This document shows positions 1 to 62,701 of a DNA stretch of 62,701 nucleotides, piece by piece. A program made the position numbers and the translations under genes. Where the stretch lies: assembly GCF_000787775.1 (NCBI RefSeq), contig NZ_BBPM01000036.1, positions 8,370-71,070 of the forward strand, written 5' to 3'. Within the stretch, counting starts at the first letter, position 1. Every line of letters starts with the position of its first letter. The notes below the pieces were generated by a model. It was not told the DNA's origin and did not search any database. It saw only the letters and a program-made list of their open reading frames with translations. This DNA is from Streptacidiphilus carbonis. Lineage in GTDB: Bacteria > Actinomycetota > Actinomycetes > Streptomycetales > Streptomycetaceae.

Positions 1-371
1 GCCAGCCCCAGTCCCGCGGCCGCGAAGCCGAGGAAGGCCGGGTACTCGAAGCCGCCGCTGTGGGCGAAGAAGCCCGCCGGCGCGTGCACCGCGACCGCTC
101 CCGCCATCGCCCCGGCCGCCGCCGCCCCCGCGACGGGGGTGGCCAGGCCCAGCGCGAGCAGCGCGCCGCCGCCGGCCTCGCCCAGCCCGGCGGCGATCGC
201 GCTCGGCCGTCCGGGGGTGAAGCCCATGTGCTCCATGGCCTTGCCGGTGCCCTCGATCCCGCCGCCGCCGAACCAGCCGAGCAGCTTCTGCGAGCCGTGG
301 GCGAAGAGCACCCCGCCGGTGCCCAGGCGCAGGGCGAGCAGTCCGAGGTCCTTACGGTCGATGAGGTGCAT
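1..371 (-). CDS. DoxX family membrane protein (3' end outside window)
   Basis: The reading frame begins at an ATG at 371 and runs off the left edge, giving about 123 residues. The N-terminus reads MHLIDRKDLGLLALRLGTGG, followed by FAHGSQKLLGWFGGGG, the typical first helix and loop of DoxX/TQO-small-subunit-like proteins. Further hydrophobic Ala/Gly-rich helices and a GFFAHSGGFEYP loop follow, also typical of the family. A GGAAAGG ribosome binding site lies upstream of the start. DoxX proteins are four-helix membrane proteins, some tied to thiol redox balance; the specific role here cannot be told. The family call is firm, the function is not. Confidence 0.8.
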   Translation of the reverse strand, partial: MHLIDRKDLGLLALRLGTGGVLFAHGSQKLLGWFGGGGIEGTGKAMEHMGFTPGRPSAIAAGLGEAGGGALLALGLATPVAGAAAAGAMAGAVAVHAPAGFFAHSGGFEYPAFLGFAAAGLGL

Positions 372-469
372 GGAGCGGCCTTTCCGGTGGACGGAGGAGT
401 CGTTCCTCAGTCTGCGGCGGCCCGGCCGCCCACGCGCGTCCGATGCCTCCGCCCGGTGCCGCCGCCCGA

Positions 470-973
470 CTACCGGGTCGGCAAGGACAGTTCGGAGGCC
501 CCCTTGGCCAGGCAGACGCTCAGCGGGCTCCCGCGGTAGATCCCGAACTTCTCGATCGGCAGGTAGCCCTCCGAGGCGTAGAGCGCCAGCGCCTCGGGCT
601 GCTCGGTGCCGGTCTCCAGGACCAGCCGCAGCCGCCCGGCCCGGTACGCCTCCGCCTCCAGGAACCGCAGCACGGCCCTGGCCACACCCCGGCCGCGGGC
701 GGAGGGCACGGTGTACATCCGCTTCAGCTCGGCGTCGCCGTCGGCGAGCCCGGGCTCGTCGGCCTCGGCGTCGCGGGCCCGCCAGGCACCGGTGCCGACC
801 GGCTCGCCGCGGTCGTCGTAGACCACCGCGAACAGGCCCTGCGGCGGGTCGAACTCACCGGGTTCGACGGGGGTCAGGTCGACGTCCCCGTAGCGGCGCA
901 CGTACTCCTGCTGGACCTCGGCGATCAGTCGCTGCGCGTCGGGGTGGGCGTAGCCCACGACTCGAATGTCCAT
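470..973 (-). CDS. GNAT family N-acetyltransferase
   Basis: A 167-residue protein with the acetyl-CoA binding motif A visible as RGRGVARAVL at about residues 93-102, preceded by the beta-strand LKRMYTVPSAR. The C-terminal ALYASEGYLPIEKFGIYRG matches the GNAT motif B region (ALYEKxGF). It should transfer an acetyl group from acetyl-CoA to an amine; the substrate is unknown. The start is an ATG at 973 with a TAGGAT -10 box (complement 980-985) only six bases upstream, so the mRNA is probably leaderless. It stands alone between DoxX and the ankyrin gene on the same strand. Confidence 0.85.
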   Translation of the reverse strand: MDIRVVGYAHPDAQRLIAEVQQEYVRRYGDVDLTPVEPGEFDPPQGLFAVVYDDRGEPVGTGAWRARDAEADEPGLADGDAELKRMYTVPSARGRGVARAVLRFLEAEAYRAGRLRLVLETGTEQPEALALYASEGYLPIEKFGIYRGSPLSVCLAKGASELSLPTR

Positions 974-995
974 TCGGCGATCCTAACGGGGGCCT

Positions 996-1388
996 TCAGA
1001 GCGCCGTGAACCGCTCCACCAGCGCCGTCCGCCCGAACATCTCCGCCGTCGCCGCCGCCGAGGGCTGGCCCGCGTGCGGGTCGGCGCCGCCGGCCAGCAG
1101 CGCCTCTATCACCGCGTCCTCGCCCTTGAACACCGCGCCGGCCAGCGGGGTCTGACCGCGGTCGTTGGCGCGGTTGGCGTCCGCACCCCGTTCCAGCAGG
1201 GTCCGCACCGCCTCGGCATGGCCGTGGTAGGCCGCGAGCATCACCAGGGTGTCGCCCCGGTCGTTGCAGAGGTCCGCGGGCGCCCCGGCGTCCACATACG
1301 CCGCGAGCGCGGGGGCGTCCCCGGCCCTGGCGGCGTCGAAGACCTTCGCCGCCAGCTCGACCAGTTCAGGGTCAACAGGCTCGTTCAT
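996..1388 (-). CDS. Ankyrin repeat domain protein
   Basis: A 130-residue protein made almost entirely of ankyrin repeats: GDTLVMLAAYHGHAEAVRTL, then GQTPLAGAVFKGEDAVIEAL, each followed by the LLERGADAN / LLAGGADPH turn. It has no signal peptide and no other domain, so it is probably a soluble protein-binding module. The ATG at 1388 was chosen because GAGGAG lies just upstream and because the frame upstream has no family sequence. Small stand-alone ankyrin proteins of this size are common in Streptomyces, often near catalases or regulators; no partner is evident here. Confidence 0.85.
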   Translation of the reverse strand: MNEPVDPELVELAAKVFDAARAGDAPALAAYVDAGAPADLCNDRGDTLVMLAAYHGHAEAVRTLLERGADANRANDRGQTPLAGAVFKGEDAVIEALLAGGADPHAGQPSAAATAEMFGRTALVERFTAL

Positions 1389-1786
1389 ACCGCTACTCCT
1401 CGGTCCATCGGCTTCGGTCAACGCTCCGGTCGCGCACGAGAGTGCGAGCGACGCCATTCTGCCGGGTCCGGGCTCGGCGCACGCCCCTCGTGCCGTCCAC
1501 CATGCGGTCGGATCCCGGAGCGCCGACACCCGAACGGGCGAACATCCAGCGCGCCGCACATAACCCTGCCGCGGGGGCGGACAGCATCAGCTTCTGAGCG
1601 GCAATGCGCAGCTCAGCGGCCCGTTTGGTTGCGGCCTCAGGGAAAATCCACCCATTTGCGCCTATCCATCATCTATTACTTTTTGTCACCATAAGGGTGC
1701 GCAATGTGATCGGATTCTGACTGACACCCCGCCGTCCCACGGCGTCGTCGTCCCGACACCCGTCCCCGCACTTCGAGGAGCCCACC
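1389..1786. other. Intergenic gap with an AT-rich promoter-like patch
   Basis: This gap of about 400 bases separates the ankyrin gene (minus) from the small membrane gene (plus). I see no convincing coding sequence. Around 1660-1700 the base composition drops sharply in GC (ATCATCTATTACTTTTTGTC), unusual for this chromosome. TTGTCA at 1683-1688 with TGTGAT at 1705-1710 (16-base spacer) could be a promoter for the downstream gene pair. This is a guess from sequence only. Confidence 0.3.
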
Positions 1787-1981
1787 GTGATCCTCTCCAT
1801 CTCCGGAGTCGTCCTGCTCGGCACCATCGCCTTCCTGTTCTTCCGCAAGGACGGCATGAAGATCTCGCATGCAGTGGTCTGCGCGCTGTTCGGCTTCTAC
1901 CTGGCAGGGACCGCCATCGCCCCCAGCATCAAGGCCGGCGGCCAGAGCCTGGCCAGCCTGCTCGGCGGCATCAAGTTCTGA
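1787..1981 (+). CDS. Small membrane protein, possible plasmid-spread (Spd)-like
   Basis: A 64-residue protein starting at GTG 1787 with GAGGAG upstream. It has two predicted membrane segments (ILSISGVVLLGTIAFLFF and AVVCALFGFYLAGTAIAP) and ends GGQSLASLLGGIKF. It lies 83 bases ahead of the FtsK-like gene in the same direction, an arrangement like the spd genes beside traB in Streptomyces conjugative elements. That comparison rests on size, topology and neighbour only. It is probably co-transcribed with the FtsK-like gene. Confidence 0.7.
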   Translation: MILSISGVVLLGTIAFLFFRKDGMKISHAVVCALFGFYLAGTAIAPSIKAGGQSLASLLGGIKF

Positions 1982-2064
1982 CCCGCGGCCCGCGCCGCCC
2001 CTACCGCCGCCCCCTTCCCACCGCCGAACCGCGCCCCTGCCTGCCCCTTGCCGGAGAGACACCG

Positions 2065-3705
2065 ATGACCCTGAACGAACACCTCACCCGGGGGCGCGAG
2101 TTCGCACGCACCGCCGGCGACCACGCCGCCGACATGTTCGGTCCGCTGATCACCATCGGCCGCGGCCTGCGCTGCCACGGCCGCTGGACCAGGAACTGGT
2201 GGGGCAACCTGCCCAAGGACCGCCGCGGCCCGGCCGTACTCCTGGTCATCGCCGTTCTCGCCGCCGTCGCCCTGCTCCCCTACGGCCCGCTGCTGGCCCT
2301 GCTGACCCTGATGGGCAGCGCGGCCTGGGCGGGCCGCGACCGTTCCCCGGCCCCCGAGCCGGCCCCCGACACCAGCCTGCTGAAGCTGGGCGCCATCTAC
2401 ACCGCGCTCACCCCCTATCTGGTGCACGAGTCCGACCCCAGCCCGATGTACAGCCACGGCGGCGATTTCAAGACCGCCTTCAACTCCTGGGAGTTCGACG
2501 CCGAGGGACGGCTTGCCTCGCTGGAGCTGCGCTACCCCGCCTACTTCACCGACACCGAGCCGCACGCCAGGGCCCGGATCGAGCACGTGGTGCACAGCAA
2601 GGCCGGCCGCAGCCGTGAGTACCGCTTCACCTGGGACGAGGAGACCAACCACCTCCGGGTCGCCGCGCTGACCCCGCTGCCCAACGACATCACCGCCCAG
2701 CCCTATGTCACCGCCCACGGCGAGGTCGTCCTCGGCTTCACCGACACCAGCAGCACCAACCGGATGATCCCGGTGCGCCAGGGCTCCGGCACCGCGCACC
2801 AGCCCCCGGTGCTGTGGCGGACCGGGCCCCGCGCGAGCGAACCGCACCTGCTGGCGCTGGGCACCCACGGCCACGGCACCTCCACCCTGCTGCGCTCGCT
2901 GGCGCTGCAGGCGCTGCCGCACGGCGACATCGTGGTCATCGACGGCGCGGGCACCGGCGAGCACGCCTGCCTGGTCGGCCGCCCCGGCGTGCACACCGTG
3001 GAGACCAGCCTGCACGGCGCGCTGGCCGCGCTGGAGTGGGCCATGCACGAGACCCAGCGCCGCCTGGACGCCCACAACCTGGCCAAGCGCACCGGCGAGG
3101 CGCCGCCCGCCGACACCGTCCGTCCGCTGTGGCTGCTGCTGGACCACCCGGCCGAGCTCAGCGAGCTGGCCCAGGCCGAGGACCGCCCCGACCCCCAGGA
3201 CCTGCTGGAGTTCCCGCTGCGGCACGGCCGCACCGCGCACATCACCGTCGTGGTCGCGGACCATCTGGACGCGCTGGACCGGATCAAGCCCACGGTGCGC
3301 TCGGCCACCCGCGCCCGGGTGGTGCTGGGCGCGCTGGACCCGGACCTGGCCCCGGAGGCGCTCGGCGTGCCGCTGGACATCACCCCCTCCAGCCACACCC
3401 CGGCCGGACGCGGCTACGCCCGGCTCGGCACCAACCCCCCGGTGCGGATCCAGGTCCCGGCCGCGCCGGACCCGCTGGACGAGGAGACCCCGGCCGACCA
3501 GCGCGACGCGGTGATCGCCCTGCTCCCGCACGCCGACAGCCGCACCGAGGGCACGCCCGTGCTGACCAAGGCGCCGCCCCCAGTACCCGCCTCGCTGGAC
3601 CAGGACCGACCGGCCCAGGACCGTCCGGTGCAGACCCCGGAGAGCCCCGAGGAGCGCACCGGCGAGATCGCCCGCCCGATCACCACGTCGCTGCCACTGC
3701 TCTGA
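2065..3705 (+). CDS. FtsK/SpoIIIE-like membrane protein with degenerate Walker A
   Basis: A 546-residue protein. Residues about 53-90 form two membrane helices (AVLLVIAVLAAVALLPYG and following). A C-terminal P-loop-like domain starts near residue 265 with GTHGHGTSTLLRSLALQAL, where FtsK/TraB proteins have GxxGxGKS/T. The P-loop lysine is replaced by threonine. IVVIDGAGTGEH and LWLLLDHPAEL follow, matching the FtsK beta-strand and Walker B regions, but the usual second acidic residue is absent. DNA pumping by ATP hydrolysis is therefore doubtful; a structural or regulatory role is likelier. The start ATG follows GGAGAG. The gene ends at a convergent junction marked by a dispersed hairpin repeat. 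Confidence 0.7.
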   Translation: MTLNEHLTRGREFARTAGDHAADMFGPLITIGRGLRCHGRWTRNWWGNLPKDRRGPAVLLVIAVLAAVALLPYGPLLALLTLMGSAAWAGRDRSPAPEPAPDTSLLKLGAIYTALTPYLVHESDPSPMYSHGGDFKTAFNSWEFDAEGRLASLELRYPAYFTDTEPHARARIEHVVHSKAGRSREYRFTWDEETNHLRVAALTPLPNDITAQPYVTAHGEVVLGFTDTSSTNRMIPVRQGSGTAHQPPVLWRTGPRASEPHLLALGTHGHGTSTLLRSLALQALPHGDIVVIDGAGTGEHACLVGRPGVHTVETSLHGALAALEWAMHETQRRLDAHNLAKRTGEAPPADTVRPLWLLLDHPAELSELAQAEDRPDPQDLLEFPLRHGRTAHITVVVADHLDALDRIKPTVRSATRARVVLGALDPDLAPEALGVPLDITPSSHTPAGRGYARLGTNPPVRIQVPAAPDPLDEETPADQRDAVIALLPHADSRTEGTPVLTKAPPPVPASLDQDRPAQDRPVQTPESPEERTGEIARPITTSLPLL

Positions 3706-3739
3706 GCTGGGGCGGGGCGGGGCTGCAGGATCCCTTTCG

Positions 3740-3850
3740 GCTGCGGCGCATGCGTGGCTCGTCGCGCAGTTCCCCGCGCCCCCCAGGTTGTGCGACCGGG
3801 CCAGTTGCAGATGCTCAGGAGCGCGACGAGCCAGGGACGCGCCGCAGACC
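3740..3850. repeat. Dispersed hairpin repeat, copy A (partly deleted)
   Basis: Left arm GGCTCGTCGCGC at 3756-3767 pairs with GCGCGACGAGCC at 3821-3832. The left side continues as AGTTCCCCGCGCCCC, but the matching GGGGCGCGGGGAACT is missing from the right side, where only a short GCTCAGGA remains. An inner palindrome TGCGACCGGGCCAGTTGCA is kept. Outside the arms, GCGGCG and CGCCGC also pair. The element sits exactly between two convergent genes, so it probably terminates both. Copies B, C and D keep both arms. Confidence 0.75.
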
Positions 3851-3853
3851 GCG

Positions 3854-4144
3854 CTACGCCGCCGCCATCTGCTCCTCGGCCCGCGCCGCCGCCGACAGCG
3901 CCCTTGTCGTCGCCGCCCAGCGGTGGTCATCGATGGCGTCCGCCATCAGCGGATGCTCCCGCACGGTGCGCAGCGCCTGATCGTGCGCCGCACGCAGCCT
4001 GCGGTACTCCTCCTGCCGCGGCAGCGGCCACCGCGCGACCGGGCTGTCCGGTCCCGCCAGCACGAACGCGCGCGAGGCGGCCTCGCAGGCCCAGACCTGA
4101 CGCTGGGCCAGGAGAAGCTCCTGCGGGAAGCGGCTCGCCGACAT
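3854..4144 (-). CDS. Conserved hypothetical protein (96 aa)
   Basis: A soluble, helix-rich 96-residue protein starting MSASRFPQELLLAQRQVWAC and ending in a DHRWAATTRALSAAARAEEQ helix. There is no signal peptide, membrane segment or motif I recognise. An upstream in-frame GTG would add a few residues; the ATG at 4144 gives the cleaner N-terminus although its ribosome binding site is weak. Codon use is normal for the chromosome, so I take it to be real. It converges with the FtsK-like gene and diverges from the phosphodiesterase gene. Confidence 0.6.
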   Translation of the reverse strand: MSASRFPQELLLAQRQVWACEAASRAFVLAGPDSPVARWPLPRQEEYRRLRAAHDQALRTVREHPLMADAIDDHRWAATTRALSAAARAEEQMAAA

Positions 4145-4282
4145 GGCACAGAGTCTCGCATCCGGGGCTGACAAACAGACATGAGGTGGATGAACGTCCG
4201 CTGAGGATCCGTCAGCGGTCCCCGGCCGGGCGCTCCCGGCTGCATACTGCTGGCAGCTTCGCCCCGGACCGATGGAGCTCCC

Positions 4283-5089
4283 GTGACCAGCCGACGCCTG
4301 CCGCGCCACCCCTTCCTGGACCATCCGGGACCGCTCGCCATCGCCCATCGCGGCGGCGCCCTGGGCGGCCCGGAGAACTCCATGGCGGCGTTCGCCCGCT
4401 CGGTCCGGCTGGGCTACCGCTACCTGGAGACGGACGTCCACGCCACCGCCGACGGCGTCCTGGTGGCCTTCCACGACAGCCGGCTGGAACGGGTCACCGA
4501 CAGCGCCGGCGCCATCGCCTCGCTGCCCTGGCGCACCGTCGCCGCCGCCCGGATCGCCGGCCGCGAGCCGATCCCCCGCCTGGAAGAACTGCTGGCCGCC
4601 TTCCCCGAGGCCCGCTTCAGCATCGACATCAAGGCGTCCGGCGCGGTCCGCCCGCTGGCCGACACCATCCGCAGGACCGCCGCCTGGGACCGGGTCTGCG
4701 TCGGCACCTTCTCCGACGGCCGGCTCTCCGCGGTCCGCGCCGCCGCCGGGCCCCGGCTGGCCACCGCGCTGTCCCCGCGCGGGGTGCTGGGGCTGCGGCT
4801 GCGCTCGCTCAGCGGCCCGGTGCCGGTGGACCGGCTGCTCGGGGCCGCCGCCCGCCGGCAGACCGTCTGCGTCCAGGTCCCCGTCCGCTGGCCCGCCTCC
4901 GGGGTCCCGGTGGTGGACCGGACCTTCCTGCGCGCCGCCCACGGACTGGGCCTGCAGGTCCATGTGTGGACGGTGGACCGGGCCGAGGAGATGCACTCCC
5001 TGCTGGACCTCGGCGTGGACGGCATCATGGCGGACCGCGTGGACGTCCTGCGCGACGTGCTGATCGAGCGCGGCGCCTGGCCGGGGTGA
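4283..5089 (+). CDS. Glycerophosphodiester phosphodiesterase
   Basis: A 268-residue protein of the GDPD TIM-barrel family. The diagnostic residues are visible: AHRGG with His22-Arg23, PEN (Glu31-Asn32), LETDVH with Glu49 and Asp51 for the metal, and AFHD with the second catalytic His64. The C-terminal VHVWTVDRAEEM and GVDGIMADRVD match the last two strands. It hydrolyses glycerophosphodiesters to glycerol-3-phosphate and an alcohol. No signal peptide is seen, so it is probably cytoplasmic. The GTG at 4283 follows GGAGCTCCC. A weak inverted repeat (GCCGGTA at 5110 / TACCGGC at 5136) lies after the gene. Confidence 0.9.
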   Translation: MTSRRLPRHPFLDHPGPLAIAHRGGALGGPENSMAAFARSVRLGYRYLETDVHATADGVLVAFHDSRLERVTDSAGAIASLPWRTVAAARIAGREPIPRLEELLAAFPEARFSIDIKASGAVRPLADTIRRTAAWDRVCVGTFSDGRLSAVRAAAGPRLATALSPRGVLGLRLRSLSGPVPVDRLLGAAARRQTVCVQVPVRWPASGVPVVDRTFLRAAHGLGLQVHVWTVDRAEEMHSLLDLGVDGIMADRVDVLRDVLIERGAWPG

Positions 5090-5259
5090 CCGTCCGGGGG
5101 ACCAGGGCGGCCGGTAGTGTACGCCGGGAAATCAATACCGGCACCGTGACGGCACGCAAAAAGTCGGCAACTCAGGGTGATATTCACGTTGAGATGTGAC
5201 ATTTCGGGCGGGTGTGGGTACAAACAGGGGCGGCACGACGGAAGACGTATCTCCCGAAC

Positions 5260-5286
5260 GGGAATCTTCGACGGTTGCCGCACGTT
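5260..5286 (+). promoter_or_regulatory. SigR-type promoter of rbpA
   Basis: GGGAAT at 5260-5265 is followed, after exactly 18 bases, by GTT at 5284-5286. This matches the SigR consensus GGAAT-N18-GTT for the thiol-stress sigma factor of Streptomyces. rbpA is a known SigR target in S. coelicolor, which supports the call. The start codon is 64 bases downstream. A second, weaker promoter-like pair lies upstream: TGACAT at 5197-5202 and TACAAA at 5219-5224 with a 16-base spacer. Confidence 0.8.
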
Positions 5287-5349
5287 GCACCAACCGACGA
5301 AGACAGCGACATCCAGTCCTGTGGGCCATAAGCCCGGGAGGCACGATTC

Positions 5350-5724
5350 ATGAGTGAGCGAGCTCTCCGCGGCACGCGACTCGGGGCCACCAGCTACGAG
5401 ACCGACCGCGGCATCGACCTGGCCCCGCGCCAGACCGTCGAGTACGCATGTACGAACGGACACCGCTTTGAGGTTCCGTTCTCCGTAGAGGCCGAGATCC
5501 CGACCGTGTGGGAGTGCCGCTTCTGCGGCAGCGAGGCACTACTGCTCGACGGCGACGAACCAGAGGAAAAGAAGGCGAAGCCCGCCCGGACGCATTGGGA
5601 CATGCTGATGGAGCGGCGTACCCGCGAGGAACTGGAGGAGGTGCTCGCCGAACGGCTCGCAGTCCTGCGGTCCGGCGGTATGAACATCGCCGTCCACCCC
5701 CGCGACAACCGCAAGTCCGCCTGA
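5350..5724 (+). CDS. rbpA: RNA polymerase-binding protein RbpA
   Basis: A 124-residue protein matching RbpA along its whole length. The N-terminal tail MSERALRGTRLGATSYETDR is followed by the zinc-ribbon-like core with CTNGHRF and WECRFCGSEAL. The C-terminal sigma-interaction part is WDMLMERRTREELEEVLAER and ends RSGGMNIAVHPRDNRKSA. RbpA binds RNA polymerase and the principal sigma factor, stabilises open complexes and contributes to rifampicin tolerance. The ATG at 5350 gives the usual family length; GGGAGG lies upstream. A SigR promoter precedes it and a strong terminator follows. Confidence 0.98.
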   Translation: MSERALRGTRLGATSYETDRGIDLAPRQTVEYACTNGHRFEVPFSVEAEIPTVWECRFCGSEALLLDGDEPEEKKAKPARTHWDMLMERRTREELEEVLAERLAVLRSGGMNIAVHPRDNRKSA

Positions 5725-5740
5725 TCCCTGGCGGACGGCC

Positions 5741-5803
5741 CGGCAGGGCCCGGGTCACAGCGCCACCTGGCTTTCACGAGGTGCTGTGTCCCGGGCCCTG
5801 CCG
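5741..5803 (+). terminator. Rho-independent-type terminator of rbpA
   Basis: CGGCAGGGCCCGGG at 5741-5754 pairs perfectly with CCCGGGCCCTGCCG at 5790-5803. The stem continues inwards with CACAGC and ACCT pairs around a TGGCTTTCACG-type loop. A short T-rich stretch (TGTTTCTTTC) follows. It starts 17 bases after the rbpA stop codon. Confidence 0.85.
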
Positions 5804-5824
5804 TGTTTCTTTCAGCGGAAACGT

Positions 5825-5941
5825 GCGGCGTGTGCCTGGCTTGTGGCGCAGTTCCCCGCGCCCCTATGGGTCTGCAACTGGCTCAGTTGCACTCGACAGG
5901 GGCGCGGGGAACTGCGCGAACATCAACCAGGCACACGCCGC
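5825..5941. repeat. Dispersed hairpin repeat, copy B
   Basis: Core arms GCGCAGTTCCCCGCGCCCCT (5846-5865) and its complement at 5898-5917 pair perfectly over 20 bases. Outer arms GCGGCGTGTGCCTGG (5825-5839) and CCAGGCACACGCCGC (5927-5941) pair perfectly over 15 bases. The loop contains its own hairpin, TGCAACTGGCTCAGTTGCA. It lies between convergent rbpA and fxsA, downstream of the rbpA terminator, so it may mainly stop transcription coming from fxsA. Confidence 0.85.
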
Positions 5942-5957
5942 AGCCGAAAAACCCGCC

Positions 5958-6545
5958 CTACTGCAACTGGTCCCGGGAGCCCCCGTACCCGTAGGGGTCG
6001 TCCCGCTTGCGCAGCGGGTCCTCGACCGGGTCCACCACCTCTCCCTGGACGACCTTGCCGTCGGGCCGATGGATCCGCAGCTGCTCCTGGAGCCGGAAGG
6101 CGTCCCCCAGCGGAGTGCCGGGCCGCCGCAGCCACCGTTCCGGCAGCCTGCGCAGCAGCCCCGCGGTGGGCGGGAACAGGCAGCCGAGGGCCAGCAGCTC
6201 GGAGAGGATCCCCGGGAGGGCCAGCAGCAGGCCGCCGGCGATGGTGACCGCGGTGCGGGTCTCCTTGGCGATCGGGTCCCCGCCCTCCGCGGGGTGGGCC
6301 CCGCCCCGCAGGCCGGCCGTGGTGGCCCGGAACGCCTTGAGCCCGGCCCGCTTGATCACCCAGCCGCCCAGCAGCGCCGAGGCCACCAGGTAGCACAGCA
6401 CCCCGAAGCCGCCGATCACCTCGGCCAGCAGGATCAGCAGCCAGATCTCCAGCACCACCAAGGCGGCGACCGCCAGCGGCAGGTATCGGCGCAGCCCGCG
6501 CGGGCGGGGACGGACGGTCCCGGTGTCGGGTCCTACCTGGCTCAC
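5958..6545 (-). CDS. fxsA: FxsA family membrane protein
   Basis: A 195-residue protein. Two strongly hydrophobic segments (LPLAVAALVVLEIWLLILLAEVIG and VLCYLVASALLGGWVIKRAGL) begin the FxsA core. GGLLLALPGILSELLALGCLFPP is the conserved family signature (LLIPGFltDxlGllLLiPP). The tail is polar and basic. FxsA is a cytoplasmic membrane protein; in E. coli its overexpression relieves phage T7 exclusion by plasmid F. The start is uncertain: GTG 6545 gives a short N-terminus before the first helix, while GTG 6632 would add 29 polar residues. Confidence 0.85.
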   Translation of the reverse strand: MSQVGPDTGTVRPRPRGLRRYLPLAVAALVVLEIWLLILLAEVIGGFGVLCYLVASALLGGWVIKRAGLKAFRATTAGLRGGAHPAEGGDPIAKETRTAVTIAGGLLLALPGILSELLALGCLFPPTAGLLRRLPERWLRRPGTPLGDAFRLQEQLRIHRPDGKVVQGEVVDPVEDPLRKRDDPYGYGGSRDQLQ

Positions 6546-6672
6546 GGCGCTGTCCAACTCTCTCTGCCGGCCGACAAGGCGATCACCCTGGTCAACGTAC
6601 GGGCCCGGGCGCTCGTTCCGCCGCCGACCCACTGCTGACCAGGGTGCCAGGTATCGCCGTGCGACGCCCGCG

Positions 6673-7458
6673 CTATGCCTCGCGGTCCGGCCGGGGGGCC
6701 GGGACGCGGCCGAGGCGGCTGTTGACGCCCCAGGAGGTGACCCGGCCCAGTGCCTCGACGACGATCTTGTTGCTCATCTTGCTGGCGCCGAACTCCCGCT
6801 CCACGAAGGTGATCGGCACCTCGGTGACCCGGAAGCCGGCCCGCACCGCGCGCCACGCGAGGTCCACCTGGAAGCAGTAGCCCTGGGAGGCGACCTCGCT
6901 CATGCCCAGACCCAGCAGGGTCTGCTTGCGGAAGGCCCGGTAGCCGCCGGTGACGTCGCGGATCGGCACCCGCAGCATCAGCCTGGAGTAGAGGCTGCCG
7001 CCGCGGGAGAGGAACTCCCGGCTCTTGGGCCAGTTGACCACCTCGCCGCCGGTCACCCAGCGCGATCCCAGCACCAGGTCGGCGCCGCGCAGCGCGGTCA
7101 GCAGCCGCGGCAGCTGCTCCGGCTGGTGCGAGCCGTCGGCGTCCATCTCCACCAGGACGTCGTAGCCGTTGTCGATGCCCCAGCGGAAGCCGGCCAGATA
7201 GGCGGCGCCCAGACCCTCCTTGCCCTTGCGGTGCAGCACCTGGAGGTTGGGGTCGGAGGCGGCGAGCTCGTCGGCGGCCCGGCCGGTACCGTCCGGGCTG
7301 TTGTCGTCGGCGACCAGGATGTGCGCCTCGGGCACGGCGGAGCGCACCCGGGAGGTGATCCGCCCGATGTTCTCGATCTCGTTGTACGTCGGAATGATCA
7401 CCAGGATCTTGCCCAGGTCACCGAAGGTCTCGTGGACCCGGGTGGTGCTGTCGGTCAC
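6673..7458 (-). CDS. ppm1: Polyprenol monophosphomannose synthase
   Basis: A 261-residue family 2 glycosyltransferase. ILVIIPTYNEIENI starts the nucleotide-sugar fold, ADDNSPDGTG and VEMDADGSHQPEQL (DxD motif) bind GDP-mannose and metal, and VTGGYRAFRK and ITFVEREFGASKMS are typical of dolichol/polyprenol-phosphate mannose synthases. It makes polyprenyl-phosphate-mannose, the donor for protein O-mannosylation in actinomycetes. There is no C-terminal membrane domain, as expected for the stand-alone form. The gene lies 43 bases downstream of lnt; in mycobacteria the two activities are fused or coupled, so their pairing here is meaningful. Confidence 0.93.
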   Translation of the reverse strand: MTDSTTRVHETFGDLGKILVIIPTYNEIENIGRITSRVRSAVPEAHILVADDNSPDGTGRAADELAASDPNLQVLHRKGKEGLGAAYLAGFRWGIDNGYDVLVEMDADGSHQPEQLPRLLTALRGADLVLGSRWVTGGEVVNWPKSREFLSRGGSLYSRLMLRVPIRDVTGGYRAFRKQTLLGLGMSEVASQGYCFQVDLAWRAVRAGFRVTEVPITFVEREFGASKMSNKIVVEALGRVTSWGVNSRLGRVPAPRPDREA

Positions 7459-7501
7459 GGACCGGCCCCTTTGTCAGCTGCGTCAGTTGTTCGAGTGTTC
7501 C

Positions 7502-9184
7502 TCAGTCGGTGCGGGTGCTGCGGCGCTTGCGCGCGGTGGCGGTGCCGACCGCGGCGCCGATCGCCAGCAGCCCGACTATGGAGAGGGCCCACTCGGGTGC
7601 GGCGCCGACGCGGTCCGCCACCGTCAGATCGTCTCGGAGCGGCACGTTCGCCTCCAGTTCCGCCGCCGTGGCCAGCTCGGTCTGCTGCTCGACGCTGCCG
7701 TCCGGCTCGATGACCGCGCTGATCCCGCTGGTCGCGGCGATCACCACGGCCCGGCCGTGCTCCACCGCCCGCAGCCGCGACATCGCGAACTGCTGGGCGG
7801 GCTGGTCGGTGTGCTCATAGGTGGCGTTGTTGGTCTGCACCACGAGGACCCGGCCGCCCTTGCTGACCGCGTCGTCGACGATGCCGTCGTACGCCACTTC
7901 AAAGCAGATCACGTCGCCGATCCTGGCAGGACCGACCTGAAGAATACCGGTAGAGGTCCCCTTGGCGAAGTCGCGGGCAACCCGCTGCAACCGGGTGATG
8001 TACTTCGAGAGAACTGAGCGGAACGGGACGTACTCGCCGAACGGCACCGGGTGCTGCTTCGTGTAGTGCGCGCCGGGCCCCGGCCTGGCCGCCGAGGAGG
8101 GGGCCCAGACGATGCCCTCGTTCTGGACGTGCTGTGCGTCCGGGCCGTCCACCAGGGCGCCGACCAGGATCGGGACGCCGATGGCGTCGACCGCCTGCTG
8201 GATCGCCGCATAGGCCTCGGGGGTGGTGTACGGGTTGACGTCGGAGGAGTTCTCCGGCCAGACCACCAGCTGCGGCTTGGCCTTACTGCCGTCGGCGACC
8301 TGCTGCGCCAGCTCCAGGGTGGCCTGCACATGGTTCTGCAGCACCTGCATCGGACGGCCCAGGAAGTCCATCCCGGCGTGCGGCACATTGCCCTGGATGA
8401 CGGCGATCTCGGCACTCGCCGGACCGCCGGAGGTGGTGCCGGCGGTGGGGACCGGCACGGCGTAGCCGACCAGTCCGGCGACCGCGCCCAGCGCCACCGC
8501 GGCGGCGGCGCGAAGCCGCCGGCGGCCGTCGTCGGCGCGGCCTGCCACCGCGAGGACGGCGGCGGCCAGCAGCGCGCCGCTGAGCGCCACCGCGAAGCTC
8601 ACCAGCGGCGCCCCGCCGATCGCGGCGAGCGGGGTGTACGGGGTGGAAGTGTTGGCGAAGGCCAGCCGCCCCCAGGGGAAGCCGCCCAGCGGCATCCGGC
8701 CCCTGGCCCACTCCTGGGTCACCCACAGGCAGGCGGTCCACAGCGGCCAGACCGGCAGCCGCGAGGTGGCGGCCTGCCCCGCGGCCATCGCCGCGAGGAA
8801 CAGCGACTCGAACAGCGCCAGCAGCAGCCAGGCGTCCGGGCCGATGACGTTCAGCCAGAACAGCAGCCAGACCATGAACGGGGCGCCGAAGGCGAACCCG
8901 GTCCAGGCCGCCTGCCGGGCGGTCCGGCGGTGCGTCAGCAGGGCCAGCCCGGCCACCGCGAGCACCGACAGCGGCCACAGCCCGTACGGCGGGAAGGAAA
9001 GCGCCAGCAGCAGGCCGCAGAGCACGGCCAGCCCGGTGCGCGGCAGCCCGGCACGGACGACCCGCAGCCTGCGGCGGAGCCGGGACGGAGCCGGCGCGGC
9101 GCCGCCGTCCGCGACGTCGGACCGGTCCGGGACGGCGACAGCGCCTCCGGGGTCGACTGCTTGGGCCACGGGCGCCACACTCAC
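7502..9184 (-). CDS. lnt: Apolipoprotein N-acyltransferase
   Basis: A 560-residue membrane enzyme that adds the third acyl chain to the N-terminal cysteine of lipoproteins. An N-terminal set of hydrophobic helices (about residues 35-250) is followed by a nitrilase-like domain. The catalytic triad is in place: Glu311 in VVWPENSS, Lys376 in YTKQHPVPFGEYVP and Cys427 in DVICFEVAYDG, with spacings like the E. coli enzyme (267/335/387). A last hydrophobic segment ALSIVGLLAIGAAVG and a basic tail close the protein. It forms an operon with ppm1. Streptomycetes often carry more than one Lnt, so this may be one of two. Confidence 0.93.
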   Translation of the reverse strand: MSVAPVAQAVDPGGAVAVPDRSDVADGGAAPAPSRLRRRLRVVRAGLPRTGLAVLCGLLLALSFPPYGLWPLSVLAVAGLALLTHRRTARQAAWTGFAFGAPFMVWLLFWLNVIGPDAWLLLALFESLFLAAMAAGQAATSRLPVWPLWTACLWVTQEWARGRMPLGGFPWGRLAFANTSTPYTPLAAIGGAPLVSFAVALSGALLAAAVLAVAGRADDGRRRLRAAAAVALGAVAGLVGYAVPVPTAGTTSGGPASAEIAVIQGNVPHAGMDFLGRPMQVLQNHVQATLELAQQVADGSKAKPQLVVWPENSSDVNPYTTPEAYAAIQQAVDAIGVPILVGALVDGPDAQHVQNEGIVWAPSSAARPGPGAHYTKQHPVPFGEYVPFRSVLSKYITRLQRVARDFAKGTSTGILQVGPARIGDVICFEVAYDGIVDDAVSKGGRVLVVQTNNATYEHTDQPAQQFAMSRLRAVEHGRAVVIAATSGISAVIEPDGSVEQQTELATAAELEANVPLRDDLTVADRVGAAPEWALSIVGLLAIGAAVGTATARKRRSTRTD

Positions 9185-9839
9185 TCACGCTCGGAGGTAC
9201 GGTTTCGCGCCGCGCGGCGAACGCACGGCGTGCGAAGACGGTACCGCCTGGAAGCGCCTGGTCGGGCCCCGGGTCGGCCGTAACGGTTCTTACCTACCCA
9301 ATTCGCCGTCCGGCCTGCTCACTCGCCCTCCCGGCGGGGCGCCGGGGGCGAAGTCACCGGCGCGGGGCATGCCAACGGGCGCGGCCCGAACGCTCTTCGG
9401 TCCGACCCGGGGCCCGCTGGATGCGGATCGACCGAAGGCCGTTGTCTACTGAGCGTCCGGGCCGTGCCCGGGTCGCACCTGCCGACCGGACCCGGTTGGC
9501 CTGCCGGCGCCCGCGCTCCCCGGTCCCCGAGCCACTGGACCTGGCTGCCTGTCGACGTCCGGGGACGCCGCACTGTGGCCCAGCCGTGGTTCCGGGTTTT
9601 GCGTGGGGGGTGTTCCGATCGGTCGGTCCTGCGGAGGATTCCGGAAGGTGGACGCGGTCGAACCTACTCGCCGACGCCGGTCCGGTGTCAACCGTCCCCC
9701 GACCTGCCGAAACACGGTGAATACGCAGGTCAGGGAGGTTTTAACGGGGCCGCTGCGACGCGCGGGACACCCGCCGTTCGGCGGTATCCGGACACCGGTG
9801 ACCACTCGGACGGCGCAGAGGCCGCCCGAGCGGACCGGA
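9185..9839 (-). promoter_or_regulatory. Long intergenic leader region of lnt with a minus-strand promoter
   Basis: No gene is evident in these 655 bases. On the minus strand TTGACA (complement 9686-9691) and TAGGTT (complement 9661-9666) with a 19-base spacer form the best promoter I see. This would start transcription near 9654 and leave about 470 bases of untranslated leader before lnt. CCGCC/GGCGG at about 9770 gives a small hairpin after the amidohydrolase gene. Weak open frames in this gap have no family-like sequence and were not called. Confidence 0.4.
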
Positions 9840-11507
9840 TCAGCGGGACAGGTGGGCGGTCCGGCCGCGGACCACGGTCGCCAGGCAGTGCGGCACCGGA
9901 CCGCCCGGGGTCAGGTCGGGCAGGCCGGGCACACCCGAACGGGGGTCGGTGGACCAGTTGGCGACCCGCTCGTCCGGGGCCTGCACCACGAGGTCGGTCG
10001 GCGCCCAGACGGCGTAGGAGGCCGGTGCGCCCGGCACCAGCACCCCGGCGTCGTCGCGACCCAGCGCCCGCCAGCCGCCGCGGGTGTGTGCGGTGAAGGC
10101 GGCGCGCACCGAGATCCGGTGCCCGGGGGTGCGGTGGAACGCGGCGGCGCGCACCGTGCCCCACGGGTCCAGCGGGGTGACCGGCGCGTCCGAGCCGAGC
10201 GCCAGCGGGACGCCGGCCCGCACCATCGCCGCGAACGGGTTCATCGCCGCGGCCCGCCCGACGCCGAGCCGGGTGGCGTACATGCCGTCCGTGCCGCCCC
10301 AGGCCGCGTCGAAGGCCGGCTGCACCGAAGCGGTCAGGCCCAGGTCGGCGAAGGCGGCGATGGTCGGCCCGTCCAGCAGTTCGGCGTGCTCCACCCGGTG
10401 CCGCAGCGCCCGGACCGCGCCGATGCCGAGCTTGGCGGCGGCTGCGGCGACCCCCTCGGCGACGGCCGCCAGCGCGGCGTCGCCGATGGCGTGGAAGCCG
10501 GCCTGCATCCCGGCCTCGGTGCAGGCGGTGACATGGTCGGCGATCCGGGCCGGACTCAGGTACAGCGCCGCAGTCACCTGCGCTGCGGCGTCGTCGTAGG
10601 GCCGGTGCAGGCAGGCGGTGTGCGAGCCGACCGCGCCGTCCACGAAGAGGTCGCCGCCGACCCCGACCGCGCCCAGCCGGCGGGCGGTGTCCACGGCGCC
10701 CAGTTCGCCCCAGTAGCCGAAGACCTCGGGCACGGCGGCGCCATCACGGCCGTCCGCCGCCAGGGCGAGCAGGGCGGTCAGGTCCTCGGGCGAGGAGATG
10801 TCCGGTCCGGCGCACTCGTGCACCGCTCCGATGCCCAGTTCGGCGGCCCGGCGCAGCATCGCGCGCTGCGCGGCGTCCCGCTGCTGCGGGGTCTGCCGGG
10901 CCAGAGCGGCCCGGCGCACGACGTGGTGCGCGTCCCGGCTCAGCGGCGCGTCGGGGTCGTACCCGGCGTGCGCGGCCAGCTCCGCGCCGGCAAGTGCTCT
11001 CAGCGCCGTCGACGCCAGTGCGGAGTGGACATCCGTGCGGGAGAGGTACACGGCGGCGCCCTCGCAGGCACGGTCCAGCTCCTCCAGCGTCGGCGGACGG
11101 CCCTCGGGCCAGCCGGTCTCGTCCCAGCCGTGGCCCATCAGCACCCCGCGCTCGCGGTCGGCTGCGGGCTGGGCCCGGACGAAGGCGGTGATCCGGCGCA
11201 GCGCCCCGGCCAGGTCCGGGCAGCCGGTGAGGTCCAGCCCGGTCAGCGCCAGGCCGGTCGAGGTGGCGTGCACATGGGCGTCCACGAAGGCCGGGGTGAC
11301 CAGTGCGCCGGCCAGGTCCACCACCCGGTCCGCGTCCCCGGCGTAGCTCTCCGCCGCGCCGTCCGACCCCACCCAGGCGACCTGCCCGTCCTGCACCAGC
11401 AGCGCGGTGGCGAACGGGTCGGCCGGGGTGTAGACGTCGCCGCCGCGCAGCAGAACGGTACGTACGGCGGGCTCTTCGGGGGCGGGGAGGGCGGGGGCAG
11501 GGTGCAT
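9840..11507 (-). CDS. Amidohydrolase (YtcJ-like, Amidohydro_3 family)
   Basis: A 555-residue metal-dependent hydrolase. FVDAHVHAT is the first metal-binding HxH site; FVDGAVGSHTA, GFHAIGDAALAAV, RHRVEHAELL and GSDAPVTPLDPWGTV are the ordered motifs of the YtcJ/LAF3-like branch. The N-terminal VRTVLLRGGDVYTP and C-terminal GAPASYAVW form the composite beta-sandwich seen in this superfamily. The natural substrate is unknown. An in-frame GTG at 11513 is an alternative start; neither has a clear ribosome binding site. It lies just downstream of an Lrp/AsnC regulator on the same strand. Confidence 0.88.
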   Translation of the reverse strand: MHPAPALPAPEEPAVRTVLLRGGDVYTPADPFATALLVQDGQVAWVGSDGAAESYAGDADRVVDLAGALVTPAFVDAHVHATSTGLALTGLDLTGCPDLAGALRRITAFVRAQPAADRERGVLMGHGWDETGWPEGRPPTLEELDRACEGAAVYLSRTDVHSALASTALRALAGAELAAHAGYDPDAPLSRDAHHVVRRAALARQTPQQRDAAQRAMLRRAAELGIGAVHECAGPDISSPEDLTALLALAADGRDGAAVPEVFGYWGELGAVDTARRLGAVGVGGDLFVDGAVGSHTACLHRPYDDAAAQVTAALYLSPARIADHVTACTEAGMQAGFHAIGDAALAAVAEGVAAAAAKLGIGAVRALRHRVEHAELLDGPTIAAFADLGLTASVQPAFDAAWGGTDGMYATRLGVGRAAAMNPFAAMVRAGVPLALGSDAPVTPLDPWGTVRAAAFHRTPGHRISVRAAFTAHTRGGWRALGRDDAGVLVPGAPASYAVWAPTDLVVQAPDERVANWSTDPRSGVPGLPDLTPGGPVPHCLATVVRGRTAHLSR

Positions 11508-11559
11508 GGGCACCAGTCTGCCCGACCGGGATGTGCGGCTTGTCCGCTGCCCCGGTCCG

Positions 11560-12003
11560 CTACCCCAGCCGCGGCGGGCGGGCCTCGTAGGGGGTGCTGA
11601 GCACCACGGTGGTGCGGGTGGAGACGCCGGCCGCGGACCGGATCCGGGCCAGCAGGTGCTCCAGGTCGCCGGGGGCGGAGACCCGGATCTTGAGGATGTA
11701 GTTCTCGTCGCCTGCCACGCTGTGGCAGGCCTCGATCTCCTCCAGGGCGGCCAACCGCTCCGGGACGTCGTCGGGCGCGCTGGGGTCGAACGGCTTCACC
11801 GAGATGAAGGCGGTCAGCGGCAGGCCGACCGCCTCCGGGTCCACCAGCGCGGCGTAGCCGCGGATGACTCCGCGCTGCTCCAGGCGGCGCACCCGCTGGT
11901 GCACGGCCGAGGTGGACAGGCCGGTGGCCTTGCCCAGGTCGGTGTAGCTCATCCGCCCGTCGGCGACGAGCAGCTGCACGATCTGACGATCCAGTTCCTC
12001 CAC
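11560..12003 (-). CDS. Lrp/AsnC family transcriptional regulator
   Basis: A 147-residue protein starting at GTG 12003. LDRQIVQLLVADGRMSYTDL and GLSTSAVHQRVRRLEQRGVI form the N-terminal winged helix-turn-helix, and the C-terminal RAM (ACT-like) ligand domain includes ACHSVAGDENYILKIRV. Such proteins form octamers that sense amino acids and control transport or catabolism. The amidohydrolase 52 bases downstream may be a target, but this is inference. The length is typical for the family. Confidence 0.92.
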   Translation of the reverse strand: MEELDRQIVQLLVADGRMSYTDLGKATGLSTSAVHQRVRRLEQRGVIRGYAALVDPEAVGLPLTAFISVKPFDPSAPDDVPERLAALEEIEACHSVAGDENYILKIRVSAPGDLEHLLARIRSAAGVSTRTTVVLSTPYEARPPRLG

Positions 12004-12267
12004 GAGACGCGAGGCTATCCGAACCGGGGGGTGAACGCCGACGGGCTCGACGGGTCCGGTGTGACGAAGGCCACATGAGGCTGTGTCAGGGATGGGCGCC
12101 CGCAGGATTAGCAGCCGATTCCGGTGGGAAGTCCTGGCAGTGACTCCTCCGTGGTTCCGTCGGTGCTCCGTTCCACCGGCGCACGAGATGTGGGGGGAGT
12201 GCACCAGTCGGCGATCGAAGCCCCGCTCACAGCCGGGCCGTCGCCTTCCTTCATCGAGGGGGATCAC

Positions 12268-12687
12268 ATGTCTGCCACTGATGAGCTGCGTCCTGCCGTG
12301 GAACCGGCGCCCGTCCTGGCCGAGGCCGAGGAGTTGCCGGGGGTCGACCCGGGCGAGGGCGAGACCTGGGACATCCTGCGGCTCCGCTGCCCCGAGTGCG
12401 ACCGCCCGATCGCGCTGCTCGGCGACGAGGAGCGGTTCCCGCAGCACGCGACGCTGCCGACCGCCTGGCACCCCTTCTCCCCCGCCGTCTGCGCCGGCTC
12501 GGGCCGCCCCGTGGACGACGCCGACGACCTCGAGGACGAGCCGGACTTCGACCCGGAGCCCTCGCTGGAGGCCCTGCTGGCACTGCCGCCGGAGCTGGAC
12601 TGGCGCCGCCAGCCCTTCTCCCACGTCGGCGGCCCCGGATCGCGCCCGGTGCGGATCCGCATCCCGGCCCAGCGCCGCCACCACTGA
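12268..12687 (+). CDS. Conserved hypothetical protein with CPEC motif
   Basis: A 139-residue acidic protein starting at ATG 12268 behind a strong GAGGGGGA site. It contains one CPEC pair in ILRLRCPECDRPIALLGDEE and a third cysteine in FSPAVCAGSG, suggesting a partial zinc-ribbon, then a long acidic stretch DDADDLEDEPDFDPEP and a basic C-terminus. I do not recognise a named family. It converges with the acyl-CoA dehydrogenase gene across a terminator hairpin. Confidence 0.65.
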   Translation: MSATDELRPAVEPAPVLAEAEELPGVDPGEGETWDILRLRCPECDRPIALLGDEERFPQHATLPTAWHPFSPAVCAGSGRPVDDADDLEDEPDFDPEPSLEALLALPPELDWRRQPFSHVGGPGSRPVRIRIPAQRRHH

Positions 12688-12744
12688 GACCGTCGCGGGG
12701 ACCCGGCACCGCCGGGGACCCCGCACCGCTGCGGCCCCGTACCG

Positions 12745-12767
12745 CTGAGCCCGCCCGCCGGGCTCAG
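12745..12767. terminator. Bidirectional terminator hairpin
   Basis: CTGAGCCCG (12745-12753) pairs perfectly with CGGGCTCAG (12759-12767) around a five-base CCCGC loop. It overlaps the stop codon of the minus-strand acyl-CoA dehydrogenase gene and lies in the convergent gap. No T-run is present, as is usual in this GC-rich genus. Confidence 0.6.
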
Positions 12768-13948
12768 CCGCCGGTCAGCTTGCGCCCGATCACCACACGC
12801 TGGATCTGGTTGGTGCCCTCCAGGATCTGCAGCACCTTCGCCTCGCGCATATAGCGCTCGACCGGGTGGTCGGCGGTGTAGCCGTAGCCGCCGAGCACCT
12901 GGACCGCGTCGGTGGTGACCCGCATCGCGGCGTCGGTGCAGAACAGCTTGGCCATCGCGGCCTCCTTGCCGAAGGCCAGCCCGGCGTCCCGGCGCCGGGC
13001 CGCCGACAGGTAGAGCGCCCGTCCGGCCTCCACCGCCGTCGCCATGTCCGCGAGCATGAAGGACAGCCCCTGGAACTCGGCGATGGGCCTGCCGAACTGG
13101 GTCCTGGTCCTGGCGTACTCCACGGCGTAGTCCAGGGCGGCCCTGGCCACTCCCACCGCGCAGGCGGCGATGCCCAGCCGGCCGGAGTCCAGCGCGGACA
13201 GGGCGATCGAGAAGCCCTGCCCCTCGGCGCCGATCAGCCGCTCGGCGGGCACCCGGGCCGCCTCGAAGCGGACCTGGGCGGTCGGCGAGCCCTTGAGGCC
13301 CATCTTGCGCTCGGGGGCGTCCGCGGCGACGCCGGGGGTGTCCGCGGGGACCAGCAGCACGCTGATGCCGGTCGGACCGGGGCCGCCGGTGCGGACCATG
13401 GTGCTGTAGAAGTCGGCGACCCCGCCGTGGGTGATCCAGGCCTTGGTCCCGGTGACGCTGTAGTGCGCGTCGTCGCCGTCCCCGCCCTCGCGCACCGCGC
13501 GGGTGGTCAGCGCGGCGGCGTCCGAGCCCGACTGCGGCTCGGAGAGGCAGTAGGCGCCGAGCAACTCGCCGCCCAGCAGTTCCGGCAGCCACTGCTGCTT
13601 CTGCCGCTCGCTGCCGAAGGTGGCCAGGGCGTGGCAGGCCAGGGTGTGCACGCTGACGCCCATGCCGACGGTGAGCCGTCCGGCGGCCAGCTCCTCCAGC
13701 ACCTGGAGGTACACCTCGTAGGGCTGCTCGCCGCCGCCGTACTCCTCCGGGTAGGGCAGGCCGAGCAGTCCGGACCGGCCCAGCAGCCGCATGGCCTCGC
13801 GCGGGAAGCGGCCCTCGGCCTCCTCCTCGGCGGCCCTGGGGGCCAGCTCGCGCTCGACGAGCTCACGGGTCAGCGCCAGCAGGTCGGCGGCCTCCTCGCT
13901 GGGGAGCTGACGGTCCATCGACTTCAGCGGACGGATCGGCTGACTCAT
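12764..13948 (-). CDS. Acyl-CoA dehydrogenase
   Basis: A 394-residue flavoprotein of the acyl-CoA dehydrogenase family. LLGLPYPEEYGGG is the N-terminal helical domain, YCLSEPQSGSDAAAL and KAWITHGG are the FAD-contacting signature, and RTQFGRPIAEFQG and QVLGGYGYTADHPVERYMRE are C-terminal signatures. The catalytic glutamate is expected in LQILEGTNQIQRVVIGR. It oxidises an acyl-CoA to enoyl-CoA, passing electrons to ETF; chain length is not predictable. It stands alone and diverges from the P-loop kinase gene. Confidence 0.94.
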   Translation of the reverse strand: MSQPIRPLKSMDRQLPSEEAADLLALTRELVERELAPRAAEEEAEGRFPREAMRLLGRSGLLGLPYPEEYGGGEQPYEVYLQVLEELAAGRLTVGMGVSVHTLACHALATFGSERQKQQWLPELLGGELLGAYCLSEPQSGSDAAALTTRAVREGGDGDDAHYSVTGTKAWITHGGVADFYSTMVRTGGPGPTGISVLLVPADTPGVAADAPERKMGLKGSPTAQVRFEAARVPAERLIGAEGQGFSIALSALDSGRLGIAACAVGVARAALDYAVEYARTRTQFGRPIAEFQGLSFMLADMATAVEAGRALYLSAARRRDAGLAFGKEAAMAKLFCTDAAMRVTTDAVQVLGGYGYTADHPVERYMREAKVLQILEGTNQIQRVVIGRKLTGG

Positions 13949-14134
13949 GGTGGGATCGTGCCTCCTGCATCCTGCACTCCGCGACCGGACGCCCCCGGGG
14001 TCGTGGGGGTCCGCCGATCGTCATCGGCCGCGTCCGCCGGGTCTCAGTGAACGCTCGCTAACCTATGTGGCGTGGTGAGTATGCCCCATTCCCGGGCCGC
14101 CGTCACCAGCACCGCCCCGTAGGCTTGACCAGCC

Positions 14135-14755
14135 ATGCCACACCACCCCCACGGCAGCCACGCCGTCCCCACGAGCCTCGCCGCACTCGCCGAACAGCTG
14201 CGCGACCTGCCGCCGTCCTGCGGACCGGTGCGCCTGGTGGCCGTGGACGGACACGCGGGCTCCGGCAAGACCACCTTCGCCGCCCTGCTGACCCGGGCCC
14301 TGGGTGGCGCCCCGATCGTCCATCTGGACGACCTGGCCACCCACGAGCAGCTGTTCGAGTGGACGGTGCGGCTGGTCGACGGGGTACTGCTGCCGCTCTC
14401 CCGCGGGGAGACCGCCCGGTTCCGCGCCTACGACTGGACCGCGCGCCGCTTCGCCGAGGAGCGGGTGGTCCCGGCAGCCCCGGTGGTGCTGGTCGAAGGA
14501 GTGGGTGCCGGACGGCGGGCGCTGCGCCCGCGGCTGGCCCGGCTGCTCTGGATGGACCTGCCGGCCGCCGCCGCCCACGCCCGGGGCGAGGCCAGGGACG
14601 GCCCGGCACTGGCCGGCTTCTGGCGCGAGTGGCGGAAGGCCGAGACAGCGCACTTCTCGGCCGATCCGAGCCGCCCCTTCGCCGACCTGCTGGTCGACGG
14701 CGTCGACATGTCGCCACGGCCGAACCCATACCGAGCGGTCGGTAACGTTCGGTAA
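14135..14755 (+). CDS. P-loop NTPase, uridine-kinase-like
   Basis: A 206-residue protein with Walker A VDGHAGSGKTTFAALLTRAL near residues 38-57, then IVHLDDLATH (the Asp pair typical of uridine kinase-like phosphotransferases) and VVLVEGVGAGRRALRPRL. The C-terminal FWREWRKAETAHFSADPS resembles uncharacterised actinobacterial uridine-kinase-like proteins. It should phosphorylate a small molecule, perhaps a nucleoside or sugar. A TAGGCT -10-like box at 14120-14125 leaves only about two untranslated bases, so the transcript is nearly leaderless. Confidence 0.8.
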   Translation: MPHHPHGSHAVPTSLAALAEQLRDLPPSCGPVRLVAVDGHAGSGKTTFAALLTRALGGAPIVHLDDLATHEQLFEWTVRLVDGVLLPLSRGETARFRAYDWTARRFAEERVVPAAPVVLVEGVGAGRRALRPRLARLLWMDLPAAAAHARGEARDGPALAGFWREWRKAETAHFSADPSRPFADLLVDGVDMSPRPNPYRAVGNVR

Positions 14756-14869
14756 TCATGCGAGCCGGGGGGCCATGGCCTGACTCCCAGCCAATTCACC
14801 TGCGGCCGACCGCGGCCGTCCCGGCGCCGGGACAGCCGCACAGGGCCCGGCCGGCGCCTCCACAGGCTC

Positions 14870-14899
14870 TTGACCTGCTGCCTCGACAGCAACTACGTT
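14870..14899 (+). promoter_or_regulatory. Promoter-like sequence upstream of the C-loop hairpin RNA
   Basis: TTGACC at 14870-14875 and TACGTT at 14894-14899 with an 18-base spacer. The predicted start of transcription is near 14906, just ahead of a run of three hairpins. It is the best -35/-10 pair in the 578-base gap before the EccA-like gene. Confidence 0.5.
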
Positions 14900-14905
14900 C
14901 TTCTC

Positions 14906-15060
14906 AACGCAGAGCTCAACCCCTCTGCGCCCCTTGACAGTGAGCACCGACCGTTCCCCCGACGGTTGTCGCCGAACATGATCGCCAGCCCTGCTGGGTT
15001 GCTCGGAAGCCGTTCCCCCGTGGCTTCCGAGCAGCTCAGTAGGGTTGGCGATTGGTCTTT
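14906..15060 (+). ncRNA. Structured RNA with two C5-loop hairpins (6C-like candidate)
   Basis: A small hairpin (CGCAGAG/CTCTGCG, about 14905-14926) is followed by ACCGT-TCCCCCG-ACGGT at about 14950-14967. Then comes a 31-base-pair stem, left arm 14981-15011 and right arm 15022-15052, whose loop is GTTCCCCCGT. Both of the last two loops present UUCCCCCG. In the long stem there are no mismatches on plus-strand RNA: the four non-Watson-Crick positions are all G-U wobbles, and they would be A-C mismatches on the other strand, so the plus strand is the functional one. Twin hairpins with C-rich loops are the hallmark of actinobacterial 6C RNA. The loops here have five Cs and the context differs from the described one, so the family name is tentative. 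Confidence 0.6.
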
Positions 15061-15089
15061 CCGCCCCCGGCCGCCCATCCCCCTGAAAA

Positions 15090-15106
15090 GATCACTCAGA
15101 GTGATC
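15090..15106. promoter_or_regulatory. Perfect palindrome, possible operator
   Basis: GATCACTC (15090-15097) and GAGTGATC (15099-15106) form a perfect 8-base dyad around a single A. It lies about 230 bases upstream of the EccA-like start and just after the structured RNA. The half-sites face outwards compared with a BldD box, so I do not assign a regulator. The rest of the gap to 15333 shows no other clear feature. Confidence 0.4.
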
Positions 15107-15333
15107 CGGCGCCGCCGCGCAGAGCGTTTTGAGCCACAGGAAACCCCCGCCGACCGTTCCGGCACCCTTCCGGATCAGCACACCACCGGTACGATGCCCA
15201 CAGGCGCCGACGCGACCTGGACGCGCCGACGGATCGTCATGGAGCTTTGACCGTATGGGTCTTCCAAAGGGGGGAGGGCCCGCGGCCCGCGCTCGGTGAC
15301 CGGCACAGCCGCGCACAGCAGGGGGACTGACCG

Positions 15334-17466
15334 GTGGGGACTGAGGACACTGACGGCAGGCGTTCCCGCAGCCTGGCCGACCGAGCGTGGCTTCGCGCCA
15401 TGGACGCCTACATCGCAGGGGCCTACACCCGCGCCGAGGAGGAGTTCCGCGCCGCCGTGCGGATCGACCCCGGGATGGCCGACGCCTGGCTCGGGCTGCA
15501 CGCCCTGCGCTCCGAGACCTCGGCCGCCCTGCTGGCCATGCACCGCCACCGGGACCGCTTCGGCGAGCAGCGCCGGCTGCACCGCCGCCCGCTCAGCTCC
15601 TGGTACTGGCTCGGCTGGTGGGTGCAACCGGTGCTGGAGGACGCCAGGGACCTCGCCCTGGCCCATGCCTCGCACTGGCTCGACGGCCGGCACCTGACCG
15701 AACTGGAGCAGGCTCTCGCCGACTGCCCGCCCCGGGAGCGGGACCGCTCGGTGCGGTTCCTGCACGCCTGCCGCTCCTATCTGCTGAAGGACTGGGAGCA
15801 GCTGATCCGGGACACCGACGGGCTGCTGGACGATCCCCTCCTGGGAATCGAAGCCGGCCTCTTCGGCGGGATGGCCAGGGTCCGGCTGGACATGTGCGGC
15901 CAGGCCGAGCTGCCGCTCTCCGGTTCGCTGGCCCGTTGCCGCTCGGAACAGCCGCAGCGCAAGGAGCTGCGGTACTGGCTGGCCCGCGCGTACGAGGGCG
16001 GCGGACGCAGCGCCGCCGCCCTGTCGCTGTACCGGGCGGTGCACCGGGTCGACCCGGGGTTCATGGACACCACCGCGAGACTGGCCGCGATCACCGCCGA
16101 GGACGGGGTGGATCCGGCCCTGCTGGAGGCCCCGGCCCCGCCCACCCCGCAGCGCCCCCGGCACGCCAGCGGCGGCGGCTCCGGACAGCCGGGCCCGTCC
16201 GGGGGCGACCAGGCGTTCGAGGCCGCCTTCTTCGACGCCTACGCCGAGGGCCCCGAGGTGGTGGCCGGCCTGGACGGCTCGGGCGCCGACCCGCTCGACG
16301 GCCCGTACTCGGCCGGCCTGCTGGACGGGGACGAGGGCGTCGACGGGGGCTTCGGCGAGAGCGACCTCGGCGGCGGCGAACTGGGCGGCGGCGAACTGGG
16401 CGGCGACGGCTTCGGCGGCAGCGGGTTCGGCAGCGGCGACCCCGGCGACGGAGCCGGTCAGCCGCCGACGGACCCGCTCGGCCCGCAGGGCCCCGAGCGG
16501 CGCGGGGACGATCAGGACGGACGGGAGGACCGCGACGCCGAGGCCGGCGCCCGGCACCGGGCGGCCCAGTCCACCACCCCGCTGCCGCCGGGGACGATGG
16601 CCCAGCCGGACCGTCCGCGGCTGGAGGCGGCGCTGGCCGAGCTGGACCGGATGGTCGGCATGGAACCGGTCAAGCGCCAGGTGCTGGCCCTGTCGGCGCA
16701 GCTGCGGATGGCCCAGCTCCGGTCCGACCAGGGCCTTCCGGTGCAGCCGCCCAAGCGCCACTTCGTCTTCTCCGGCCCCTCCGGCACCGGCAAGACCACG
16801 GTGGCGCGCATCCTCGGCCGGGTCTTCTACGCCCTGGGGCTGCTCTCCGGCGACCATCTGGTGGAGGCCCAACGGGCGGACCTGGTCGGCGAATTCCTCG
16901 GCCAGACGGCGGTGAAGGCCAATGAGCTGATCGACTCCGCCCTGGACGGCGTGCTGTTCATCGACGAGGCCTACAGCCTCGCCAACTCCGGCTACAGCAA
17001 GGGCGACGCCTACGGCGACGAGGCGTTGCAGGTGCTGCTGAAGCGCGCCGAGGACAACCGGGACCGGCTGGTGGTGATCCTGGCCGGCTACCCGGAGGGG
17101 ATGAACCGGCTGCTGGCCGCCAACCCCGGCCTGAACTCCCGGTTCACCAGCCGGGTGGACTTCCCCAGCTACCGCCCGGTCGAGCTGGCCGCGATCGGCC
17201 AGGCGCTGGCCGAGAGCGACGGCGACTTCTGGGACGAGGAAGCGCTGGAGGAGCTGCGCTCCATCTGCGCCCATGTGGTCCGCGAGGGCTGGATCGACGA
17301 ACTGGGCAACGGCCGCTTCATGCGCACCCTCTACGAGAAGTCCTGCGCCTACCGCGACCTGCGCCTGTCGGTCCTGGCGGACCCGCCCACCCGCCAGGAC
17401 CTGGCCACCCTGCGGCTTCCCGATGTGTTGCAGGCTTACGGCGAGCTCATCGAGGGGCGGAGCTGA
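15334..17466 (+). CDS. EccA-like protein: TPR domain plus CbxX-type AAA+ ATPase
   Basis: A 710-residue protein in three parts. Residues 1-270 are helical TPR-like repeats (AMDAYIAGAYTRAEEEFRAA, ARAYEGGGRSAAALSLYRAV). Residues about 270-410 are a disordered linker rich in Gly, Asp and Pro, with repeats such as LGGGELGGGELGGDGFGG. The rest is an AAA+ domain: Walker A FSGPSGTGKTTVAR near residue 482, Walker B VLFIDEAYSL near 542, and ILAGYPEGMNRLLAANPGLNSRF (sensor and arginine-finger region). The same layout is found in EccA of type VII secretion, which helps release substrates. No other ESX gene is nearby. The start GTG follows GGGGGACTGACC. Confidence 0.85.
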   Translation: MGTEDTDGRRSRSLADRAWLRAMDAYIAGAYTRAEEEFRAAVRIDPGMADAWLGLHALRSETSAALLAMHRHRDRFGEQRRLHRRPLSSWYWLGWWVQPVLEDARDLALAHASHWLDGRHLTELEQALADCPPRERDRSVRFLHACRSYLLKDWEQLIRDTDGLLDDPLLGIEAGLFGGMARVRLDMCGQAELPLSGSLARCRSEQPQRKELRYWLARAYEGGGRSAAALSLYRAVHRVDPGFMDTTARLAAITAEDGVDPALLEAPAPPTPQRPRHASGGGSGQPGPSGGDQAFEAAFFDAYAEGPEVVAGLDGSGADPLDGPYSAGLLDGDEGVDGGFGESDLGGGELGGGELGGDGFGGSGFGSGDPGDGAGQPPTDPLGPQGPERRGDDQDGREDRDAEAGARHRAAQSTTPLPPGTMAQPDRPRLEAALAELDRMVGMEPVKRQVLALSAQLRMAQLRSDQGLPVQPPKRHFVFSGPSGTGKTTVARILGRVFYALGLLSGDHLVEAQRADLVGEFLGQTAVKANELIDSALDGVLFIDEAYSLANSGYSKGDAYGDEALQVLLKRAEDNRDRLVVILAGYPEGMNRLLAANPGLNSRFTSRVDFPSYRPVELAAIGQALAESDGDFWDEEALEELRSICAHVVREGWIDELGNGRFMRTLYEKSCAYRDLRLSVLADPPTRQDLATLRLPDVLQAYGELIEGRS

Positions 17467-17469
17467 GGG

Positions 17470-17590
17470 TGCGGGCGTTGCACGGTTTGTCGCGCAGTTC
17501 CCCGCGCCCCCAGCACGTGCAACTGAGCCAGCCGCAGACCCCTAGGGGCGCGGGGAACTGCGCGGCCGGCCACCCGCCACCGCAACTCCC
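17470..17590. repeat. Dispersed hairpin repeat, copy C
   Basis: Core arms GCGCAGTTCCCCGCGCCCC (17492-17510) and GGGGCGCGGGGAACTGCGC (17545-17563) pair perfectly over 19 bases. The loop carries TGCAACTGAGCCAGCCGCAG, a diverged form of the inner hairpin of copy B. Located between the convergent EccA-like and ABC permease genes. Confidence 0.85.
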
Positions 17591-17625
17591 CCGCCCCCGG
17601 ACGCAACCCTCCCCGGAGGCTCCTC

Positions 17626-18837
17626 CTACGCCGCTTTCAACGCTTCCCGCAACGGAATCCGGGCCCCGCTCCGCAGCACCGCATTGCGATAGATCCGCCC
17701 CGCGAACCGCAGCAGCACCCCGCTGAAGGCCAGCGCCAGTACCAGCGACAGCAGCATCTCCCACAGCGGAGCGACCCCCATCGCGATCCGCATGGGCATC
17801 AGCACCGGCGCGCACGGCGGGACCATGGACAGCCACTCCACCAGCGAACTCTCCGGGTTGGAGGGCACCACCGAGATCCCCACCACCCAGGCCAGGATCA
17901 GCGGCGCGGTGGCCGGCAGCACCAACCCGCCGACGTCCTCCTGCCGGGAGACCGTGGCTCCCAACGCGGCGAACACCAGCGCGTAGAGCGCGAAGCCGAC
18001 CCCGTACCAGGCCAGCGCCCAGGCCACGGTGCCGATCGAGCTGCCCAGCGACAGGCTGAGCGCCCCGGTGAACAGGCCCACGCCCACCCCGAGCACCGCC
18101 GGGACCAGCATCTGGATCAGCCCCAACAGCCCGGTGCCGAACACCTTGCCGGCCAGCAGCTGCCACGGGCGCAACGTGGAGAGCAGCAGCTCGACCACCC
18201 GGCTGGACTTCTCCTCGACCACCCCTTGGGCCACCGACTGCCCGACGAACATCAGCGTCATGTAGAGCAGCAGGGCCGCGACGATGGCGATGGTGAGCCG
18301 CTGCCCGTTCCGCGCCTTGGCCGGCTGCAACTCGGTGACCTGAACCTTGGCCGAGGCCACGGCCTGGCCGACCGTGGCCGGATCGCCGCCCAGCTTGGTG
18401 ATCTGGGCGTTCAGCGCCGCCTGCTGGTCCACCACCTGGAAGAGCTGGTTCAGCGGGGTGCTGAGGCTCTTCTTCACCGTGGCCCGGATCCCCTGCGGAC
18501 CGCTCTCGGCCAGCACGGCGACGTCGCCGCTCCTCACCTGGTCCACCCCGGTCGCCCGGTCGGCGACGGTGCTGACGGTGACCTTCTGGCCCAACTGCGC
18601 CGCGGTGGCCTGCAGGGCGGGGGCGAGCGAGGCGTCCTGCTGCACCACGGCGATCCTGGTGGGGCCGCTGGAGAGGTTGGCGTAGTGGGAGATCAGCGGG
18701 ATGGCGACGGCGGCGGCCGCGGTGATCGCCAGCAGGACCAGGAAGGCCTTGCTGCGGATCCGGACGGTGATCTCGCGCACCGCCACCAGCCTGATCGCCT
18801 CGCGCGACCCGATCCTCAGCTTGTCGGGGGTCGTCAT
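17626..18837 (-). CDS. ABC-2 type transporter permease (NatB-like)
   Basis: A 403-residue membrane protein. One N-terminal helix (FLVLLAITAAAAVAIPLIS) is followed by a large extracytoplasmic domain of about 170 residues, then about five to six helices including LLLYMTLMFVGQSVAQGVVEEKSSRVVELLLST, the NatB/ABC-2 signature. The partner ATPase is immediately upstream with an ATGA overlap (18834-18837), so translation is coupled. NatAB-type systems export sodium, and related ones export drugs or peptides; the substrate is not predictable. Confidence 0.9.
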   Translation of the reverse strand: MTTPDKLRIGSREAIRLVAVREITVRIRSKAFLVLLAITAAAAVAIPLISHYANLSSGPTRIAVVQQDASLAPALQATAAQLGQKVTVSTVADRATGVDQVRSGDVAVLAESGPQGIRATVKKSLSTPLNQLFQVVDQQAALNAQITKLGGDPATVGQAVASAKVQVTELQPAKARNGQRLTIAIVAALLLYMTLMFVGQSVAQGVVEEKSSRVVELLLSTLRPWQLLAGKVFGTGLLGLIQMLVPAVLGVGVGLFTGALSLSLGSSIGTVAWALAWYGVGFALYALVFAALGATVSRQEDVGGLVLPATAPLILAWVVGISVVPSNPESSLVEWLSMVPPCAPVLMPMRIAMGVAPLWEMLLSLVLALAFSGVLLRFAGRIYRNAVLRSGARIPLREALKAA

Positions 18838-19760
18838 GCCGCCGCCTCCTCGGGCTTGTCCTGCGCACTGACCACATGCCGGAACAGCTCCGTCAGCGAC
18901 GGCTGCCGACGCGCGAACTCCCGTACCGGCCCGGTGGCCAGCGCGGCGCGCAGCACCGCCTGGTCGTCGGCGTCCGTGCCCAGGCTCAGCACCGTCCGGC
19001 CGCCGTCCTGGGTGAGCACGGTGACGCCGGGCAGCGCGTCCGCCCAGCCCTGAGCGGCCTGCGGGGCCTCGACGACCAGTTCCTCGGTCCCACCGGACCG
19101 CAGTTCGGCCACGGTGCCGACGGCGACCATACGGCCGGCCCGGACGATGCCGACCCGGTCGGAGATCCGTTCGACCAGGTCCAGCTGGTGGCTGGAGAAG
19201 ATCACCGGGACGCCGTCGGCGCACTTCTCCCGCAGCACCTCGCTCATCACGTCCACCGCGACCGGGTCCAGCCCGGAGAAGGGCTCGTCCAGCACCAGGA
19301 TCTCCGGGTGGTGCACCAGCGCCGCGGCCAGCTGAACCCGCTGCTGGTTACCGAGGCTGAGCTTCTGCACCTCGTCGCCCAGACGGCCGGCCACGCCGAG
19401 CCGCTCGGTCCACTCGGCGGTGGCCCGCACCGCGTCGACCCTGGTCAGGCCGTGCAGCCTGGCCAGGTACTCCAACTGCTCGCCGACCTTCATCCGCGGG
19501 TAGAGGCCGCGCTCCTCCGGCATGTAGCCGATCCTGCTGCGGGTCTCCAGCGTCACCGGCGTGCCGTCCCAGCGCACCTCGCCCGCGTCCGCCGCGAGCA
19601 CGCCCAGCGCGATCCGCATGGTGGTGGTCTTGCCGGCGCCGTTGCTGCCGACGAAGCCGAAGATCTCCCCGGCCCTCACCTCGAAGGTCATCCCGCTCAG
19701 CGCGACGGTGTCCCCGTAGCGCTTGGACACCCCGTCCACTTCCAGCCTTCGGTCACTCAT
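18834..19760 (-). CDS. ABC transporter ATP-binding protein (NatA-like)
   Basis: A 308-residue ATPase. Walker A GSNGAGKTTTMRI, Q-loop region RIGYMPEERGLYPRM, signature SLGNQQRVQLAAALVHHP and Walker B ILVLDEPFSGLDP are all present. The C-terminal extension of about 80 residues is typical of ABC-2 exporter ATPases. The signature reads SLGNQ rather than LSGGQ, as in NatA relatives. The ATG at 19760 was chosen over an upstream start because AAAGGAA sits in front of it. It forms a two-gene unit with the permease. Confidence 0.92.
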   Translation of the reverse strand: MSDRRLEVDGVSKRYGDTVALSGMTFEVRAGEIFGFVGSNGAGKTTTMRIALGVLAADAGEVRWDGTPVTLETRSRIGYMPEERGLYPRMKVGEQLEYLARLHGLTRVDAVRATAEWTERLGVAGRLGDEVQKLSLGNQQRVQLAAALVHHPEILVLDEPFSGLDPVAVDVMSEVLREKCADGVPVIFSSHQLDLVERISDRVGIVRAGRMVAVGTVAELRSGGTEELVVEAPQAAQGWADALPGVTVLTQDGGRTVLSLGTDADDQAVLRAALATGPVREFARRQPSLTELFRHVVSAQDKPEEAAA

Positions 19761-19853
19761 GACGTTCCTTTCCCCCGTACCGATGAACTGATCATTCACC
19801 ACCCCGTGGCAGGGTGGCAGCACATTTGAGTGCAAGTTGAGCTTGTCGGTCCG

Positions 19854-20933
19854 TCAGACCCTGACCTCGCCGACCAGTTCCTCCAGCACGTCCTCCATCG
19901 TGACCAGCCCCAGCGGCGTCCCGTCCCGGCCGACCACGCCGGCCAGGTGCGAGGTGGCCCGGCGCATAGCGGCGAGCGCGTCGTCCAGCGGGGTGCGGTC
20001 CGACAGCGTGATCAGCGGACGCCACAGCTCCCGGGGCACCGGCGCCTCCCGGTCCTCCAGCTCCAGCGCGTCCTTGACGTGCAGGTATCCCAGGAACGCG
20101 GCACCCCCGTCGACTGCACCGCCGCCGGCCGCACCGTCGTCAACCGCACCGCCGCCGGCCGCACCGCCGCCGACCACCGGGAAGCGGGAGAAGCCGGTGC
20201 GCACCGCCAGCTCCTCCAGGTGCCGCGCGGTCACCCCGGAGTCCACGGTGACCACCCGGTCCGGCTCCATCAGCACCTCGCTGACCGGCCGGCGGCCCAG
20301 CTCCAGGGCGTCCTCCAGCCGCTCCTGCGCGGTGCGGCCCAGCAGTCCGGCCTCGCGCGAGTCCTGCAGCAGATGCGCCAACTGCTCGCTGGTGAACACC
20401 GATTCGACCTCGTCCTTGGCCTCGACCCCGAGCAGCCGCAGCAGCAGGTTGGCGAAGGCGTTCAGGAAGCGGATCACCGGGCGCAGCAGCCGGGCCAGCC
20501 CGGCCAGCGGCGGCCCCAGCCACAGCGCGGCCCGCTCGGGACCGGCCAGGGCGATGTTCTTGGGCACCATCTCGCCGACCACCATGTGCAGGAACACCAC
20601 CACGGCCAGCGCGATGACGTAGGCCAGCGGGTGGGTCAGCCCGTCCGGCACGCCCAGGGTGTGGAAGGGGCCCTCCAGCAGGTGGGCGATCACCGGTTCG
20701 GCGAGCGCGCCCAGCAGCAGCGAGCAGACGGTGATGCCCAGTTGGGCCGCCGCCATCATCGCCGAGACATGCTCCAGCGCGTACACCACGGTGCGGGCCC
20801 GCCGGTCGCCGGCCTCGGCCAGCGGCTGGACCTGGCTGCGGCGCACCGAGACCAGGGCGAACTCGGCGCCGACGAAGAAGGCGTTGCCGAGCAGCAGCAG
20901 GATGGAGAAGCCGATCTGCAGTACGCCGCTCAT
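19854..20933 (-). CDS. CNNM/CorC-type membrane protein (second of pair)
   Basis: A 359-residue protein with the DUF21/CNNM transmembrane domain (ILLLLGNAFFVGAEFALVSV, AAAQLGITVCSLLLGALAEP, VVGEMVPKN) followed by two CBS domains. The first CBS domain is interrupted by a Gly/Ala/Asp repeat (two copies of about AAGGGAVDDG) between FPVV and FLGYLHVKDAL, encoded at about 20104-20173. No C-terminal CorC/HlyC FAD-like domain is present. The family is linked to magnesium and other divalent-metal transport. It overlaps the upstream paralogue by four bases, so the two are probably made together and may form a heteromer. Confidence 0.88.
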   Translation of the reverse strand: MSGVLQIGFSILLLLGNAFFVGAEFALVSVRRSQVQPLAEAGDRRARTVVYALEHVSAMMAAAQLGITVCSLLLGALAEPVIAHLLEGPFHTLGVPDGLTHPLAYVIALAVVVFLHMVVGEMVPKNIALAGPERAALWLGPPLAGLARLLRPVIRFLNAFANLLLRLLGVEAKDEVESVFTSEQLAHLLQDSREAGLLGRTAQERLEDALELGRRPVSEVLMEPDRVVTVDSGVTARHLEELAVRTGFSRFPVVGGGAAGGGAVDDGAAGGGAVDGGAAFLGYLHVKDALELEDREAPVPRELWRPLITLSDRTPLDDALAAMRRATSHLAGVVGRDGTPLGLVTMEDVLEELVGEVRV

Positions 20934-22276
20934 CGCTGCTCCTCCCGCCTGCGGCCGGTCCACTCGGTGCCGTCGCCGGTGCGGACCAGCAGCACCGCCT
21001 CGGTGCGGTGCCGGTCCATGCCCAGCACACTGAGCCGCCAGCCCGGCAGCTCCGCACTGTCGCCCTGCTCCGGCAGCCGTCCCAGCAGGTCGGCGACCAG
21101 ACCGGCGATGGTCTCGTAGGGGCCCCCGGGGGCGGCCAGGCCGATCCCCTCCAGCTGGTCCACCCGGCAGCGGCCGTCGACCTCCCAGGCGGGGTGACCG
21201 TCGACCGGCGGCAGCGGGCGCAGCTCCGGGTGCTCGCCGGTGTCGTGCTCGTCCAGCACCTCGCCGACCATCTCCTCGACCACGTCCTCCAGGGTGGCCA
21301 CCCCGGCGGTGCCGCCGTACTCGTCGACCACCACGGCCATCGGGTGCTGCCTGCGCAGCAGCTCCAGCAGCCGCTCGGCCGGGAGCGTCTCGGGGACCAG
21401 CAGCGGGGCCGCCATCAGTCCGGCCACCGGGGTGTCCGGGCGGCGCTCGACCGGGACCGCCAGCGCGTCCTTGAGCGTGACGATGCCGGTGACCTCGTCG
21501 ATGCTGTGCTGGTACACGGGGAAGCGGGACTGCCCGGTGATCCTGGTGAGGTTGAGCACGTCGGCGGCGGTGGCCGACTCCTGCAGCGCGGCGACGTCGA
21601 CCCGCGGGGTCATCACGCTCTCGGCGGTCAGCTCGCCCAGGCCCAGGGTGCGCACGAACAGGTCGGCGGTGTCCTCCTCCAGCGCGCCCTCGCTGGCCGA
21701 GTGCCGGGCCAGCGCCACCAGCTCCTCGGCGCTGCGGGCGGAGGCCAGCTCCTCGGCCGGCTCCATGCCCATGGCCCGGACCAGCCGGTTGGCGGCGCCG
21801 TTGAGCAGCAGGATGACGGGCCGGCAGACGATGGAGAACAGCCGCTGCGGTCCGGCGACGGCCCGGGCGACCTGCACCGGGCGGGAGATGGCCCAGTTCT
21901 TCGGGACCAGCTCGCCGACGACCATCTGCACCACGGTCGCCAGCAGCAGGCCGACCACCGCGGCGGTGGGGCGCACCGCGCCGCCCGGCAGGCCGATCGC
22001 GCGCAGCGGCGGGCCGAGCAGCTCGGCCAGCGACGGGTTGGCCAGCATGCCGACCAGCAGCGAGGTGACGGTGATGCCGAGCTGGGCGCCGGACAGCTCG
22101 AAGGAGAGGGTCCGCAGTGACCGCTGGACGCCCTGCGCCCTGCGGTCACCGCCCGCCGCGGCCCGGGAGACCTCCCCGCGGTCCACAGTGACCAGGGCGA
22201 ACTCGGCGGCGACGAAGAGGCCGTTGGCGAGGATCAGCAGCAGGGCCACGCCCAGCAGCAGCCAGGCGGAGGTCAC
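20930..22276 (-). CDS. CNNM/CorC-type membrane protein (first of pair)
   Basis: A 448-residue protein starting at GTG 22276 behind AAGGGGCG. It has the DUF21 membrane domain (LLLILANGLFVAAEFALVTV, GAQLGITVTSLLVGMLA, VVGELVPKN), two CBS domains (SVMTPRVDVAALQ and HPMAVVVDEYGGTAGVATLEDVVEE) and a C-terminal CorC/HlyC domain (DGRCRVDQLEGIGL ... GWRLSVLGMDRHRTEAVLL). This is the full domain set, unlike its downstream partner. A role in divalent-cation homeostasis is inferred from the family; older names call it a haemolysin. Confidence 0.92.
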   Translation of the reverse strand: MTSAWLLLGVALLLILANGLFVAAEFALVTVDRGEVSRAAAGGDRRAQGVQRSLRTLSFELSGAQLGITVTSLLVGMLANPSLAELLGPPLRAIGLPGGAVRPTAAVVGLLLATVVQMVVGELVPKNWAISRPVQVARAVAGPQRLFSIVCRPVILLLNGAANRLVRAMGMEPAEELASARSAEELVALARHSASEGALEEDTADLFVRTLGLGELTAESVMTPRVDVAALQESATAADVLNLTRITGQSRFPVYQHSIDEVTGIVTLKDALAVPVERRPDTPVAGLMAAPLLVPETLPAERLLELLRRQHPMAVVVDEYGGTAGVATLEDVVEEMVGEVLDEHDTGEHPELRPLPPVDGHPAWEVDGRCRVDQLEGIGLAAPGGPYETIAGLVADLLGRLPEQGDSAELPGWRLSVLGMDRHRTEAVLLVRTGDGTEWTGRRREEQR

Positions 22277-22369
22277 AGCGTTGCGCCCCTTCGGTTGTCA
22301 ACGGCCGTAGGGGCGTACGTACTGGGGGGTTCCATCGGGGAGGGATCGTCTCCAGGCTTGCGAGCGGTC

Positions 22370-22421
22370 GGATGGGTACAACGCGGATGGGTGCAACGCG
22401 GATGCGTGCAACAAGGATGCC
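22370..22421. repeat. 15-base tandem repeat, about 3.5 copies
   Basis: GGATGGGTACAACGC, GGATGGGTGCAACGC, GGATGCGTGCAACAA and a partial GGATG copy follow each other without gaps. They lie in the 163-base gap between the PH-domain gene and the first CNNM gene, that is in the probable promoter or leader of the CNNM pair. Copy number may vary between strains. Confidence 0.8.
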
Positions 22422-22439
22422 CGATCGAGCGGTGCGCAC

Positions 22440-22913
22440 CTATTCGACGCGACGGGCGGTCCCGTAGAGGTCGACGCAGGCCCGCAGCTCCCGGGCGGCC
22501 CGCACGGCCTGGCGCAGCCCGGAGCCCGGCTGGATCGCCACCACCGCCAGGGTGCTGCCGTCGGAGAGGTCCAGCAGCACCCACGGGTCGCCGCGGCGCA
22601 GGTTGACGCCGAGGATCTCGGCCCAGTCGAGTCGGCGCCGGCGGACGAAGTTGACCACGGTCAGGCCCTGCGGGTCGGCCCTGGCCGCCGGCCGCGCCAG
22701 CACCACGAGGACCAGGGCGAACAGCAGTCCGCAGCCGGCCAGCCCGACCCGGTCGTGGCGGTGCCAGTCGTCCGGGCCGAGCGCGGCGACCGTGCAGAAG
22801 AATCCCAGGCTGAGCAACGCCAGCCCCAGCAGCACCACTCGGGTCAGCACCGGCCGCCAGACGGTGGGCAGTCGGGGCGGGATCTCCAGGGTGCGGCTGG
22901 GGTGGGCGGTCAT
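22440..22913 (-). CDS. PH domain-containing membrane protein
   Basis: A 157-residue protein with two N-terminal membrane helices (LTRVVLLGLALLSLGFFCTV and LAGCGLLFALVLVVLARP) and a C-terminal bacterial PH-like domain (GLTVVNFVRRRRLDWAEILG ... WVLLDLSDGSTLAVVAI). Similar small proteins next to hisG are common in actinomycetes. The function is unknown; the domain may bind lipids or partner proteins. The ATG at 22913 lies 49 bases after the hisG stop, so co-transcription is likely. Confidence 0.8.
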   Translation of the reverse strand: MTAHPSRTLEIPPRLPTVWRPVLTRVVLLGLALLSLGFFCTVAALGPDDWHRHDRVGLAGCGLLFALVLVVLARPAARADPQGLTVVNFVRRRRLDWAEILGVNLRRGDPWVLLDLSDGSTLAVVAIQPGSGLRQAVRAARELRACVDLYGTARRVE

Positions 22914-22962
22914 ACGGACCCCCTCGATGCGACCGGACGGGGCTGCGCCTGCCGGGCCGGGC

Positions 22963-23811
22963 CTAGAGCCGGCAGGCGTGGATGTTGGTGACCAGGATGG
23001 CGCGGGCGCCGATGGCCCACAGGTCGTCCATGATGCGCTGAGCCTCCTTGCGGAGCACCATCGACCGCACGGCGACCCAGCCCTCGCTGTGCAGCGGCGA
23101 GACCGTGGGCGACTCCAGGCCGGGGGTGAGCGCGACCGCTTCCGCGACGTGCTCGGCACGGATGTCGTAGTCCATCATCACGTATCGACGGGCCACCAGC
23201 ACACCCTGCAGACGCCGCAGGAACTGCTCGGCGCGCGGGTCCTCGCCCGCGCCGGTGGGCCGGATCACCACGGCGTCGGAGACCAGGATCGGCTCACCGA
23301 ACACCTCCATGCCGGCGTTGCGCAGGCTGGTGCCGGTCTCCACCACGTCGGCGATCACATCGGCGACGCCGAGCTGCACGGCGGTCTCGACCGCGCCGTC
23401 CAGCTTGGTGAGCGCGCCGGGGGTGACCCCGTTGTCGGCGAGGTGCTGGGCGACCAGGCCGGTGTAGGAGGTGGCGATCCGGCGGCCCTCCAGGTCCTTG
23501 ACGCCGGTGGCCACCCCGGCCGGTCCGGCGAAGCGGAACGTCGAACCGGCGAAGCCCAGCGCCAGCACCTCCTCGGCGTCCGCGCCGGAGTCCAGCAGCA
23601 GGTCGCGGCCGGTGATGCCGATGTCGAGACGGCCCGAGCCGACGTAGATGGCGATGTCGCGGGGGCGCAGGAAGAAGAACTCGACCTGGTTCTCCGGGTC
23701 GACCAGGACGAGTTCCTTGGAGTCCTTGCGCTGCCGGTAGCCCGCCTCATGCAGCATCGCGGACGCCGGCTCGGAGAGGGACCCCTTGTTGGGAACGGCG
23801 ATACGCAGCAT
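22963..23811 (-). CDS. hisG: ATP phosphoribosyltransferase (long form)
   Basis: A 282-residue HisG, the first enzyme of histidine synthesis, joining ATP and PRPP. MLRIAVPNKGSLSE opens the catalytic part; DIAIYVGSGRLDIGITGRDLL and GVADVIADVVETGTSLRNAG are family signatures, the latter carrying the PRPP-binding loop. The C-terminal RRYVMMDYDIRAEHVAEAVALTPGLESPTVSPL belongs to the long-form regulatory (histidine feedback) domain. The ATG at 23811, preceded by GAAAGG, gives the usual length; an upstream ATG would add 15 residues. It lies 106 bases after hisE. Confidence 0.97.
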   Translation of the reverse strand: MLRIAVPNKGSLSEPASAMLHEAGYRQRKDSKELVLVDPENQVEFFFLRPRDIAIYVGSGRLDIGITGRDLLLDSGADAEEVLALGFAGSTFRFAGPAGVATGVKDLEGRRIATSYTGLVAQHLADNGVTPGALTKLDGAVETAVQLGVADVIADVVETGTSLRNAGMEVFGEPILVSDAVVIRPTGAGEDPRAEQFLRRLQGVLVARRYVMMDYDIRAEHVAEAVALTPGLESPTVSPLHSEGWVAVRSMVLRKEAQRIMDDLWAIGARAILVTNIHACRL

Positions 23812-23862
23812 GGGAACGGTGCCTTTCGGATCAGTGGGTTCTTCGGTTCCGGACATACAAGA

Positions 23863-23894
23863 AGCGGGGCACCGGATGTGCTCGGTGCCCCGCT
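23863..23894 (-). terminator. Hairpin in the hisE-hisG gap
   Basis: AGCGGGGCACC (23863-23873) pairs perfectly with GGTGCCCCGCT (23884-23894) around a ten-base loop. It lies between hisE and hisG, inside what should be one operon. It may partly terminate transcription or set the mRNA 3' end of hisE. There is no T-run. Confidence 0.5.
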
Positions 23895-23917
23895 CCCGTA
23901 CTGCTCAAGGGCGGGGG

Positions 23918-24187
23918 TTACAGATGGGCGTAGACGTCCTGCAGGGTGAGGCCGCGGGCGACCATCATCACCTGCAGGTGGTAGAGCAGCTGGGAGATCT
24001 CCTCAGCGGTCCGCTCGTCGGACTCGTGCTCGGCCGCCATCCACACCTCGGCGGCCTCCTCGACCACCTTCTTGCCGATCGCGTGCACGCCCAGGCCCAC
24101 CAGCTCCGCGGTACGCGAGCCCGGCTCGCCGGATACGGCCTTCTGCTGGAGCTCGGTGAAGAGCTCCTCGAATGTCTTCTGCGCCAT
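23918..24187 (-). CDS. hisE: Phosphoribosyl-ATP pyrophosphatase
   Basis: An 89-residue MazG-like protein. [38 protein letters not shown] and [19 protein letters not shown] show the EExxE...D metal site of HisE. It hydrolyses phosphoribosyl-ATP to phosphoribosyl-AMP, the second histidine step. The ATG at 24187 follows GGAGCCC; an upstream in-frame start would add residues with no family match. It is followed by hisG and preceded by ribH. Confidence 0.96.
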
Positions 24188-24293
24188 GATGGGCTCCACC
24201 CTACGGGGTCGGCCGACCGCTCCGCTCCGCCGTCCAGGGAACGGACGGCCAACCCCGGATGACATCATCCGACCGACGCGCATCTGCTCCGGA

Positions 24294-24779
24294 TCAGTGC
24301 TTCACCGTGTTGATCTCGCGCAGCAGCGCCGCCGTCGCCAGGGCCGCGGTGGCCGCCTCGTAGCCCTTGTCCTCCTTGGACCCGGGCAGCCCGGCGCGGT
24401 CCAGCGCCTGCTGGTCGTCGTCGCAGGTCAGCAGGCCGAAGCCGATGGGGACGCCGGTGTCCACGGAGACCTGGGTGAGGCCCATCGTCGCCGCCTCGCA
24501 CACATAGTCGAAGTGGGGGGTGCCGCCCCTGATGACGACGCCCAGGGCGACCACCGCGTGGTAGCCGCGCGCGGCCAGGCCCCTGGCCACCACTGGCAGC
24601 TCGTAGCTGCCGGGGACCCGGTACAGCGCCGGCTCCTCGACGCCGGCCTCCTTCAGGGCCCGCTGTGCGCCGTCGATCAGGCCGTCCATGACCCTCTCGT
24701 GCCACAGCGACGCGATCACCGCGACCCGCAGCCCACGGCTGTCCTGGACCTTCAGTACGGGTGCGCCCTCGCCGCTCAT
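24294..24779 (-). CDS. ribH: 6,7-dimethyl-8-ribityllumazine synthase
   Basis: A 161-residue lumazine synthase. [20 protein letters not shown] and [20 protein letters not shown] hold the substrate loop and the catalytic His. The usual RGETPHF reads RGGTPHF here. It condenses 3,4-dihydroxy-2-butanone-4-phosphate with the ribitylamino-pyrimidine. It is the last gene of the riboflavin operon, 46 bases after ribAB. Confidence 0.97.
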
Positions 24780-24825
24780 GTTCCTGGTGCTCCTCTGTTG
24801 CGTGTGGTTGGTGGGGATACGGCTG

Positions 24826-26103
24826 TTACGCGAGCCAGGGCAGCTCGTGCCCCATCCGGTCGCGCTTGGTGGTGAGATACCGCAGATTGTGCTCCCCGGC
24901 CTGGATCGCCACGGCCTCACGGCCGCTGACGGTCAGTCCGAAGCCCTCCAGCGCGGTGTGCTTGTCCGGGTTGTTGGTGAGCAGCCGCAGCGAGCCCACC
25001 CCCAGGTCCTCCAGCATCCGCGCGGCGGCCGCGTAGTCGCGGGCGTCGGCCGGCAGGCCGAGGTCCAGGTTGGCGTCGACGGTGTCCCGGCCCGCCTCCT
25101 GGAGCTGGTAGGCGCGCAGCTTGGGCAGCAGCCCGATGCCGCGGCCCTCGTGCCCGCGCAGGTAGATCAGCACCCCGCGGCCCTCGGCGCTTATCCGGTC
25201 GAGCGCGGCGTTCAGCTGCGGGCCGCAGTCGCAGCGCTGCGAGCCGAAGACATCACCGGTCAGGCACTCGGAGTGGACCCGGACCAGCACGTCCTCACCG
25301 TCCGGCAGCCGTCCGTCCGGGCCGAGACCGCCGGCGACCAGGGCGATGTGCTCGATGCCGTCGGGCTCGCTGCGGTAGCCGAGCGCGGTGAAGTCGCCGT
25401 GGGCGGTGGGCAGCGCGGTGGCCGAGTCGCGGGTGACCGTGCGCTCGGTCCGGCGCCGGTAGGCGATCAGGTCCTCGATGGAGATGATCGCCAGGCCGTG
25501 CCGGCGGGCGAACGGGACCAGGTCGGGCAGCCGCGCCATGGTGCCGTCGTCGTTGACCACCTCGGCGATGCCGCCGGCCGGCGGCAGCCCGGCCAGCCGG
25601 GCCAGGTCGACCGCCGCCTCGGTGTGGCCGGGGCGCTCCAGCACGCCGCCGTCCTTGGCGCGCAGTGGGAAGACGTGGCCGGGGCGGGTCAGGTCGCCGG
25701 GCCGGGTGCCCGCGGTGGCCAGCAGCCGCACGGTGCGGGCCCGGTCGGCGGCCGAGATGCCGGTGCTGACCCCGTCCCTGGCGTCCACCGAGACCGCGTA
25801 GGCGGTGCCCTTGCGGTCCTCGTTGACGGCGGTCATCGGCGGCAGGTGCAGCCGGTCCAGCTCGCTCCCGGTCATCGGCACGCACACCACGCCGGAGCTG
25901 TAGCGGACGGTGAAGGCCATCACCTCCGGGGTGGCCGCGCTGGCGGCGAAGACGATGTCGCCCTCGTTCTCCCGGTCCTCGTCGTCGACGACCACCACCG
26001 GGCGGCCGGCGGCGATCTCCTTGATGGCGAACTCGACCGAGTCCAGCGTCAGGTCCTCGTAGAGCTCGCCGTGGTGCAGGGTCAGTTCCGTGGTGGCACT
26101 CAT
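24826..26103 (-). CDS. ribAB: Bifunctional DHBP synthase / GTP cyclohydrolase II
   Basis: A 425-residue fusion. The N-terminal half is Rib[21 protein letters not shown] binds metal and substrate, and [16 protein letters not shown] is the second signature. The C-terminal half is Rib[21 protein letters not shown] provides the zinc cysteines (C-x10-C-x-C), and [19 protein letters not shown] the catalytic loop. Together they supply both precursors for RibH. The start overlaps the ribM stop by four bases (ATGA at 26100-26103), so translation is coupled. Confidence 0.97.
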
Positions 26104-26753
26104 GCTGTTGCCCCTTCCAGGACCGGGGTCGGCTGCTGCGGAGTCCGGGTGCGCAGCCACCAGGACCGCATGCCGGCGATGACGAGGACGAAGTAGACGA
26201 CGTAGATCAGGCCGGAGAAGGCCAACCCGCTGTTGAAGGCCAGCGGCACGCCGACCAGGTCCACCGCGAGCCAGGCGAACCAGAACTCCACCCAGCCCCG
26301 GCCCTGGGCGACCATCGCCGCCAGGGTGCCGGTGAACAGGTAGGCGTCCTCCCAGGGGGACCAGGACAGGTTGTAGGCCTGGAACAGCAGGGCGATGCCG
26401 ATGGTGCCGACGGCGGTCCCGACCACCAGCCAGGCCCGCTCGGTCCAGGTCGCGAAGCGGATCACCAGGTCGCCGCTGTCGCGCCGGCCGCGCTGCCACT
26501 GCAGCCAGCCCCACAGCGACACCACGATGACCACGGCCTGCTTGCCCACACCGCCGCTGAGGTGCGCCGAGGCGTACGCGGCGACCAGCACCAGGCCGGA
26601 CAGCAGTTGCACCGGCCAGCTCAGCACCGAGCGGCGCCAGCCGAGGGCCAGCGCGCCCAGCCCGAGCAGGTTGCCGATCATGTCGGACCACTTGATGTGC
26701 TCGCCGAACACGACGAACGCCTGGCTGTTGAGGTCGTCGATCAAGCTGCTCAT
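26100..26753 (-). CDS. ribM: PnuC-family transporter, probable riboflavin transporter RibM
   Basis: A 217-residue membrane protein of the PnuC family with about seven helices. Family features include [18 protein letters not shown] near the start and [14 protein letters not shown] in the middle. PnuC proteins move nicotinamide riboside or related vitamins by facilitated diffusion. In Streptomyces davaonensis the homologue RibM, placed between ribE and ribAB in the same way, takes up riboflavin and roseoflavin, so that role is assigned by context. Overlaps of four bases with ribE and with ribAB suggest one translational unit. Confidence 0.9.
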
Positions 26754-27415
26754 GCCGGGTCACCCTGCGGGGTCGCCTGATTCACGACCCGGTCGCCCAG
26801 CAGCCGCTCCACGTACTTGGCGAGCACGTCCACCTCCAGGTTGACCGTTTCGCCGATCTCCTTGGCGCCCAGCGTGGTGTGGCTGAGCGTGGCCGGGATC
26901 AGGCTGACGGTGAAGCTGTCGGCGGCGGCCTCGACCACGGTCAGGCTGACGCCGTCCACGGTGATCGAACCCTTGTCCACCAAGTAGCGGGAGAGCGCGG
27001 CGGGGAGGCTGAAGCGCAGCACCTCCCACTGCGGGGCGCCGTCGGCGCCGGACTCGCCGGGGCTGCGGGAGAGCAGCACCGCGGTGCCGTCCACATGCCC
27101 CTGGACCAGGTGGCCGCCCAGCCGGGCGCCCAGCGCCATGGCGCGCTCCAGGTTCACCCGGGAGCCCGGCGCCAGCGCCCCCAGGCTGGACCTGTGCAGC
27201 GTCTCGGCCATCACATCGGCGCTGAACTCGCCTGGCGCGGAAGCGAGTTGAGCGTCGGTGTCGAGGACGGTGAGGCAGACGCCGTTGACGGCGATGGACT
27301 GGCCCTCGCGGGCGTCCTGGGTGGTCACCGGGCCGCGCAGGCGAATGCGCGAGGAGTCCCCCAGGTCCTCCACCGAGAGGACCTCACCCAGCTCTTCGAT
27401 GATTCCCGTGAACAT
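26750..27415 (-). CDS. ribE: Riboflavin synthase
   Basis: A 221-residue protein made of two similar lumazine-binding domains. [15 protein letters not shown] starts the first, [15 protein letters not shown] is its signature, and the second has [14 protein letters not shown] and [16 protein letters not shown]. It dismutates two molecules of dimethyl-ribityllumazine to riboflavin. The ATG at 27415 comes only two bases after the stop of a 26-codon leader ORF, so ribE translation is probably coupled to it, and that ORF sits under the FMN riboswitch. Confidence 0.96.
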
Positions 27416-27417
27416 TG

Positions 27418-27498
27418 TCAGCTCTCCTCGACACGGACCGGCAGGCGCAGCGCGCGGACGTCCACGGAGAACAGCTGATCGACAAAGAAAATGCCCAC
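27418..27498 (-). CDS. 26-codon leader ORF between FMN riboswitch and ribE
   Basis: GTG at 27498 follows an excellent AGGAGG site and opens a frame reading MGIFFVDQLFSVDVRALRLP and ending VRVEES. Its TGA ends two bases before the ribE ATG. The ribosome binding site and first start base form the right strand of an 11-base-pair helix with the upstream leader, so the FMN switch appears to act on this ORF rather than directly on ribE. The peptide matches nothing I know; it may serve only to couple translation. Confidence 0.65.
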   Translation of the reverse strand: MGIFFVDQLFSVDVRALRLPVRVEES

Positions 27499-27667
27499 CG
27501 GTTCCTCCTCGCGCTGTCTGGCGCGGGCTCCGGGGGCACTGAGGGAGAGAATGCGGGCAGAAGCAACGGGCAGGGGCGGCGCGGGAGGCAGTGGAGGAAC
27601 CGGGAGAACCCCGGACGCCTGCACTGGTGCGCAGCACGAGCCCGACGCCCGCAGCGCACTGCCTCCC
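27498..27667 (-). promoter_or_regulatory. Expression platform of the FMN riboswitch
   Basis: Three 11-base strands on the minus-strand RNA can pair in two exclusive ways. GGGAGGCAGTG (complement 27657-27667, the 3' side of the aptamer) is complementary to CACTGCCTCCC (complement 27583-27593). CCGGTTCCTCC (complement 27593-27603) is complementary to GGAGGAACCGG (complement 27498-27508), the leader-ORF ribosome binding site. Without FMN the first helix should form and hinder the second, leaving the site open. With FMN the aptamer closing stem takes AGTG, the first helix is lost and the site is hidden. The complementarity is exact; the mechanism is inferred. Confidence 0.65.
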
Positions 27668-27780
27668 ATCCGGACTTTCACCGTCGGTCCAGGAGTTTCA
27701 CCTGGTCAACCGACCGCTGGAAGCGGCCGGGTCGCGGACTGTAACCGCCGGTTCGGAATTACACCGACCCCGGAGTGCGC
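27654..27780 (-). promoter_or_regulatory. FMN riboswitch (RFN element)
   Basis: Read on the minus strand, the conserved RFN blocks are all present: GGGGTCGGTGTAATTCCG, AACCGGCGGTTACAGTCCGC, TGACCAGGTGAAACTCCTGG and ACCGACGGTGAAAGTCCGGA followed by TGGGAGG. The closing stem GCGCACT (complement 27774-27780) pairs with AGTGCGC (complement 27654-27660). It lies about 240 bases upstream of ribE and controls the riboflavin operon in response to FMN. Upstream, TTGCCA and CAGACT on the minus strand are a possible promoter. Confidence 0.95.
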
Positions 27781-28074
27781 AAACGTCGTAACTTGTGTCA
27801 TCAGTCTGCCACGGCCCGACCACTTTTTGGCAAGACCGACCGCCGGCTGGACATGTGGCCTCTGTCACCCCGGCCCTGCGTTTCAATCCCTGGACGGCTC
27901 GGTGGCGGATCTCTGTCGCCCCGCTGACGAATCAGCAGGTCGGAGCAGTGGGGCCGGGGCCGCCCGATGGCGCAACACTGCCGCAACACCACAGTGGCCG
28001 ATGCGTCGCTAGGGTCCTCGCCAACAGCAGACGGCAGACACCGGGCATCCGGACCGCGGCGAGAGGAGACCCCG

Positions 28075-28857
28075 ATGGCAGCCCCCGTCGAGTTCCCCCG
28101 CCGCAGCGCGGTGGCCGCCGCGGCCGGACGCCGGCTGCGGGCCGACCGGGCCAGGCAGCTGGCCGACCTACTGCGGCGGCAGGTGCTCTCCGGCGCCTTC
28201 GGCACCGGGGCGCTCCCGCACGAGGATCGGCTCGCCACCGAGTACGGGGCGTCCAGGAACACCGTGCGCCAGGCGCTGGACCTGCTGCGCGACGAGGCGC
28301 TGGTGGAACGGGTGCCGGGGCTGGGCACCGTGGTCCGCTGCGCCAAGGTGCCGCACGGACTGGACCGGCTGATGGGTCTGGCCGAGACGCTGCACCGGCA
28401 CGGCCGGGTCACCAACGAGGTGCGCACCGCCGCGCCGGTGGCCGCGCCAGGGCCGGTGGCCCACCGGCTCGGGCTGACGCCGGGCACCGAGGTGCTCTAC
28501 GTGGAGCGGCTGCGCCGGCTGGACGGTCTGCCGCTGTCGCTGGACCTGACCTATGTCCCCATCGACCTCGGCCTGCCGCTGCTGGAGGCCGACCTGGAGC
28601 ACACCGACGTGTTCCGGCTGCTGGAGCGGTTCAGCGGCCGTGCCCTGGGCTCCGCCGAGATCACCCTGGAGGCCGTCAGCGCCGACGCGCACTCCGCGGC
28701 GGTGCTGGAGGCTCCGTGCGGAGCCGCCCTGCTGATGCTGGAGCGGCTCACCCGTCTCGACGACGGCCGTCCGGTGGACCTGGAGTTCATCCGGTTCCGC
28801 GGCGACCGCATCGCCATGACCGGGGTGCTGCACCGGGACGACCCGTCCCGGGCCTGA
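28075..28857 (+). CDS. GntR family regulator (HutC/UTRA type)
   Basis: A 260-residue regulator. The N-terminal winged helix shows LADLLRRQVLSGAFGTGALP and TEYGASRNTVRQALDLLRDE; the UTRA ligand domain starts near residue 100 and includes GTEVLYVERLRRLDGLPLSL and VDLEFIRFRGDRIAMTG. UTRA domains bind small effectors such as sugars, amino acids or phosphonates. The ATG at 28075 follows GAGAGGAG; an upstream in-frame start lacks such a site. It is the first gene of a six-gene operon and probably controls it. Confidence 0.9.
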   Translation: MAAPVEFPRRSAVAAAAGRRLRADRARQLADLLRRQVLSGAFGTGALPHEDRLATEYGASRNTVRQALDLLRDEALVERVPGLGTVVRCAKVPHGLDRLMGLAETLHRHGRVTNEVRTAAPVAAPGPVAHRLGLTPGTEVLYVERLRRLDGLPLSLDLTYVPIDLGLPLLEADLEHTDVFRLLERFSGRALGSAEITLEAVSADAHSAAVLEAPCGAALLMLERLTRLDDGRPVDLEFIRFRGDRIAMTGVLHRDDPSRA

Positions 28858-28916
28858 CTCCCCGTCCGTTCCCCCGTCCCGCCCCTGCCATGTACAGCCA
28901 CGCCCGGGAGACCCTC

Positions 28917-29144
28917 ATGCCCCTTGTCCCGCAGCGCTCCGATGTGCCCGTGACCATCGACGAGTCCCTCTGCATCACCGGCTGCACGCTCTGCGTGGAC
29001 GTCTGCCCGCTGGATTCCCTGGCCATCGACCCGGACACCGGAAAGGCCCACATGCACGTGGACGAGTGCTGGTACTGCGGCCCCTGCGCCCTGCGCTGCC
29101 CCACCGGCGCCGTCACCGTCAACATGCCCTACCTGCTGCGCTGA
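28917..29144 (+). CDS. Two-cluster 4Fe-4S ferredoxin, AprB-like
   Basis: A 75-residue ferredoxin. The first cluster motif is CITGCTLCVDVCP, with C-x3-C in place of the usual C-x2-C; the second is CWYCGPCALRCP. It should carry electrons at low potential in the cytoplasm. The matching flavoprotein lies at the end of the same operon, and a ferredoxin plus fumarate-reductase-like flavoprotein is the arrangement of adenylylsulfate reductase (AprB/AprA). The ATG at 28917 with GGGAGA was preferred to one nine codons upstream. Confidence 0.88.
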   Translation: MPLVPQRSDVPVTIDESLCITGCTLCVDVCPLDSLAIDPDTGKAHMHVDECWYCGPCALRCPTGAVTVNMPYLLR

Positions 29145-29155
29145 GGGGACCACCG

Positions 29156-30589
29156 ATGAAGACCGGACACCTGGCCGCCACGGCCGCCGCCCTGCTCCTG
29201 ATTCCGCTGTCCGCCTGCGGGGGGCAGGCGGCCGCAGGCTCCGCCCACACCGTCACCATTACCGTCGGCTACCAGTCGCGGACCATCAACACGGTCACCG
29301 CCGGGACCCTACTGCGCTCCCTCGGCTACTTCGAGCAGGACCTGGCCGCGCTGGGCAGACGGACCGGGGTCAGCTACAAGGTCGACTGGCAGGACTACTC
29401 CACCGGCGCGCCGATCACCGCGGGCATGGTCGCCGGAAAGATCGACATCGGTTCGATGGGCGACTACCCGCTGCTGCTCAACGCGGCCAGGGGCAAGCAG
29501 TTGAAGCAGCCGACCGAGCTGGTCTCGGTCACCGGCTACAACCTGCGCGGCGCCCTCAACATGGTGGTCGCCAAACCCGACTCCCCGCTCACCGGGCCGG
29601 CCTCGCTGGCCGGGCACAAGGTCTCCACCAGCATCGGCTCGGCCGCCGACGGCACCCTGGTGCAGGCGCTGCAGCGGATCGGCGTCGACCCGAACTCCGG
29701 TATCAGCAAGCTCAACCAGCAGCCTGCGGTGGGCGCCTCGGCCCTGCAGGCCGGCTCCGCCGACGCGCTGGCGCAGTTCGTTGCCTGGCCTGGGCTGCTG
29801 GTCTTCCAGAAGCAGGCCAAGCTGGTCTACGACGGCTCAGCGCTGGACATCCCCACCTTCCACGGCGTCACCGTGCGCAGCAACTTCGCCAAGTCCCACA
29901 GCGACCTGGTCGACACCTTCCTGAAGGCCCAGATCCAGGCCACCGACTATCTGCACGCCCACCCGCTGGCCGCAGCGGAGTCGGTGGCCAAGGCCACCGG
30001 GCTGCCGCCCGAGGTGGTCTACCTCTACAACGGTGCCGGCGGCCTGGTCAGCTTCGACACGACGCTGAAGCCGCAGCTGCTGGCCGCGCTGAAGCAGGAC
30101 GTCCCGGTGCTGCGCAGCGAGGGCTCGGTCAAGGACGTCGACGTGGACGGCTTCGTCAACGACAGCTTCCTGAAGCAGGCGCTGGGCTCCGGCTACCAGG
30201 CCGCCGTCGCCCGGACCGCCAACCCGGCGCCGATCAGCGGCACCGACCCGGTCTGCGGCGGCTCCGCCGACGACCCGGCGACGGCCAGCGAGGCGTGGCC
30301 GGCCGGGGCCGGGGCCGGGGCCACCGTGCCCTTCACCACCCCGACCTGCCTGCTGAAGTACCTCAGGCAGCAGCAGGCCGTGGGCAGGTCCGTACGCGCC
30401 GCCTACGTCCCGGACGCGGCCACCGGCACCCGCTGGTTCGCCGAGGACGACGCCTGGGTGGAGAACCCCTCGGCCGCCGCGACCGCCCGATGGCTGCCGT
30501 TCACCACCCCCGCCGCCGCGCAGCAGTGGTCCGCCACCCACCCGGGCAGCCGCACCGTCGGCTACCAGCAGGCCCTGGCGGGTGCCTGA
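29156..30589 (+). CDS. ABC substrate-binding lipoprotein fused to a NosL-like domain
   Basis: A 477-residue secreted lipoprotein with lipobox LSAC (Cys21). Residues about 35-355 form a periplasmic binding fold of the NMT1/TauA/SsuA class (VTITVGYQ, GKIDIGSMGDYPLLLNAARG, GSADALAQFVAWPGLLVFQK). Residues about 360-475 look like NosL, the copper lipoprotein of nitrous oxide reduction: PVCGG, FTTPTCLLKYLRQQ, VPDAATGTRWFAEDDAWVEN and LPFTTPAAAQQWSATHPGSR in the right order. The usual NosL CGM and PMG metal ligands are changed. The fusion is in one frame with uniform codon use. It precedes the permease with a one-base stop/start overlap. Confidence 0.85.
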   Translation: MKTGHLAATAAALLLIPLSACGGQAAAGSAHTVTITVGYQSRTINTVTAGTLLRSLGYFEQDLAALGRRTGVSYKVDWQDYSTGAPITAGMVAGKIDIGSMGDYPLLLNAARGKQLKQPTELVSVTGYNLRGALNMVVAKPDSPLTGPASLAGHKVSTSIGSAADGTLVQALQRIGVDPNSGISKLNQQPAVGASALQAGSADALAQFVAWPGLLVFQKQAKLVYDGSALDIPTFHGVTVRSNFAKSHSDLVDTFLKAQIQATDYLHAHPLAAAESVAKATGLPPEVVYLYNGAGGLVSFDTTLKPQLLAALKQDVPVLRSEGSVKDVDVDGFVNDSFLKQALGSGYQAAVARTANPAPISGTDPVCGGSADDPATASEAWPAGAGAGATVPFTTPTCLLKYLRQQQAVGRSVRAAYVPDAATGTRWFAEDDAWVENPSAAATARWLPFTTPAAAQQWSATHPGSRTVGYQQALAGA

Positions 30590-31473
30590 TGACCGTGCAG
30601 ACCCTGGACGCCGCAGGCGGTTCCCGGACCAACCGGCCCGAGAGCGGGCCCGCACCGGCGCCGGGCGCCGCCGGTCGCCGACTCGGATGGCGGCGACGAC
30701 TGCTGCGCACCGGCTCGGTGCTGGCCGCGCTCGGACTGTGGCAGCTGCTGACCGGACTGCAGGTGCGGCTCTGGCTGGACTTCTCCCAGCTGCCGACCAC
30801 CCTGCAGGTCGCCGACTCGCTGCGGCAGCAGGTCGGCACCGCGCTGTACTGGGAGGACCTGGGCGACAGCCTGCGCCGGATTCTGCTCGGCTTCCTGCTC
30901 GCCGCCGTGCTCGGCACCGCCACCGGGGTGCTGGTGGCGCGGTCCAGGACCGCCGAGGACCTGCTCGGACCGGTGCTGGAGCTGCTACGGCCGATCCCGG
31001 CGATCGCCCTGGTCCCAGTGGCGATCCTGTTGTTCCCCGGGACCGAGCAGGGCATCGTCTTCATCACCGCCACCGCCGCCTACTTCCCGGTCGTGGTCAG
31101 CACCCGGCACGCGGTGCGGGCGCTGTCGCCGGTCTGGGAGGAGGCGGTGCTCACCCTGGGCGGCGGCCGGCTGCGGGTGCTGGCCCAGGTGGTGCTGCCC
31201 GGTGCGCTGCCAGGCATCCTCGGCGGGCTTTCGGTCGGCATGGGCGTGGCCTGGATCTGCGTCATCTCGGCCGAGATGCTCTCCGGCCAGTACGGCATCG
31301 GCTACCGCACCTGGCAGGACTACACCGTCGTCGACTACCCGGGAGTCCTGGTCGGCATGGTCAGCATCGGGCTGCTCGGCCGGATCACCGCCGGGGCGGT
31401 CGAACTCGTCGGGCGCCGCCTCACCCGCTGGCTGCCGCCCCGCACCGAACGGAGCACCGCATGGACACCCTGA
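30589..31473 (+). CDS. ABC transporter permease (SsuC/TauC type)
   Basis: A 294-residue membrane protein with about six helices. The cytoplasmic EAA-like loop reads WEEAVLTLGGGRLRVLAQVVLPGALPGILGGL, and LRPIPAIALVPVAILLFPGTEQG is typical of sulfonate/nitrate/taurine permeases. Its TGATG overlap with the binding-protein gene and 13-base overlap with the ATPase gene show tight coupling. The N-terminal 30 residues are disordered and Pro-rich. Confidence 0.93.
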   Translation: MTVQTLDAAGGSRTNRPESGPAPAPGAAGRRLGWRRRLLRTGSVLAALGLWQLLTGLQVRLWLDFSQLPTTLQVADSLRQQVGTALYWEDLGDSLRRILLGFLLAAVLGTATGVLVARSRTAEDLLGPVLELLRPIPAIALVPVAILLFPGTEQGIVFITATAAYFPVVVSTRHAVRALSPVWEEAVLTLGGGRLRVLAQVVLPGALPGILGGLSVGMGVAWICVISAEMLSGQYGIGYRTWQDYTVVDYPGVLVGMVSIGLLGRITAGAVELVGRRLTRWLPPRTERSTAWTP

Positions 31474-32237
31474 CCGCCGCCTCCGCTCCGGTCACCGACC
31501 CGCGCCCCGGGCTTGCCCTCGGTCTGCGCCGGGCCGAGCTGGGCCGCCCCGGCGCACCCGTGCTGCGCGGCGTCGACCTCGACGTCCGCCCGGGCGAACT
31601 GCTGACCGTGGTCGGCCGGTCCGGCTGCGGCAAGTCGACCCTGCTGCGCACCCTGGCCGGGCTGCTCCCGACGCTGTCCGGAGAGGCCACCGCCGACGGC
31701 GCGGCGATCACCGGCCCCGACGCCGACCGGGCCCTGGTCTTCCAGGAGGACGGCCTGCTGCCCTGGCGCAGCGTCCGCGGCAATGTCGAACTCCCGCTCG
31801 CCATCCGGGGCCTGGGCCGGGCCGAGCGCCGAGACCAGGCCGCCGGCTGGCTGGCCCGGGTCGGACTGCCGGACCGCGCCCGCGACCTGCCGCAGCGGCT
31901 CTCCGGCGGCCAGCGCCAGCGGGTGCAGCTGGCCCGGGCGCTGGTCGGCTCCCCCAGGGCGGTGCTGATGGACGAGCCCTTCGGCGCCCTGGACGCCAGG
32001 ACCAGGGGCGAGATGCAGCTGCTGCTGGTCGATGTGCTCGGCGAGACCAGGGCCACCGTCGTCTTCGTCACCCACGACGTGGACGAGGCGCTGCTGCTGG
32101 GCGACCGGGTGGCACTGCTGGGCGGCGGCCCGGTCCGCACCCTGGACGTCCCGAGCCCGCGGGACCCGGACGCCGCAGCGCTGCCGGAGACCCTGTCCCT
32201 GCGTGAGCAGATCCTCGCCTCACTGCGGCAGTCCTGA
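31461..32237 (+). CDS. ABC transporter ATPase (SsuB/TauB type)
   Basis: A 258-residue ATPase: Walker A GRSGCGKSTLLRTLAGLLP, Q-loop FQEDGLLPWRSVRGNVELPL (the PWR pattern is typical of nitrate/sulfonate/taurine ATPases), signature LSGGQRQRVQLARALV, Walker B AVLMDEPFGALDA and switch FVTHDVDEAL. It drives the adjacent permease. The operon continues to the flavoprotein gene 52 bases downstream. Confidence 0.95.
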   Translation: MDTLTAASAPVTDPRPGLALGLRRAELGRPGAPVLRGVDLDVRPGELLTVVGRSGCGKSTLLRTLAGLLPTLSGEATADGAAITGPDADRALVFQEDGLLPWRSVRGNVELPLAIRGLGRAERRDQAAGWLARVGLPDRARDLPQRLSGGQRQRVQLARALVGSPRAVLMDEPFGALDARTRGEMQLLLVDVLGETRATVVFVTHDVDEALLLGDRVALLGGGPVRTLDVPSPRDPDAAALPETLSLREQILASLRQS

Positions 32238-32289
32238 CCGCATTCTCCTAACTTATCGTCAACATGCCTTGCTCCGAAGGGAATTCACC

Positions 32290-35103
32290 GTGCCCAGCAC
32301 TCCCCCGGCCGGCATCGCCATGGCCGTCCCCGCACTGGCCGACGCGGCCGAGCTGAGCTGCGACGTGCTGGTGATCGGCGGCGGCACGGCGGGCACCATG
32401 GCCGCCCTCACCGCAGCCGAGCACGGCGCCCAGGTCCTGCTGCTGGAGAAGGCCCATGTCCGCCACTCCGGGGCGCTGGCCATGGGCATGGACGGGGTCA
32501 ACAACGCGGTGGTGCCCGGCCGGGCCACCCCGGAGGACTACATCGCCGAGATCACCCGCGCCAACGACGGCGTGGTCAACCAGCGCACCGTGCGGCAGAC
32601 CGCCGAACTGGGCTTCGCCATGGTGCAACGGCTGGAGCGCTACGGGGTGAAGTTCGAGAAGGACGAGCACGGCGAGTACGCGGTGCGCCAGGTGCACCGC
32701 TCCGGCAGCTATGTACTGCCGATGCCGGAGGGCAAGGACGTCAAGAAGGTGCTCTACCGAGTGCTGCGGCAGCGGCACATGCGCGAGCGGATCACCATCG
32801 AGAACCGGGTGATGCCGGTGCGGGTGCTCACCGACCCGGAGTCGGGCCGCGCCGTCGGCGCGGCCGGCTTCCACACCCGCACCGGGCAGTTCACCGTGGT
32901 CCGGGCCGGCGCGGTGATCCTGGCCACCGGGGCCGCCGGGCGGCTGGGCCTGCCCGCCAGCGGCTATCTCTACGGCACCTACGAGAATCCCACCAACGCC
33001 GGGGACGGCCACTCGATGGCCTACCACGCCGGGGCGGAGCTCAGCGGCATCGAGTGCTTCCAGGTCAACCCGCTGATCAAGGACTACAACGGTCCCGCCT
33101 GCGCCTACGTCGCCAACCCCTTCGGCGGATACCAGGTCAACCGGGAGGGCGAGCGCTTTGTCGACTCGGACTACTGGTCCGGCCAGATGATGGCGGAGTT
33201 CGCCGCCGAGGTGGACTCCGCCCGCGGTCCGGTCTACCTCAAACTGAGCCACCTCCCGGAGGAGTCGGTGGCCGCGCTCGAGGGCATCCTGCACTCCACC
33301 GAGCGCCCCACCCGCGGCACCTTCCACGCCGGTCGCGGGCACGACTACCGCACCCACGACGTGGAGATGCACATCTCCGAGATCGGCCTGTGCGGCGGCC
33401 ACTCGGCCTCCGGGGTCTGGGTGGACGAACATGCCAGGACCACCGTGCCGGGCCTCTACGCGGCCGGCGACCTGGCCTGCGTCCCCCACAACTACATGAT
33501 CGGCGCCTTCGTCTACGGCGACTTGGCCGGCGCCGACGCGGCCCGTACCGCCGCTGCACGGGCCGCGGACCCCGACCGCCCGGCCCGGTCGGCCGAGCTG
33601 TCGCAGGAGCAGCTGCGGGCCGCCCACGAGCTGGTCTACCGTCCACTGCTGAACCCGGAGGGGCCGCCGCAGCCCCAGGTCGAGTACAAGCTCCGGCGCT
33701 TCGTCAACGACTACGTGGCTCCGCCCAAGACCGGCGCCCGGCTGTCGCTGGCGCTGGAGCACTTCGAGCGGATGCGCGGCGAGATCGCCGCGATGGGCGC
33801 CACCACCCCGCACGAGCTGATGCGCTGCGCCGAGGTCGGCTTCATCCGGGACTGCGCGGAGATGGCGGCCCGCTCCTCATTGGCCCGCGAGGAGAGCCGC
33901 TGGGGCCTCTACCACCAGCGCCTGGACGTCCCCGAGCGCGACGACAAGGACTGGCTGCGCCACCTCAACCTGCGCAAGCGCAGCGGCGACGGCGCGATGG
34001 AGTTCCTGCTGCGGCCGGTCTCCCCGTACCTGGTCCCGGTGGAGGGCTTCGAGCCCGATCCCGGGCTGCCGGTGGAGCTGATCGGCGAGGTGCACGGCGA
34101 GCAGGTGGCGGTGGCCGGATCGATCGGCGCGGCGCCGCGCCCGTTCACCCCGGTGGCACAGCCGACCGCGGCAGCGGGGCCGGCCGCTGCCGCCGGCCCC
34201 AGGCTGCTGGAACTGCTGGGGCTGGCCGAGTCGCAGCCGGACCTCGACCGGCTGCGCCGCTATCTGGCCGACCCGGACCCCGCGGTCCGGCGGACCGCCG
34301 TGTCCGTGCTCACCGAGTCCGTCCCCGAGGGCACGGGCCCTGAGCTGGCCCGGGCCCTGGCCGACCCGGACGCCGAGGTGCGGGGCACCGCCGCGGCCGG
34401 ACTCCGCGAGCTGGTGGAGGTGCTGGCCGCCGAACCCGGTTCCCCGTCCCCGTTGGAGGCCCCGCTGCTGGCGGCCCTGGCCTCGGCCGACCCGGTGGTC
34501 CGGGCAACCGCCCTGGACCTGCTGCGCGCGTTGCGGTTGGGCTCGGCCGCCGTTTTCGCCGCCGGGCTGGACGACCCGGAGGCATCGGTGCGGGTGCAGG
34601 CGGTACGGGCGCTGGTCTCCCTGGACGCCGTGGACGTCCTACGGGCCGCCGTCGGCGACCCGGTCCGCGAGGTGCGGATCGCACTGGCCCAGGGGCTCGG
34701 CCGGATCTCCCGACCCCGGCTCGCCGAGACCGCCGCAGAACTCGTCCGGCTGAGCGGGGACGACGACCCACTGGTCCGGGCTGCGGCGCTGGAGGCCGCG
34801 GGGAGCATGCCCGGCGGCAGCAGCCCGGCATTGTCGTCGGCGGCGCTGGCCGCCGTGGGCGACGCCGCCTGGCAGGTACGGAAGGGCGCGGCGGCGGCTA
34901 TGGCGCGGGTGGAGGGCGACGCCGGCTCGGCGGCCCTGCTGGGGCTCCTGGCCGACGCCCACCCGGACGTCCGCAAGGCCGCAGTGATCGCGGCGGTACC
35001 CCGGGCCGGGCGTCAGCCTGCGCTGGCGGCGGCGTTGGCCGACGCAGCGGTTCAGGACCCCGACGCCGACGTGAGAGCGTTCGCCCGGCGGGTGCTGAGC
35101 TAG
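32290..35103 (+). CDS. Fumarate/adenylylsulfate-reductase-like flavoprotein fused to HEAT repeats
   Basis: A 937-residue protein from GTG 32290 behind AAGGGAA. Residues about 18-520 are an FAD-binding fumarate-reductase-type fold: DVLVIGGGTAGTMAALTAAE for FAD, RHSGALAMGMDGVNNAV, VILATGAAGRLGLP and VPGLYAAGDLACVPHNYMIG. The helical region to about 640 matches the succinate dehydrogenase/AprA C-terminus. From about 640 to the end there are some ten HEAT (PBS-lyase-type) repeats, for example LARALADPDAEVRGTAAAGL and ALLGLLADAHPDVRKAAVIA. With the operon ferredoxin it probably forms an AprAB-like redox pair. The HEAT part may be a docking surface. Substrate unknown. Confidence 0.85.
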   Translation: MPSTPPAGIAMAVPALADAAELSCDVLVIGGGTAGTMAALTAAEHGAQVLLLEKAHVRHSGALAMGMDGVNNAVVPGRATPEDYIAEITRANDGVVNQRTVRQTAELGFAMVQRLERYGVKFEKDEHGEYAVRQVHRSGSYVLPMPEGKDVKKVLYRVLRQRHMRERITIENRVMPVRVLTDPESGRAVGAAGFHTRTGQFTVVRAGAVILATGAAGRLGLPASGYLYGTYENPTNAGDGHSMAYHAGAELSGIECFQVNPLIKDYNGPACAYVANPFGGYQVNREGERFVDSDYWSGQMMAEFAAEVDSARGPVYLKLSHLPEESVAALEGILHSTERPTRGTFHAGRGHDYRTHDVEMHISEIGLCGGHSASGVWVDEHARTTVPGLYAAGDLACVPHNYMIGAFVYGDLAGADAARTAAARAADPDRPARSAELSQEQLRAAHELVYRPLLNPEGPPQPQVEYKLRRFVNDYVAPPKTGARLSLALEHFERMRGEIAAMGATTPHELMRCAEVGFIRDCAEMAARSSLAREESRWGLYHQRLDVPERDDKDWLRHLNLRKRSGDGAMEFLLRPVSPYLVPVEGFEPDPGLPVELIGEVHGEQVAVAGSIGAAPRPFTPVAQPTAAAGPAAAAGPRLLELLGLAESQPDLDRLRRYLADPDPAVRRTAVSVLTESVPEGTGPELARALADPDAEVRGTAAAGLRELVEVLAAEPGSPSPLEAPLLAALASADPVVRATALDLLRALRLGSAAVFAAGLDDPEASVRVQAVRALVSLDAVDVLRAAVGDPVREVRIALAQGLGRISRPRLAETAAELVRLSGDDDPLVRAAALEAAGSMPGGSSPALSSAALAAVGDAAWQVRKGAAAAMARVEGDAGSAALLGLLADAHPDVRKAAVIAAVPRAGRQPALAAALADAAVQDPDADVRAFARRVLS

Positions 35104-35104
35104 T

Positions 35105-35237
35105 TTTCGGACTGCGGCGGTTGCACGGCTGGTCGCGCAGGTCCCCGCGCCCCCAGCTGATTGCAAGCGGGCCAGTTGCACTCGCTCAGGGGCGCGGGGA
35201 CCTGCGCGACCAGCCACCTACGGTCGGCGGCCGAAAG
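35105..35237. repeat. Dispersed hairpin repeat, copy D
   Basis: Arms at 35127-35153 and 35189-35215 pair perfectly over 27 bases; the left arm starts GGCTGGTCGCGCAGGTCCCC. Where copies B and C have GCAGTTCCCC/GGGGAACTGC, this copy has GCAGGTCCCC/GGGGACCTGC, a change made on both sides. The loop keeps TTGCAAGCGGGCCAGTTGCA. It fills the convergent gap between the flavoprotein and response-regulator genes. Confidence 0.88.
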
Positions 35238-35239
35238 GG

Positions 35240-35911
35240 CTACCGCTCCCCCGGCCGGACCAGCCCCGACTCGTATGCCAGCACCACCAGTTGGGCCCGA
35301 TCCCGCGCCCCCAGCTTCAGCAGGGCCCGGCTCACGTGGGTCTTCACGGTGAGCGGGCTGACAGCCAGCTCCTCGGCGATGTCGTCGTTGGAGCCGCCCC
35401 GGGCCACCAGCGCGACGATTTCCCGCTCCCGCTCGGTCAGTGCCGACAACGTGGCCGGGCTGGGGGTGGGCCTGCGGTCCGGCTGCTCCAGGAAGCGGGC
35501 GATCAGCCCCTGCGTCGCCACCGGCGACAGCAGCGCCTCGCCCCTCGCCACCACCCGGATCGCGTCCAGCAGGTCCTCCGGCTCGGTGCCCTTGCCCAGG
35601 AACCCGCTGGCGCCGGCCCGCAACGCCTGGAAGACGTACTCGTTGACCTCGAAGGTGGTCAGCACCAGCACCCGGACTCCGGCCAGGTCCTCGTCGGCGG
35701 TGATCGCCCGGGTCGCGGCCAGGCCGTCCATGTCGGGCATCCGGATGTCCATCAGGACCACGTCGGCGCGGGCCTCGCGGGCCAGTGCGACGGCCTGGCG
35801 GCCGGTCGCGGCCTCGGCCACCACCTCCAGGTCGGGTGCCGAGTCGACCAGCACCTTGAGTCCGGCCCGGACCAGGACCTGGTCGTCGGCGAGCAGTACC
35901 TTGATCGTCAT
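35240..35911 (-). CDS. NarL-family response regulator
   Basis: A 223-residue two-domain regulator. The receiver has VLLADDQVLVRAGL, the phosphoacceptor in DVVLMDIRMPDMDG, and VLVLTTF. The conserved lysine region reads GFLGKGTEPEDLL rather than GYLLKD. The LuxR-type helix-turn-helix is LTEREREIVALVARGGSNDD with VSPLTVKTHVSRALLKLGA. It pairs with the histidine kinase just upstream, overlapping it by four bases (35908-35911). Targets are not evident. Confidence 0.95.
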   Translation of the reverse strand: MTIKVLLADDQVLVRAGLKVLVDSAPDLEVVAEAATGRQAVALAREARADVVLMDIRMPDMDGLAATRAITADEDLAGVRVLVLTTFEVNEYVFQALRAGASGFLGKGTEPEDLLDAIRVVARGEALLSPVATQGLIARFLEQPDRRPTPSPATLSALTEREREIVALVARGGSNDDIAEELAVSPLTVKTHVSRALLKLGARDRAQLVVLAYESGLVRPGER

Positions 35912-37167
35912 GTCGCTCCATGGCTGCTGTTGCTGAACGGCGCGGCGGCACCGGCGCCTCCGGCCCTGCGGCCGACCGCGGAGCGGGGCAGCGGCAGGTC
36001 CACGCTGACCCGGAAGCCGCCGTCGGGGCCTCGGCCGGCGCGGAAACTGCCGCCCACCGACGCGGCCCGCTCGCGCATCCCGATCAGCCCGTGGCCGGTG
36101 CCGGGACCGGGATCGCCGGGCCCCGGGCCGTCGTCCTCGACCTCGATGTGCAACAGGTCCCTGCGGTAGGCGAGGTGCAGCCGGGCCACCGAGGTCCCGG
36201 CGTGCTTGCGGACATTGGTCAGCGACTCCTGGACCACCCGGTAGGCGGTGAGGTCCACGGTGGCCGGCAGGCTCCTGGGCTGGCCCTCGTCCCGTCTGCT
36301 GACCCGCAGGCCGGCCCGGTCGAAGCTGTCCAGCAGCTCCGGCAGCCGGTCCAGACCGGGCGTCGGCTCGTGCGGGGCGTCGTCGTCGGTCTCGTCGCCC
36401 TGGCGCAGCACCGTCACCGTGGCGCTCAGCTCGGCCAGCGCGGAGCGTCCGGCCTCCCTGACGTGGGCCAGCGCCTGCCGGGCCTGGTCCGGGCTGCTGG
36501 TGAGCAGGTGCGAGGCGACCCCGGCCTGGACGTTGATCAGGGCGATGTGGTGCCCGACGATGTCGTGCAGCTCACGGGCGATCCGCATCCGCTCCTCGGC
36601 GACCCGGCGGCGGGCCTCCTCCTCGCGGGTGTGCTCGGCCCTGCGGGCACGCTCCTCTATCGCGGCCACGAAGGCCCTTCGGTTGCGCACCGCCTCGCCG
36701 ACCGCGATCGCCAGCGCGGTCCAGACGAAGGCTATGGCGTTGACCGGTTCGTCCCAGGCCTCGACCGAGAGCCGCATGCTGGTGCCGCCGAGGATCAGCA
36801 CCGTGATCGCGCCGATGCCGAGCGCCAGCCTGCGCTCGACCACGGAGGAGACCGTGTAGACGGCCAGGGCCGAGCCCAGCAGGATCGGGCCGCGCACCGG
36901 GCCCACGATCATGAAGCCCAAGGTGCCCAGCGCGGAAGCGCCCAGCACCGCCACCGGGTAGCGGCGGCGCCAGGCCAGCGGGGCGAAGACCGGAATCCCG
37001 GCGATCATGAGCACCAGGGAGGGGTCCATGTCCGACCACTCCTCGGGGTGGTGGTCGGAGATCGGCCACAGGATGGTGATCAGGTACAGCACCACAGCCA
37101 GCGCCCCGTCGGCCCAGTACGGGTGCCTGCGCACGAAGTCGCGGCAGCGTAGGTAGGTGGAGTGCAT
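35908..37167 (-). CDS. Sensor histidine kinase (HisKA_3, NarL partner)
   Basis: A 419-residue membrane kinase. About five or six N-terminal helices make the sensor part, followed by a coiled coil (ERARRAEHTREEEARRRVAEE). The phosphorylated His201 sits in ARELHDIVGHHIALINVQAG. The ATPase domain shows VVQESLTNVRKHAG, VEDDGPGPGDPGPG and GHGLIGMRERAASVGG. It should phosphorylate the overlapping response regulator. There is no large extracellular domain, so the signal is probably sensed in the membrane. Confidence 0.94.
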   Translation of the reverse strand: MHSTYLRCRDFVRRHPYWADGALAVVLYLITILWPISDHHPEEWSDMDPSLVLMIAGIPVFAPLAWRRRYPVAVLGASALGTLGFMIVGPVRGPILLGSALAVYTVSSVVERRLALGIGAITVLILGGTSMRLSVEAWDEPVNAIAFVWTALAIAVGEAVRNRRAFVAAIEERARRAEHTREEEARRRVAEERMRIARELHDIVGHHIALINVQAGVASHLLTSSPDQARQALAHVREAGRSALAELSATVTVLRQGDETDDDAPHEPTPGLDRLPELLDSFDRAGLRVSRRDEGQPRSLPATVDLTAYRVVQESLTNVRKHAGTSVARLHLAYRRDLLHIEVEDDGPGPGDPGPGTGHGLIGMRERAASVGGSFRAGRGPDGGFRVSVDLPLPRSAVGRRAGGAGAAAPFSNSSHGAT

Positions 37168-37217
37168 GCACTCACGGTAGCCGGGCGGGCGGCGCGGGGA
37201 GTAACGGCCGACCCGGA

Positions 37218-37724
37218 TCAGCCCTGCTTGCGCCGCGCGACCGGGGCGGCGACCGCCGAGGTGAGCGCCACCAGATCGGCGGCGGCCAGCTCCACCTCCA
37301 GGCCGCGGCGTCCGGCCGAGACGTAGACGGTGTCGTGGGCCAGCGCGCTGTCGTCCACCACGGTGCGCAGCCGGCGGCGCTGCCCCAGCGGCGAGATCCC
37401 GCCGAGGACGTAGCCGGTGGCCCGCTCCGCGGCGAGCGGTTCGGCCATCGCGGCGTGCTTGCCACCGACGGCGGCGGCCAGGGCCTTGAGGTCGAGCTTG
37501 GCGGCCACCGGGACCACGGCGACGGTGAGCACCCCGTCCACCTCGGCGAGCAGGGTCTTGAAGACCCGGTCCTGGCTCATCCCCATCGCCTCGGCGGCCT
37601 CCTCGCCGTAGGAGGCGGCGGCCGGGTCGTGCTCGTAGGCGTGGACGGTGAAGGGCACCCCCGCCGCATCCAGCGCCACCGTCGCCGGAGTGCCCTGCCC
37701 GCCGCGCTTCGCCTTCTTCGCCAT
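37218..37724 (-). CDS. ybaK: Cys-tRNA(Pro) deacylase YbaK
   Basis: A 168-residue YbaK/ProX-like editing protein. VPFTVHAYEHDP, RVFKTLLAEVDGVLTVAVVP with the catalytic lysine in VFKTL, and GYVLGGISPLGQRRRLRTVVD are the family blocks. It hydrolyses cysteine mischarged onto tRNA-Pro. The length is typical. It diverges from the flavoprotein gene at 37831 across a gap of about 106 bases. Confidence 0.93.
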   Translation of the reverse strand: MAKKAKRGGQGTPATVALDAAGVPFTVHAYEHDPAAASYGEEAAEAMGMSQDRVFKTLLAEVDGVLTVAVVPVAAKLDLKALAAAVGGKHAAMAEPLAAERATGYVLGGISPLGQRRRLRTVVDDSALAHDTVYVSAGRRGLEVELAAADLVALTSAVAAPVARRKQG

Positions 37725-37830
37725 CTCCGCCGCTCCCCTGACGATCTTTCCGGTCTCCTCGCCACGACCTTAGACTGCGGCGCTTCCGGTGCGGCGGTTC
37801 CGGACCGGCGGCGCTTCTAGACTGTGGGGC

Positions 37831-38292
37831 ATGACCCGACGAATCGCCACCAACACCGCGGTCGACCGCGAGGCCCTGCTCGACTTCCTGCGTCCGCGCC
37901 ACCGCGGGCTGCTGATCACCACCCGCGCGGACGGGGGCCCGCAAGCCTCTCCGGTGTCCTGCGGGGTGGACCAGGAGGGACGCATCGTCGTCTCGACGTA
38001 TCCGCAGCGGGCCAAGGCGAAGAACGCCCGGCGCGACCCGAGGGCCTCGATCGTGGTGCTCTCCGAGGACTTCGATGGCCCCTGGGTCCAGGTCGACGGC
38101 AGCGCCGAGGTGATCGACGCGACCGAGGACGTCGAACCGCTGGTGGACTACTACCGCTGCATCGCGGGTGAGCACCCGGACTGGGACGAGTACCGTGCGG
38201 CCATGCTGAAGCAGGGCAAAGCCCTGGTCCGGATCACCCCGGAACGGTGGAGCCCCGTCGCGACCGGCGGGTTCCCCGCGGAGCTCGCGTAA
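37831..38292 (+). CDS. PPOX-class F420/FMN-dependent oxidoreductase
   Basis: A 153-residue split-barrel flavoprotein. FLRPRHRGLLITTRADGGPQ and SPVSCGVDQEGRIVVSTYPQ followed by AKAKNARRDPRASIVVL are the pattern of the Rv1155-like PPOX-class F420-dependent family. It probably uses F420 to reduce a small substrate. TAGACT at 37818-37823 ends seven bases before the ATG, so the mRNA is probably leaderless; the ATG was chosen on that basis rather than an upstream start. Confidence 0.9.
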   Translation: MTRRIATNTAVDREALLDFLRPRHRGLLITTRADGGPQASPVSCGVDQEGRIVVSTYPQRAKAKNARRDPRASIVVLSEDFDGPWVQVDGSAEVIDATEDVEPLVDYYRCIAGEHPDWDEYRAAMLKQGKALVRITPERWSPVATGGFPAELA

Positions 38293-38381
38293 CGGGGGTT
38301 CGCGGGCGCGGCGTCCGCATGGCCGGCCGCGCGGTTCCCGGCGCCGGTCGGCGGCTGCTCCGCCCGCGTTAGCATGGGCCC

Positions 38382-39506
38382 GTGTTCGACTGGACGGAGT
38401 GCCCGCCACAGGAGTTGGGCGTGGCGCCGGACCGCCTCGCCGCGGCGCTGGAGCTGGTCCGCTCACGCGGCGGTACCGCGCAGCTGGTGGTGCTCAAGGA
38501 CGGCCGGGTGCTGCTGGACCGCAGCTTCGGCTGCGCCCCCGACGCCCTGTTCTGGACCTTCTCCGCCACCAAGCCCTTCATCGCCCTGCTGGTCCATCTG
38601 CTGGCGCAGCGCGGCGAGCTGTCGCTGGACGACCCGGTGGCCCGCAGCTGGCCCGGCTTCGGCGCCCGGGGCAAGGACGGCGTCACCGTGCGGCAGGTGC
38701 TGCAGCACCGCTCGGGACTGTCCTCGGCCCGCGGCATGCTGGTCGACGCCCTGGTGATGGCGGACTGGGACCGGTCACTGCGGGCCCTGGAACGGGCCGG
38801 ACTGCAGCGGGCCCCCGGCAGCGCCCCCGCCTACCAGCCCATCGCCTACGGCTTCATCCTGGGCGAGGTGGTCCGCCGGGTGGCCGGAGCGCCACCGGAC
38901 CAGCTGCTGCGCCGGGAGTTCCTCGACCCGCTCGGGCTCGCCGATCTGCACCTGGGGCTGCCGGACGAGCTGTGGCACCGTCATGTGCCGCTGCGCGGCA
39001 GCGGTTCGGCCGGGAGGATCACCCAGGGGATCGTCAACCGCAGGGCGACCCGCCGCGCGGTGATCCCGGCCGCCGGGGTCTCCACCACCGCCCGCGACCT
39101 GGCCCGGTTCTACCAGGTGCTGCTGGACGGGGGCGTGCGCGACGGGGTGCGCGTCCTGGATCCGGCGACCGTGCTGGAGGCCCGGCGGCGCTCGACCGCC
39201 GAGGGCGAGATCGACCTCCGCATCAAGCGGCCGGTGCGCTGGGCGCAGGGATTCCAGCTCGGCGGCCTCGGCACGTATCCCGGCGGACGGCCGGTGATGG
39301 GGCGGCTGAGCACGCCGGAGACCTTCGGCCACAACGGCAGCAGCTGCTGCATCGGCTGGGCCGATCCGACCCGGCGCCTGGTCTTCGGCTACCTGACCGA
39401 CGTCCTCCCCCGTGGCCGCGAGGGCTCGCACCACCTCAGCACCGTCGCCGACGCCGTACTGGCCGCCTGCGTCGATGTGCGCTCCGCCCCCGAGCAACGG
39501 CGATAG
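38382..39506 (+). CDS. Serine hydrolase, class C beta-lactamase-like
   Basis: A 374-residue penicillin-binding-protein/esterase fold enzyme with no signal peptide, so cytoplasmic. The nucleophile motif SxxK is FSATKPFIALLVHLLAQRGE; the second motif is probably in YQPIAYGFILGEVVRR; and the third is FGHNGSSCCIGWAD, with HNG in place of KTG. Such enzymes act on esters or peptides. GTG 38382 has TAGCAT (38370-38375) six bases upstream, another leaderless start. Confidence 0.88.
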   Translation: MFDWTECPPQELGVAPDRLAAALELVRSRGGTAQLVVLKDGRVLLDRSFGCAPDALFWTFSATKPFIALLVHLLAQRGELSLDDPVARSWPGFGARGKDGVTVRQVLQHRSGLSSARGMLVDALVMADWDRSLRALERAGLQRAPGSAPAYQPIAYGFILGEVVRRVAGAPPDQLLRREFLDPLGLADLHLGLPDELWHRHVPLRGSGSAGRITQGIVNRRATRRAVIPAAGVSTTARDLARFYQVLLDGGVRDGVRVLDPATVLEARRRSTAEGEIDLRIKRPVRWAQGFQLGGLGTYPGGRPVMGRLSTPETFGHNGSSCCIGWADPTRRLVFGYLTDVLPRGREGSHHLSTVADAVLAACVDVRSAPEQRR

Positions 39507-39519
39507 TATCGAGACCGTC

Positions 39520-39657
39520 GGAGGGGTGGCGCGCATCTGGGAAACCTTCGAACCGCCGGAGGGCGTGCGCGCAGAGCTGCTGGCCGGTGAGATCCTCATG
39601 CAGGGTCTTCACCGGAGACGACCGCCTGGCAGAATTACTCGACCTTTTAGGACCGAC
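39520..39657 (+). pseudogene. Remnant of a Uma2-family (putative restriction endonuclease) gene
   Basis: A frame with no start codon encodes ARIWETFEPPEGVRAELLAG then EILMQ, the N-terminal PPEGxRxELxxGEIxM block of Uma2 proteins, and then breaks down. In another frame a little further on, VFTGDDRLAELLDLLGP looks like the end of a different coding sequence. The pieces are too short for genes. I read this as the scar of a deleted gene. Confidence 0.45.
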
Positions 39658-39666
39658 GAAAAGGGC

Positions 39667-39696
39667 GAAGCCCGTCCGCTGTCGCGGACGGGCTTC
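39667..39696. terminator. Strong bidirectional terminator
   Basis: GAAGCCCGTCCG (39667-39678) pairs perfectly with CGGACGGGCTTC (39685-39696) around a six-base loop. It lies in the convergent gap between the serine hydrolase and DUF805 genes. AAAAGGG before it and TTCTC after it give a weak T-run on each strand. Confidence 0.8.
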
Positions 39697-39724
39697 TCAG
39701 GCAGTGCGTGATGCAGCTTCCGGT

Positions 39725-40081
39725 TCAGCTCACCGCAGGGTTGAGCTTGGGGTTCGCTCCGTACTTGTTCTCCCCGGCCTGACCGTCAGAGGCCAGGAAG
39801 ACCAGGATGACGATGCTGCCGATGAGCGGCACCAGCCCTATGAAGAACCACCACGCGGACCGGCCGGTGTCGTGCATACGCCGAAAAGCCACGGCCAGCG
39901 CCGGGAGCAGGACGGCGAGGGCGTAGAGGAAATACGGGATCTGGGAGTGGATGGCGAGATCGATCCCGAAGAGGACAGCAACAATGATCAGATTGATCAG
40001 CGTGAACATCCAGTATTCCTTGCGACGCGCCCGCCCGCCGAAGCCGACGTAATTCTTGAGAACATCCACGTACCAGTTCAC
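39725..40081 (-). CDS. DUF805 family membrane protein
   Basis: A 118-residue protein with the classic DUF805 pattern: MNWYVDVLKNYVGFGGRARR, KEYWMFTLINLIIVAVLFGI, then ALAVAFRRMHDTGRSAWWFF and a last helix with GLVPLIGSIVILVFLASDG. About four membrane helices. The function is unknown; the family is widespread in bacteria (E. coli YhaH). An inverted repeat that may be an operator lies 27 bases upstream of the start. Confidence 0.92.
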   Translation of the reverse strand: MNWYVDVLKNYVGFGGRARRKEYWMFTLINLIIVAVLFGIDLAIHSQIPYFLYALAVLLPALAVAFRRMHDTGRSAWWFFIGLVPLIGSIVILVFLASDGQAGENKYGANPKLNPAVS

Positions 40082-40107
40082 AGCGTTCCTCTCGCAACTC
40101 CGACCAG

Positions 40108-40130
40108 TGCATGAACATGTCGATCATGCA
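40108..40130. promoter_or_regulatory. Inverted repeat in DUF805 promoter region
   Basis: TGCATGA (40108-40114) and TCATGCA (40124-40130) form a perfect seven-base inverted repeat with a nine-base spacer. Related GATGCA and CATGCATC strings lie just beyond it. The position, 27 bases from the DUF805 start, fits a repressor site or a leader hairpin. Confidence 0.4.
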
Positions 40131-40633
40131 AGTGGATGCAGAACGTAGGGCATGCATCGGTTCAAGGTCAAGTCGTTACCTGGGCCTGCTTTTCGGCGGT
40201 GCAAACCACCTTTTTCCACGCTCTTCTCGCCGGTATCGGATGACTGCGCAAGGTGTTTGCCAGAGCTCCCGGACCAGCCCAACTGCCCAACTGCGCACGT
40301 CTGTTCCGGCGCCGCGGGGACAGATCGGCCAGTTGCGGCCGGGCGGCACGGCTTTCCGACCGTAAAAGCACGGCGAATGTGTTCACCAAGTCGTCATCAA
40401 AATGACCACGGGCAAGCATCCAGTTCCGCATGCGCCGCCTACGCTTCGCACAGTTGCCCGCCGCCGACGCCCGGTCGCTCAACCGATCGGTTGAGCGGGG
40501 TCGACCGGCTGACGGGGTGCACGGATCAGCCGCTGCACCGGGGGATCGGTCGATGTGCGGGCGGGGGTGCCGAGGCCAGGCTGAAGGCATCCGATCGACA
40601 CCGAAGTGCCCGACACCGAAACGAGGGATCGAC
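40131..40633. other. Intergenic gap with a 22-base perfect palindrome
   Basis: I see no gene in this gap of about 500 bases, whose first half is lower in GC than its surroundings. CGCTCAACCGATCGGTTGAG followed by CG (40476-40497) is a perfect 22-base palindrome with no spacer, of the ACCGATCGGT kind bound by many TetR proteins. It lies about 140 bases before the next gene, whose promoter it may control. The nearest TetR gene in the window is 8 kb away and has its own, different sites. Confidence 0.5.
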
Positions 40634-41089
40634 ATGAACGCCGCAGCCTCTCGCTCCATCCCCGACTCCGCCGAGCTGGCCCACCCGGAGACCCGCACCG
40701 CACTGCGCCGGCTGACCCTGCTGGTCCGCGGCTACCTGGCCGTCAGCGTGGTCACCCTGGCCGCCGTCGCACTGCTGCGCAACCACAGCGGTGTGGTCAA
40801 CTCGGCGGTCTGGATCCGCGGCACCATCGTGGTGATCAGTGCCATGGTCACCACCGCACTCGCCGCCCGGACCGCGCGCGGCTCGCGCGGGGCGTACCGC
40901 AGGCTGCGGATCATCTCCGCGGTCACGGTTGTGGCGATCGTCGCCATCATCGCCGCCCCCGGCCCGTTCCCGCTGTGGATGAAGGCCGACCAGGCCGTGT
41001 GCGGACTCGTCCTGATCGGGGTGGCCGCGGTCGCCAACGGGGCTCGGATGCGCTCGCTGTTCTCCGACAGTGCCGCCGACCGCGTCTGA
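40634..41089 (+). CDS. Conserved membrane protein of a two-component operon
   Basis: A 151-residue protein with about four helices (LTLLVRGYLAVSVVTLAAVALL, WIRGTIVVISAMVTTALAA, IISAVTVVAIVAIIAAPGPF and AVCGLVLIGVAAVANGARM). GAGGGA lies five bases before the ATG. Small membrane proteins of this kind commonly sit before a NarL-type kinase/regulator pair in Streptomyces, as here; it may assist signal sensing, but that is inference. Confidence 0.75.
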   Translation: MNAAASRSIPDSAELAHPETRTALRRLTLLVRGYLAVSVVTLAAVALLRNHSGVVNSAVWIRGTIVVISAMVTTALAARTARGSRGAYRRLRIISAVTVVAIVAIIAAPGPFPLWMKADQAVCGLVLIGVAAVANGARMRSLFSDSAADRV

Positions 41090-41110
41090 TCGGCGGTTAG
41101 ATTGTCCACG

Positions 41111-41155
41111 CAGTCCACACAGCGTCAGTCCACACAGCGTCAGTCCACACAGCGT
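41111..41155 (+). repeat. 15-base tandem repeat, three copies, in kinase leader
   Basis: Three identical copies of CAGTCCACACAGCGT stand head to tail. A TAGATT -10-like box at about 41096-41101 suggests they are in the 5' leader of the kinase mRNA, ahead of the ribosome binding site at 41169. If a TTG at 41102 were used they would be translated as STQRQ repeats, which I think less likely. Confidence 0.85.
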
Positions 41156-41179
41156 CAGACCTCGGATCGGAGGGCCCGG

Positions 41180-42466
41180 ATGAGCAGTCCCAGGACTGGC
41201 TCCCGGGCCTATCCGCGTGAGCCGCGCTGGTCCCCCCTGCTGACCGTGGGGCCGTATGTCGTGCTGGCCGTGCTGGCCGTGTTCCGGATCGTGGCGGCCC
41301 GGCCGCCGGCCGGGGCGCTGCGGATCGACCTGGCCCTGTGCGGGCTGGCCGCGGCCTGGATCCTGTGGATGTTCACCCTGCATCCGCAGTGGACCGATCG
41401 GCCCCGGACGATGACGGTGTTCTTCACCGGACTGGTCCTGGTCATGGGGGCTCTGGTGTCACGGAACGCCTCGTTCGGGGTCTTCGCCCTGATCGGCTAC
41501 CCGTACGCGTTCGTGCTGCTGCCCTGGCCGGGACGGCTGGTCGGAGTGGGGGCGGTGGCGGTGCTGGCCGGGACCGCGCAGGCGGCCGGCGTCCCCAAAG
41601 GCAGCGCGCTGGGCGTGATCGCCTACCTGCTGATCGTCGCAGTGAACGTGCTGGCCATGTGCGGACTCGCCTGGAGCGACCAGAGCAGCAGCGAGCAGTC
41701 GGAGCAGCGCCGCCGCGCGCTGGAGGAACTGGCCGCGGCCAACCGCCGGTTGGAGGCTACTCTGGCCGACAACGAGGGCCTGCACGCCCAGCTGCTGGCC
41801 CGGGCCCGGGAGGACGGGGTCCGCGACGAGCGGCGGCGGATGGCCAGGGAGATCCACGACACCCTGGCCCAGGGGCTCACCGGCATCATCACCCAGCTGC
41901 AGGCCGCCGAGCACGCCGAGGCCGAGGGCGACCTGACGGCCCGCGGCCGGCACCTCTCCGCCGCGACCGGGCTGGCCCGGGAGAGCCTGACCGAGGCCCG
42001 GCGCTCGGTGGACGCCCTGCGGCCGGAGTCGCTGGAGACCGCTCGGCTCAGCGGCGCGCTGGCCGAGGTCGCCGGGCACTGGTCCGAGCTGAACGGGGTC
42101 ACCGCCGTGGTCACCACCACCGGGGACCCGCTGACGCTGACGCCGGAGGCCGAACTGACCCTGCTGCGCACCGCACAGGAGGCGCTGGCGAACATCGCCA
42201 AGCACGCCAGGGCGTCCCGGGTCGGGGTAACGCTGTCCTACCTGGGGCGGCAGGTCGCCCTCGACGTACGCGACGACGGTGTCGGCTTCGACCCGGCCGG
42301 GCTGGACCTCGATCCGGCCGACACCGCACAGGGCGGCTTCGGCCTGGTCGCCATGCGGCAGCGGATCGAGGCCCTGCAGGGAAACCTGGAGATCGAATCG
42401 GAACCGGGGGCGGGCACCGGAGTCTCCGCCTGCGTCCCGGTCGTACCTGTGGAGGTCCGCGCATGA
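41180..42466 (+). CDS. Sensor histidine kinase (HisKA_3)
   Basis: A 428-residue membrane kinase with about six N-terminal helices, a coiled coil (EQRRRALEELAAANRRLEAT), the phosphorylated His226 in MAREIHDTLAQGLTGIITQL, and an ATPase domain with TAQEALANIAKHARAS, RDDGVGFDPAGLD and GGFGLVAMRQRIEALQGN. The ATG at 41180 follows GGAGGG by five bases. It overlaps its response regulator by four bases. Confidence 0.94.
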   Translation: MSSPRTGSRAYPREPRWSPLLTVGPYVVLAVLAVFRIVAARPPAGALRIDLALCGLAAAWILWMFTLHPQWTDRPRTMTVFFTGLVLVMGALVSRNASFGVFALIGYPYAFVLLPWPGRLVGVGAVAVLAGTAQAAGVPKGSALGVIAYLLIVAVNVLAMCGLAWSDQSSSEQSEQRRRALEELAAANRRLEATLADNEGLHAQLLARAREDGVRDERRRMAREIHDTLAQGLTGIITQLQAAEHAEAEGDLTARGRHLSAATGLARESLTEARRSVDALRPESLETARLSGALAEVAGHWSELNGVTAVVTTTGDPLTLTPEAELTLLRTAQEALANIAKHARASRVGVTLSYLGRQVALDVRDDGVGFDPAGLDLDPADTAQGGFGLVAMRQRIEALQGNLEIESEPGAGTGVSACVPVVPVEVRA

Positions 42467-43131
42467 GCCCCGCCGAGAACCGCACCGCACCCCCGATCCG
42501 CCTGCTGATCGTGGACGACCACCCGGTGGTGCGGGACGGGCTGAGCGGGATGTTCGCCGCCGATCCCGGCTTCGAGGTGCTGGGCGAGGCCGGGGACGGC
42601 GCCGAGGCGGTGCGGCTGGCCCAGGAGCTGGTCCCTGACGTTGTGCTGATGGACCTTCGGATGCCCGGCACGGACGGCCTGACCGCCATCACCGAGCTGG
42701 CCCGGCGCGGCATCCCGGTCCGCGTCCTGGTGCTGACGACCTATGACACCGACAGCTATGTGCTGCCCGCCATCGAGGCCGGCGCCACCGGCTACCTGCT
42801 CAAGGACGCCCCCCGGGAGGAACTGCTGCGGGCGGTCCGGGCGGCCGCGGCCGGCCAGGCGGTGCTCTCCCCGGCGGTGGCCGCCCGGCTGATGAACCGG
42901 GTGCGCACCCCCGAGGCCGGGCCGCTGAGCCAGCGCGAGCTGGAGGTGCTGCAGCTGGTGGCGGCCGGAAGGACCAACCGGCAGGCGGCGGCCGGGCTGT
43001 TCATCACCGAGGCCACCGTGAAGACGCATCTGCTGAACATCTACGGCAAGCTCGGCGTCGGCGACCGCGCCGCCGCCGTGGCCGAGGCGTACAACCGCGG
43101 CCTGCTGACCCCCACCCGCCCGGGCCGGTAG
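42463..43131 (+). CDS. NarL-family response regulator
   Basis: A 222-residue regulator. The receiver shows RLLIVDDHPVVRDGL, phosphoacceptor Asp in DVVLMDLRMPGTDG, VLVLTTYDTDS and GYLLKDAPREELLRAV, all canonical. The LuxR-type domain is LSQRELEVLQLVAAGRTNRQ with ITEATVKTHLLNIYGKLGV. Translationally coupled to the kinase. Four hairpins follow the gene. Confidence 0.95.
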   Translation: MSPAENRTAPPIRLLIVDDHPVVRDGLSGMFAADPGFEVLGEAGDGAEAVRLAQELVPDVVLMDLRMPGTDGLTAITELARRGIPVRVLVLTTYDTDSYVLPAIEAGATGYLLKDAPREELLRAVRAAAAGQAVLSPAVAARLMNRVRTPEAGPLSQRELEVLQLVAAGRTNRQAAAGLFITEATVKTHLLNIYGKLGVGDRAAAVAEAYNRGLLTPTRPGR

Positions 43132-43170
43132 CCGGCGGCTCCGGGACCGCAACCGCACAGGGCGTGCCGA

Positions 43171-43286
43171 TAGGGCCGGTCCCCCACCCGGGGCCGGCCC
43201 TACCGGTCTGCGCTGGGGCTCCCCCACCCGGGAGCCGCACAGGGCTGACCGCAGCGACTGCGGTCCGTGGCGACTGCGAAGCAGTC
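43171..43286. terminator. Cluster of four hairpins in a convergent gap
   Basis: TAGGGCCGG/CCGGCCCTA (43171-43202), GGCTCCC/GGGAGCC (43217-43236), GACCGCAG/CTGCGGTC (43247-43265) and GACTGC/GCAGTC (43272-43286) follow one another, all perfect stems. They fill the gap between the response regulator and the SDR gene and probably stop transcription from both sides. The standard dispersed repeat is absent here. Confidence 0.65.
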
Positions 43287-43410
43287 AGGGAGCCGCTCCT
43301 CACTCCTGCGCCTGCCGCCGGGAACCACTCTGCACTGCGCCCGTTACGGGAACGCTGCCAGGACATGTCGTACGCCTACCGTTATGGGTCTTCTGCGTGG
43401 CGAGCAGGTT

Positions 43411-44289
43411 CTATTCCGGGAACACCACCCCGGTCAGCTTCTCGGAGAGGTCCCAGAGCCGGTGGGCGAGGTCCGGGTCGGCTGCGGCCGGGGTGGGCTG
43501 CTCCTCGCGCGGGCGTTCGCCGCCACGGCCGCCCGGGCCGATGTAGGCGCCGCCGGGCAGGTCCTGGGTGGCGGCGTAGAGGGTGGGCAGCGCGCCGTAC
43601 GCGGGTTCGCGCTGGCCGACCAGCCGGGTGCCCAGCCCGACGAACAGCGACTGCACCCGGCCCATGGAGCGGGTCAGCCCGGTGGCGGCGACGCCGGGGT
43701 GGGCGCTGAACGCCCGTACCGCGCTGCCGGAGGCCTCCAGCCGGCGCTGGAGTTCCAGCGTGAACAGCAGGTTGGCCAGCTTGGACTGCCCGTAGGCGCG
43801 CATCGGCCGGTAGCCGCGGCGCTCCCAGTTGAGGTCGGCCAGGTCGATCCGGCCGATCCGGGCCAGCCCGGAGGAGACCGTGACGACCCGTCCGGTGATG
43901 TGCGGCAGCAGCAGGTTGGTGAGCGCGAAGTGGCCCAGGTGGTTGGTGCCGATGTGCAGCTCGAAGCCGTCAGCGGTACGGCCCTTCGGAACGGCCATGA
44001 TCCCGGCGTTGTTGACCAGCAGGTCCAGCGGTCCGCTCCAGGCGCCGGCGAAGGCGCGTACCGAGGCCAGGTCGCCGAGGTCCAGGACACCCACCTCGGT
44101 CGCGCCGTCGATCCGGTCCGCGACCGCCCGGCCCTTGGCCGGGTCGCGCACCGCCAGCACGACCGAGGCCCCGGCCCCGGCCAGCGCCCGGGCGGTGTCC
44201 GCGCCGAGCCCGCCGGAGGCGCCCGTGACCACGGCGGTCCTGCCGTAGAGGTCGGGGAGTTGGGCCGGGCTCCAGGTCTCGGTGGCCAT
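43411..44289 (-). CDS. Short-chain dehydrogenase/reductase
   Basis: A 292-residue SDR. VVTGASGGLGADTARALAGA binds NAD(P)H, LVNNAGIM is the structural motif, and the active site is VTVSSG with YGQSKLANL (Tyr-x3-Lys). The layout resembles retinol-dehydrogenase/WWOX-like SDRs, with a C-terminal extension. The ATG at 44289 follows GAAGGAG; an upstream in-frame start is less likely. Substrate unknown. Confidence 0.92.
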   Translation of the reverse strand: MATETWSPAQLPDLYGRTAVVTGASGGLGADTARALAGAGASVVLAVRDPAKGRAVADRIDGATEVGVLDLGDLASVRAFAGAWSGPLDLLVNNAGIMAVPKGRTADGFELHIGTNHLGHFALTNLLLPHITGRVVTVSSGLARIGRIDLADLNWERRGYRPMRAYGQSKLANLLFTLELQRRLEASGSAVRAFSAHPGVAATGLTRSMGRVQSLFVGLGTRLVGQREPAYGALPTLYAATQDLPGGAYIGPGGRGGERPREEQPTPAAADPDLAHRLWDLSEKLTGVVFPE

Positions 44290-44389
44290 GGGCGGGACTC
44301 CTTCGCAGAGCGGGGCGGCGACCGCGTATGTCCCCACTATCGGCAGCCGGCGGCCCCGACGGGAGGGGGCGCGCGGCTCTTGCCCGAAA

Positions 44390-46756
44390 TCAGCTCCGGG
44401 TGCGCTGGGCGCCCCCGGTGCGCTGGGCGCTTCCGCTGCGCCTCGCGCTCGCGGTGCCGAGGCCCAGCGGACGGCCCAGCGCCAGAATGTTCTCGTCCAG
44501 CCGCTGGAGGTGGCGCAGCACCCGCGCGGTGACCACGTCGTCCCGCGGTCCCGGCGGCGCGGGCGACGCCGTCGGCTTGAGGCCCGCCGCCGCGCTGGTT
44601 AGCCGGCCGCGGGTGCGGCCCTCGCTGCGGACGAATTCCGCCAGGACGGCGAGGTTGGCGTCGAGTTGCTCGCCCACCTCCTTCAGCCGGGGGTCTCCGC
44701 TCAGCACAGTGGGGACGAATCCGGCCGTCGCGGCCAGGCTGCGGGCGTGGTAGGCGCAGGTCTCCAGCAGGCCCAGTACGTAGCGGGCCTGTCGGCGGCG
44801 GTTGCGCAGCGGGCTGGCCGGGTGGGTCAGTGGTTGCAGCGAGCCCCGCAGCGCGTCCAGCGAGGTGTCCAACTCACGTGCGGAGTCCAGCAGTTCGCCC
44901 TCCGGAGCGTGACCGCTCAGAGCCGCGACGCTCAGCGACAGGGTGGCCCTCAGCCGTTCGAACACACCGAGCAGCAGGTCGTCGGTGCGGCTGCGGGTGT
45001 CGGTGGGCAGGATCAGCACGGCGGCGATCAGCCCGCAGGCCGCCCCCAGCAGGGTCTCCTCGATCCGCAGCAACAGTACCGAGGTGCTGTAGGTGTGCAG
45101 CAGGGTGTAGAGCAGTCCGAGCATGGCCGTGACGAAGAACGACATCAGCATGTAGGACAGCGGCGCGGTGAAGAACATGCCGAAGATGAACAGGATGACC
45201 AGGGCGAACGCGACCCAGGTGTTTCCGCCGACCAGCTCGGCCAGGCCGATGCCGGCCACCACCCCGCCGATGGTGCCGGCCAGCCGCCGGTAGCCCTTCA
45301 CCAGGATCTCGCCGGTGGAGGAGGTGTTCAGGAACACCACCCAGCAGGTGAGCACGGCCCAGTACCAGCGCTGCGGGGAGAGCAGTTCGCCGCCGAGGAT
45401 CGCCAGTGCGGAGCCCGCGGTGACCTGGAAGGCGGCCCGGGTGGTGGGACGCCTGAGCCCGGTCCGGTCCTCGCCGCCCTCCTCGTCGGCCTGGAGCGAG
45501 AGGTCCTCGGCCTCCATCTCCTCGGTGGAGCGCGTGGTCTCCGACTCGTCGCCCCGCCCGGTCCCGGGAACGGGGTCGGGCGACGGGGGGTCGTCGGGCT
45601 CGGGGTCGGCGGAGGCGTCCAGCACCAGGCGCAGCCCGAGCACCGCGCGGGCCAGCTCGCCCATGGCCCGGTAGACGTCCTGGTCGGCCGGTTCGGCGTC
45701 GGGCAGGCCGACTCCGTCGCGGTACTTCAGCAGCCGTTCGGTGGCGTCGCCGGGGACCGGCCCGACGGGCTCGCCCGGCAGCTGACGTACCACCAGCCGG
45801 CGCAGCGCGCCCAGGTCGCGCGGCAGCGGGCCGGTCTCGTCGACCGCCTCCGGCCGGTCCCGGCGGTCGCCGGCTCCCGGCGCCGGCGCGACCGGCAGCA
45901 TCATCGGCAGATGCAGGCCCAGGGTGATGTCCTGGGTCCGGGGCTGCTGCAGCAGCGCCCTCAGCAGCAGCACGCTCAACCGCTCGGCGGCGATCTCGGC
46001 CTCGGCCACCCGGCGCTGGATCAGCGAGGCGCCGCGCGGGTCGGCGGCGCCGTTCTCCAGCCGGGCCTGGATCATCAGCGCGCACTGGTGCAGCCGGGCG
46101 GTACGGGTGTGCAGCCGCTGCGCCGCCTGGGCCTCGACGCGGGAACCGGGGGCGGCGCCGACGACCTCGGACAGGGCGTCCACCAGGTCGGCCAGACGGG
46201 CCCGGAAGGCCCGCCGCAGCCGTTGCAGGGTGCGCTGCGGAGTGGCCCTGACCAGCCCGAACCGGACCAGCGCGGCCGAGCAGAAGGCGACCGTGATCGC
46301 CCCGTACATCTGCGGCAGCACGGCCGGGGTGGTCCGGGTGAACTGGGAGACGAAGAACAGCTGGAAGCCGATCAGTCCCGTCCCGGTGCCGCGCGGCCCG
46401 AACCGGCGGACGTAGACGGCCGTGAAGATCAGCACCAGGAACACCAGGTCGGAGGCGACCCGGTAGCGGTAGAGCTCGGCGCCGAGGCCGACCACCGCCA
46501 GCGCGACCAGATAGCCGAGGGCCAGCGTGGTCCGCTGCTCCCGCGGTGTGGGGTCGCTGACCGCGAACGAGGCCACCATGCCGCTCATCGCCCCGGCCAC
46601 GAGCAGTGTGACCGCGGCGCCCAGACCGGCCAGCACGGAGAGGGTGAGCAGGATGGCGCCCACCGTGGTGAGCGCGTTGAGCAGCCGGATCAGGCCCGGG
46701 TCGGACGCGCTGTAGCGGTCCCACAGCTCGTCCCACGCCCGGCGGGCCGCTCGCAT
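44390..46756 (-). CDS. FUSC-family membrane transporter
   Basis: A 788-residue protein with two bundles of helices separated by a long cytoplasmic region, as in fusaric-acid-resistance/YccS-like proteins. The first bundle starts LIRLLNALTTVGAILLTLSV; the second, FUSC_2-type, has RAAFQVTAGSALAILGGELL, YWAVLTCWVVFLNTSSTGEI and AGTIGGVVAGIGLAELVGGN. Between them is a helical, acidic linker. The likely role is efflux of aromatic acids or similar compounds. The ATG at 46756 follows AGGGGA; an upstream TTG would add 22 residues. The C-terminus has a short Ser/Arg/Gly repeat. Confidence 0.88.
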   Translation of the reverse strand: MRAARRAWDELWDRYSASDPGLIRLLNALTTVGAILLTLSVLAGLGAAVTLLVAGAMSGMVASFAVSDPTPREQRTTLALGYLVALAVVGLGAELYRYRVASDLVFLVLIFTAVYVRRFGPRGTGTGLIGFQLFFVSQFTRTTPAVLPQMYGAITVAFCSAALVRFGLVRATPQRTLQRLRRAFRARLADLVDALSEVVGAAPGSRVEAQAAQRLHTRTARLHQCALMIQARLENGAADPRGASLIQRRVAEAEIAAERLSVLLLRALLQQPRTQDITLGLHLPMMLPVAPAPGAGDRRDRPEAVDETGPLPRDLGALRRLVVRQLPGEPVGPVPGDATERLLKYRDGVGLPDAEPADQDVYRAMGELARAVLGLRLVLDASADPEPDDPPSPDPVPGTGRGDESETTRSTEEMEAEDLSLQADEEGGEDRTGLRRPTTRAAFQVTAGSALAILGGELLSPQRWYWAVLTCWVVFLNTSSTGEILVKGYRRLAGTIGGVVAGIGLAELVGGNTWVAFALVILFIFGMFFTAPLSYMLMSFFVTAMLGLLYTLLHTYSTSVLLLRIEETLLGAACGLIAAVLILPTDTRSRTDDLLLGVFERLRATLSLSVAALSGHAPEGELLDSARELDTSLDALRGSLQPLTHPASPLRNRRRQARYVLGLLETCAYHARSLAATAGFVPTVLSGDPRLKEVGEQLDANLAVLAEFVRSEGRTRGRLTSAAAGLKPTASPAPPGPRDDVVTARVLRHLQRLDENILALGRPLGLGTASARRSGSAQRTGGAQRTRS

Positions 46757-46892
46757 ACGATCCCCTGGATTGGTGTCGTGACCGTCTCCTGGATCATGTT
46801 GCTCTCCGCCGGGCAAAGGGGTCAAACCGCGTCCGGACCGGTCGTGCGGGTTCGTGCCCTTCCGTGCCTGTCCGTGCGTAGGTGCCTGTCCG

Positions 46893-47747
46893 TCAGAGCC
46901 GGGCCACGCCGGTGTAGATGCCCAGCCGGTCGGCGTCCGGGCCGGGCGCCGTGTCGGGGCGCCAGCGCGGGGCGGTCACCAGTCCGGGCTCCAGCAGGGT
47001 CAGGCCGTCGAAGAAGCGGGCGATGTCGTCCCTGGTCCGCAGGTGGATCCCGGCGGCGGCCGGGTCGTAGCTGCGTTCGGCGAGCTCCGCCTGCTCCGGG
47101 GTGACCAGGTCGCCGCTGCCGTGGCTGAGCACCAGCAGGCTGCCGGTGGGCAGCGCGGCGAGCAGCCGTTTGACGATGCCGAAGGGGTCCTCGTCGTCGC
47201 TGACGAAGTGCAGGATCGCCACCAGCATCAGCGCCACGGGTTCGGAGAAGTCCAGCAGGTCCCGTACCCCGGGGGCGGCCAGCACCGCCTCGGTGTCGCG
47301 CAGGTCGGCCCGGGTGACACTGGTCGCGCCGTGGCCGCAGCCGCTCATCAGCGCGCGGGCGTGGGCCAGCACGATCGGGTCGTTGTCGACGTAGGCGATC
47401 CGCGCGCTGGGGTCGACGGACTGGGCGACCTCGTGGGTGTTGCCGGCGGTCGGGATGCCGGTGCCGATGTCCAGGAACTGGCGCACCCCGAGCGCGGCCG
47501 CGGTGCGCACCGCCCGGCCCAGGAAGGCCCGGTTGGCCAGGGCCCCTGCGGCCGCCTCCGGAACCGCGGCGGTCAACTGCGCGGCGACCAGCCGATCGGC
47601 GGCGAAGTTGTCCTTGCCGCCGATCAGCGCGTTGTAGATCCGGGCCGGGTGCGCTATCTCGGGGTGCAGTTCGGCGGACGGCGGTCGCCCGCCACCCGCC
47701 GCCTCCGCACCGGTCGCCGTCGCCATCCAGTCGCTGTCCTCGGCCAC
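46893..47747 (-). CDS. SAM-dependent methyltransferase, DUF574 family
   Basis: A 284-residue protein of the actinobacterial DUF574 (S-adenosyl methyltransferase) family. The signature HPARIYNALIGGKDNFAADR is clear, followed by RQFLDIGTGIPTAGNTHEVA (SAM site), ARIAYVDNDPIVLAHARAL and the C-terminal GIYTGVARL. Such genes often sit by XRE/DUF397 pairs, but none is here. The GTG at 47747, four bases after GGGGGAG, was chosen over an upstream start. The substrate is unknown. Confidence 0.93.
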   Translation of the reverse strand: MAEDSDWMATATGAEAAGGGRPPSAELHPEIAHPARIYNALIGGKDNFAADRLVAAQLTAAVPEAAAGALANRAFLGRAVRTAAALGVRQFLDIGTGIPTAGNTHEVAQSVDPSARIAYVDNDPIVLAHARALMSGCGHGATSVTRADLRDTEAVLAAPGVRDLLDFSEPVALMLVAILHFVSDDEDPFGIVKRLLAALPTGSLLVLSHGSGDLVTPEQAELAERSYDPAAAGIHLRTRDDIARFFDGLTLLEPGLVTAPRWRPDTAPGPDADRLGIYTGVARL

Positions 47748-47875
47748 TCGGCTCCCCCGCCCTGTGTCCTGGCCACCGCGTATCGATCGCCCGGACCAGC
47801 GTACGGTCTGACACCACTGGTCGAGGTGACATCGCGTCAAATCAAGGGATCTCTCAACTGCCGGTCATCCTCCGG

Positions 47876-48718
47876 TCAGCCCGCGCGCACCGCGGTGAGC
47901 AGCCAGGCAACGCCGTCCAGCAGCACCCCGTCCGGCTGCTGGTGCGGACGCAGGGCGTCGGTGAGGGCGGCGCGCACCCCGGCGGCGGAATCCTCGCCGG
48001 CCTGTTCCACCAGGTACCGCAGCGGACCGGAGCCCATCAGGAAGCCGGCCGCGTCCTCGGCGTCCTTGCCGAAGTCCATCGGCGCCTCGACCAGCGTGGT
48101 GCCGACCTGCTCGAAGCCGGCGTCGGCGACGGTGCGGCGGAAGGTCTCCGGGTCGGCCAGCGAGAACATCCCCGGCGCGCCGACCGAGAAGTCCGGCACC
48201 GGGCCGACGGCCCGCAGTGCGGAGAACACCTGCACCCAGCCGACCCGGTCCGGGTCGGCCAGCGCGAGCAGGGCGATCCGGCCGCCCGGACGCAGCGCGC
48301 GGCCGATGTTGCCGAAGGCGGCGACCGGGTCGGCGAAGAACATGATGCCGAACCGGCTCATCGCGACGTCGAAGCCGGCCGTCGGGAGCGGATGGACCTG
48401 GGCGTCGCCGCGCTCGAAGCGCAACGCGGCCAGCCCCTCCAGGGCGGCGCGCTCGCGGGCCCGTTCCAGCTCCGGCTCCGACAGGTCCAGCCCGAGCACC
48501 CGGCCCGTTCCGGACCGGCGGGCGGCCAGCCTGCTGGTCTGACCGGCCCCGCAGCCGACGTCGAGCACCCGGTCGCCGGGGCCGATGGCCGCCGCCCGCA
48601 GCAGCGGTTCGTTGAAGCCGCCGTTGACGGCGTTCCAGCGGTCGTCGTGCTCGGCCCAGTACCGCCCCTCGTCGCCGTTCCAGGCCCGGTCCTGTTCGGT
48701 GTTGGCTGTCGCGCTCAT
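47876..48718 (-). CDS. Class I SAM-dependent methyltransferase (UbiE-like)
   Basis: A 280-residue methyltransferase. GDRVLDVGCGAGQTSRLAA binds SAM, GLDLSEPELERARERA follows, and DVAMSRFGIMFFADPVAAFG and LRPGGRIALLALADPDRVGW are typical of the UbiE/Methyltransf_11 group. It diverges from a TetR-family gene; two matching operators lie in the shared promoter region, one between the probable -35 and -10 of this gene, so it is probably the repressor target. Confidence 0.93.
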   Translation of the reverse strand: MSATANTEQDRAWNGDEGRYWAEHDDRWNAVNGGFNEPLLRAAAIGPGDRVLDVGCGAGQTSRLAARRSGTGRVLGLDLSEPELERARERAALEGLAALRFERGDAQVHPLPTAGFDVAMSRFGIMFFADPVAAFGNIGRALRPGGRIALLALADPDRVGWVQVFSALRAVGPVPDFSVGAPGMFSLADPETFRRTVADAGFEQVGTTLVEAPMDFGKDAEDAAGFLMGSGPLRYLVEQAGEDSAAGVRAALTDALRPHQQPDGVLLDGVAWLLTAVRAG

Positions 48719-48759
48719 GGAGATCGCCTCCTGGCGGTCGGGTCTGCACGGGCCCTAGA

Positions 48760-48805
48760 ATGGGCACGCGCCCATATCTCCAGAGTATGGGCGCCCGCCC
48801 ATACT
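48760..48805. promoter_or_regulatory. Twin operators between methyltransferase and TetR genes
   Basis: Site 1 is ATGGGC-ACGC-GCCCAT at 48760-48775. Site 2 is AGTATGGGC-GCCC-GCCCATACT at 48784-48805. Both share ATGGGC-N4-GCCCAT, 27 bases apart. For the minus-strand gene, TTGCCA and TACTCT with a 17-base spacer flank site 2, and TAGAAT at 48756-48761 overlaps site 1 on the plus strand. This is a classic layout for a TetR protein controlling itself and its neighbour. Confidence 0.75.
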
Positions 48806-48821
48806 GGCAAGGGAGCACCGA

Positions 48822-49409
48822 ATGTCGCCGAGAGGTGTCGCCATCACCGGAGTGCGCGAGCGGCTCTTCGACGCCGCCGAGCGCATCCTCGCCCGCGAGG
48901 GCCCCGGCGGGCTCACCACCCGGGCCGTCACCGGCGAGGCAGGCTGCGCCAAGGGTGTGCTGCACCTGCACTTCGCGGACCTGGACGACTTCGTGGCCCA
49001 GCTGGTGCTGCACCGCTTCGGCCTGCTCGCGCGCCAGGTCGAGGCGTTGCCGGGCCGGGCCGGGACCGGGACGGTCGAGGACAACCTCGCGACCGCGGCG
49101 GAGACCCTGCTCGACTCCCCCGGCCCCGCCCTCGCCGCACTGGCGCTGACCCGCCCCGGCGCCTCGGCGCGGATCCGCGACGCCTGGGAGCGGGGCGAAC
49201 CCGGCTTCGACAGCGTCGAGGCGGCCCTGGCCGACTATCTCCGCGCCGAGCAGCGGACCGGCCGACTGCCGGCCGACCCCGGCTGGTCGGCGCCCGCGGT
49301 CGCCCTCGCCGTGGCCGGCACCACCCACCATCTGCTGATGACCAGCGGGCCCGGGGACCCGGACCCGCGCCAACGGATCCGGGACGTGATCCGGGCGCTC
49401 CTGCCGTGA
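48822..49409 (+). CDS. TetR family transcriptional regulator
   Basis: A 195-residue regulator. The N-terminal helix-turn-helix is RERLFDAAERILAREGPGGL with TRAVTGEAGCAKGVLHLHFAD; the C-terminal ligand domain has no named subfamily. AAGGGAG precedes the ATG. It faces the methyltransferase gene across the twin operators and probably represses both. The ligand is unknown. Confidence 0.92.
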   Translation: MSPRGVAITGVRERLFDAAERILAREGPGGLTTRAVTGEAGCAKGVLHLHFADLDDFVAQLVLHRFGLLARQVEALPGRAGTGTVEDNLATAAETLLDSPGPALAALALTRPGASARIRDAWERGEPGFDSVEAALADYLRAEQRTGRLPADPGWSAPAVALAVAGTTHHLLMTSGPGDPDPRQRIRDVIRALLP

Positions 49410-49434
49410 CACCACTGATCCCTAGGATGGCCGC

Positions 49435-50298
49435 ATGGTTGATATAGCACTGCTGACAGGTCGGACCATGCCCCGCGAGGTGCCGGAGAACGGCCTGCTG
49501 GTCGACGAACTGGCCGGGCTCGGCGTCACCGCGGAGATCCACCCCTGGGACGAGCCGCTGGACTGGGCCGGGTTCGGCCTCGCCGTGGTGCGGACCACCT
49601 GGGGCTACTGGGCCCGGCGCGAGGAGTTCACCGCCTGGGCCGAGCGGACGGCGAAGCTGACCGCGCTGCGCAATCCGGTCGAGGTGCTGCTCTGGAACAG
49701 CCACAAGGGCTACCTGGTCGAACTGGCGGCGGCCGGCGTCCCGGTGGTGCCGACCCGGCTGGTGCCGCAGGGCGCGTCCGACGCGGAGCGGTCCGGCGCG
49801 CTCGGCGGGTTCGGGGGCGGCGAGGTGGTGCTCAAGCCCGCCGTGTCGGCGGGGGCGCGCGGCGCGCTGCGCGCCCTGGCCGACGACGACGCCTCCGCGG
49901 CCCACCTGGCCGAGCTCACCGGACGCGGCGACGCCCTGGTGCAGCCGTTCGCGGAGTCCGTGCTCGCCCGCGGGGAGACCTCGCTGGTCTTCTTCGACGG
50001 TGTGTTCAGCCACGCCGTGCGCAAGGTCCCCGCGGCCGGGGAGTACCGGATCCATCTGCACCACGGCGGGTCGGTGCAGCCGTACCGGCCGGACGCCGAC
50101 GAGCTGGCGGTGGCCGGGACCGCCCTGGCCGCCGCCCCGGCCGCGACCGCCTACGCGCGGGTGGACCTGGTCCGGCTGCCGGACGGCCCGGCGGTGATGG
50201 AGCTGGAGCTGATCGAACCAGAGCTGTTCCTGCCGACCGCACCGGCCGCCGCGGGCCGCTACGCCCGGGTCCTGGCGGACCTGCTCGGCGGAACGTGA
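49435..50298 (+). CDS. ATP-grasp domain protein (RimK/glutathione-synthetase-like)
   Basis: A 287-residue protein. WDEPLDWAGFGLAVVRTTWG belongs to the N-terminal domain; KGYLVELAAAGVPVVPTRLV, GEVVLKPAVSAGARG (ATP-grasp loop), ALVQPFAESVLARGETSLVF and VMELELIEPELFL (metal site, usually ELxxxxPxL) follow the order of the family. It should ligate a carboxylate to an amine or thiol with ATP. TAGGAT at 49423-49428 ends six bases before the ATG, so the mRNA is probably leaderless. Confidence 0.88.
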   Translation: MVDIALLTGRTMPREVPENGLLVDELAGLGVTAEIHPWDEPLDWAGFGLAVVRTTWGYWARREEFTAWAERTAKLTALRNPVEVLLWNSHKGYLVELAAAGVPVVPTRLVPQGASDAERSGALGGFGGGEVVLKPAVSAGARGALRALADDDASAAHLAELTGRGDALVQPFAESVLARGETSLVFFDGVFSHAVRKVPAAGEYRIHLHHGGSVQPYRPDADELAVAGTALAAAPAATAYARVDLVRLPDGPAVMELELIEPELFLPTAPAAAGRYARVLADLLGGT

Positions 50299-50366
50299 CC
50301 GGAGGCACGTGGCGGCCTTCCGCCGTGTCGGGCCCTCTCGGCGGTCTCGACCATTACCGTGAAGGT

Positions 50367-51725
50367 ATGTCCCAAAGCTCCACATCCACCGGTTTGTCCC
50401 CTCGCTCCCCACGTTCCCGGCGTCTGCGCACCGTCGCGGGCCGGGCCGCGGTGAGCGGCGGGGCGCTCACCGCCTGCGCGGCGCTGGTGCTGACCGGCTG
50501 CGGAACAGGGAGCAGCCCGGCCCAGCACGTCAGCGCGGACTCCAGGTCCTCCGCCCCTGCTGCCGCCGGCTCCGCCGGCACGGGCAGCCCGTCCGCCTCC
50601 GCCCCGTCCCCGTCGTCGACGCCCGCCAAGCCGTCCGGGACGGCGGGGGCCCCGGCAGCGGCGCCGTCGGCCTCGCCGTCCGCCCGGTCCGCCGCCTCCT
50701 GCAGCACCGCGTCCCAGCTCGCGGGCTGGTCCGACCGGCGGCTGGCGATGCAGACCATCGCCGTGCCCGCGGACGAGAACGACGTCGGCAGCGTCGCCCC
50801 CGAGGTCGCCGCAGGCGCCGGCGGCGTGCTGCTGTTCGGCTCCTCCGCCCCGTCCGGCCTGGGCGCCGACCTCACCGCCTTGAAGTCGCACGTCCCCGGC
50901 CGGACCGGGCTGCTGGTGATGACCGACGAGGAGGGCGGGGGGATCCAGCGGATGGACAACCTGGTCGGCTCGCTGCCCTGGCCGGGGTGGATGGGGGCGC
51001 ACTGGACCACCGACCAGATCCGGCAGGCGGCGGCGCAGGTCGGCGCGAAGATGGCGGCGGCGCAGGTCAACATGGACCTCGCCCCGGTGGCCGACGTCGA
51101 CGGCGCGACCACCGTCCCCGGCCACGGCAACCCGGACGGGCTGCGCTCCTTCAGCGGGGATCCTGCCGTCGCGGCCCGGGACACCGTCGCCTTCATGGAC
51201 GGGCTGCGCTCCGCGGGCGTCATCCCGGTGCTGAAGCACTTCCCGGGGCTCGGCGGAACCTCGGTCAACTCCGACTTCGGCCCGGCGAAGACCGTGCCCT
51301 GGGCCGCCGAGTCCAGGACCGGGCTGACCCCGTTCAACGCCGCGATCGCCGCCGGCGCACCCGCGGTGATGGCGGCCAACGACACCGTCCCCGGCCTCAC
51401 CACCCTCCCGGCAGGGCTCTCGCCCACCGCGATCACCACCGTCCTGCGGGGGCAGCTCGGCTTCCACGGGCTGGTCCTCACCGACTCGCTCAGCGCCGGC
51501 GCCGTCTCGGCGGCCGGATACAGCATTCCGCAGGCCGCCGTGCAGGCGCTGCGGGCCGGGGCGGACATGGTGATGTTCGACCTCAGCTCGAAGACCCAGG
51601 CGCAGACCTCGGCCATCGCCACGGCCGTGGTCGGCGCGGTGGCGAGCGGACAGCTGCCGCGCAGCCGGCTGCTGTCTGCCGCTGCGGCGGTGCTGGCGTC
51701 CCGCCAGGTGGACCTCTGCCACTGA
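50367..51725 (+). CDS. Family 3 glycoside hydrolase-like lipoprotein (NagZ type, altered active site)
   Basis: A 452-residue lipoprotein: a long basic N-terminus, lipobox LTGC in ALVLTGCG, then a Ser/Ala/Pro linker, then a GH3 TIM barrel. TDEEGGGIQRM, MDLAPVADV, KHFPGLGG and the nucleophile region LVLTDSLSAGAV are as in beta-N-acetylhexosaminidases. However, the loop that carries the Asp-His acid/base pair in NagZ (DSH) reads NSDF here, so the usual dyad is missing. It may use another acid/base or have lost activity. The ATG at 50367 follows GAAGG. Confidence 0.85.
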   Translation: MSQSSTSTGLSPRSPRSRRLRTVAGRAAVSGGALTACAALVLTGCGTGSSPAQHVSADSRSSAPAAAGSAGTGSPSASAPSPSSTPAKPSGTAGAPAAAPSASPSARSAASCSTASQLAGWSDRRLAMQTIAVPADENDVGSVAPEVAAGAGGVLLFGSSAPSGLGADLTALKSHVPGRTGLLVMTDEEGGGIQRMDNLVGSLPWPGWMGAHWTTDQIRQAAAQVGAKMAAAQVNMDLAPVADVDGATTVPGHGNPDGLRSFSGDPAVAARDTVAFMDGLRSAGVIPVLKHFPGLGGTSVNSDFGPAKTVPWAAESRTGLTPFNAAIAAGAPAVMAANDTVPGLTTLPAGLSPTAITTVLRGQLGFHGLVLTDSLSAGAVSAAGYSIPQAAVQALRAGADMVMFDLSSKTQAQTSAIATAVVGAVASGQLPRSRLLSAAAAVLASRQVDLCH

Positions 51726-51830
51726 GCCGGTGGGCGCCGCCGATTCAGGCCGCGGACACCGATGAGTCGCGGCGCCGGAGGCAGTCCCCACTCCGACCGA
51801 CACATCCGACGAGAGTGGCGAGGCTGAGCG

Positions 51831-52979
51831 ATGACCGATCTGAACGGCGTACTGCAGGACCATGTCGGCGAGGGCCGGGCGCCCGGTGCGGTGGGCCTGG
51901 TGGCCCGTGGCGACCGGATCGAAGTGGCGGCGGTCGGCTCGGTCGACGCCGAGGGCAGCGCCCCGATGGCCAGGGACACGATCTTCCGCATCGCCTCCAT
52001 CACCAAGCCGATCGTCGCGGCAGCGGTGATGGTGCTGGTCGACGAGGGCCGGATCGGCCTGGACGACCCGATCGCACCCTGGCTGCCCGAACTGGCGTCC
52101 CCCTCCGTCGTCCGCACCCCGGACAGCCCGGTCGACGACGTGGTCCCGGCGAACCGCCCGATCACCGTGGAGGACCTGCTCAGCTCCCGCGCCGGGTACG
52201 GCTTCTCCTCCGACTTCAGCCAGCCGGCGGTCACCCTGCTGTTCAACCAGGTGCCACCGGCACCGCCGTTTCCGCAGCCCGCACCGGCCCCGGACGAGTG
52301 GATGGCGAAGCTGGCGGCGGTCCCGCTGCTGCACCAGCCGGGCCAGGCCTGGCTCTACAACACCTGCTCGGACCTGCAGGGCGTGCTGATCGCCCGGGTC
52401 ACCGGCCGGTCCCTGCCCGAGTTCCTGGCCGAGCGGCTGTTCGAGCCGCTCGGCATGGCGGACACCGCCTTCGAGGTGCCGCCTGCCAAGCTCGGCCGGT
52501 TCACCAGCTACTACCAGCCGGACGCCGCCGGCACTCCGGTCCTCGCCGACGCCCCCGAAGGCCAGTGGAGCAGGCCGCCGGCCTTCCCGTCCGCGGCCGG
52601 CGGCCTCGTCGGCACGGTCGACGACTGGCTCGCCTTCGCCCGGATGCTGCTGGCCGAGGGGACGGTGGGAGACCGGCGGCTGCTGTCAGCAGCGGCGGTA
52701 CGGCGGATGACGACCGATCAGCTGACACAGGGTCAACGTAAGGCCGGGGACCTGTTCCTGGAGGGACAGGGCTGGGGCTACGGCGGCTCGGTGGACGTCG
52801 ACCCGGTCAACCCCTGGATCGTGCCCGGCCGCTACGGCTGGGTCGGCGGCACCGGCACGACCGCGCACCTCACCCCCGCCACCGGCACGGTCGCCCTGCT
52901 GTTCACCCAACTGTCGATGGGCAGCCCGATCCCGCCGGAGATCATGCGGGACTTCTGGCGCTACGCGACCGGGGTGTGA
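51831..52979 (+). CDS. Serine hydrolase, class C beta-lactamase-like
   Basis: A 382-residue enzyme, no signal peptide. SxxK is in FRIASITKPIVAAAVMVLVD, the YxN motif is WLYNTCSDLQGVLIARVTGR, and the third motif is WVGGTGTTAHL (HTG/KTG position). It is close to EstB-like esterases and 6-aminohexanoate-type hydrolases. It follows the GH3-like gene with a gap of about 105 bases on the same strand. Confidence 0.9.
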   Translation: MTDLNGVLQDHVGEGRAPGAVGLVARGDRIEVAAVGSVDAEGSAPMARDTIFRIASITKPIVAAAVMVLVDEGRIGLDDPIAPWLPELASPSVVRTPDSPVDDVVPANRPITVEDLLSSRAGYGFSSDFSQPAVTLLFNQVPPAPPFPQPAPAPDEWMAKLAAVPLLHQPGQAWLYNTCSDLQGVLIARVTGRSLPEFLAERLFEPLGMADTAFEVPPAKLGRFTSYYQPDAAGTPVLADAPEGQWSRPPAFPSAAGGLVGTVDDWLAFARMLLAEGTVGDRRLLSAAAVRRMTTDQLTQGQRKAGDLFLEGQGWGYGGSVDVDPVNPWIVPGRYGWVGGTGTTAHLTPATGTVALLFTQLSMGSPIPPEIMRDFWRYATGV

Positions 52980-53121
52980 ACGGCGGGGTCCTGGACTGGC
53001 CCTGCCCCTGTCCTGTCCCGACGACCCGATCCGCGGCCTCGCCGAGGACGACCGCCGCCGCCTGGTCGACGACGCGGTGGCCGCCGTCGCCGACGGTCTG
53101 GCCGCGGACGCCGGCGCCTGA
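52980..53121 (+). other. Possible 3' remnant of a coding sequence
   Basis: One frame without a start reads DDPIRGLAEDDRRRLVDDAV then AAVADGLAADAGA and stops at 53119-53121. It has protein-like composition and codon bias, but begins inside the end of the serine hydrolase gene. It may be the tail of a deleted gene. I could not assign a family. Confidence 0.25.
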
Positions 53122-53133
53122 GCGGCCGGGCGG

Positions 53134-53529
53134 TCAGTCCGCCGCGGGGACGACGGCGAGAGCGTCGATCTCGACCTTGAACGCCGGGTGGACCAGGCCG
53201 GAGACCTGGACCAGCGAGCAGGCGGGCAGCCGCTGCGGGTCGAGGAACTCGTCACGGGCCTGGCGGAAGGCAGGGAGGTCGGCCAGGTCGGTGAGGAAGA
53301 CCGTCAGCTTGACCGCATGCTCCAGTCCGGCGCCGGCCGCCACGAGCGCGGCCCGCAGGTTGCGGAACACCTGCCGGACCTGGGCCGCGGCGTCGTCCGC
53401 GCCCACCGACTTCCCGTCCGCGTCCACCGGCACCTGCCCGGAGACGGCGACCAGCGTCCCGGACGCGACCACCGCGTGGCTGTAGCCGTTCACCGGAGGC
53501 ATCCCCTCAGGACGGGTGAAGTGCTGCAC
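53134..53529 (-). CDS. RidA/YjgF family protein
   Basis: A 131-residue protein from GTG 53529 behind GAGGGGAG. GYSHAVVASGTLVAVSGQVP, QVRQVFRNLRAALVAAGAGL and VKLTVFLTDLADLP are the RidA pattern. The C-terminal signature reads RLPACSLVQVSGLVHPAFKVEIDALAVV where RidA has RPARSxVxVxxLPxxxxVEIEAIA; the key deaminase Arg is Cys here (PACS), so imine deaminase activity is doubtful. The promoter region holds three ACCGGCCGGT palindromes. Confidence 0.9.
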   Translation of the reverse strand: MQHFTRPEGMPPVNGYSHAVVASGTLVAVSGQVPVDADGKSVGADDAAAQVRQVFRNLRAALVAAGAGLEHAVKLTVFLTDLADLPAFRQARDEFLDPQRLPACSLVQVSGLVHPAFKVEIDALAVVPAAD

Positions 53530-53552
53530 TGGAGCTCCCCTCGATCCGAGCG

Positions 53553-53586
53553 ACCGGCCGGTCGACCGGCCGGTGAACCGGCCGGC
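53553..53586. promoter_or_regulatory. Three phased ACCGGCCGG palindromes
   Basis: ACCGGCCGGT at 53553-53562 and 53565-53574, and ACCGGCCGGC at 53577-53586, repeat with an exact 12-base period. They lie 24-57 bases upstream of the RidA-like start. Regular spacing close to a helical turn suggests cooperative binding by a dimeric repressor such as a TetR protein. No regulator gene is adjacent. Confidence 0.6.
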
Positions 53587-53617
53587 CACGGGGGAGATCA
53601 TGCCAGAGCCGGCGGCC

Positions 53618-54361
53618 TCAGACCCGGCGCGCGATCGTGACGATCTCACGGCTGGCCGCGGTCACCGGGCCGCCGTGCCAGTCGCCGTACTGGGACTCGA
53701 TCGCGAAACCCGACCCGTGGAGGAAGTCCGCGAGGTCCGGGACGTCCAGGAACCGCAGGCTGGTGCGGTCCACCCGCAGGACGGCGCCGTCCAGGTCGCT
53801 GGTGGTCTCCGTGAAGGTCACCACGTCGCCGACGACCGACTCGACATGGTGCGCGGAGCGCAGCACCCGCCCGCTCGGGTCCACCACCTCGGAGGCGTCG
53901 CCGGTGTCGGCGGAGCTCCAGTCCTCCCAGGCCCGGGCCTGCGGATGGCGGGTCTCGAACGCGAACCGGCCGCCGTCGCGCAGAGCGGTCCGGACCGCGG
54001 TCAGCGAGGCCCGCAGCTCCTCGTCGCCGACCAGGCACTGGAACGCATGGCTGACCATCGTGGCCAGCTCGAACTCACCGTCCCAGGCTGCGGCATCGGC
54101 GGCGGTCCCCAGTACCCATTCGACGTCGGCGCACCGCCGGGCCCGGTCCAGTGCCGCGCGGTCGGGGTCGATCCCGACCAGCCGCCCGCGGTGCCCGGAC
54201 TCGCGCGCCGTCCGCAGCATGGAGCCCGTCCCGCAGCCCACGTCCAGGACCGAGTCCGCAGCCAGGACCAGCCGGTCGTAGAAGGCGTCACTGGGGAAAC
54301 GGTCGGGATCCCAGGGGTTCATCAGGTCGTAGAGGGCAGCGACGTCGGCATCAGAGAGCAT
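53618..54361 (-). CDS. Class I SAM-dependent methyltransferase
   Basis: A 247-residue enzyme. MLSDADVAALYDLMNPWDPD opens the protein, SVLDVGCGTGSMLRTARESG binds SAM, and GIDPDRAALDRARR and FELATMVSHAFQCLVGDEEL follow in the Methyltransf_25 pattern. On the minus strand TAGACT (complement 54368-54373) ends six bases before the ATG: a leaderless start. It diverges from the MOSC gene, itself leaderless, with only 65 bases between the two start codons. Confidence 0.92.
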   Translation of the reverse strand: MLSDADVAALYDLMNPWDPDRFPSDAFYDRLVLAADSVLDVGCGTGSMLRTARESGHRGRLVGIDPDRAALDRARRCADVEWVLGTAADAAAWDGEFELATMVSHAFQCLVGDEELRASLTAVRTALRDGGRFAFETRHPQARAWEDWSSADTGDASEVVDPSGRVLRSAHHVESVVGDVVTFTETTSDLDGAVLRVDRTSLRFLDVPDLADFLHGSGFAIESQYGDWHGGPVTAASREIVTIARRV

Positions 54362-54426
54362 CGGAGCAGTCTAGGCGCAGCTAAATGGTGTCGACGCGGC
54401 TTATCGCAGCCCGTACTCTCGCGCGC

Positions 54427-55077
54427 ATGGAACTGCTATCCGTCAATGTCGGCCGCCCCCGCCCCAATCCGTGGAAGGGCCTCGACGACACCGGGATCGA
54501 CAAGCGGCCCGTGGACGGCCCGGTCGCGGTCACCGCCCCTGGCCCCAAGGGCACCGGGGCGGTCGGGCTGGCCGGCGACCGGGTGTACGACGTGAAGCAC
54601 CACGGCGGTGACGACCAGGCCGTGTACGCCTATGCCCGGGAGGATCTCGACAGCTGGGAGGCCGAGTTGGACCGGGACCTGCCCGGCGGCGCCTTCGGCG
54701 AGAACCTCACCACCCTCGGCGTGGACGTCAACGGCGCCCTGATCGGCGAGCGCTGGCGGATCGGACCGCGGCTGGTGCTGGAGGTGTCCTGCCCCCGGAT
54801 CCCCTGTCAGACGTTCCAGGGGTGGCTGGAGCGCGAGGGCTGGATCAAGCGGTTCACCCAAGCCGCAGTGCCCGGCGCGTACCTGCGCGTGATCGAGCCC
54901 GGAGAGATCCGCGCCGGTGACCGGGTCGAGATCCAGCAACGGCCCGATCACGACGTGTCGATCGCCCTCTCCTTCCGCGCGATGACCCTCGAACCCGAAC
55001 TGCTCCCCCGGCTGCTGGTCGCGGACGCGCTGCCGGCGAAGGACCTGGAGCAGATCCGCAGGCGCGTAGCCGGGTAG
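54427..55077 (+). CDS. MOSC domain protein (YiiM-like)
   Basis: A 216-residue protein. VGLAGDRVYDVKHHGGDDQA and GAFGENLTTLGVDVNGALIG with VLEVSCPRIPCQTFQGWLER are the MOSC signature, including the conserved cysteine in PRIPC. MOSC proteins bind molybdenum cofactor or carry sulfur; YiiM reduces N-hydroxylated compounds. TACTCT at 54414-54419 ends seven bases before the ATG, indicating a leaderless mRNA. Confidence 0.93.
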   Translation: MELLSVNVGRPRPNPWKGLDDTGIDKRPVDGPVAVTAPGPKGTGAVGLAGDRVYDVKHHGGDDQAVYAYAREDLDSWEAELDRDLPGGAFGENLTTLGVDVNGALIGERWRIGPRLVLEVSCPRIPCQTFQGWLEREGWIKRFTQAAVPGAYLRVIEPGEIRAGDRVEIQQRPDHDVSIALSFRAMTLEPELLPRLLVADALPAKDLEQIRRRVAG

Positions 55078-55136
55078 CGGGCGACCGGCGGAGCGGCAGG
55101 ACCCGAGGGCGGACCGCCCGGCTGTTAACATCGACC

Positions 55137-55592
55137 GTGCAGATTTCGGCCAAGGCGGACTACGCGGTACGGGCGATGCTGGAGCTGGCCGCCCACGGTC
55201 CGGAGCTGGTCAAGGCCACTGTCCTGATCGACCATCAGGGACTGCCGCGCAAGTTCGTCGAGACCATCCTGGTCGAGCTGCGCCACGCCGGCCTGGTGCG
55301 CAGCCACCGCGGCGCCGAGGGCGGCTACACCCTGGCGAAGCCGGCCACCACGATCACCCTCGGCGCGGTGATCCGCGCCGTCGACGGCCCGCTCGCCGAG
55401 GTCCGCGGCCTGCGACCGCACGAGACCGCCTACGCCGGCGCCGCCGAGCACCTCCCCGAGGTCTGGGTCGCCGCCCGCGCCAGCCTGCGCCGCGTCCTGG
55501 ACGAGACCACCCTCGCCCAGGTCCTCAGCGGCCGCCTCCCACCCCACGTCCGCAAAATGGCCGCCTCCCCCGACGCCTGGCTCCCCCGCTAG
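55137..55592 (+). CDS. Rrf2 family regulator without cysteines
   Basis: A 151-residue protein. MQISAKADYAVRAMLELAAH starts the winged helix; LPRKFVETILVELRHAGLVR and GAEGGYTLAKPATTITLGAV are Rrf2 family blocks. The protein has no cysteine at all, so it cannot hold the Fe-S cluster of IscR, NsrR or RsrR. It may sense something else or bind DNA constitutively. TAACAT at 55126-55131 ends five bases before the GTG start, so it is probably leaderless. Confidence 0.9.
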   Translation: MQISAKADYAVRAMLELAAHGPELVKATVLIDHQGLPRKFVETILVELRHAGLVRSHRGAEGGYTLAKPATTITLGAVIRAVDGPLAEVRGLRPHETAYAGAAEHLPEVWVAARASLRRVLDETTLAQVLSGRLPPHVRKMAASPDAWLPR

Positions 55593-55607
55593 CGGGACTC
55601 CCGCACC

Positions 55608-56084
55608 ATGATCGGCCGCAGCACAGTCGTCGCCGCATCGGAAGGGGGGCCCGTCACCGTGGCGCTCGGATCGATCGCGCTGCTCTGCGGGGTTACCGGG
55701 GTGACGGTCCTGGTGATCGCCGTGCGGGCGGTCATGCAGAAGGTACGCACGCATCGGACCCTGGGGCGCGGGCTGTTGACGGACGGTCAGGTGCTGCACG
55801 TCTATCTCGTCCCCGGGGATCAGGGCCGGGCGGGCGTGCGGCGTTCGGTGGTGGCCTTTCGAACCCTGGACGGAGGGAGGTTCCTGGTCAATGACGAGTC
55901 GGGACTTCCCCGGGGCGTCGGTGACCGGGTGCCGGTCCGCTATCCGGTGGAGCGTCCGCAGCACGCGGTGCTCGCGGACGTGCGCCGGGGAGTGGTCGGC
56001 CCGGTCGTGTTCGGGCTCTGCGCCGCAGGATTCGCGACGGCCTGTCTGTTCGCCTGCGTCTGGGCGCTCACCCGGTCCCGGTAG
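55608..56084 (+). CDS. DUF3592-like membrane protein
   Basis: A 158-residue protein with an N-terminal helix (ALGSIALLCGVTGVTVLVIAV) and a C-terminal helix (GPVVFGLCAAGFATACLFAC) flanking a soluble beta-rich part (RSVVAFRTLDGGRFLV ... VPVRYPVERPQHAVL), the DUF3592 arrangement. Function unknown. A later GTG is an alternative start. It ends 45 bases from the convergent binding-protein gene. Confidence 0.7.
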   Translation: MIGRSTVVAASEGGPVTVALGSIALLCGVTGVTVLVIAVRAVMQKVRTHRTLGRGLLTDGQVLHVYLVPGDQGRAGVRRSVVAFRTLDGGRFLVNDESGLPRGVGDRVPVRYPVERPQHAVLADVRRGVVGPVVFGLCAAGFATACLFACVWALTRSR

Positions 56085-56128
56085 CCACGCGGATGACCAC
56101 CGGGACCGGACGGGCGAACGCCATGGCG

Positions 56129-57163
56129 TCAGGAGTTGGTGACCGGGAGGCCCGGCGGGTTGACCTGGGAGGTGGGGACGGCCTCGTCGGAGAGGTTCCA
56201 GGCGGCCAGCCACTTGGCGTAGTCGCCGTTCTTGATGAGGTAGTTGACGGCGTCGGCGAGGGGCTTGGCCAGGCCGTCGCCCTTCTTCGTGGTGGCGGCG
56301 ATCAGCCCCTGGAGGGAGGCGCCGGCGCCGGAGAACTTCCCGGCACTGCGGGTCGGGGTGTTGGTCCTGGCCGTCTGGGTGACGTGGTAGGCGAGCTCCG
56401 GGTTGGGTTCGAAGTAGGTGTCGATCTTGCCCGAGTCGAGGGCCAGATAGGTGCTGTTGTTGTCGGGGAAGTACTTGATGGTCAGGGTCTTGCCCTCAGC
56501 CTTGAGCTGCGACTGCCACTTCTCCAGGATCTTCTCCTGGTTGGTGCCGGCGCCCACGGCGACGGTCTTGCCGGCCAGGCTCTCGGCGGTGCCGTCGAAG
56601 GTCCAACTGCTGCTCTTCAGGACCTCGAAGCCGACATTGTCCTGCCGGTAGCTGGCGAAGTCGTACTTGGTCTTGCGCTGCTCGGTATCGGTGATGTTGG
56701 AGAAGCCCACATCGTTCCTGCCGCTGTCGATGCCGACGAACAGGTTGTCCCAAGTGGCGTTGTTGAGCACCGGCTTGAGGCCGAGGACCGCTGCCACCAG
56801 CCGTCCCAGGTCCGGTTCGGAGCCGGTCAGCGTCTTCTGGTCGGAGCCGGTGAACCCGAGCGGCGCCGACCCCGCGGGCAGCAGGCCGAGACCGATGGTG
56901 AGCTCACCGCTGCTGCGCACGGAGGCGGGCAGCTCGGCGCGGATCGTGTCCGACTGGGCGACGGTGAGCTTCGCCTCGGTCGCCGCGCCGTTAGCGAGCG
57001 CGCCGACGGAGACGATGGTGCTCCCGGCCGGGGCAGCGGCGGCGACCGCGGTCTCCGTCTTGGCGGTGGTGCTGCTCGCGCAGGCGGTGAGCCCGCCCGC
57101 GAGGGCGATCAGAGCGGCACTGGCGGGGACGAGGCGGGCACGTCTGAACACGGTGCTGGACAT
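56129..57163 (-). CDS. Polar amino acid ABC transporter, substrate-binding lipoprotein (module 2)
   Basis: A 344-residue lipoprotein with lipobox LTAC in LAGGLTACA and a family 3 solute-binding fold: SSGELTIGLGLLPAGSAPLG, ITDTEQRKTKYDFASYRQDN and KTVAVGAGTNQEKILEKWQS. It should capture an amino acid outside the cell for the permease and ATPase encoded just upstream. CAGGAG precedes the ATG. The binding pocket cannot be read for substrate. Control by a SAM-sensing leader upstream suggests a sulfur-containing amino acid. Confidence 0.92.
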   Translation of the reverse strand: MSSTVFRRARLVPASAALIALAGGLTACASSTTAKTETAVAAAAPAGSTIVSVGALANGAATEAKLTVAQSDTIRAELPASVRSSGELTIGLGLLPAGSAPLGFTGSDQKTLTGSEPDLGRLVAAVLGLKPVLNNATWDNLFVGIDSGRNDVGFSNITDTEQRKTKYDFASYRQDNVGFEVLKSSSWTFDGTAESLAGKTVAVGAGTNQEKILEKWQSQLKAEGKTLTIKYFPDNNSTYLALDSGKIDTYFEPNPELAYHVTQTARTNTPTRSAGKFSGAGASLQGLIAATTKKGDGLAKPLADAVNYLIKNGDYAKWLAAWNLSDEAVPTSQVNPPGLPVTNS

Positions 57164-57221
57164 GGTGGTTCTCCTGGGAACTGGGTGTTTGCGGGACGGA
57201 AGGGATGAGGGGTGGCCCGGG

Positions 57222-58010
57222 TCAGAGCACCTTGCTGAGGAACTCCCGGGTACGCGGGTGCTGCGGGTTGTCCAGCACCTCGGCCGGGGTGCCCTGTTCG
57301 ACGATGTGACCGCCGTCGAGGAAGACGACCAGGTCGGCGACCTCGCGGGCGAAGCCGATCTCATGGGTGACCACGATCAGGGTGGTGCCGCTGCCGGCCA
57401 GGTCCCTGATGACGGCCAGGACCTCGCCCACCAGCTCGGGGTCGAGCGCCGAGGTCGGCTCGTCGAACAGGATCAGGCCCGGCCGCTGGGCCAGGGCCCG
57501 GGCGATGGCGACCCGCTGCTGCTGCCCGCCGGAGAGCTGGCGCGGGTAGGCGTCCGCCTTGTCGGCCAGGCCCACTCGGGCGAGCAGGTCGAGTGCGGTC
57601 GCACGCGCCTCCTCCCTGGTCGCCCGCCCGGTCGCCACCGGGGCCGCGGCGATGTTCTCCAGCGCGGTCAGGTGCGGGAAGAGGTTGAAGCCCTGGAACA
57701 CGAAGCCGATTCCGGCCCGCTGGGCCAGGATCGCCCGCTCGCCCAGCTCCTTGAGCCGCTCGCCGTGCCGACGGACCCCGATCAGCTCGCCGTTGACGCT
57801 GACGTGTCCGACGTCCAGCTGTTCGAGGTGGTTGATCGCCCGCAGCAGAGTGGACTTGCCCGAGCCGGACGGGCCGAGGATCACCGCGACCTGCCCCGGC
57901 TGGACGGTCAGGTCCACGCCGTCGAGCACCCGGTTGGCCCCGTACCACTTGTGCGCGCCGCGAACCTCGACGGCTGCGGCCCGCGTAGGCGATGTCGTTG
58001 TGCTGCTCAT
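57222..58010 (-). CDS. Polar amino acid ABC transporter ATPase (module 2)
   Basis: A 262-residue ATPase of the GlnQ/TcyC class: Walker [22 protein letters not shown]-loop [18 protein letters not shown], signature [19 protein letters not shown], Walker [21 protein letters not shown] and [14 protein letters not shown]. It overlaps the permease gene by four bases. It has exactly the same length as the module 1 ATPase and is clearly its paralogue. Confidence 0.96.
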
Positions 58011-59020
58011 GCCTTCACCGTTCCGAGGTGGGTGCGGTCGGCCCGCTCGCGCAGTCCGCGGACGCCGGCGCGGAGCTTCTGCAGGGGCGTCGACGGAAGG
58101 GTGCGGAGTGCGCCGCGTGCATAGTGGCGCTCCACGTAGAACTGCACGACGGACACGACGCTGGTCAGGACCACGTACCAGCCGGTGGCCACCAGCAGCA
58201 GCGGAACCACGTCCGTGGGATAGGTGCTGCCCATGTTCTGGACCTCGCCGAACAGGTCCAGCAGCGAGACGTAGAACACCAGCGAGGTGCCCTTGATCAG
58301 CCCGATCAGCTGGTTGACGTAGGCCGGCACGATCGCTCGCAGCGCCTGCGGCAGGACGATGCGTCGGAACTGGTAGCCCTTCGGCAGCCCGAGCGCCGCC
58401 GCGGCCTCGTGCTGCCCCTGGTCCACCGAGAGGATCCCCGCCCGGACCACTTCCGCCGCATAGGCGGCCTCGTTGAGGCTGAGGCCGACGGTCGCCACCA
58501 CCAGGTCGGTGGCCAGTGCCGACTCGTTGAAGTGGACGAAGCCGGGGCCGAAGGGCACGCCCAGGCTCAGCGTCTTGTAGAGGGCGCTGAAGTTGTAGAG
58601 GATCAGCAGCACCACGATCAGCGGTACCGAGCGGAACAGCCAGATGTAGGTCCAGCTCACCGCCCGCAGGATCGGGTTCTTCGACTGCCTCGCCAGAGCC
58701 AGCAGGATGCCGCCGGCCAGACCCAGCACCGCGCTCAACGCGGTGACCTCCAGGGTGACCACCAGACCCTGCAGGATCGCGGGCCGGGCGAACCAGTACT
58801 GGAAGCGGTCCCACTGGTAGAACGGGTTGGTCACCAGTCCATGGGCGAGTTGGGCGACCAGGACCAGGACGACGGCGGTGGCGATCCAGCGCCCGGGGTG
58901 CCGCAGCGGGATGACCCGCTGCCGGGACAGCGGCGCGGGCGCGGTGGCCCCGGCCCCGACTCCGACCGGCGGTCTGTCGGCGACCGGGAGGGTCGGAGCG
59001 GGAAGCGATCGTTCGGACAT
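58007..59020 (-). CDS. Polar amino acid ABC transporter permease (module 2)
   Basis: A 337-residue HisM-type permease. The helices and loops include GLVVTLEVTALSAVLGLAGG, WLFRSVPLIVVLLILYNFSA, and the EAA loop EAAAALGLPKGYQFRRIVLPQALRAIVPAY. The N-terminal 50 residues before the first helix are Pro/Ala-rich. It starts 17 bases after the stop of the module 1 binding protein, so both modules are in one operon. Confidence 0.95.
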   Translation of the reverse strand: MSERSLPAPTLPVADRPPVGVGAGATAPAPLSRQRVIPLRHPGRWIATAVVLVLVAQLAHGLVTNPFYQWDRFQYWFARPAILQGLVVTLEVTALSAVLGLAGGILLALARQSKNPILRAVSWTYIWLFRSVPLIVVLLILYNFSALYKTLSLGVPFGPGFVHFNESALATDLVVATVGLSLNEAAYAAEVVRAGILSVDQGQHEAAAALGLPKGYQFRRIVLPQALRAIVPAYVNQLIGLIKGTSLVFYVSLLDLFGEVQNMGSTYPTDVVPLLLVATGWYVVLTSVVSVVQFYVERHYARGALRTLPSTPLQKLRAGVRGLRERADRTHLGTVKA

Positions 59021-59037
59021 CGGAGGACTCCCCGGGC

Positions 59038-60021
59038 TCAGAAAGTGGTGGGCGGGTTGACGACCGAGCTGAGGACGCCGGTGCCCGGCACCCCCCACTT
59101 GGCGAAGATCTTCGCGTAGTCGCCGGTGGCGATGAGCTTGTTGACGGCGTCGCTGAGCACCTTGGCCAGCGGCGATCCCTTGGCCGTGACGAAGCCGACA
59201 GGCGTGCTGCCGACTTGGCCGAGGTACTTGGTGCCGGGGATGTGCGCAGCGTCGTACTTCAGCGCCAGGGTGGGTCCGAACTCGATGTCGATCTTCCCGT
59301 TGGCCAGGCCCAGGAAGATCGGCGCGGTGTCGGCGAAGTACTGCACCTTGTAGGGGCTCCGGCCTGCCGCGGCGCACTTGGACGCGCCGTCGGTGAGGAG
59401 CTGTTGGAAGGTCGTCCCCGGGCTGGTCGCGACGTTGTAGCCGCACAGATCGGTGATGCCGGCGGCGCTGTCGATCTTCAGCCCGGCCGCGCCCAGGAAG
59501 GACTGGCCGTCGTTGAGGTAGGTGGTGAAGTCGACGACCTTCTCCCGGGCCCTGGTGGCACCGAAGTTGGCCTGGCCGACGTCGTACTTCCCGTTCTGCA
59601 CACCGGGGATGACGGTGGGAAAGGTCCCGTACTGCACGTCCCAGCTGACGCCGAGCACCTTGGCGACCGCGTTGCGCAGATCGACGTCCAGGCCGATGTC
59701 CTTGCCGTCCGGGGTCTGACCGCCGTGCGGGAGGCCGGAGGTGCCGACTGCCTTGACGGTGCCGAGGGTGATGGTGCCGCTGCTCCGGACCGCCGCAGGA
59801 AGCTCCGCCTTCAGCGCGGGGTCGGTCTGCACGGAGGAGACGACGTCCTGGGTGGGTATCGCCGTTGAGGCGCCGCTCGCAGCAGCACCCGACGATGCGC
59901 CGCCGGCAGCCGCCGTCACCGCCGTCCCGGTGTTCGATCCGCAGCCGGCGAGGAGGGCGAGAGCAGCAGAGGCCGTGAGGGCGGTGGTCGCATGGCGTGG
60001 GAGATGATGAAGAATCGTCAC
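59038..60021 (-). CDS. Polar amino acid ABC transporter, substrate-binding lipoprotein (module 1)
   Basis: A 327-residue lipoprotein from GTG 60021, with lipobox LAGC in LALLAGCGSNTG. The family 3 binding fold shows SSGTITLGTVKAVGTSGLPH, IGLDVDLRNAVAKVLGV, NFGATRAREKVVDFTTYLND and DAVNKLIATGDYAKIFAKWG. Two cysteines (in DLCGYN and SKCAAAG) may form a disulfide. AAAGG precedes the start. It is only a distant relative of the module 2 binding protein, so the two modules may take different substrates. Confidence 0.92.
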   Translation of the reverse strand: MTILHHLPRHATTALTASAALALLAGCGSNTGTAVTAAAGGASSGAAASGASTAIPTQDVVSSVQTDPALKAELPAAVRSSGTITLGTVKAVGTSGLPHGGQTPDGKDIGLDVDLRNAVAKVLGVSWDVQYGTFPTVIPGVQNGKYDVGQANFGATRAREKVVDFTTYLNDGQSFLGAAGLKIDSAAGITDLCGYNVATSPGTTFQQLLTDGASKCAAAGRSPYKVQYFADTAPIFLGLANGKIDIEFGPTLALKYDAAHIPGTKYLGQVGSTPVGFVTAKGSPLAKVLSDAVNKLIATGDYAKIFAKWGVPGTGVLSSVVNPPTTF

Positions 60022-60095
60022 AACGAACCTTTCGGGGCTGGCCGGAGATGGCAAGGAGGTGCCGTGGGAGGGACGGGGAAGCCCGATATGTGCTG

Positions 60096-60884
60096 CTACA
60101 GGACAGCCGAGAGGAACGATCGGGCCCGCTCATGGCCCGGGTTGGCCAGGACGTCGGCCGGCGGGCCGGACTCGATGACGCGGCCGCCGTCCAGGAAGAC
60201 CACGGAGTCGGCGACCTCGCGGGCGAAGCCGATCTCATGGGTGACCACGATCATCGTCATCCCGCTGAGGGCGAGGTCTTTCATCACCGCCAGTACCTCG
60301 CCGACGAGTTCGGGGTCGAGTGCGCTGGTGGGCTCGTCGAAGAGCAGCAGTTGCGGTTCCACGGCCAGCGCCCGGGCGATCGCAACCCGCTGCTGCTGGC
60401 CGCCGGACAGCTGCCTGGGGTAGGCGTCCTCGCGGCCGCCCAGTCCGACCCGCTCCAGCAGTGCCTTGGCCTGGAGCGCGGCCGACTTCCTGCTGAGACC
60501 CCGGACTGCGACCGGGGCCTCGGTGAGGTTCTCCAGGACGGTGAGGTGCGGGAACAGGTTGAACTGCTGGAACACCATGCCGACCCGGGCGCGCTGCCGG
60601 GTGATCGCCCGATGCCCCAACTCGTGCAGGCTGCCGCCCTGGTGGCGGAAGCCGATGATCTCGCCGCCCACCTCGACGAAGCCGGCGTCGGGCTTCTCCA
60701 GATGGTTGATGCTGCGGAGCAGGGTGGACTTGCCGGAGCCCGACGGTCCCAGCAGCACGGTCACCTCGCCCTCGTGCACATCCAGGTCGACGCCGTCGAG
60801 CACCAGGTTGGCGCCGAAGCTCTTGCGCAGTCCTCGGATCCGCACCAGCGGACGGGTCGATTCGTCGTGGATCTGCTCGCTCAT
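60096..60884 (-). CDS. Polar amino acid ABC transporter ATPase (module 1)
   Basis: A 262-residue ATPase: Walker [22 protein letters not shown]-loop [18 protein letters not shown], signature [19 protein letters not shown], Walker [21 protein letters not shown] and [14 protein letters not shown]. It overlaps the module 1 permease by four bases and is followed by the binding-protein gene after 74 bases. Confidence 0.96.
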   Translation of the reverse strand: MSEQIHDESTRPLVRIRGLRKSFGANLVLDGVDLDVHEGEVTVLLGPSGSGKSTLLRSINHLEKPDAGFVEVGGEIIGFRHQGGSLHELGHRAITRQRARVGMVFQQFNLFPHLTVLENLTEAPVAVRGLSRKSAALQAKALLERVGLGGREDAYPRQLSGGQQQRVAIARALAVEPQLLLFDEPTSALDPELVGEVLAVMKDLALSGMTMIVVTHEIGFAREVADSVVFLDGGRVIESGPPADVLANPGHERARSFLSAVL

Positions 60885-61876
60885 GACAGACCCAGCGGGA
60901 CGTTGCCGCGGAAGAGCTGCCAGAAGCCGGTGCGGGCGGACCCGCCACCGCGATTGCTGCCGCGGGCGTAGTGGCGCTCGACGAAGAACTGACCGATCGA
61001 GAGCAGCGTGGTGAGAATGATGTACCAGAGGGTCGCCACCAGCAGCAGAGGGATGATCAGATAGTTCTGGTTGTAGATCAGTTGGGAGGAGTAGAGCAGG
61101 TCCTGCACCGCGATGACGCTGACGATGGAGGTCGCCTTCAGCATCCCGATGAGCAGGTTTCCCGAGGCCGGGACGATGGCCGGCATGGCCTGCGGCAGCA
61201 CGATCCTTCGGAAGATCCGCACCTTGCCGAGCCCCAGCGCCTCCGCCGCCTCGGTCTGTCCGTGCTCCACGGACAGGATGCCGCCCCGCACGATCTCGGA
61301 GGCGAAGGCCGCGACGTCCAGGGTGAGCCCGACGAAGGCGGCCAGGATCCCGCTGAACAGGTGCGCGGTCCGCACCGTCACGAACTCGTGCCCGAAGGGG
61401 ATGCCCAGCGACAACTGCGGGTACAGCGACGCGAGTTCGTACCAGAAGAGCAGCTGTACCAGCGGCGGCACCGAGCGGACCAGCCAGACGAAGCCGAAGC
61501 TCAGTGAGCGCAGCACGGGATTGCCCGACAGCCGCATCGCGGCGACCCCGACGGCGAGCAGATAGCCGCTCGCCATCACCGCCGCGGTGAGCCAGAGGGT
61601 CAGCTTCAGGCCGTCCACGATGGAGCCGTTGAGGAAGTAGCTGCCGACCACGTCCCACTGGAAGCGCCGGTTGGTCAGCAGGGTGTGGACCAGCATCGCC
61701 AACAGGACGACCAGCACGAGCGCGGAGGCCCACTGGCCGGGGCGGCGCAGCGGGACGAGCTTCGCGGCGAGCAGCTGCTCGTCCTCCGGACGCTCATGAA
61801 GAGCGGGCGGGAACGGCGGAGCGGAGGGAGAAGAAGGGGCTGCGGGTGGATGGCCGGCAGCGACAGGACTGCTCAT
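60881..61876 (-). CDS. Polar amino acid ABC transporter permease (module 1)
   Basis: A 331-residue HisM-type permease and first structural gene of the operon. Features are GLKLTLWLTAAVMASGYLLA, WLVRSVPPLVQLLFWYELAS and the EAA loop EAAEALGLGKVRIFRRIVLPQAMPAIVPAS. The leader upstream contains a perfect 14-base palindrome CGTCCGTACGGACG at 61891-61904 just ahead of the start codon, which could act in attenuation. Further upstream are a leader peptide and a SAM-IV-like riboswitch. Confidence 0.94.
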   Translation of the reverse strand: MSSPVAAGHPPAAPSSPSAPPFPPALHERPEDEQLLAAKLVPLRRPGQWASALVLVVLLAMLVHTLLTNRRFQWDVVGSYFLNGSIVDGLKLTLWLTAAVMASGYLLAVGVAAMRLSGNPVLRSLSFGFVWLVRSVPPLVQLLFWYELASLYPQLSLGIPFGHEFVTVRTAHLFSGILAAFVGLTLDVAAFASEIVRGGILSVEHGQTEAAEALGLGKVRIFRRIVLPQAMPAIVPASGNLLIGMLKATSIVSVIAVQDLLYSSQLIYNQNYLIIPLLLVATLWYIILTTLLSIGQFFVERHYARGSNRGGGSARTGFWQLFRGNVPLGLS

Positions 61877-61993
61877 GGCGGTGTGGGTTCCGTCCGTACG
61901 GACGCGGCATCGCGCCGTGGGGGAGCACGGCGGGACGGCGTGAAGGGGGTGGCAGGCGACAGCTGCCGGGAACAGGGAGCAGGGAGGACGCGG

Positions 61994-62089
61994 TCAGCGG
62001 ACCGCGTGGGTTCCCGGACACAGGGCGCTGCTCACCCGCAACAGATCGACGTGGCGACGCGAGTACGTACCACCGATGACTCGACGCAC
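61994..62089 (-). CDS. Leader peptide of the transporter operon (31 aa)
   Basis: GTG at 62089 behind GAGGTGAGAG opens a 31-residue frame that begins MRRVIGGTY and contains SRRHVDLLRVSSALC before a short tail. The RRHVDLxRVSSAxC pattern is that of the short putative leader peptides found before sulfur-related operons in Streptomyces. It lies between the SAM-IV-like riboswitch and the permease gene. A cysteine near the end suggests that ribosome movement senses cysteine supply, but this is inference. Confidence 0.75.
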   Translation of the reverse strand: MRRVIGGTYSRRHVDLLRVSSALCPGTHAVR

Positions 62090-62110
62090 TGCTCTCACCT
62101 CAGCTTTCGA

Positions 62111-62223
62111 TCTCGCGCTTACAGGAGGACTGCGCCGTCCCGTCGGGTCGTCACCTGGAGCACCCCGCCGCGCAGGAGGGTTGCCGGTCAGCAAGCCAGG
62201 GCTTGACGCTGACGCTCATAACC
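62111..62223 (-). promoter_or_regulatory. SAM-IV-like riboswitch, minus strand
   Basis: On the minus strand the RNA begins GGTTATGAGCGTCAGCGTCA, continues AAGCCCTGGCTTGCTGACCG, GCAACCCTCC, GGCGGGGTGCTCCAGGTGAC and GACC, and ends near GTAAGCGCGAGATC. This follows the SAM-IV aptamer consensus block by block: closing stem GGTxATGAG/GTGAxGACC, the AAGCCC...GGCTxGCTG arm, the CCGGCAACCCTCC core and the GxAAGCGCG tail. The transcription start predicted from TTGTCT/TAGCGT falls at the first base of the aptamer. It should switch the transporter operon off when SAM is plentiful. Confidence 0.85.
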
Positions 62224-62230
62224 AGGGATC

Positions 62231-62259
62231 ACGCTAACCCGTCCGGGGCTTTTAGACAA
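62231..62259 (-). promoter_or_regulatory. Promoter of the SAM-controlled transporter operon
   Basis: On the minus strand TTGTCT (complement 62254-62259) and TAGCGT (complement 62231-62236) with a 17-base spacer. The start would be near 62224, exactly at the riboswitch 5' end. Confidence 0.65.
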
Positions 62260-62262
62260 TGC

Positions 62263-62277
62263 CTATCTGTCCGATAG
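62263..62277. promoter_or_regulatory. Inverted repeat between divergent SAM-controlled promoters
   Basis: CTATC (62263-62267) and GATAG (62273-62277) with a five-base spacer lie four bases upstream of the minus-strand -35 box. It could bind a regulator common to both operons. The repeat is short, so it may be chance. Confidence 0.3.
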
Positions 62278-62309
62278 AGATTCCGGCAGAGCCTGCGGCG
62301 AGATCGGGA

Positions 62310-62339
62310 TTGTGTTCGGCGCCCATCCGGAGTTAGCGT
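62310..62339 (+). promoter_or_regulatory. Promoter of the divergent SAM-controlled operon
   Basis: TTGTGT at 62310-62315 and TAGCGT at 62334-62339 with an 18-base spacer. The -10 box is the same as on the opposite strand. The predicted start falls at about 62346, where the second riboswitch begins. Confidence 0.65.
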
Positions 62340-62346
62340 ATGAGCA

Positions 62347-62455
62347 GGTTACGAGCGTCAGCGATCAAGCCCTGGCTGGCTGACCAGCAACCCTCCGACG
62401 CGGCGGGGTGCTCCAGGTGACGACCCGACAGGACGGCGCAGTCCTGTAAGCGCGC
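62347..62455 (+). promoter_or_regulatory. SAM-IV-like riboswitch, plus strand
   Basis: GGTTACGAGCGTCAGCGATC, AAGCCCTGGCTGGCTGACCA, GCAACCCTCC, CGGCGGGGTGCTCCAGGTGA and CGACC, then GTAAGCGCGC: the same blocks as the minus-strand copy, about nine bases in ten identical by eye. Differences lie mainly in stems and linkers. It controls whatever gene follows beyond the right edge of the window. Confidence 0.85.
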
Positions 62456-62478
62456 ATGCTGAACCGGAGGTGAGAGCA

Positions 62479-62559
62479 GTGCGTTACGCAGTGGGCACGT
62501 ACTCGCGTCGCCATATCGATCTTCAGCGCATCGCCAGCGCTCTCTGTACGGCCGTCTGA
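62479..62559 (+). CDS. Leader peptide of the divergent operon (26 aa)
   Basis: GTG at 62479 behind GGAGGTGAGAG opens a 26-residue frame: MRYAVGTYSRRHIDLQRIAS followed by ALCTAV. It shares GTYSRRHxDLxRxxSALC with the minus-strand leader peptide. It is very probably a leader peptide for a sulfur-metabolism gene just outside the window. No start codon of that gene is visible in the remaining 142 bases (62560-62701), which show no other feature. Confidence 0.75.
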   Translation: MRYAVGTYSRRHIDLQRIASALCTAV

Positions 62560-62701
62560 GCAGCAGAGCAGCAGCACCCGGTTCCCGGCTCCGGCAGTAA
62601 GCCGCCGCGCGGTCGCGCTTTCTCCGCCGCAGGCCGCCCGGCCGCGCCCTGAGCCGTCCAGCTCCTCGCAACACCTCCTCCCGCCGACTCCGCCCCGGGC
62701 C

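Follow-up and report, generated by a model that had tools for sequence, protein, structure and literature searches.

The six genes described here lie on the forward strand of a 62,701-nucleotide stretch of DNA from Streptacidiphilus carbonis (the window), and all six were confirmed among its open reading frames, within 28075-35103, at the positions that an earlier sequence-only reading had given them. The first encodes a GntR-family regulator with a UTRA ligand domain of the HutC/PhnF type (28075..28857; PF07702 111.9 bits, PF00392 53.9 bits), which is the UTRA regulator claimed in that reading. It is followed by a 2x[4Fe-4S] ferredoxin, probably the beta subunit of the flavoprotein encoded at the end of the operon (28917..29144; PF12838 42.4 bits); a longer start at 28890 is possible, and eight of ten aligned homologues begin at the position of the inner ATG 28917 instead. 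Then come a lipoprotein-type substrate-binding protein (29156..30589; TIGR01728 112.3 bits), in which a TauA/SsuA-like domain is joined to a C-terminal tail with a NosL-like domain at residues 378-477 (30287..30586; PF05573 15.7 bits), an ABC transporter permease of the SsuC/TauC/NtrB type (30589..31473; PF00528 62.2 bits) that scores under the cut-off of every NCBIfam model, and an ABC transporter ATPase of the TauB/SsuB type (31461..32237; PF00005 105.5 bits), for which the best NCBIfam TauB-type model gives 211.3 bits vs a cut-off of 357. The last gene has a GTG start and encodes an FAD flavoprotein with the AprA/fumarate-reductase fold (32290..35103; NF010374, NF006131), fused to a HEAT-repeat region at residues 632-936 (34183..35097; PF13646 97.8 bits, in five stretches). 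The genes form a single compact unit, as had been supposed: binding protein and permease overlap by exactly 1 base (30589) and permease and ATPase by exactly 13 (31461-31473), and gaps of 11 and 52 bases precede the binding-protein and flavoprotein genes, respectively. An FMN riboswitch on the reverse strand (27652-27782) is part of the divergently oriented rib operon, and a riboflavin link via these adjoining genes was rejected; a rib cluster was not seen among the clusters common to at least 6 of 80 loci, as read by eye.

A putative operator, the direct repeat GCGCAACA-N5-GCAACA with an 11-base period, lies on the forward strand 86 bases upstream of the GntR start (27970..27988). In a pattern search it was found in 31 of 111 operon loci, a set that includes the window and in which some of 11 loci are possibly duplicates of others, vs 0 of 54 control windows. 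These controls come from 60 random 20-kb windows, less three that overlapped another draw, one that overlapped an operon stretch already in use, one that spanned an operon, and one further window (G223:5263292). With a stricter pattern, four of five genomes have a single occurrence, upstream of the operon, and the fifth has none. The GntR-UTRA gene precedes the operon in 75/80 loci, and its product would turn the operon on when the imported compound is present.

The main check set beforehand, whether the genes are kept together in relatives, was strongly positive. Of 80 related loci from Actinobacteria, 74 show the full gene order, which argues for an arrangement beyond chance, and four of the other six are interrupted by contig ends. 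Among 19 plasmid loci, mostly from Proteobacteria and Cyanobacteria, the flavoprotein, the ferredoxin, and the HEAT protein are present in all and the importer in 16, and bacteria from no fewer than three phyla carry the six genes as a set. The operon is patchily distributed and has probably spread horizontally. Outside the Actinobacteria, the set is accompanied by a DUF971 protein or an Mrp/ApbC iron-sulfur carrier. The claim that the set as a whole is unlike known pathways stood insofar as no published account of it or of its function was found in open-licence full texts (main texts without supplements), but the set is widespread and not confined to this genome. It is likewise not mentioned in the available portions of papers on sulfur starvation and sulfonate use (PMC8557817, PMC13352529, PMC10708946, PMC12581299, PMC7661421, PMC4501297).

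The flavoprotein is matched over its whole length, HEAT part included, by NF010374 (1528.7 bits, cut-off 1196), so that the fusion is certain, and it also exceeds the cut-off of NF006131 (854.7 bits, cut-off 587). The fusion is real but less unusual than the sequence-only reading held: most of the Actinobacteria seen have it, and the HEAT part is a separate gene in other phyla and in genome G019; among the loci seen, fused forms occur in Actinobacteria only. The NCBIfam label is only the generic fumarate reductase/succinate dehydrogenase (PRK13800, which is NF010374, and PRK08275); by score, the protein is a member of families whose models name no specific reaction and whose label comes without a tested function. 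In the predicted structure, the HEAT region shows helical repeats at high pLDDT within an otherwise poor model (mean pLDDT 66, residues 215-382 below 50).

The nearest solved relative of the flavoprotein is the alpha chain of a PAPS reductase (8a8o_A, 9.8e-53), and the AprAB-like character of the redox pair that had been read from the sequence held up, with a flavoprotein nearest to this chain and to AprA and a 2x[4Fe-4S] ferredoxin as partner. The equivalents of AprA N74 and H398 are retained in 100/100 aligned flavoproteins. In all 100, however, Arg265 of AprA, which we take to be the sulfate-gripping position, is replaced by Leu, and Trp234, presumably an APS-site residue, by Tyr; the chemistry of AprA may therefore not carry over. 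Gln145, an APS-site residue according to the available part of PMC10322725, is Val in 100/100, and the position of E141 is occupied by Ser, Leu, Met, or Val. The family resembles dissimilatory APS reductase AprAB in fold, in the Asn74 and His398 equivalents, and in its ferredoxin partner, and differs from it in these four replacements and in scoring under the aprA and aprB model cut-offs (for aprA, TIGR02061, 133.3 bits for the window protein and 192 bits for an Acinetobacter relative, cut-off 641.75). The solved PAPS reductase is MtPAPSR of Methanothermococcus thermolithotrophicus (PDB 8a8o), an FAD/[4Fe-4S] enzyme that releases sulfite, as far as the available part of its description goes (PMC10322725). 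Its alpha chain aligns with the window flavoprotein over almost the full length (1.1e-83 with a profile), and it too has a small 2x[4Fe-4S] partner; unlike it, the family has Leu at the substrate-site Arg position in 100/100 proteins, and the operon lacks sulfate-activating genes and contains an importer and a HEAT part.

All 11 aligned ferredoxin sequences keep eight invariant Cys as well as an invariant Trp61 (counted from 28890). In the alignment with the MtPAPSR beta chain (8a8o_C), Trp61 falls on position 42, a Trp that the available part of PMC10322725 proposes for electron transfer. The predicted ferredoxin would share with AprAB the trait of a 2x[4Fe-4S] partner with a candidate electron-transfer Trp. 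Genes for FdxA and a ferredoxin-NADP reductase lie near the set in a Methylobacterium plasmid locus, which suits a reductive direction of electron flow. A second plasmid locus has FdxA with a pyridine-nucleotide oxidoreductase, and the remaining 16 annotated plasmid loci showed no FdxA/FNR-type neighbours.

The importer was correctly recognized as SsuABC/TauABC-type. Its binding protein stays under the family cut-offs (112.3 bits for TIGR01728, SsuA_fam, cut-off 163.5; 78.5 bits for the TauA family model, cut-off 304.25), and its nearest matches are TauA and SsuA both in sequence (TauA at 2.1e-26 in a profile search) and among solved structures (predicted model with pLDDT 86.8), with nitrate, bicarbonate, pyrimidine, and PQQ binders lower in the structure list. 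The sulfonate group is gripped by Gln30 in TauA, according to the available part of PMC6906117, and the equivalent residue, with the position carried over via the SsuA alignment, is kept in 92 of 94 binding proteins, the other two being gapped there. The amine-holding Glu106 and Asp205 of TauA are replaced by Asn and His in 94/94. In cyanobacterial loci, a LysR regulator is fused to a binding-protein domain, which in one locus is 37% identical to the importer's own; such a fusion suits the import of an unmodified ligand. The operon resembles SsuABCDE/TauABCD in importer type and binding-protein fold, and such genes are found next to the set in some relatives (L078 and L142). Unlike these systems, it has neither an FMNH2 monooxygenase nor an Fe/2-oxoglutarate dioxygenase among its six genes, and its binding protein is under the family cut-offs and carries the NosL-like tail. 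None of the six genes matched a known sulfonatase in domain and family scans, as had been noted.

The proposed NosL fusion was upheld, though with limits. The tail is NosL-like with a reciprocal match, as a tail model retrieves genuine NosL at 2.3e-7 (among a set of 20 ORFs), but the PF05573 score is weak in the window copy (gathering score 24); among five relatives, two score 24.1 and 29.2 bits and the other three 14.9 to 19.6. The metal site of NosL is, we assume, built on Cys, and no conserved Cys was found across 94 tails, the commonest being C398 (35/94), which led us to reject copper handling by the tail. A nitrous-oxide link was rejected because no nos gene is present among the six operon genes.

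Sulfonate-scavenging markers occur in the flanks of 14 of 65 actinobacterial loci vs 2 of 54 random windows (Fisher p 0.006, the loci being related to one another), and in 13 of 64 (p 0.011) without L078, which is itself a marker source. None lies inside the 62.7-kb window or in the flanks of the remaining 51/65 loci. TauE/SafE sulfite-exporter genes are present in 5/18 annotated plasmid loci and YeiH or sulfate-exporter genes in 3/18. About 28 kb downstream of the operon on the same contig, just beyond the window, lie LLM/NtaA-type monooxygenase genes, one of them 84% identical to a gene adjoining the operon in another genome (G020). Comparison established the set of genes and their order, its conservation, the relations in fold, the residues of the pocket, and this sulfur-gene neighbourhood; the ligand, the alpha-beta complex, the direction of electron flow, and the product we infer. 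Sulfur is better supported than nitrogen or carbon, and a role of the operon in sulfur metabolism is probable.

We tentatively propose a probably horizontally spread sulfur-scavenging operon that imports a non-amine sulfonate and reductively frees sulfite, a reading we rate at somewhat below an even chance. The lipoprotein binding protein would take up a sulfonate without the amine of taurine, and permease and ATPase would bring it in intact. In the cytoplasm, the FAD flavoprotein (alpha) and the dedicated 2x[4Fe-4S] ferredoxin (beta) would form a complex, with electrons passing from cellular ferredoxin or NADPH via the clusters to FAD; the redox pair would thus act on the imported compound. 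The complex would cleave the sulfonate reductively, and the sulfite would be assimilated in the ordinary way. Assembling or holding the complex is probably helped by the HEAT part, whether fused or separate, and elsewhere by the DUF971 protein or Mrp/ApbC carrier. The exact chemistry, a ferredoxin-driven reductive sulfite release, we put forward a shade more cautiously, and we know of no precedent for a flavin that directly and reductively cleaves an unactivated C-S bond.

The flavoprotein might instead work in the manner of fumarate reductases or dehydrogenases and transfer hydride to or from C-C or C-O in the sulfonate's carbon skeleton, with an unlinked enzyme later freeing the sulfite. Hydride-transfer enzymes are numerous in its solved-structure list, the Arg265 equivalent is lost, and six other Arg/His are invariant in 100/100 flavoproteins (R339, R342, H346, R349, R354, and H400 in the numbering of P0004). 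The closest solved relatives, however, act at sulfur and not at carbon, and no constant catabolic neighbour was seen in 80 genome loci (by eye) or in 18 annotated plasmid loci, so that we regard this route as rather unlikely. That the imported compound is no sulfonate, but a nitrogen compound, thiamine precursor, carboxylate, or phosphonate that is reduced in the cell, appears improbable: the NMT1 superfamily binds many ligands, as the lower structure matches illustrate, both amine-binding acids of TauA are changed, and in Rhizobium N324 the set lies beside thiamine-synthesis genes and in Aquabacterium beside an ammonium transporter with glnK, but TauA and SsuA head the sequence and structure matches, the sulfonate-gripping Gln is kept, and sulfur genes are enriched and sulfite exporters found nearby. 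Very improbable, and rejected on residues and genomic context, is an APS/PAPS reductase, or a reverse, sulfite-oxidising AprBA, for sulfate assimilation or sulfite disposal, as the kinship with MtPAPSR and dissimilatory AprA and the sulfite exporters in some neighbourhoods are set against the replaced residues, the low aprA score, the lack of ATP sulfurylase and APS kinase among the six genes, an importer of sulfonate and not sulfate type, and three matches to the PAPS-reductase family PF01507 (which includes CysD-like proteins) already present in the organism's own genome.

Reductive sulfite release from an imported sulfonate would have wider consequences. Sulfonates make up a large share of soil sulfur, and, to our knowledge, the aerobic routes that open them (SsuD, TauD, and their kin) all require oxygen. 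It is conceivable, though we lean against it, that the operon defines a new desulfonase class. Such an FAD/[4Fe-4S] enzyme would have the APS-reductase fold, work independently of oxygen, be coupled to ferredoxin, and be supplied by a dedicated sulfonate importer whose NosL-like tail serves as an adaptor. With a HEAT/Mrp/DUF971 module for its assembly, it would reductively release sulfite from organosulfonates in cyanobacteria and in aerobic bacteria of the soil. If true, a widespread flavin/iron-sulfur cassette that works without oxygen would give the sulfur cycle a further route and show the recruitment of the APS-reductase fold to organic sulfur. It would also give a function to a protein family labelled only as fumarate reductase, making many loosely annotated genomes readable, and may represent a new way for bacteria to obtain sulfur for growth.

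The six genes at 28075-35103, which the sequence-only reading had taken as one import-and-redox set, all lie on the plus strand at the positions and with the spacing claimed, and family scans assign their products as a GntR-UTRA regulator, a 2x[4Fe-4S] ferredoxin, an NMT1/SsuA-type binding protein, a permease, an ATPase, and an FAD flavoprotein with HEAT repeats. The inner ATG at 28917 is a likelier ferredoxin start than 28890, because 8 of 10 aligned homologues begin there, and the flavoprotein starts with GTG (32290, plus strand). Adjoining the GntR gene is a divergent riboflavin operon, preceded by an FMN riboswitch (27652-27782, minus strand; RF00050, 97.7 bits, gathering threshold 66.2).

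A genome-collection scan gave at least 597 stretches, at least 588 of them relatives, and the best 80 of the latter, all from Actinobacteria going by their names, were kept. The full order of GntR, ferredoxin, binding protein with tail, permease, ATPase, flavoprotein, and HEAT is found in 74 of these best 80 loci and is compact in 72. Contig ends cut four of the six exceptions (L041, L045, L101, and L116); in L055, the operon has no GntR gene, and L105 is a 4.3-kb contig on which the ferredoxin adjoins the flavoprotein and no importer is present. Two loci have the full order, but interrupted. In L074 (Antrihabitans sp. YC2-6), a second SsuABC-like importer and asparaginase-like and M20-peptidase-like genes, named by eye, stand between ferredoxin and binding protein (L074:2098-6881), and annotation likewise puts M20 or amidase genes in the vicinity of L123, L037, L032, and L038. 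In L090 (Nocardia salmonicida), the permease and ATPase genes are separated by a TnpB-like ORF (L090:7747-9183, minus strand), recognized by eye from zinc-ribbon Cys pairs near its C-terminus. Genome G019 (L142) encodes flavoprotein (580 aa) and HEAT protein (343 aa) in separate adjacent genes, HEAT directly after the flavoprotein; this is an unfused form within Actinobacteria, and the actinobacterial fusion thus has an unfused neighbor lineage. True orthologues were found in 5 of the 31 genomes searched near that of the window (G000, G019, G020, G027, and G030) and in 0 of 13 other searched genomes of its genus, and in a phylum-wide sample the family cut-off was passed in 8 of 246 genomes versus 0 of 14 control genomes. 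The patchy orthologue distribution suits loss or transfer.

Matches were present in 51 plasmid records, and the 19 of these 51 regions examined, 18 of them annotated, belong to Proteobacteria (14), Cyanobacteria (4), and Tsukamurella (1). Flavoprotein, ferredoxin, and HEAT are present in all 19, with HEAT fused to the flavoprotein only in Tsukamurella (L031); the ferredoxin directly follows the flavoprotein in 17, and an importer lies inside the examined stretch in 16. The importer was unmatched within the examined stretches of L032 and L033, and in that of L036 (Acidithiobacillus caldus pTcM1) permease and ATPase match on the opposite strand and the binding protein was not found. L036 additionally has FdxA and a pyridine-nucleotide oxidoreductase of 1153 residues, and Methylobacterium L037 has FdxA and ferredoxin-NADP reductase. 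Annotated extras among the 18 loci are DUF971/GBBH-like (9), Mrp/NBP35 (4), TauE/SafE sulfite exporter (5), and YeiH or sulfate exporter (3) genes. The plasmid that carries the flavoprotein-ferredoxin-HEAT set in L036, pTcM1, is typed as mobilizable. Defense-like plasmid neighbors are annotated in L031 (nucleotidyltransferase, ThiF, Mov34, and SAVED genes; L031:14278-18564) and L037 (Qat genes; L037:1-3717).

For the binding protein, TauA and SsuA rank first by sequence profile as well as by predicted structure (model pLDDT 86.8). According to a TauA study, Gln30 and main-chain amides hold the sulfonate, and Glu106, Thr132, and Asp205 hold the amine (PMC6906117). The chain numbering of our structure-based alignment is offset by 21 from that study, and this shift puts the five other named TauA residues on the right letters. 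Among 94 binding proteins, the Glu106 position is Asn and the Asp205 position is His in all 94, the Thr132 position is Ala in 85, and the Gln30 position, which lies beyond the printed TauA alignment and was mapped via SsuA, is Gln in 92, the two other rows being without that stretch. As Gln30 is kept and the three amine-holding positions are changed in all or most sequences, the grip on the sulfonate appears to be retained and that on the amine lost, and the ligand would be an amine-free sulfonate. Residues 378-477 form a tail that is NosL-like by profile. Against the PF05573 cut-off of 24, two relatives from cyanobacteria reach 24.1 and 29.2 bits, whereas three further relatives score 14.9 to 19.6 bits and the window protein 15.7 bits. 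Its best-kept residues include W381, R414, Y417, D420, G424, and F449 (at least 90 of 94), and no conserved Cys occurs in the tail across the 94 sequences.

Among solved structures, the flavoprotein is closest to the alpha subunit of MtPAPSR, an FAD/Fe-S PAPS reductase, and next closest to dissimilatory AprA. We take N74, E141, W234, R265, and H398 to be positions with roles in AprA. Across 100 flavoproteins (window, 80 genome loci, and 19 plasmid loci), the equivalents of N74 and H398 are Asn and His in all 100, the number H398 resting on the MtPAPSR alignment, the sole one printed there. In contrast to AprA, R265 is replaced by Leu, W234 by Tyr, and Q145 by Val in all 100, and E141 by Ser (82), Leu (9), Met (5), or Val (4). 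The MtPAPSR study covers the role of Q145 in AprA and the catalytic residues retained in MtPAPSR, and proposes Trp42 for electron transfer (PMC10322725). A Trp of the operon ferredoxin aligns, gap-free, with beta-chain position 42 in MtPAPSR, which corresponds to that Trp42 by numbering only. Given the nearest solved relatives, the kept and changed AprA positions, and this aligned Trp, flavoprotein and ferredoxin appear to be an alpha-beta enzyme of the APS-reductase type in which the substrate site is new.

The neighborhoods also point to sulfur. Sulfonate-scavenging markers (SsuD, LLM/NtaA, SfnB-like, TauD, TauE, and YeiH) were counted in the flanks of the 65 actinobacterial loci that span 18 kb or more and in 54 random 20-kb windows from six operon-bearing genomes; 14 of the 65 versus 2 of the 54 have one (Fisher p 0.006; p 0.011 without L078), figures that are indicative only because the loci are related, and the flanks of 51 of the 65 contain none. 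A marker is also present in 3 of 11 additional genome loci, some of which may duplicate other loci, and in 8 of the 19 plasmid loci, both sets being without their own control and including loci that supplied queries (L141, L142, and four plasmid loci). Four loci are clear cases, their genes being named by eye or from annotation. Streptomyces anandii L078 has SsuABC-like genes before the operon and Rrf2, acyl-CoA-dehydrogenase-like, SsuD, FMN reductase, and LLM genes after it; the neighbors are SsuD and SsuABC-like genes in L142, NtaA/DmoA, acyl-CoA-dehydrogenase, and SsuA in Cupriavidus L121, and sulfate and sulfonate importers and TauD in Sinorhizobium chiapasense L127. No marker lies within the 62.7-kb window. 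Just past its end, on the window's own contig and following ABC-importer-like genes that lie at the end of the window, is a run of NtaA/LLM-type monooxygenase genes (C104:71417-76364, equal to L217:9418-14365 and window-equivalent 63048-67995). One of its genes is 84% identical to the LLM gene adjoining the operon in genome G020 (L141), another shares 73% identity with the L078 NtaA gene, and the trio resembles the one adjoining the operon in G020; as the run is about 28 kb from the operon, it lends the sulfur link weak support.

Upstream of the operon, the window carries a direct repeat, GCGCAAYA-N5-GCAACA (27970-27988). Among 111 operon loci, 31 have this repeat, versus 0 of 54 control windows, and in L055, without GntR, it stands before the ferredoxin gene. 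A slightly stricter form is found as a single copy per genome, at the operon, in four of five genomes, and is absent from the fifth, the operon-bearing G158. Three cyanobacterial loci encode LysR regulators with a C-terminal domain resembling a sulfonate-binding protein, an unusual one-component sensor (L039:6661-8661, L040:6307-8343, and L128:6646-8661, all minus strand). Over 265 residues, the L040 domain shares 37% identity with the binding protein of the importer itself (E 1.5e-58), and the fusion suggests that the ligand bound by the importer is also sensed, in unmodified form, in the cytoplasm.

The gene set is described nowhere in the parts of the open-licence literature covered by our search, and PRK08275 and PRK13800 are not mentioned in the 15 papers listed among 228 matches. 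What we claim as new is limited to the function, since the proteins themselves are already in NCBIfam. The chemistry is the weakest step of the mechanism that we favor, because the AprA arginine R265, presumably the residue gripping the SO3 group, is lost from all of the flavoproteins. The comparisons establish the gene set and its order, the relations of the proteins, the pocket and active-site residues, and the neighborhoods; ligand class, complex, electron direction, and product are inferred. In this best-supported mechanism, the importer would bring in a sulfonate without an amine, ferredoxin/NADPH would supply the electrons, and the alpha-beta enzyme of flavoprotein and ferredoxin would reductively release sulfite.
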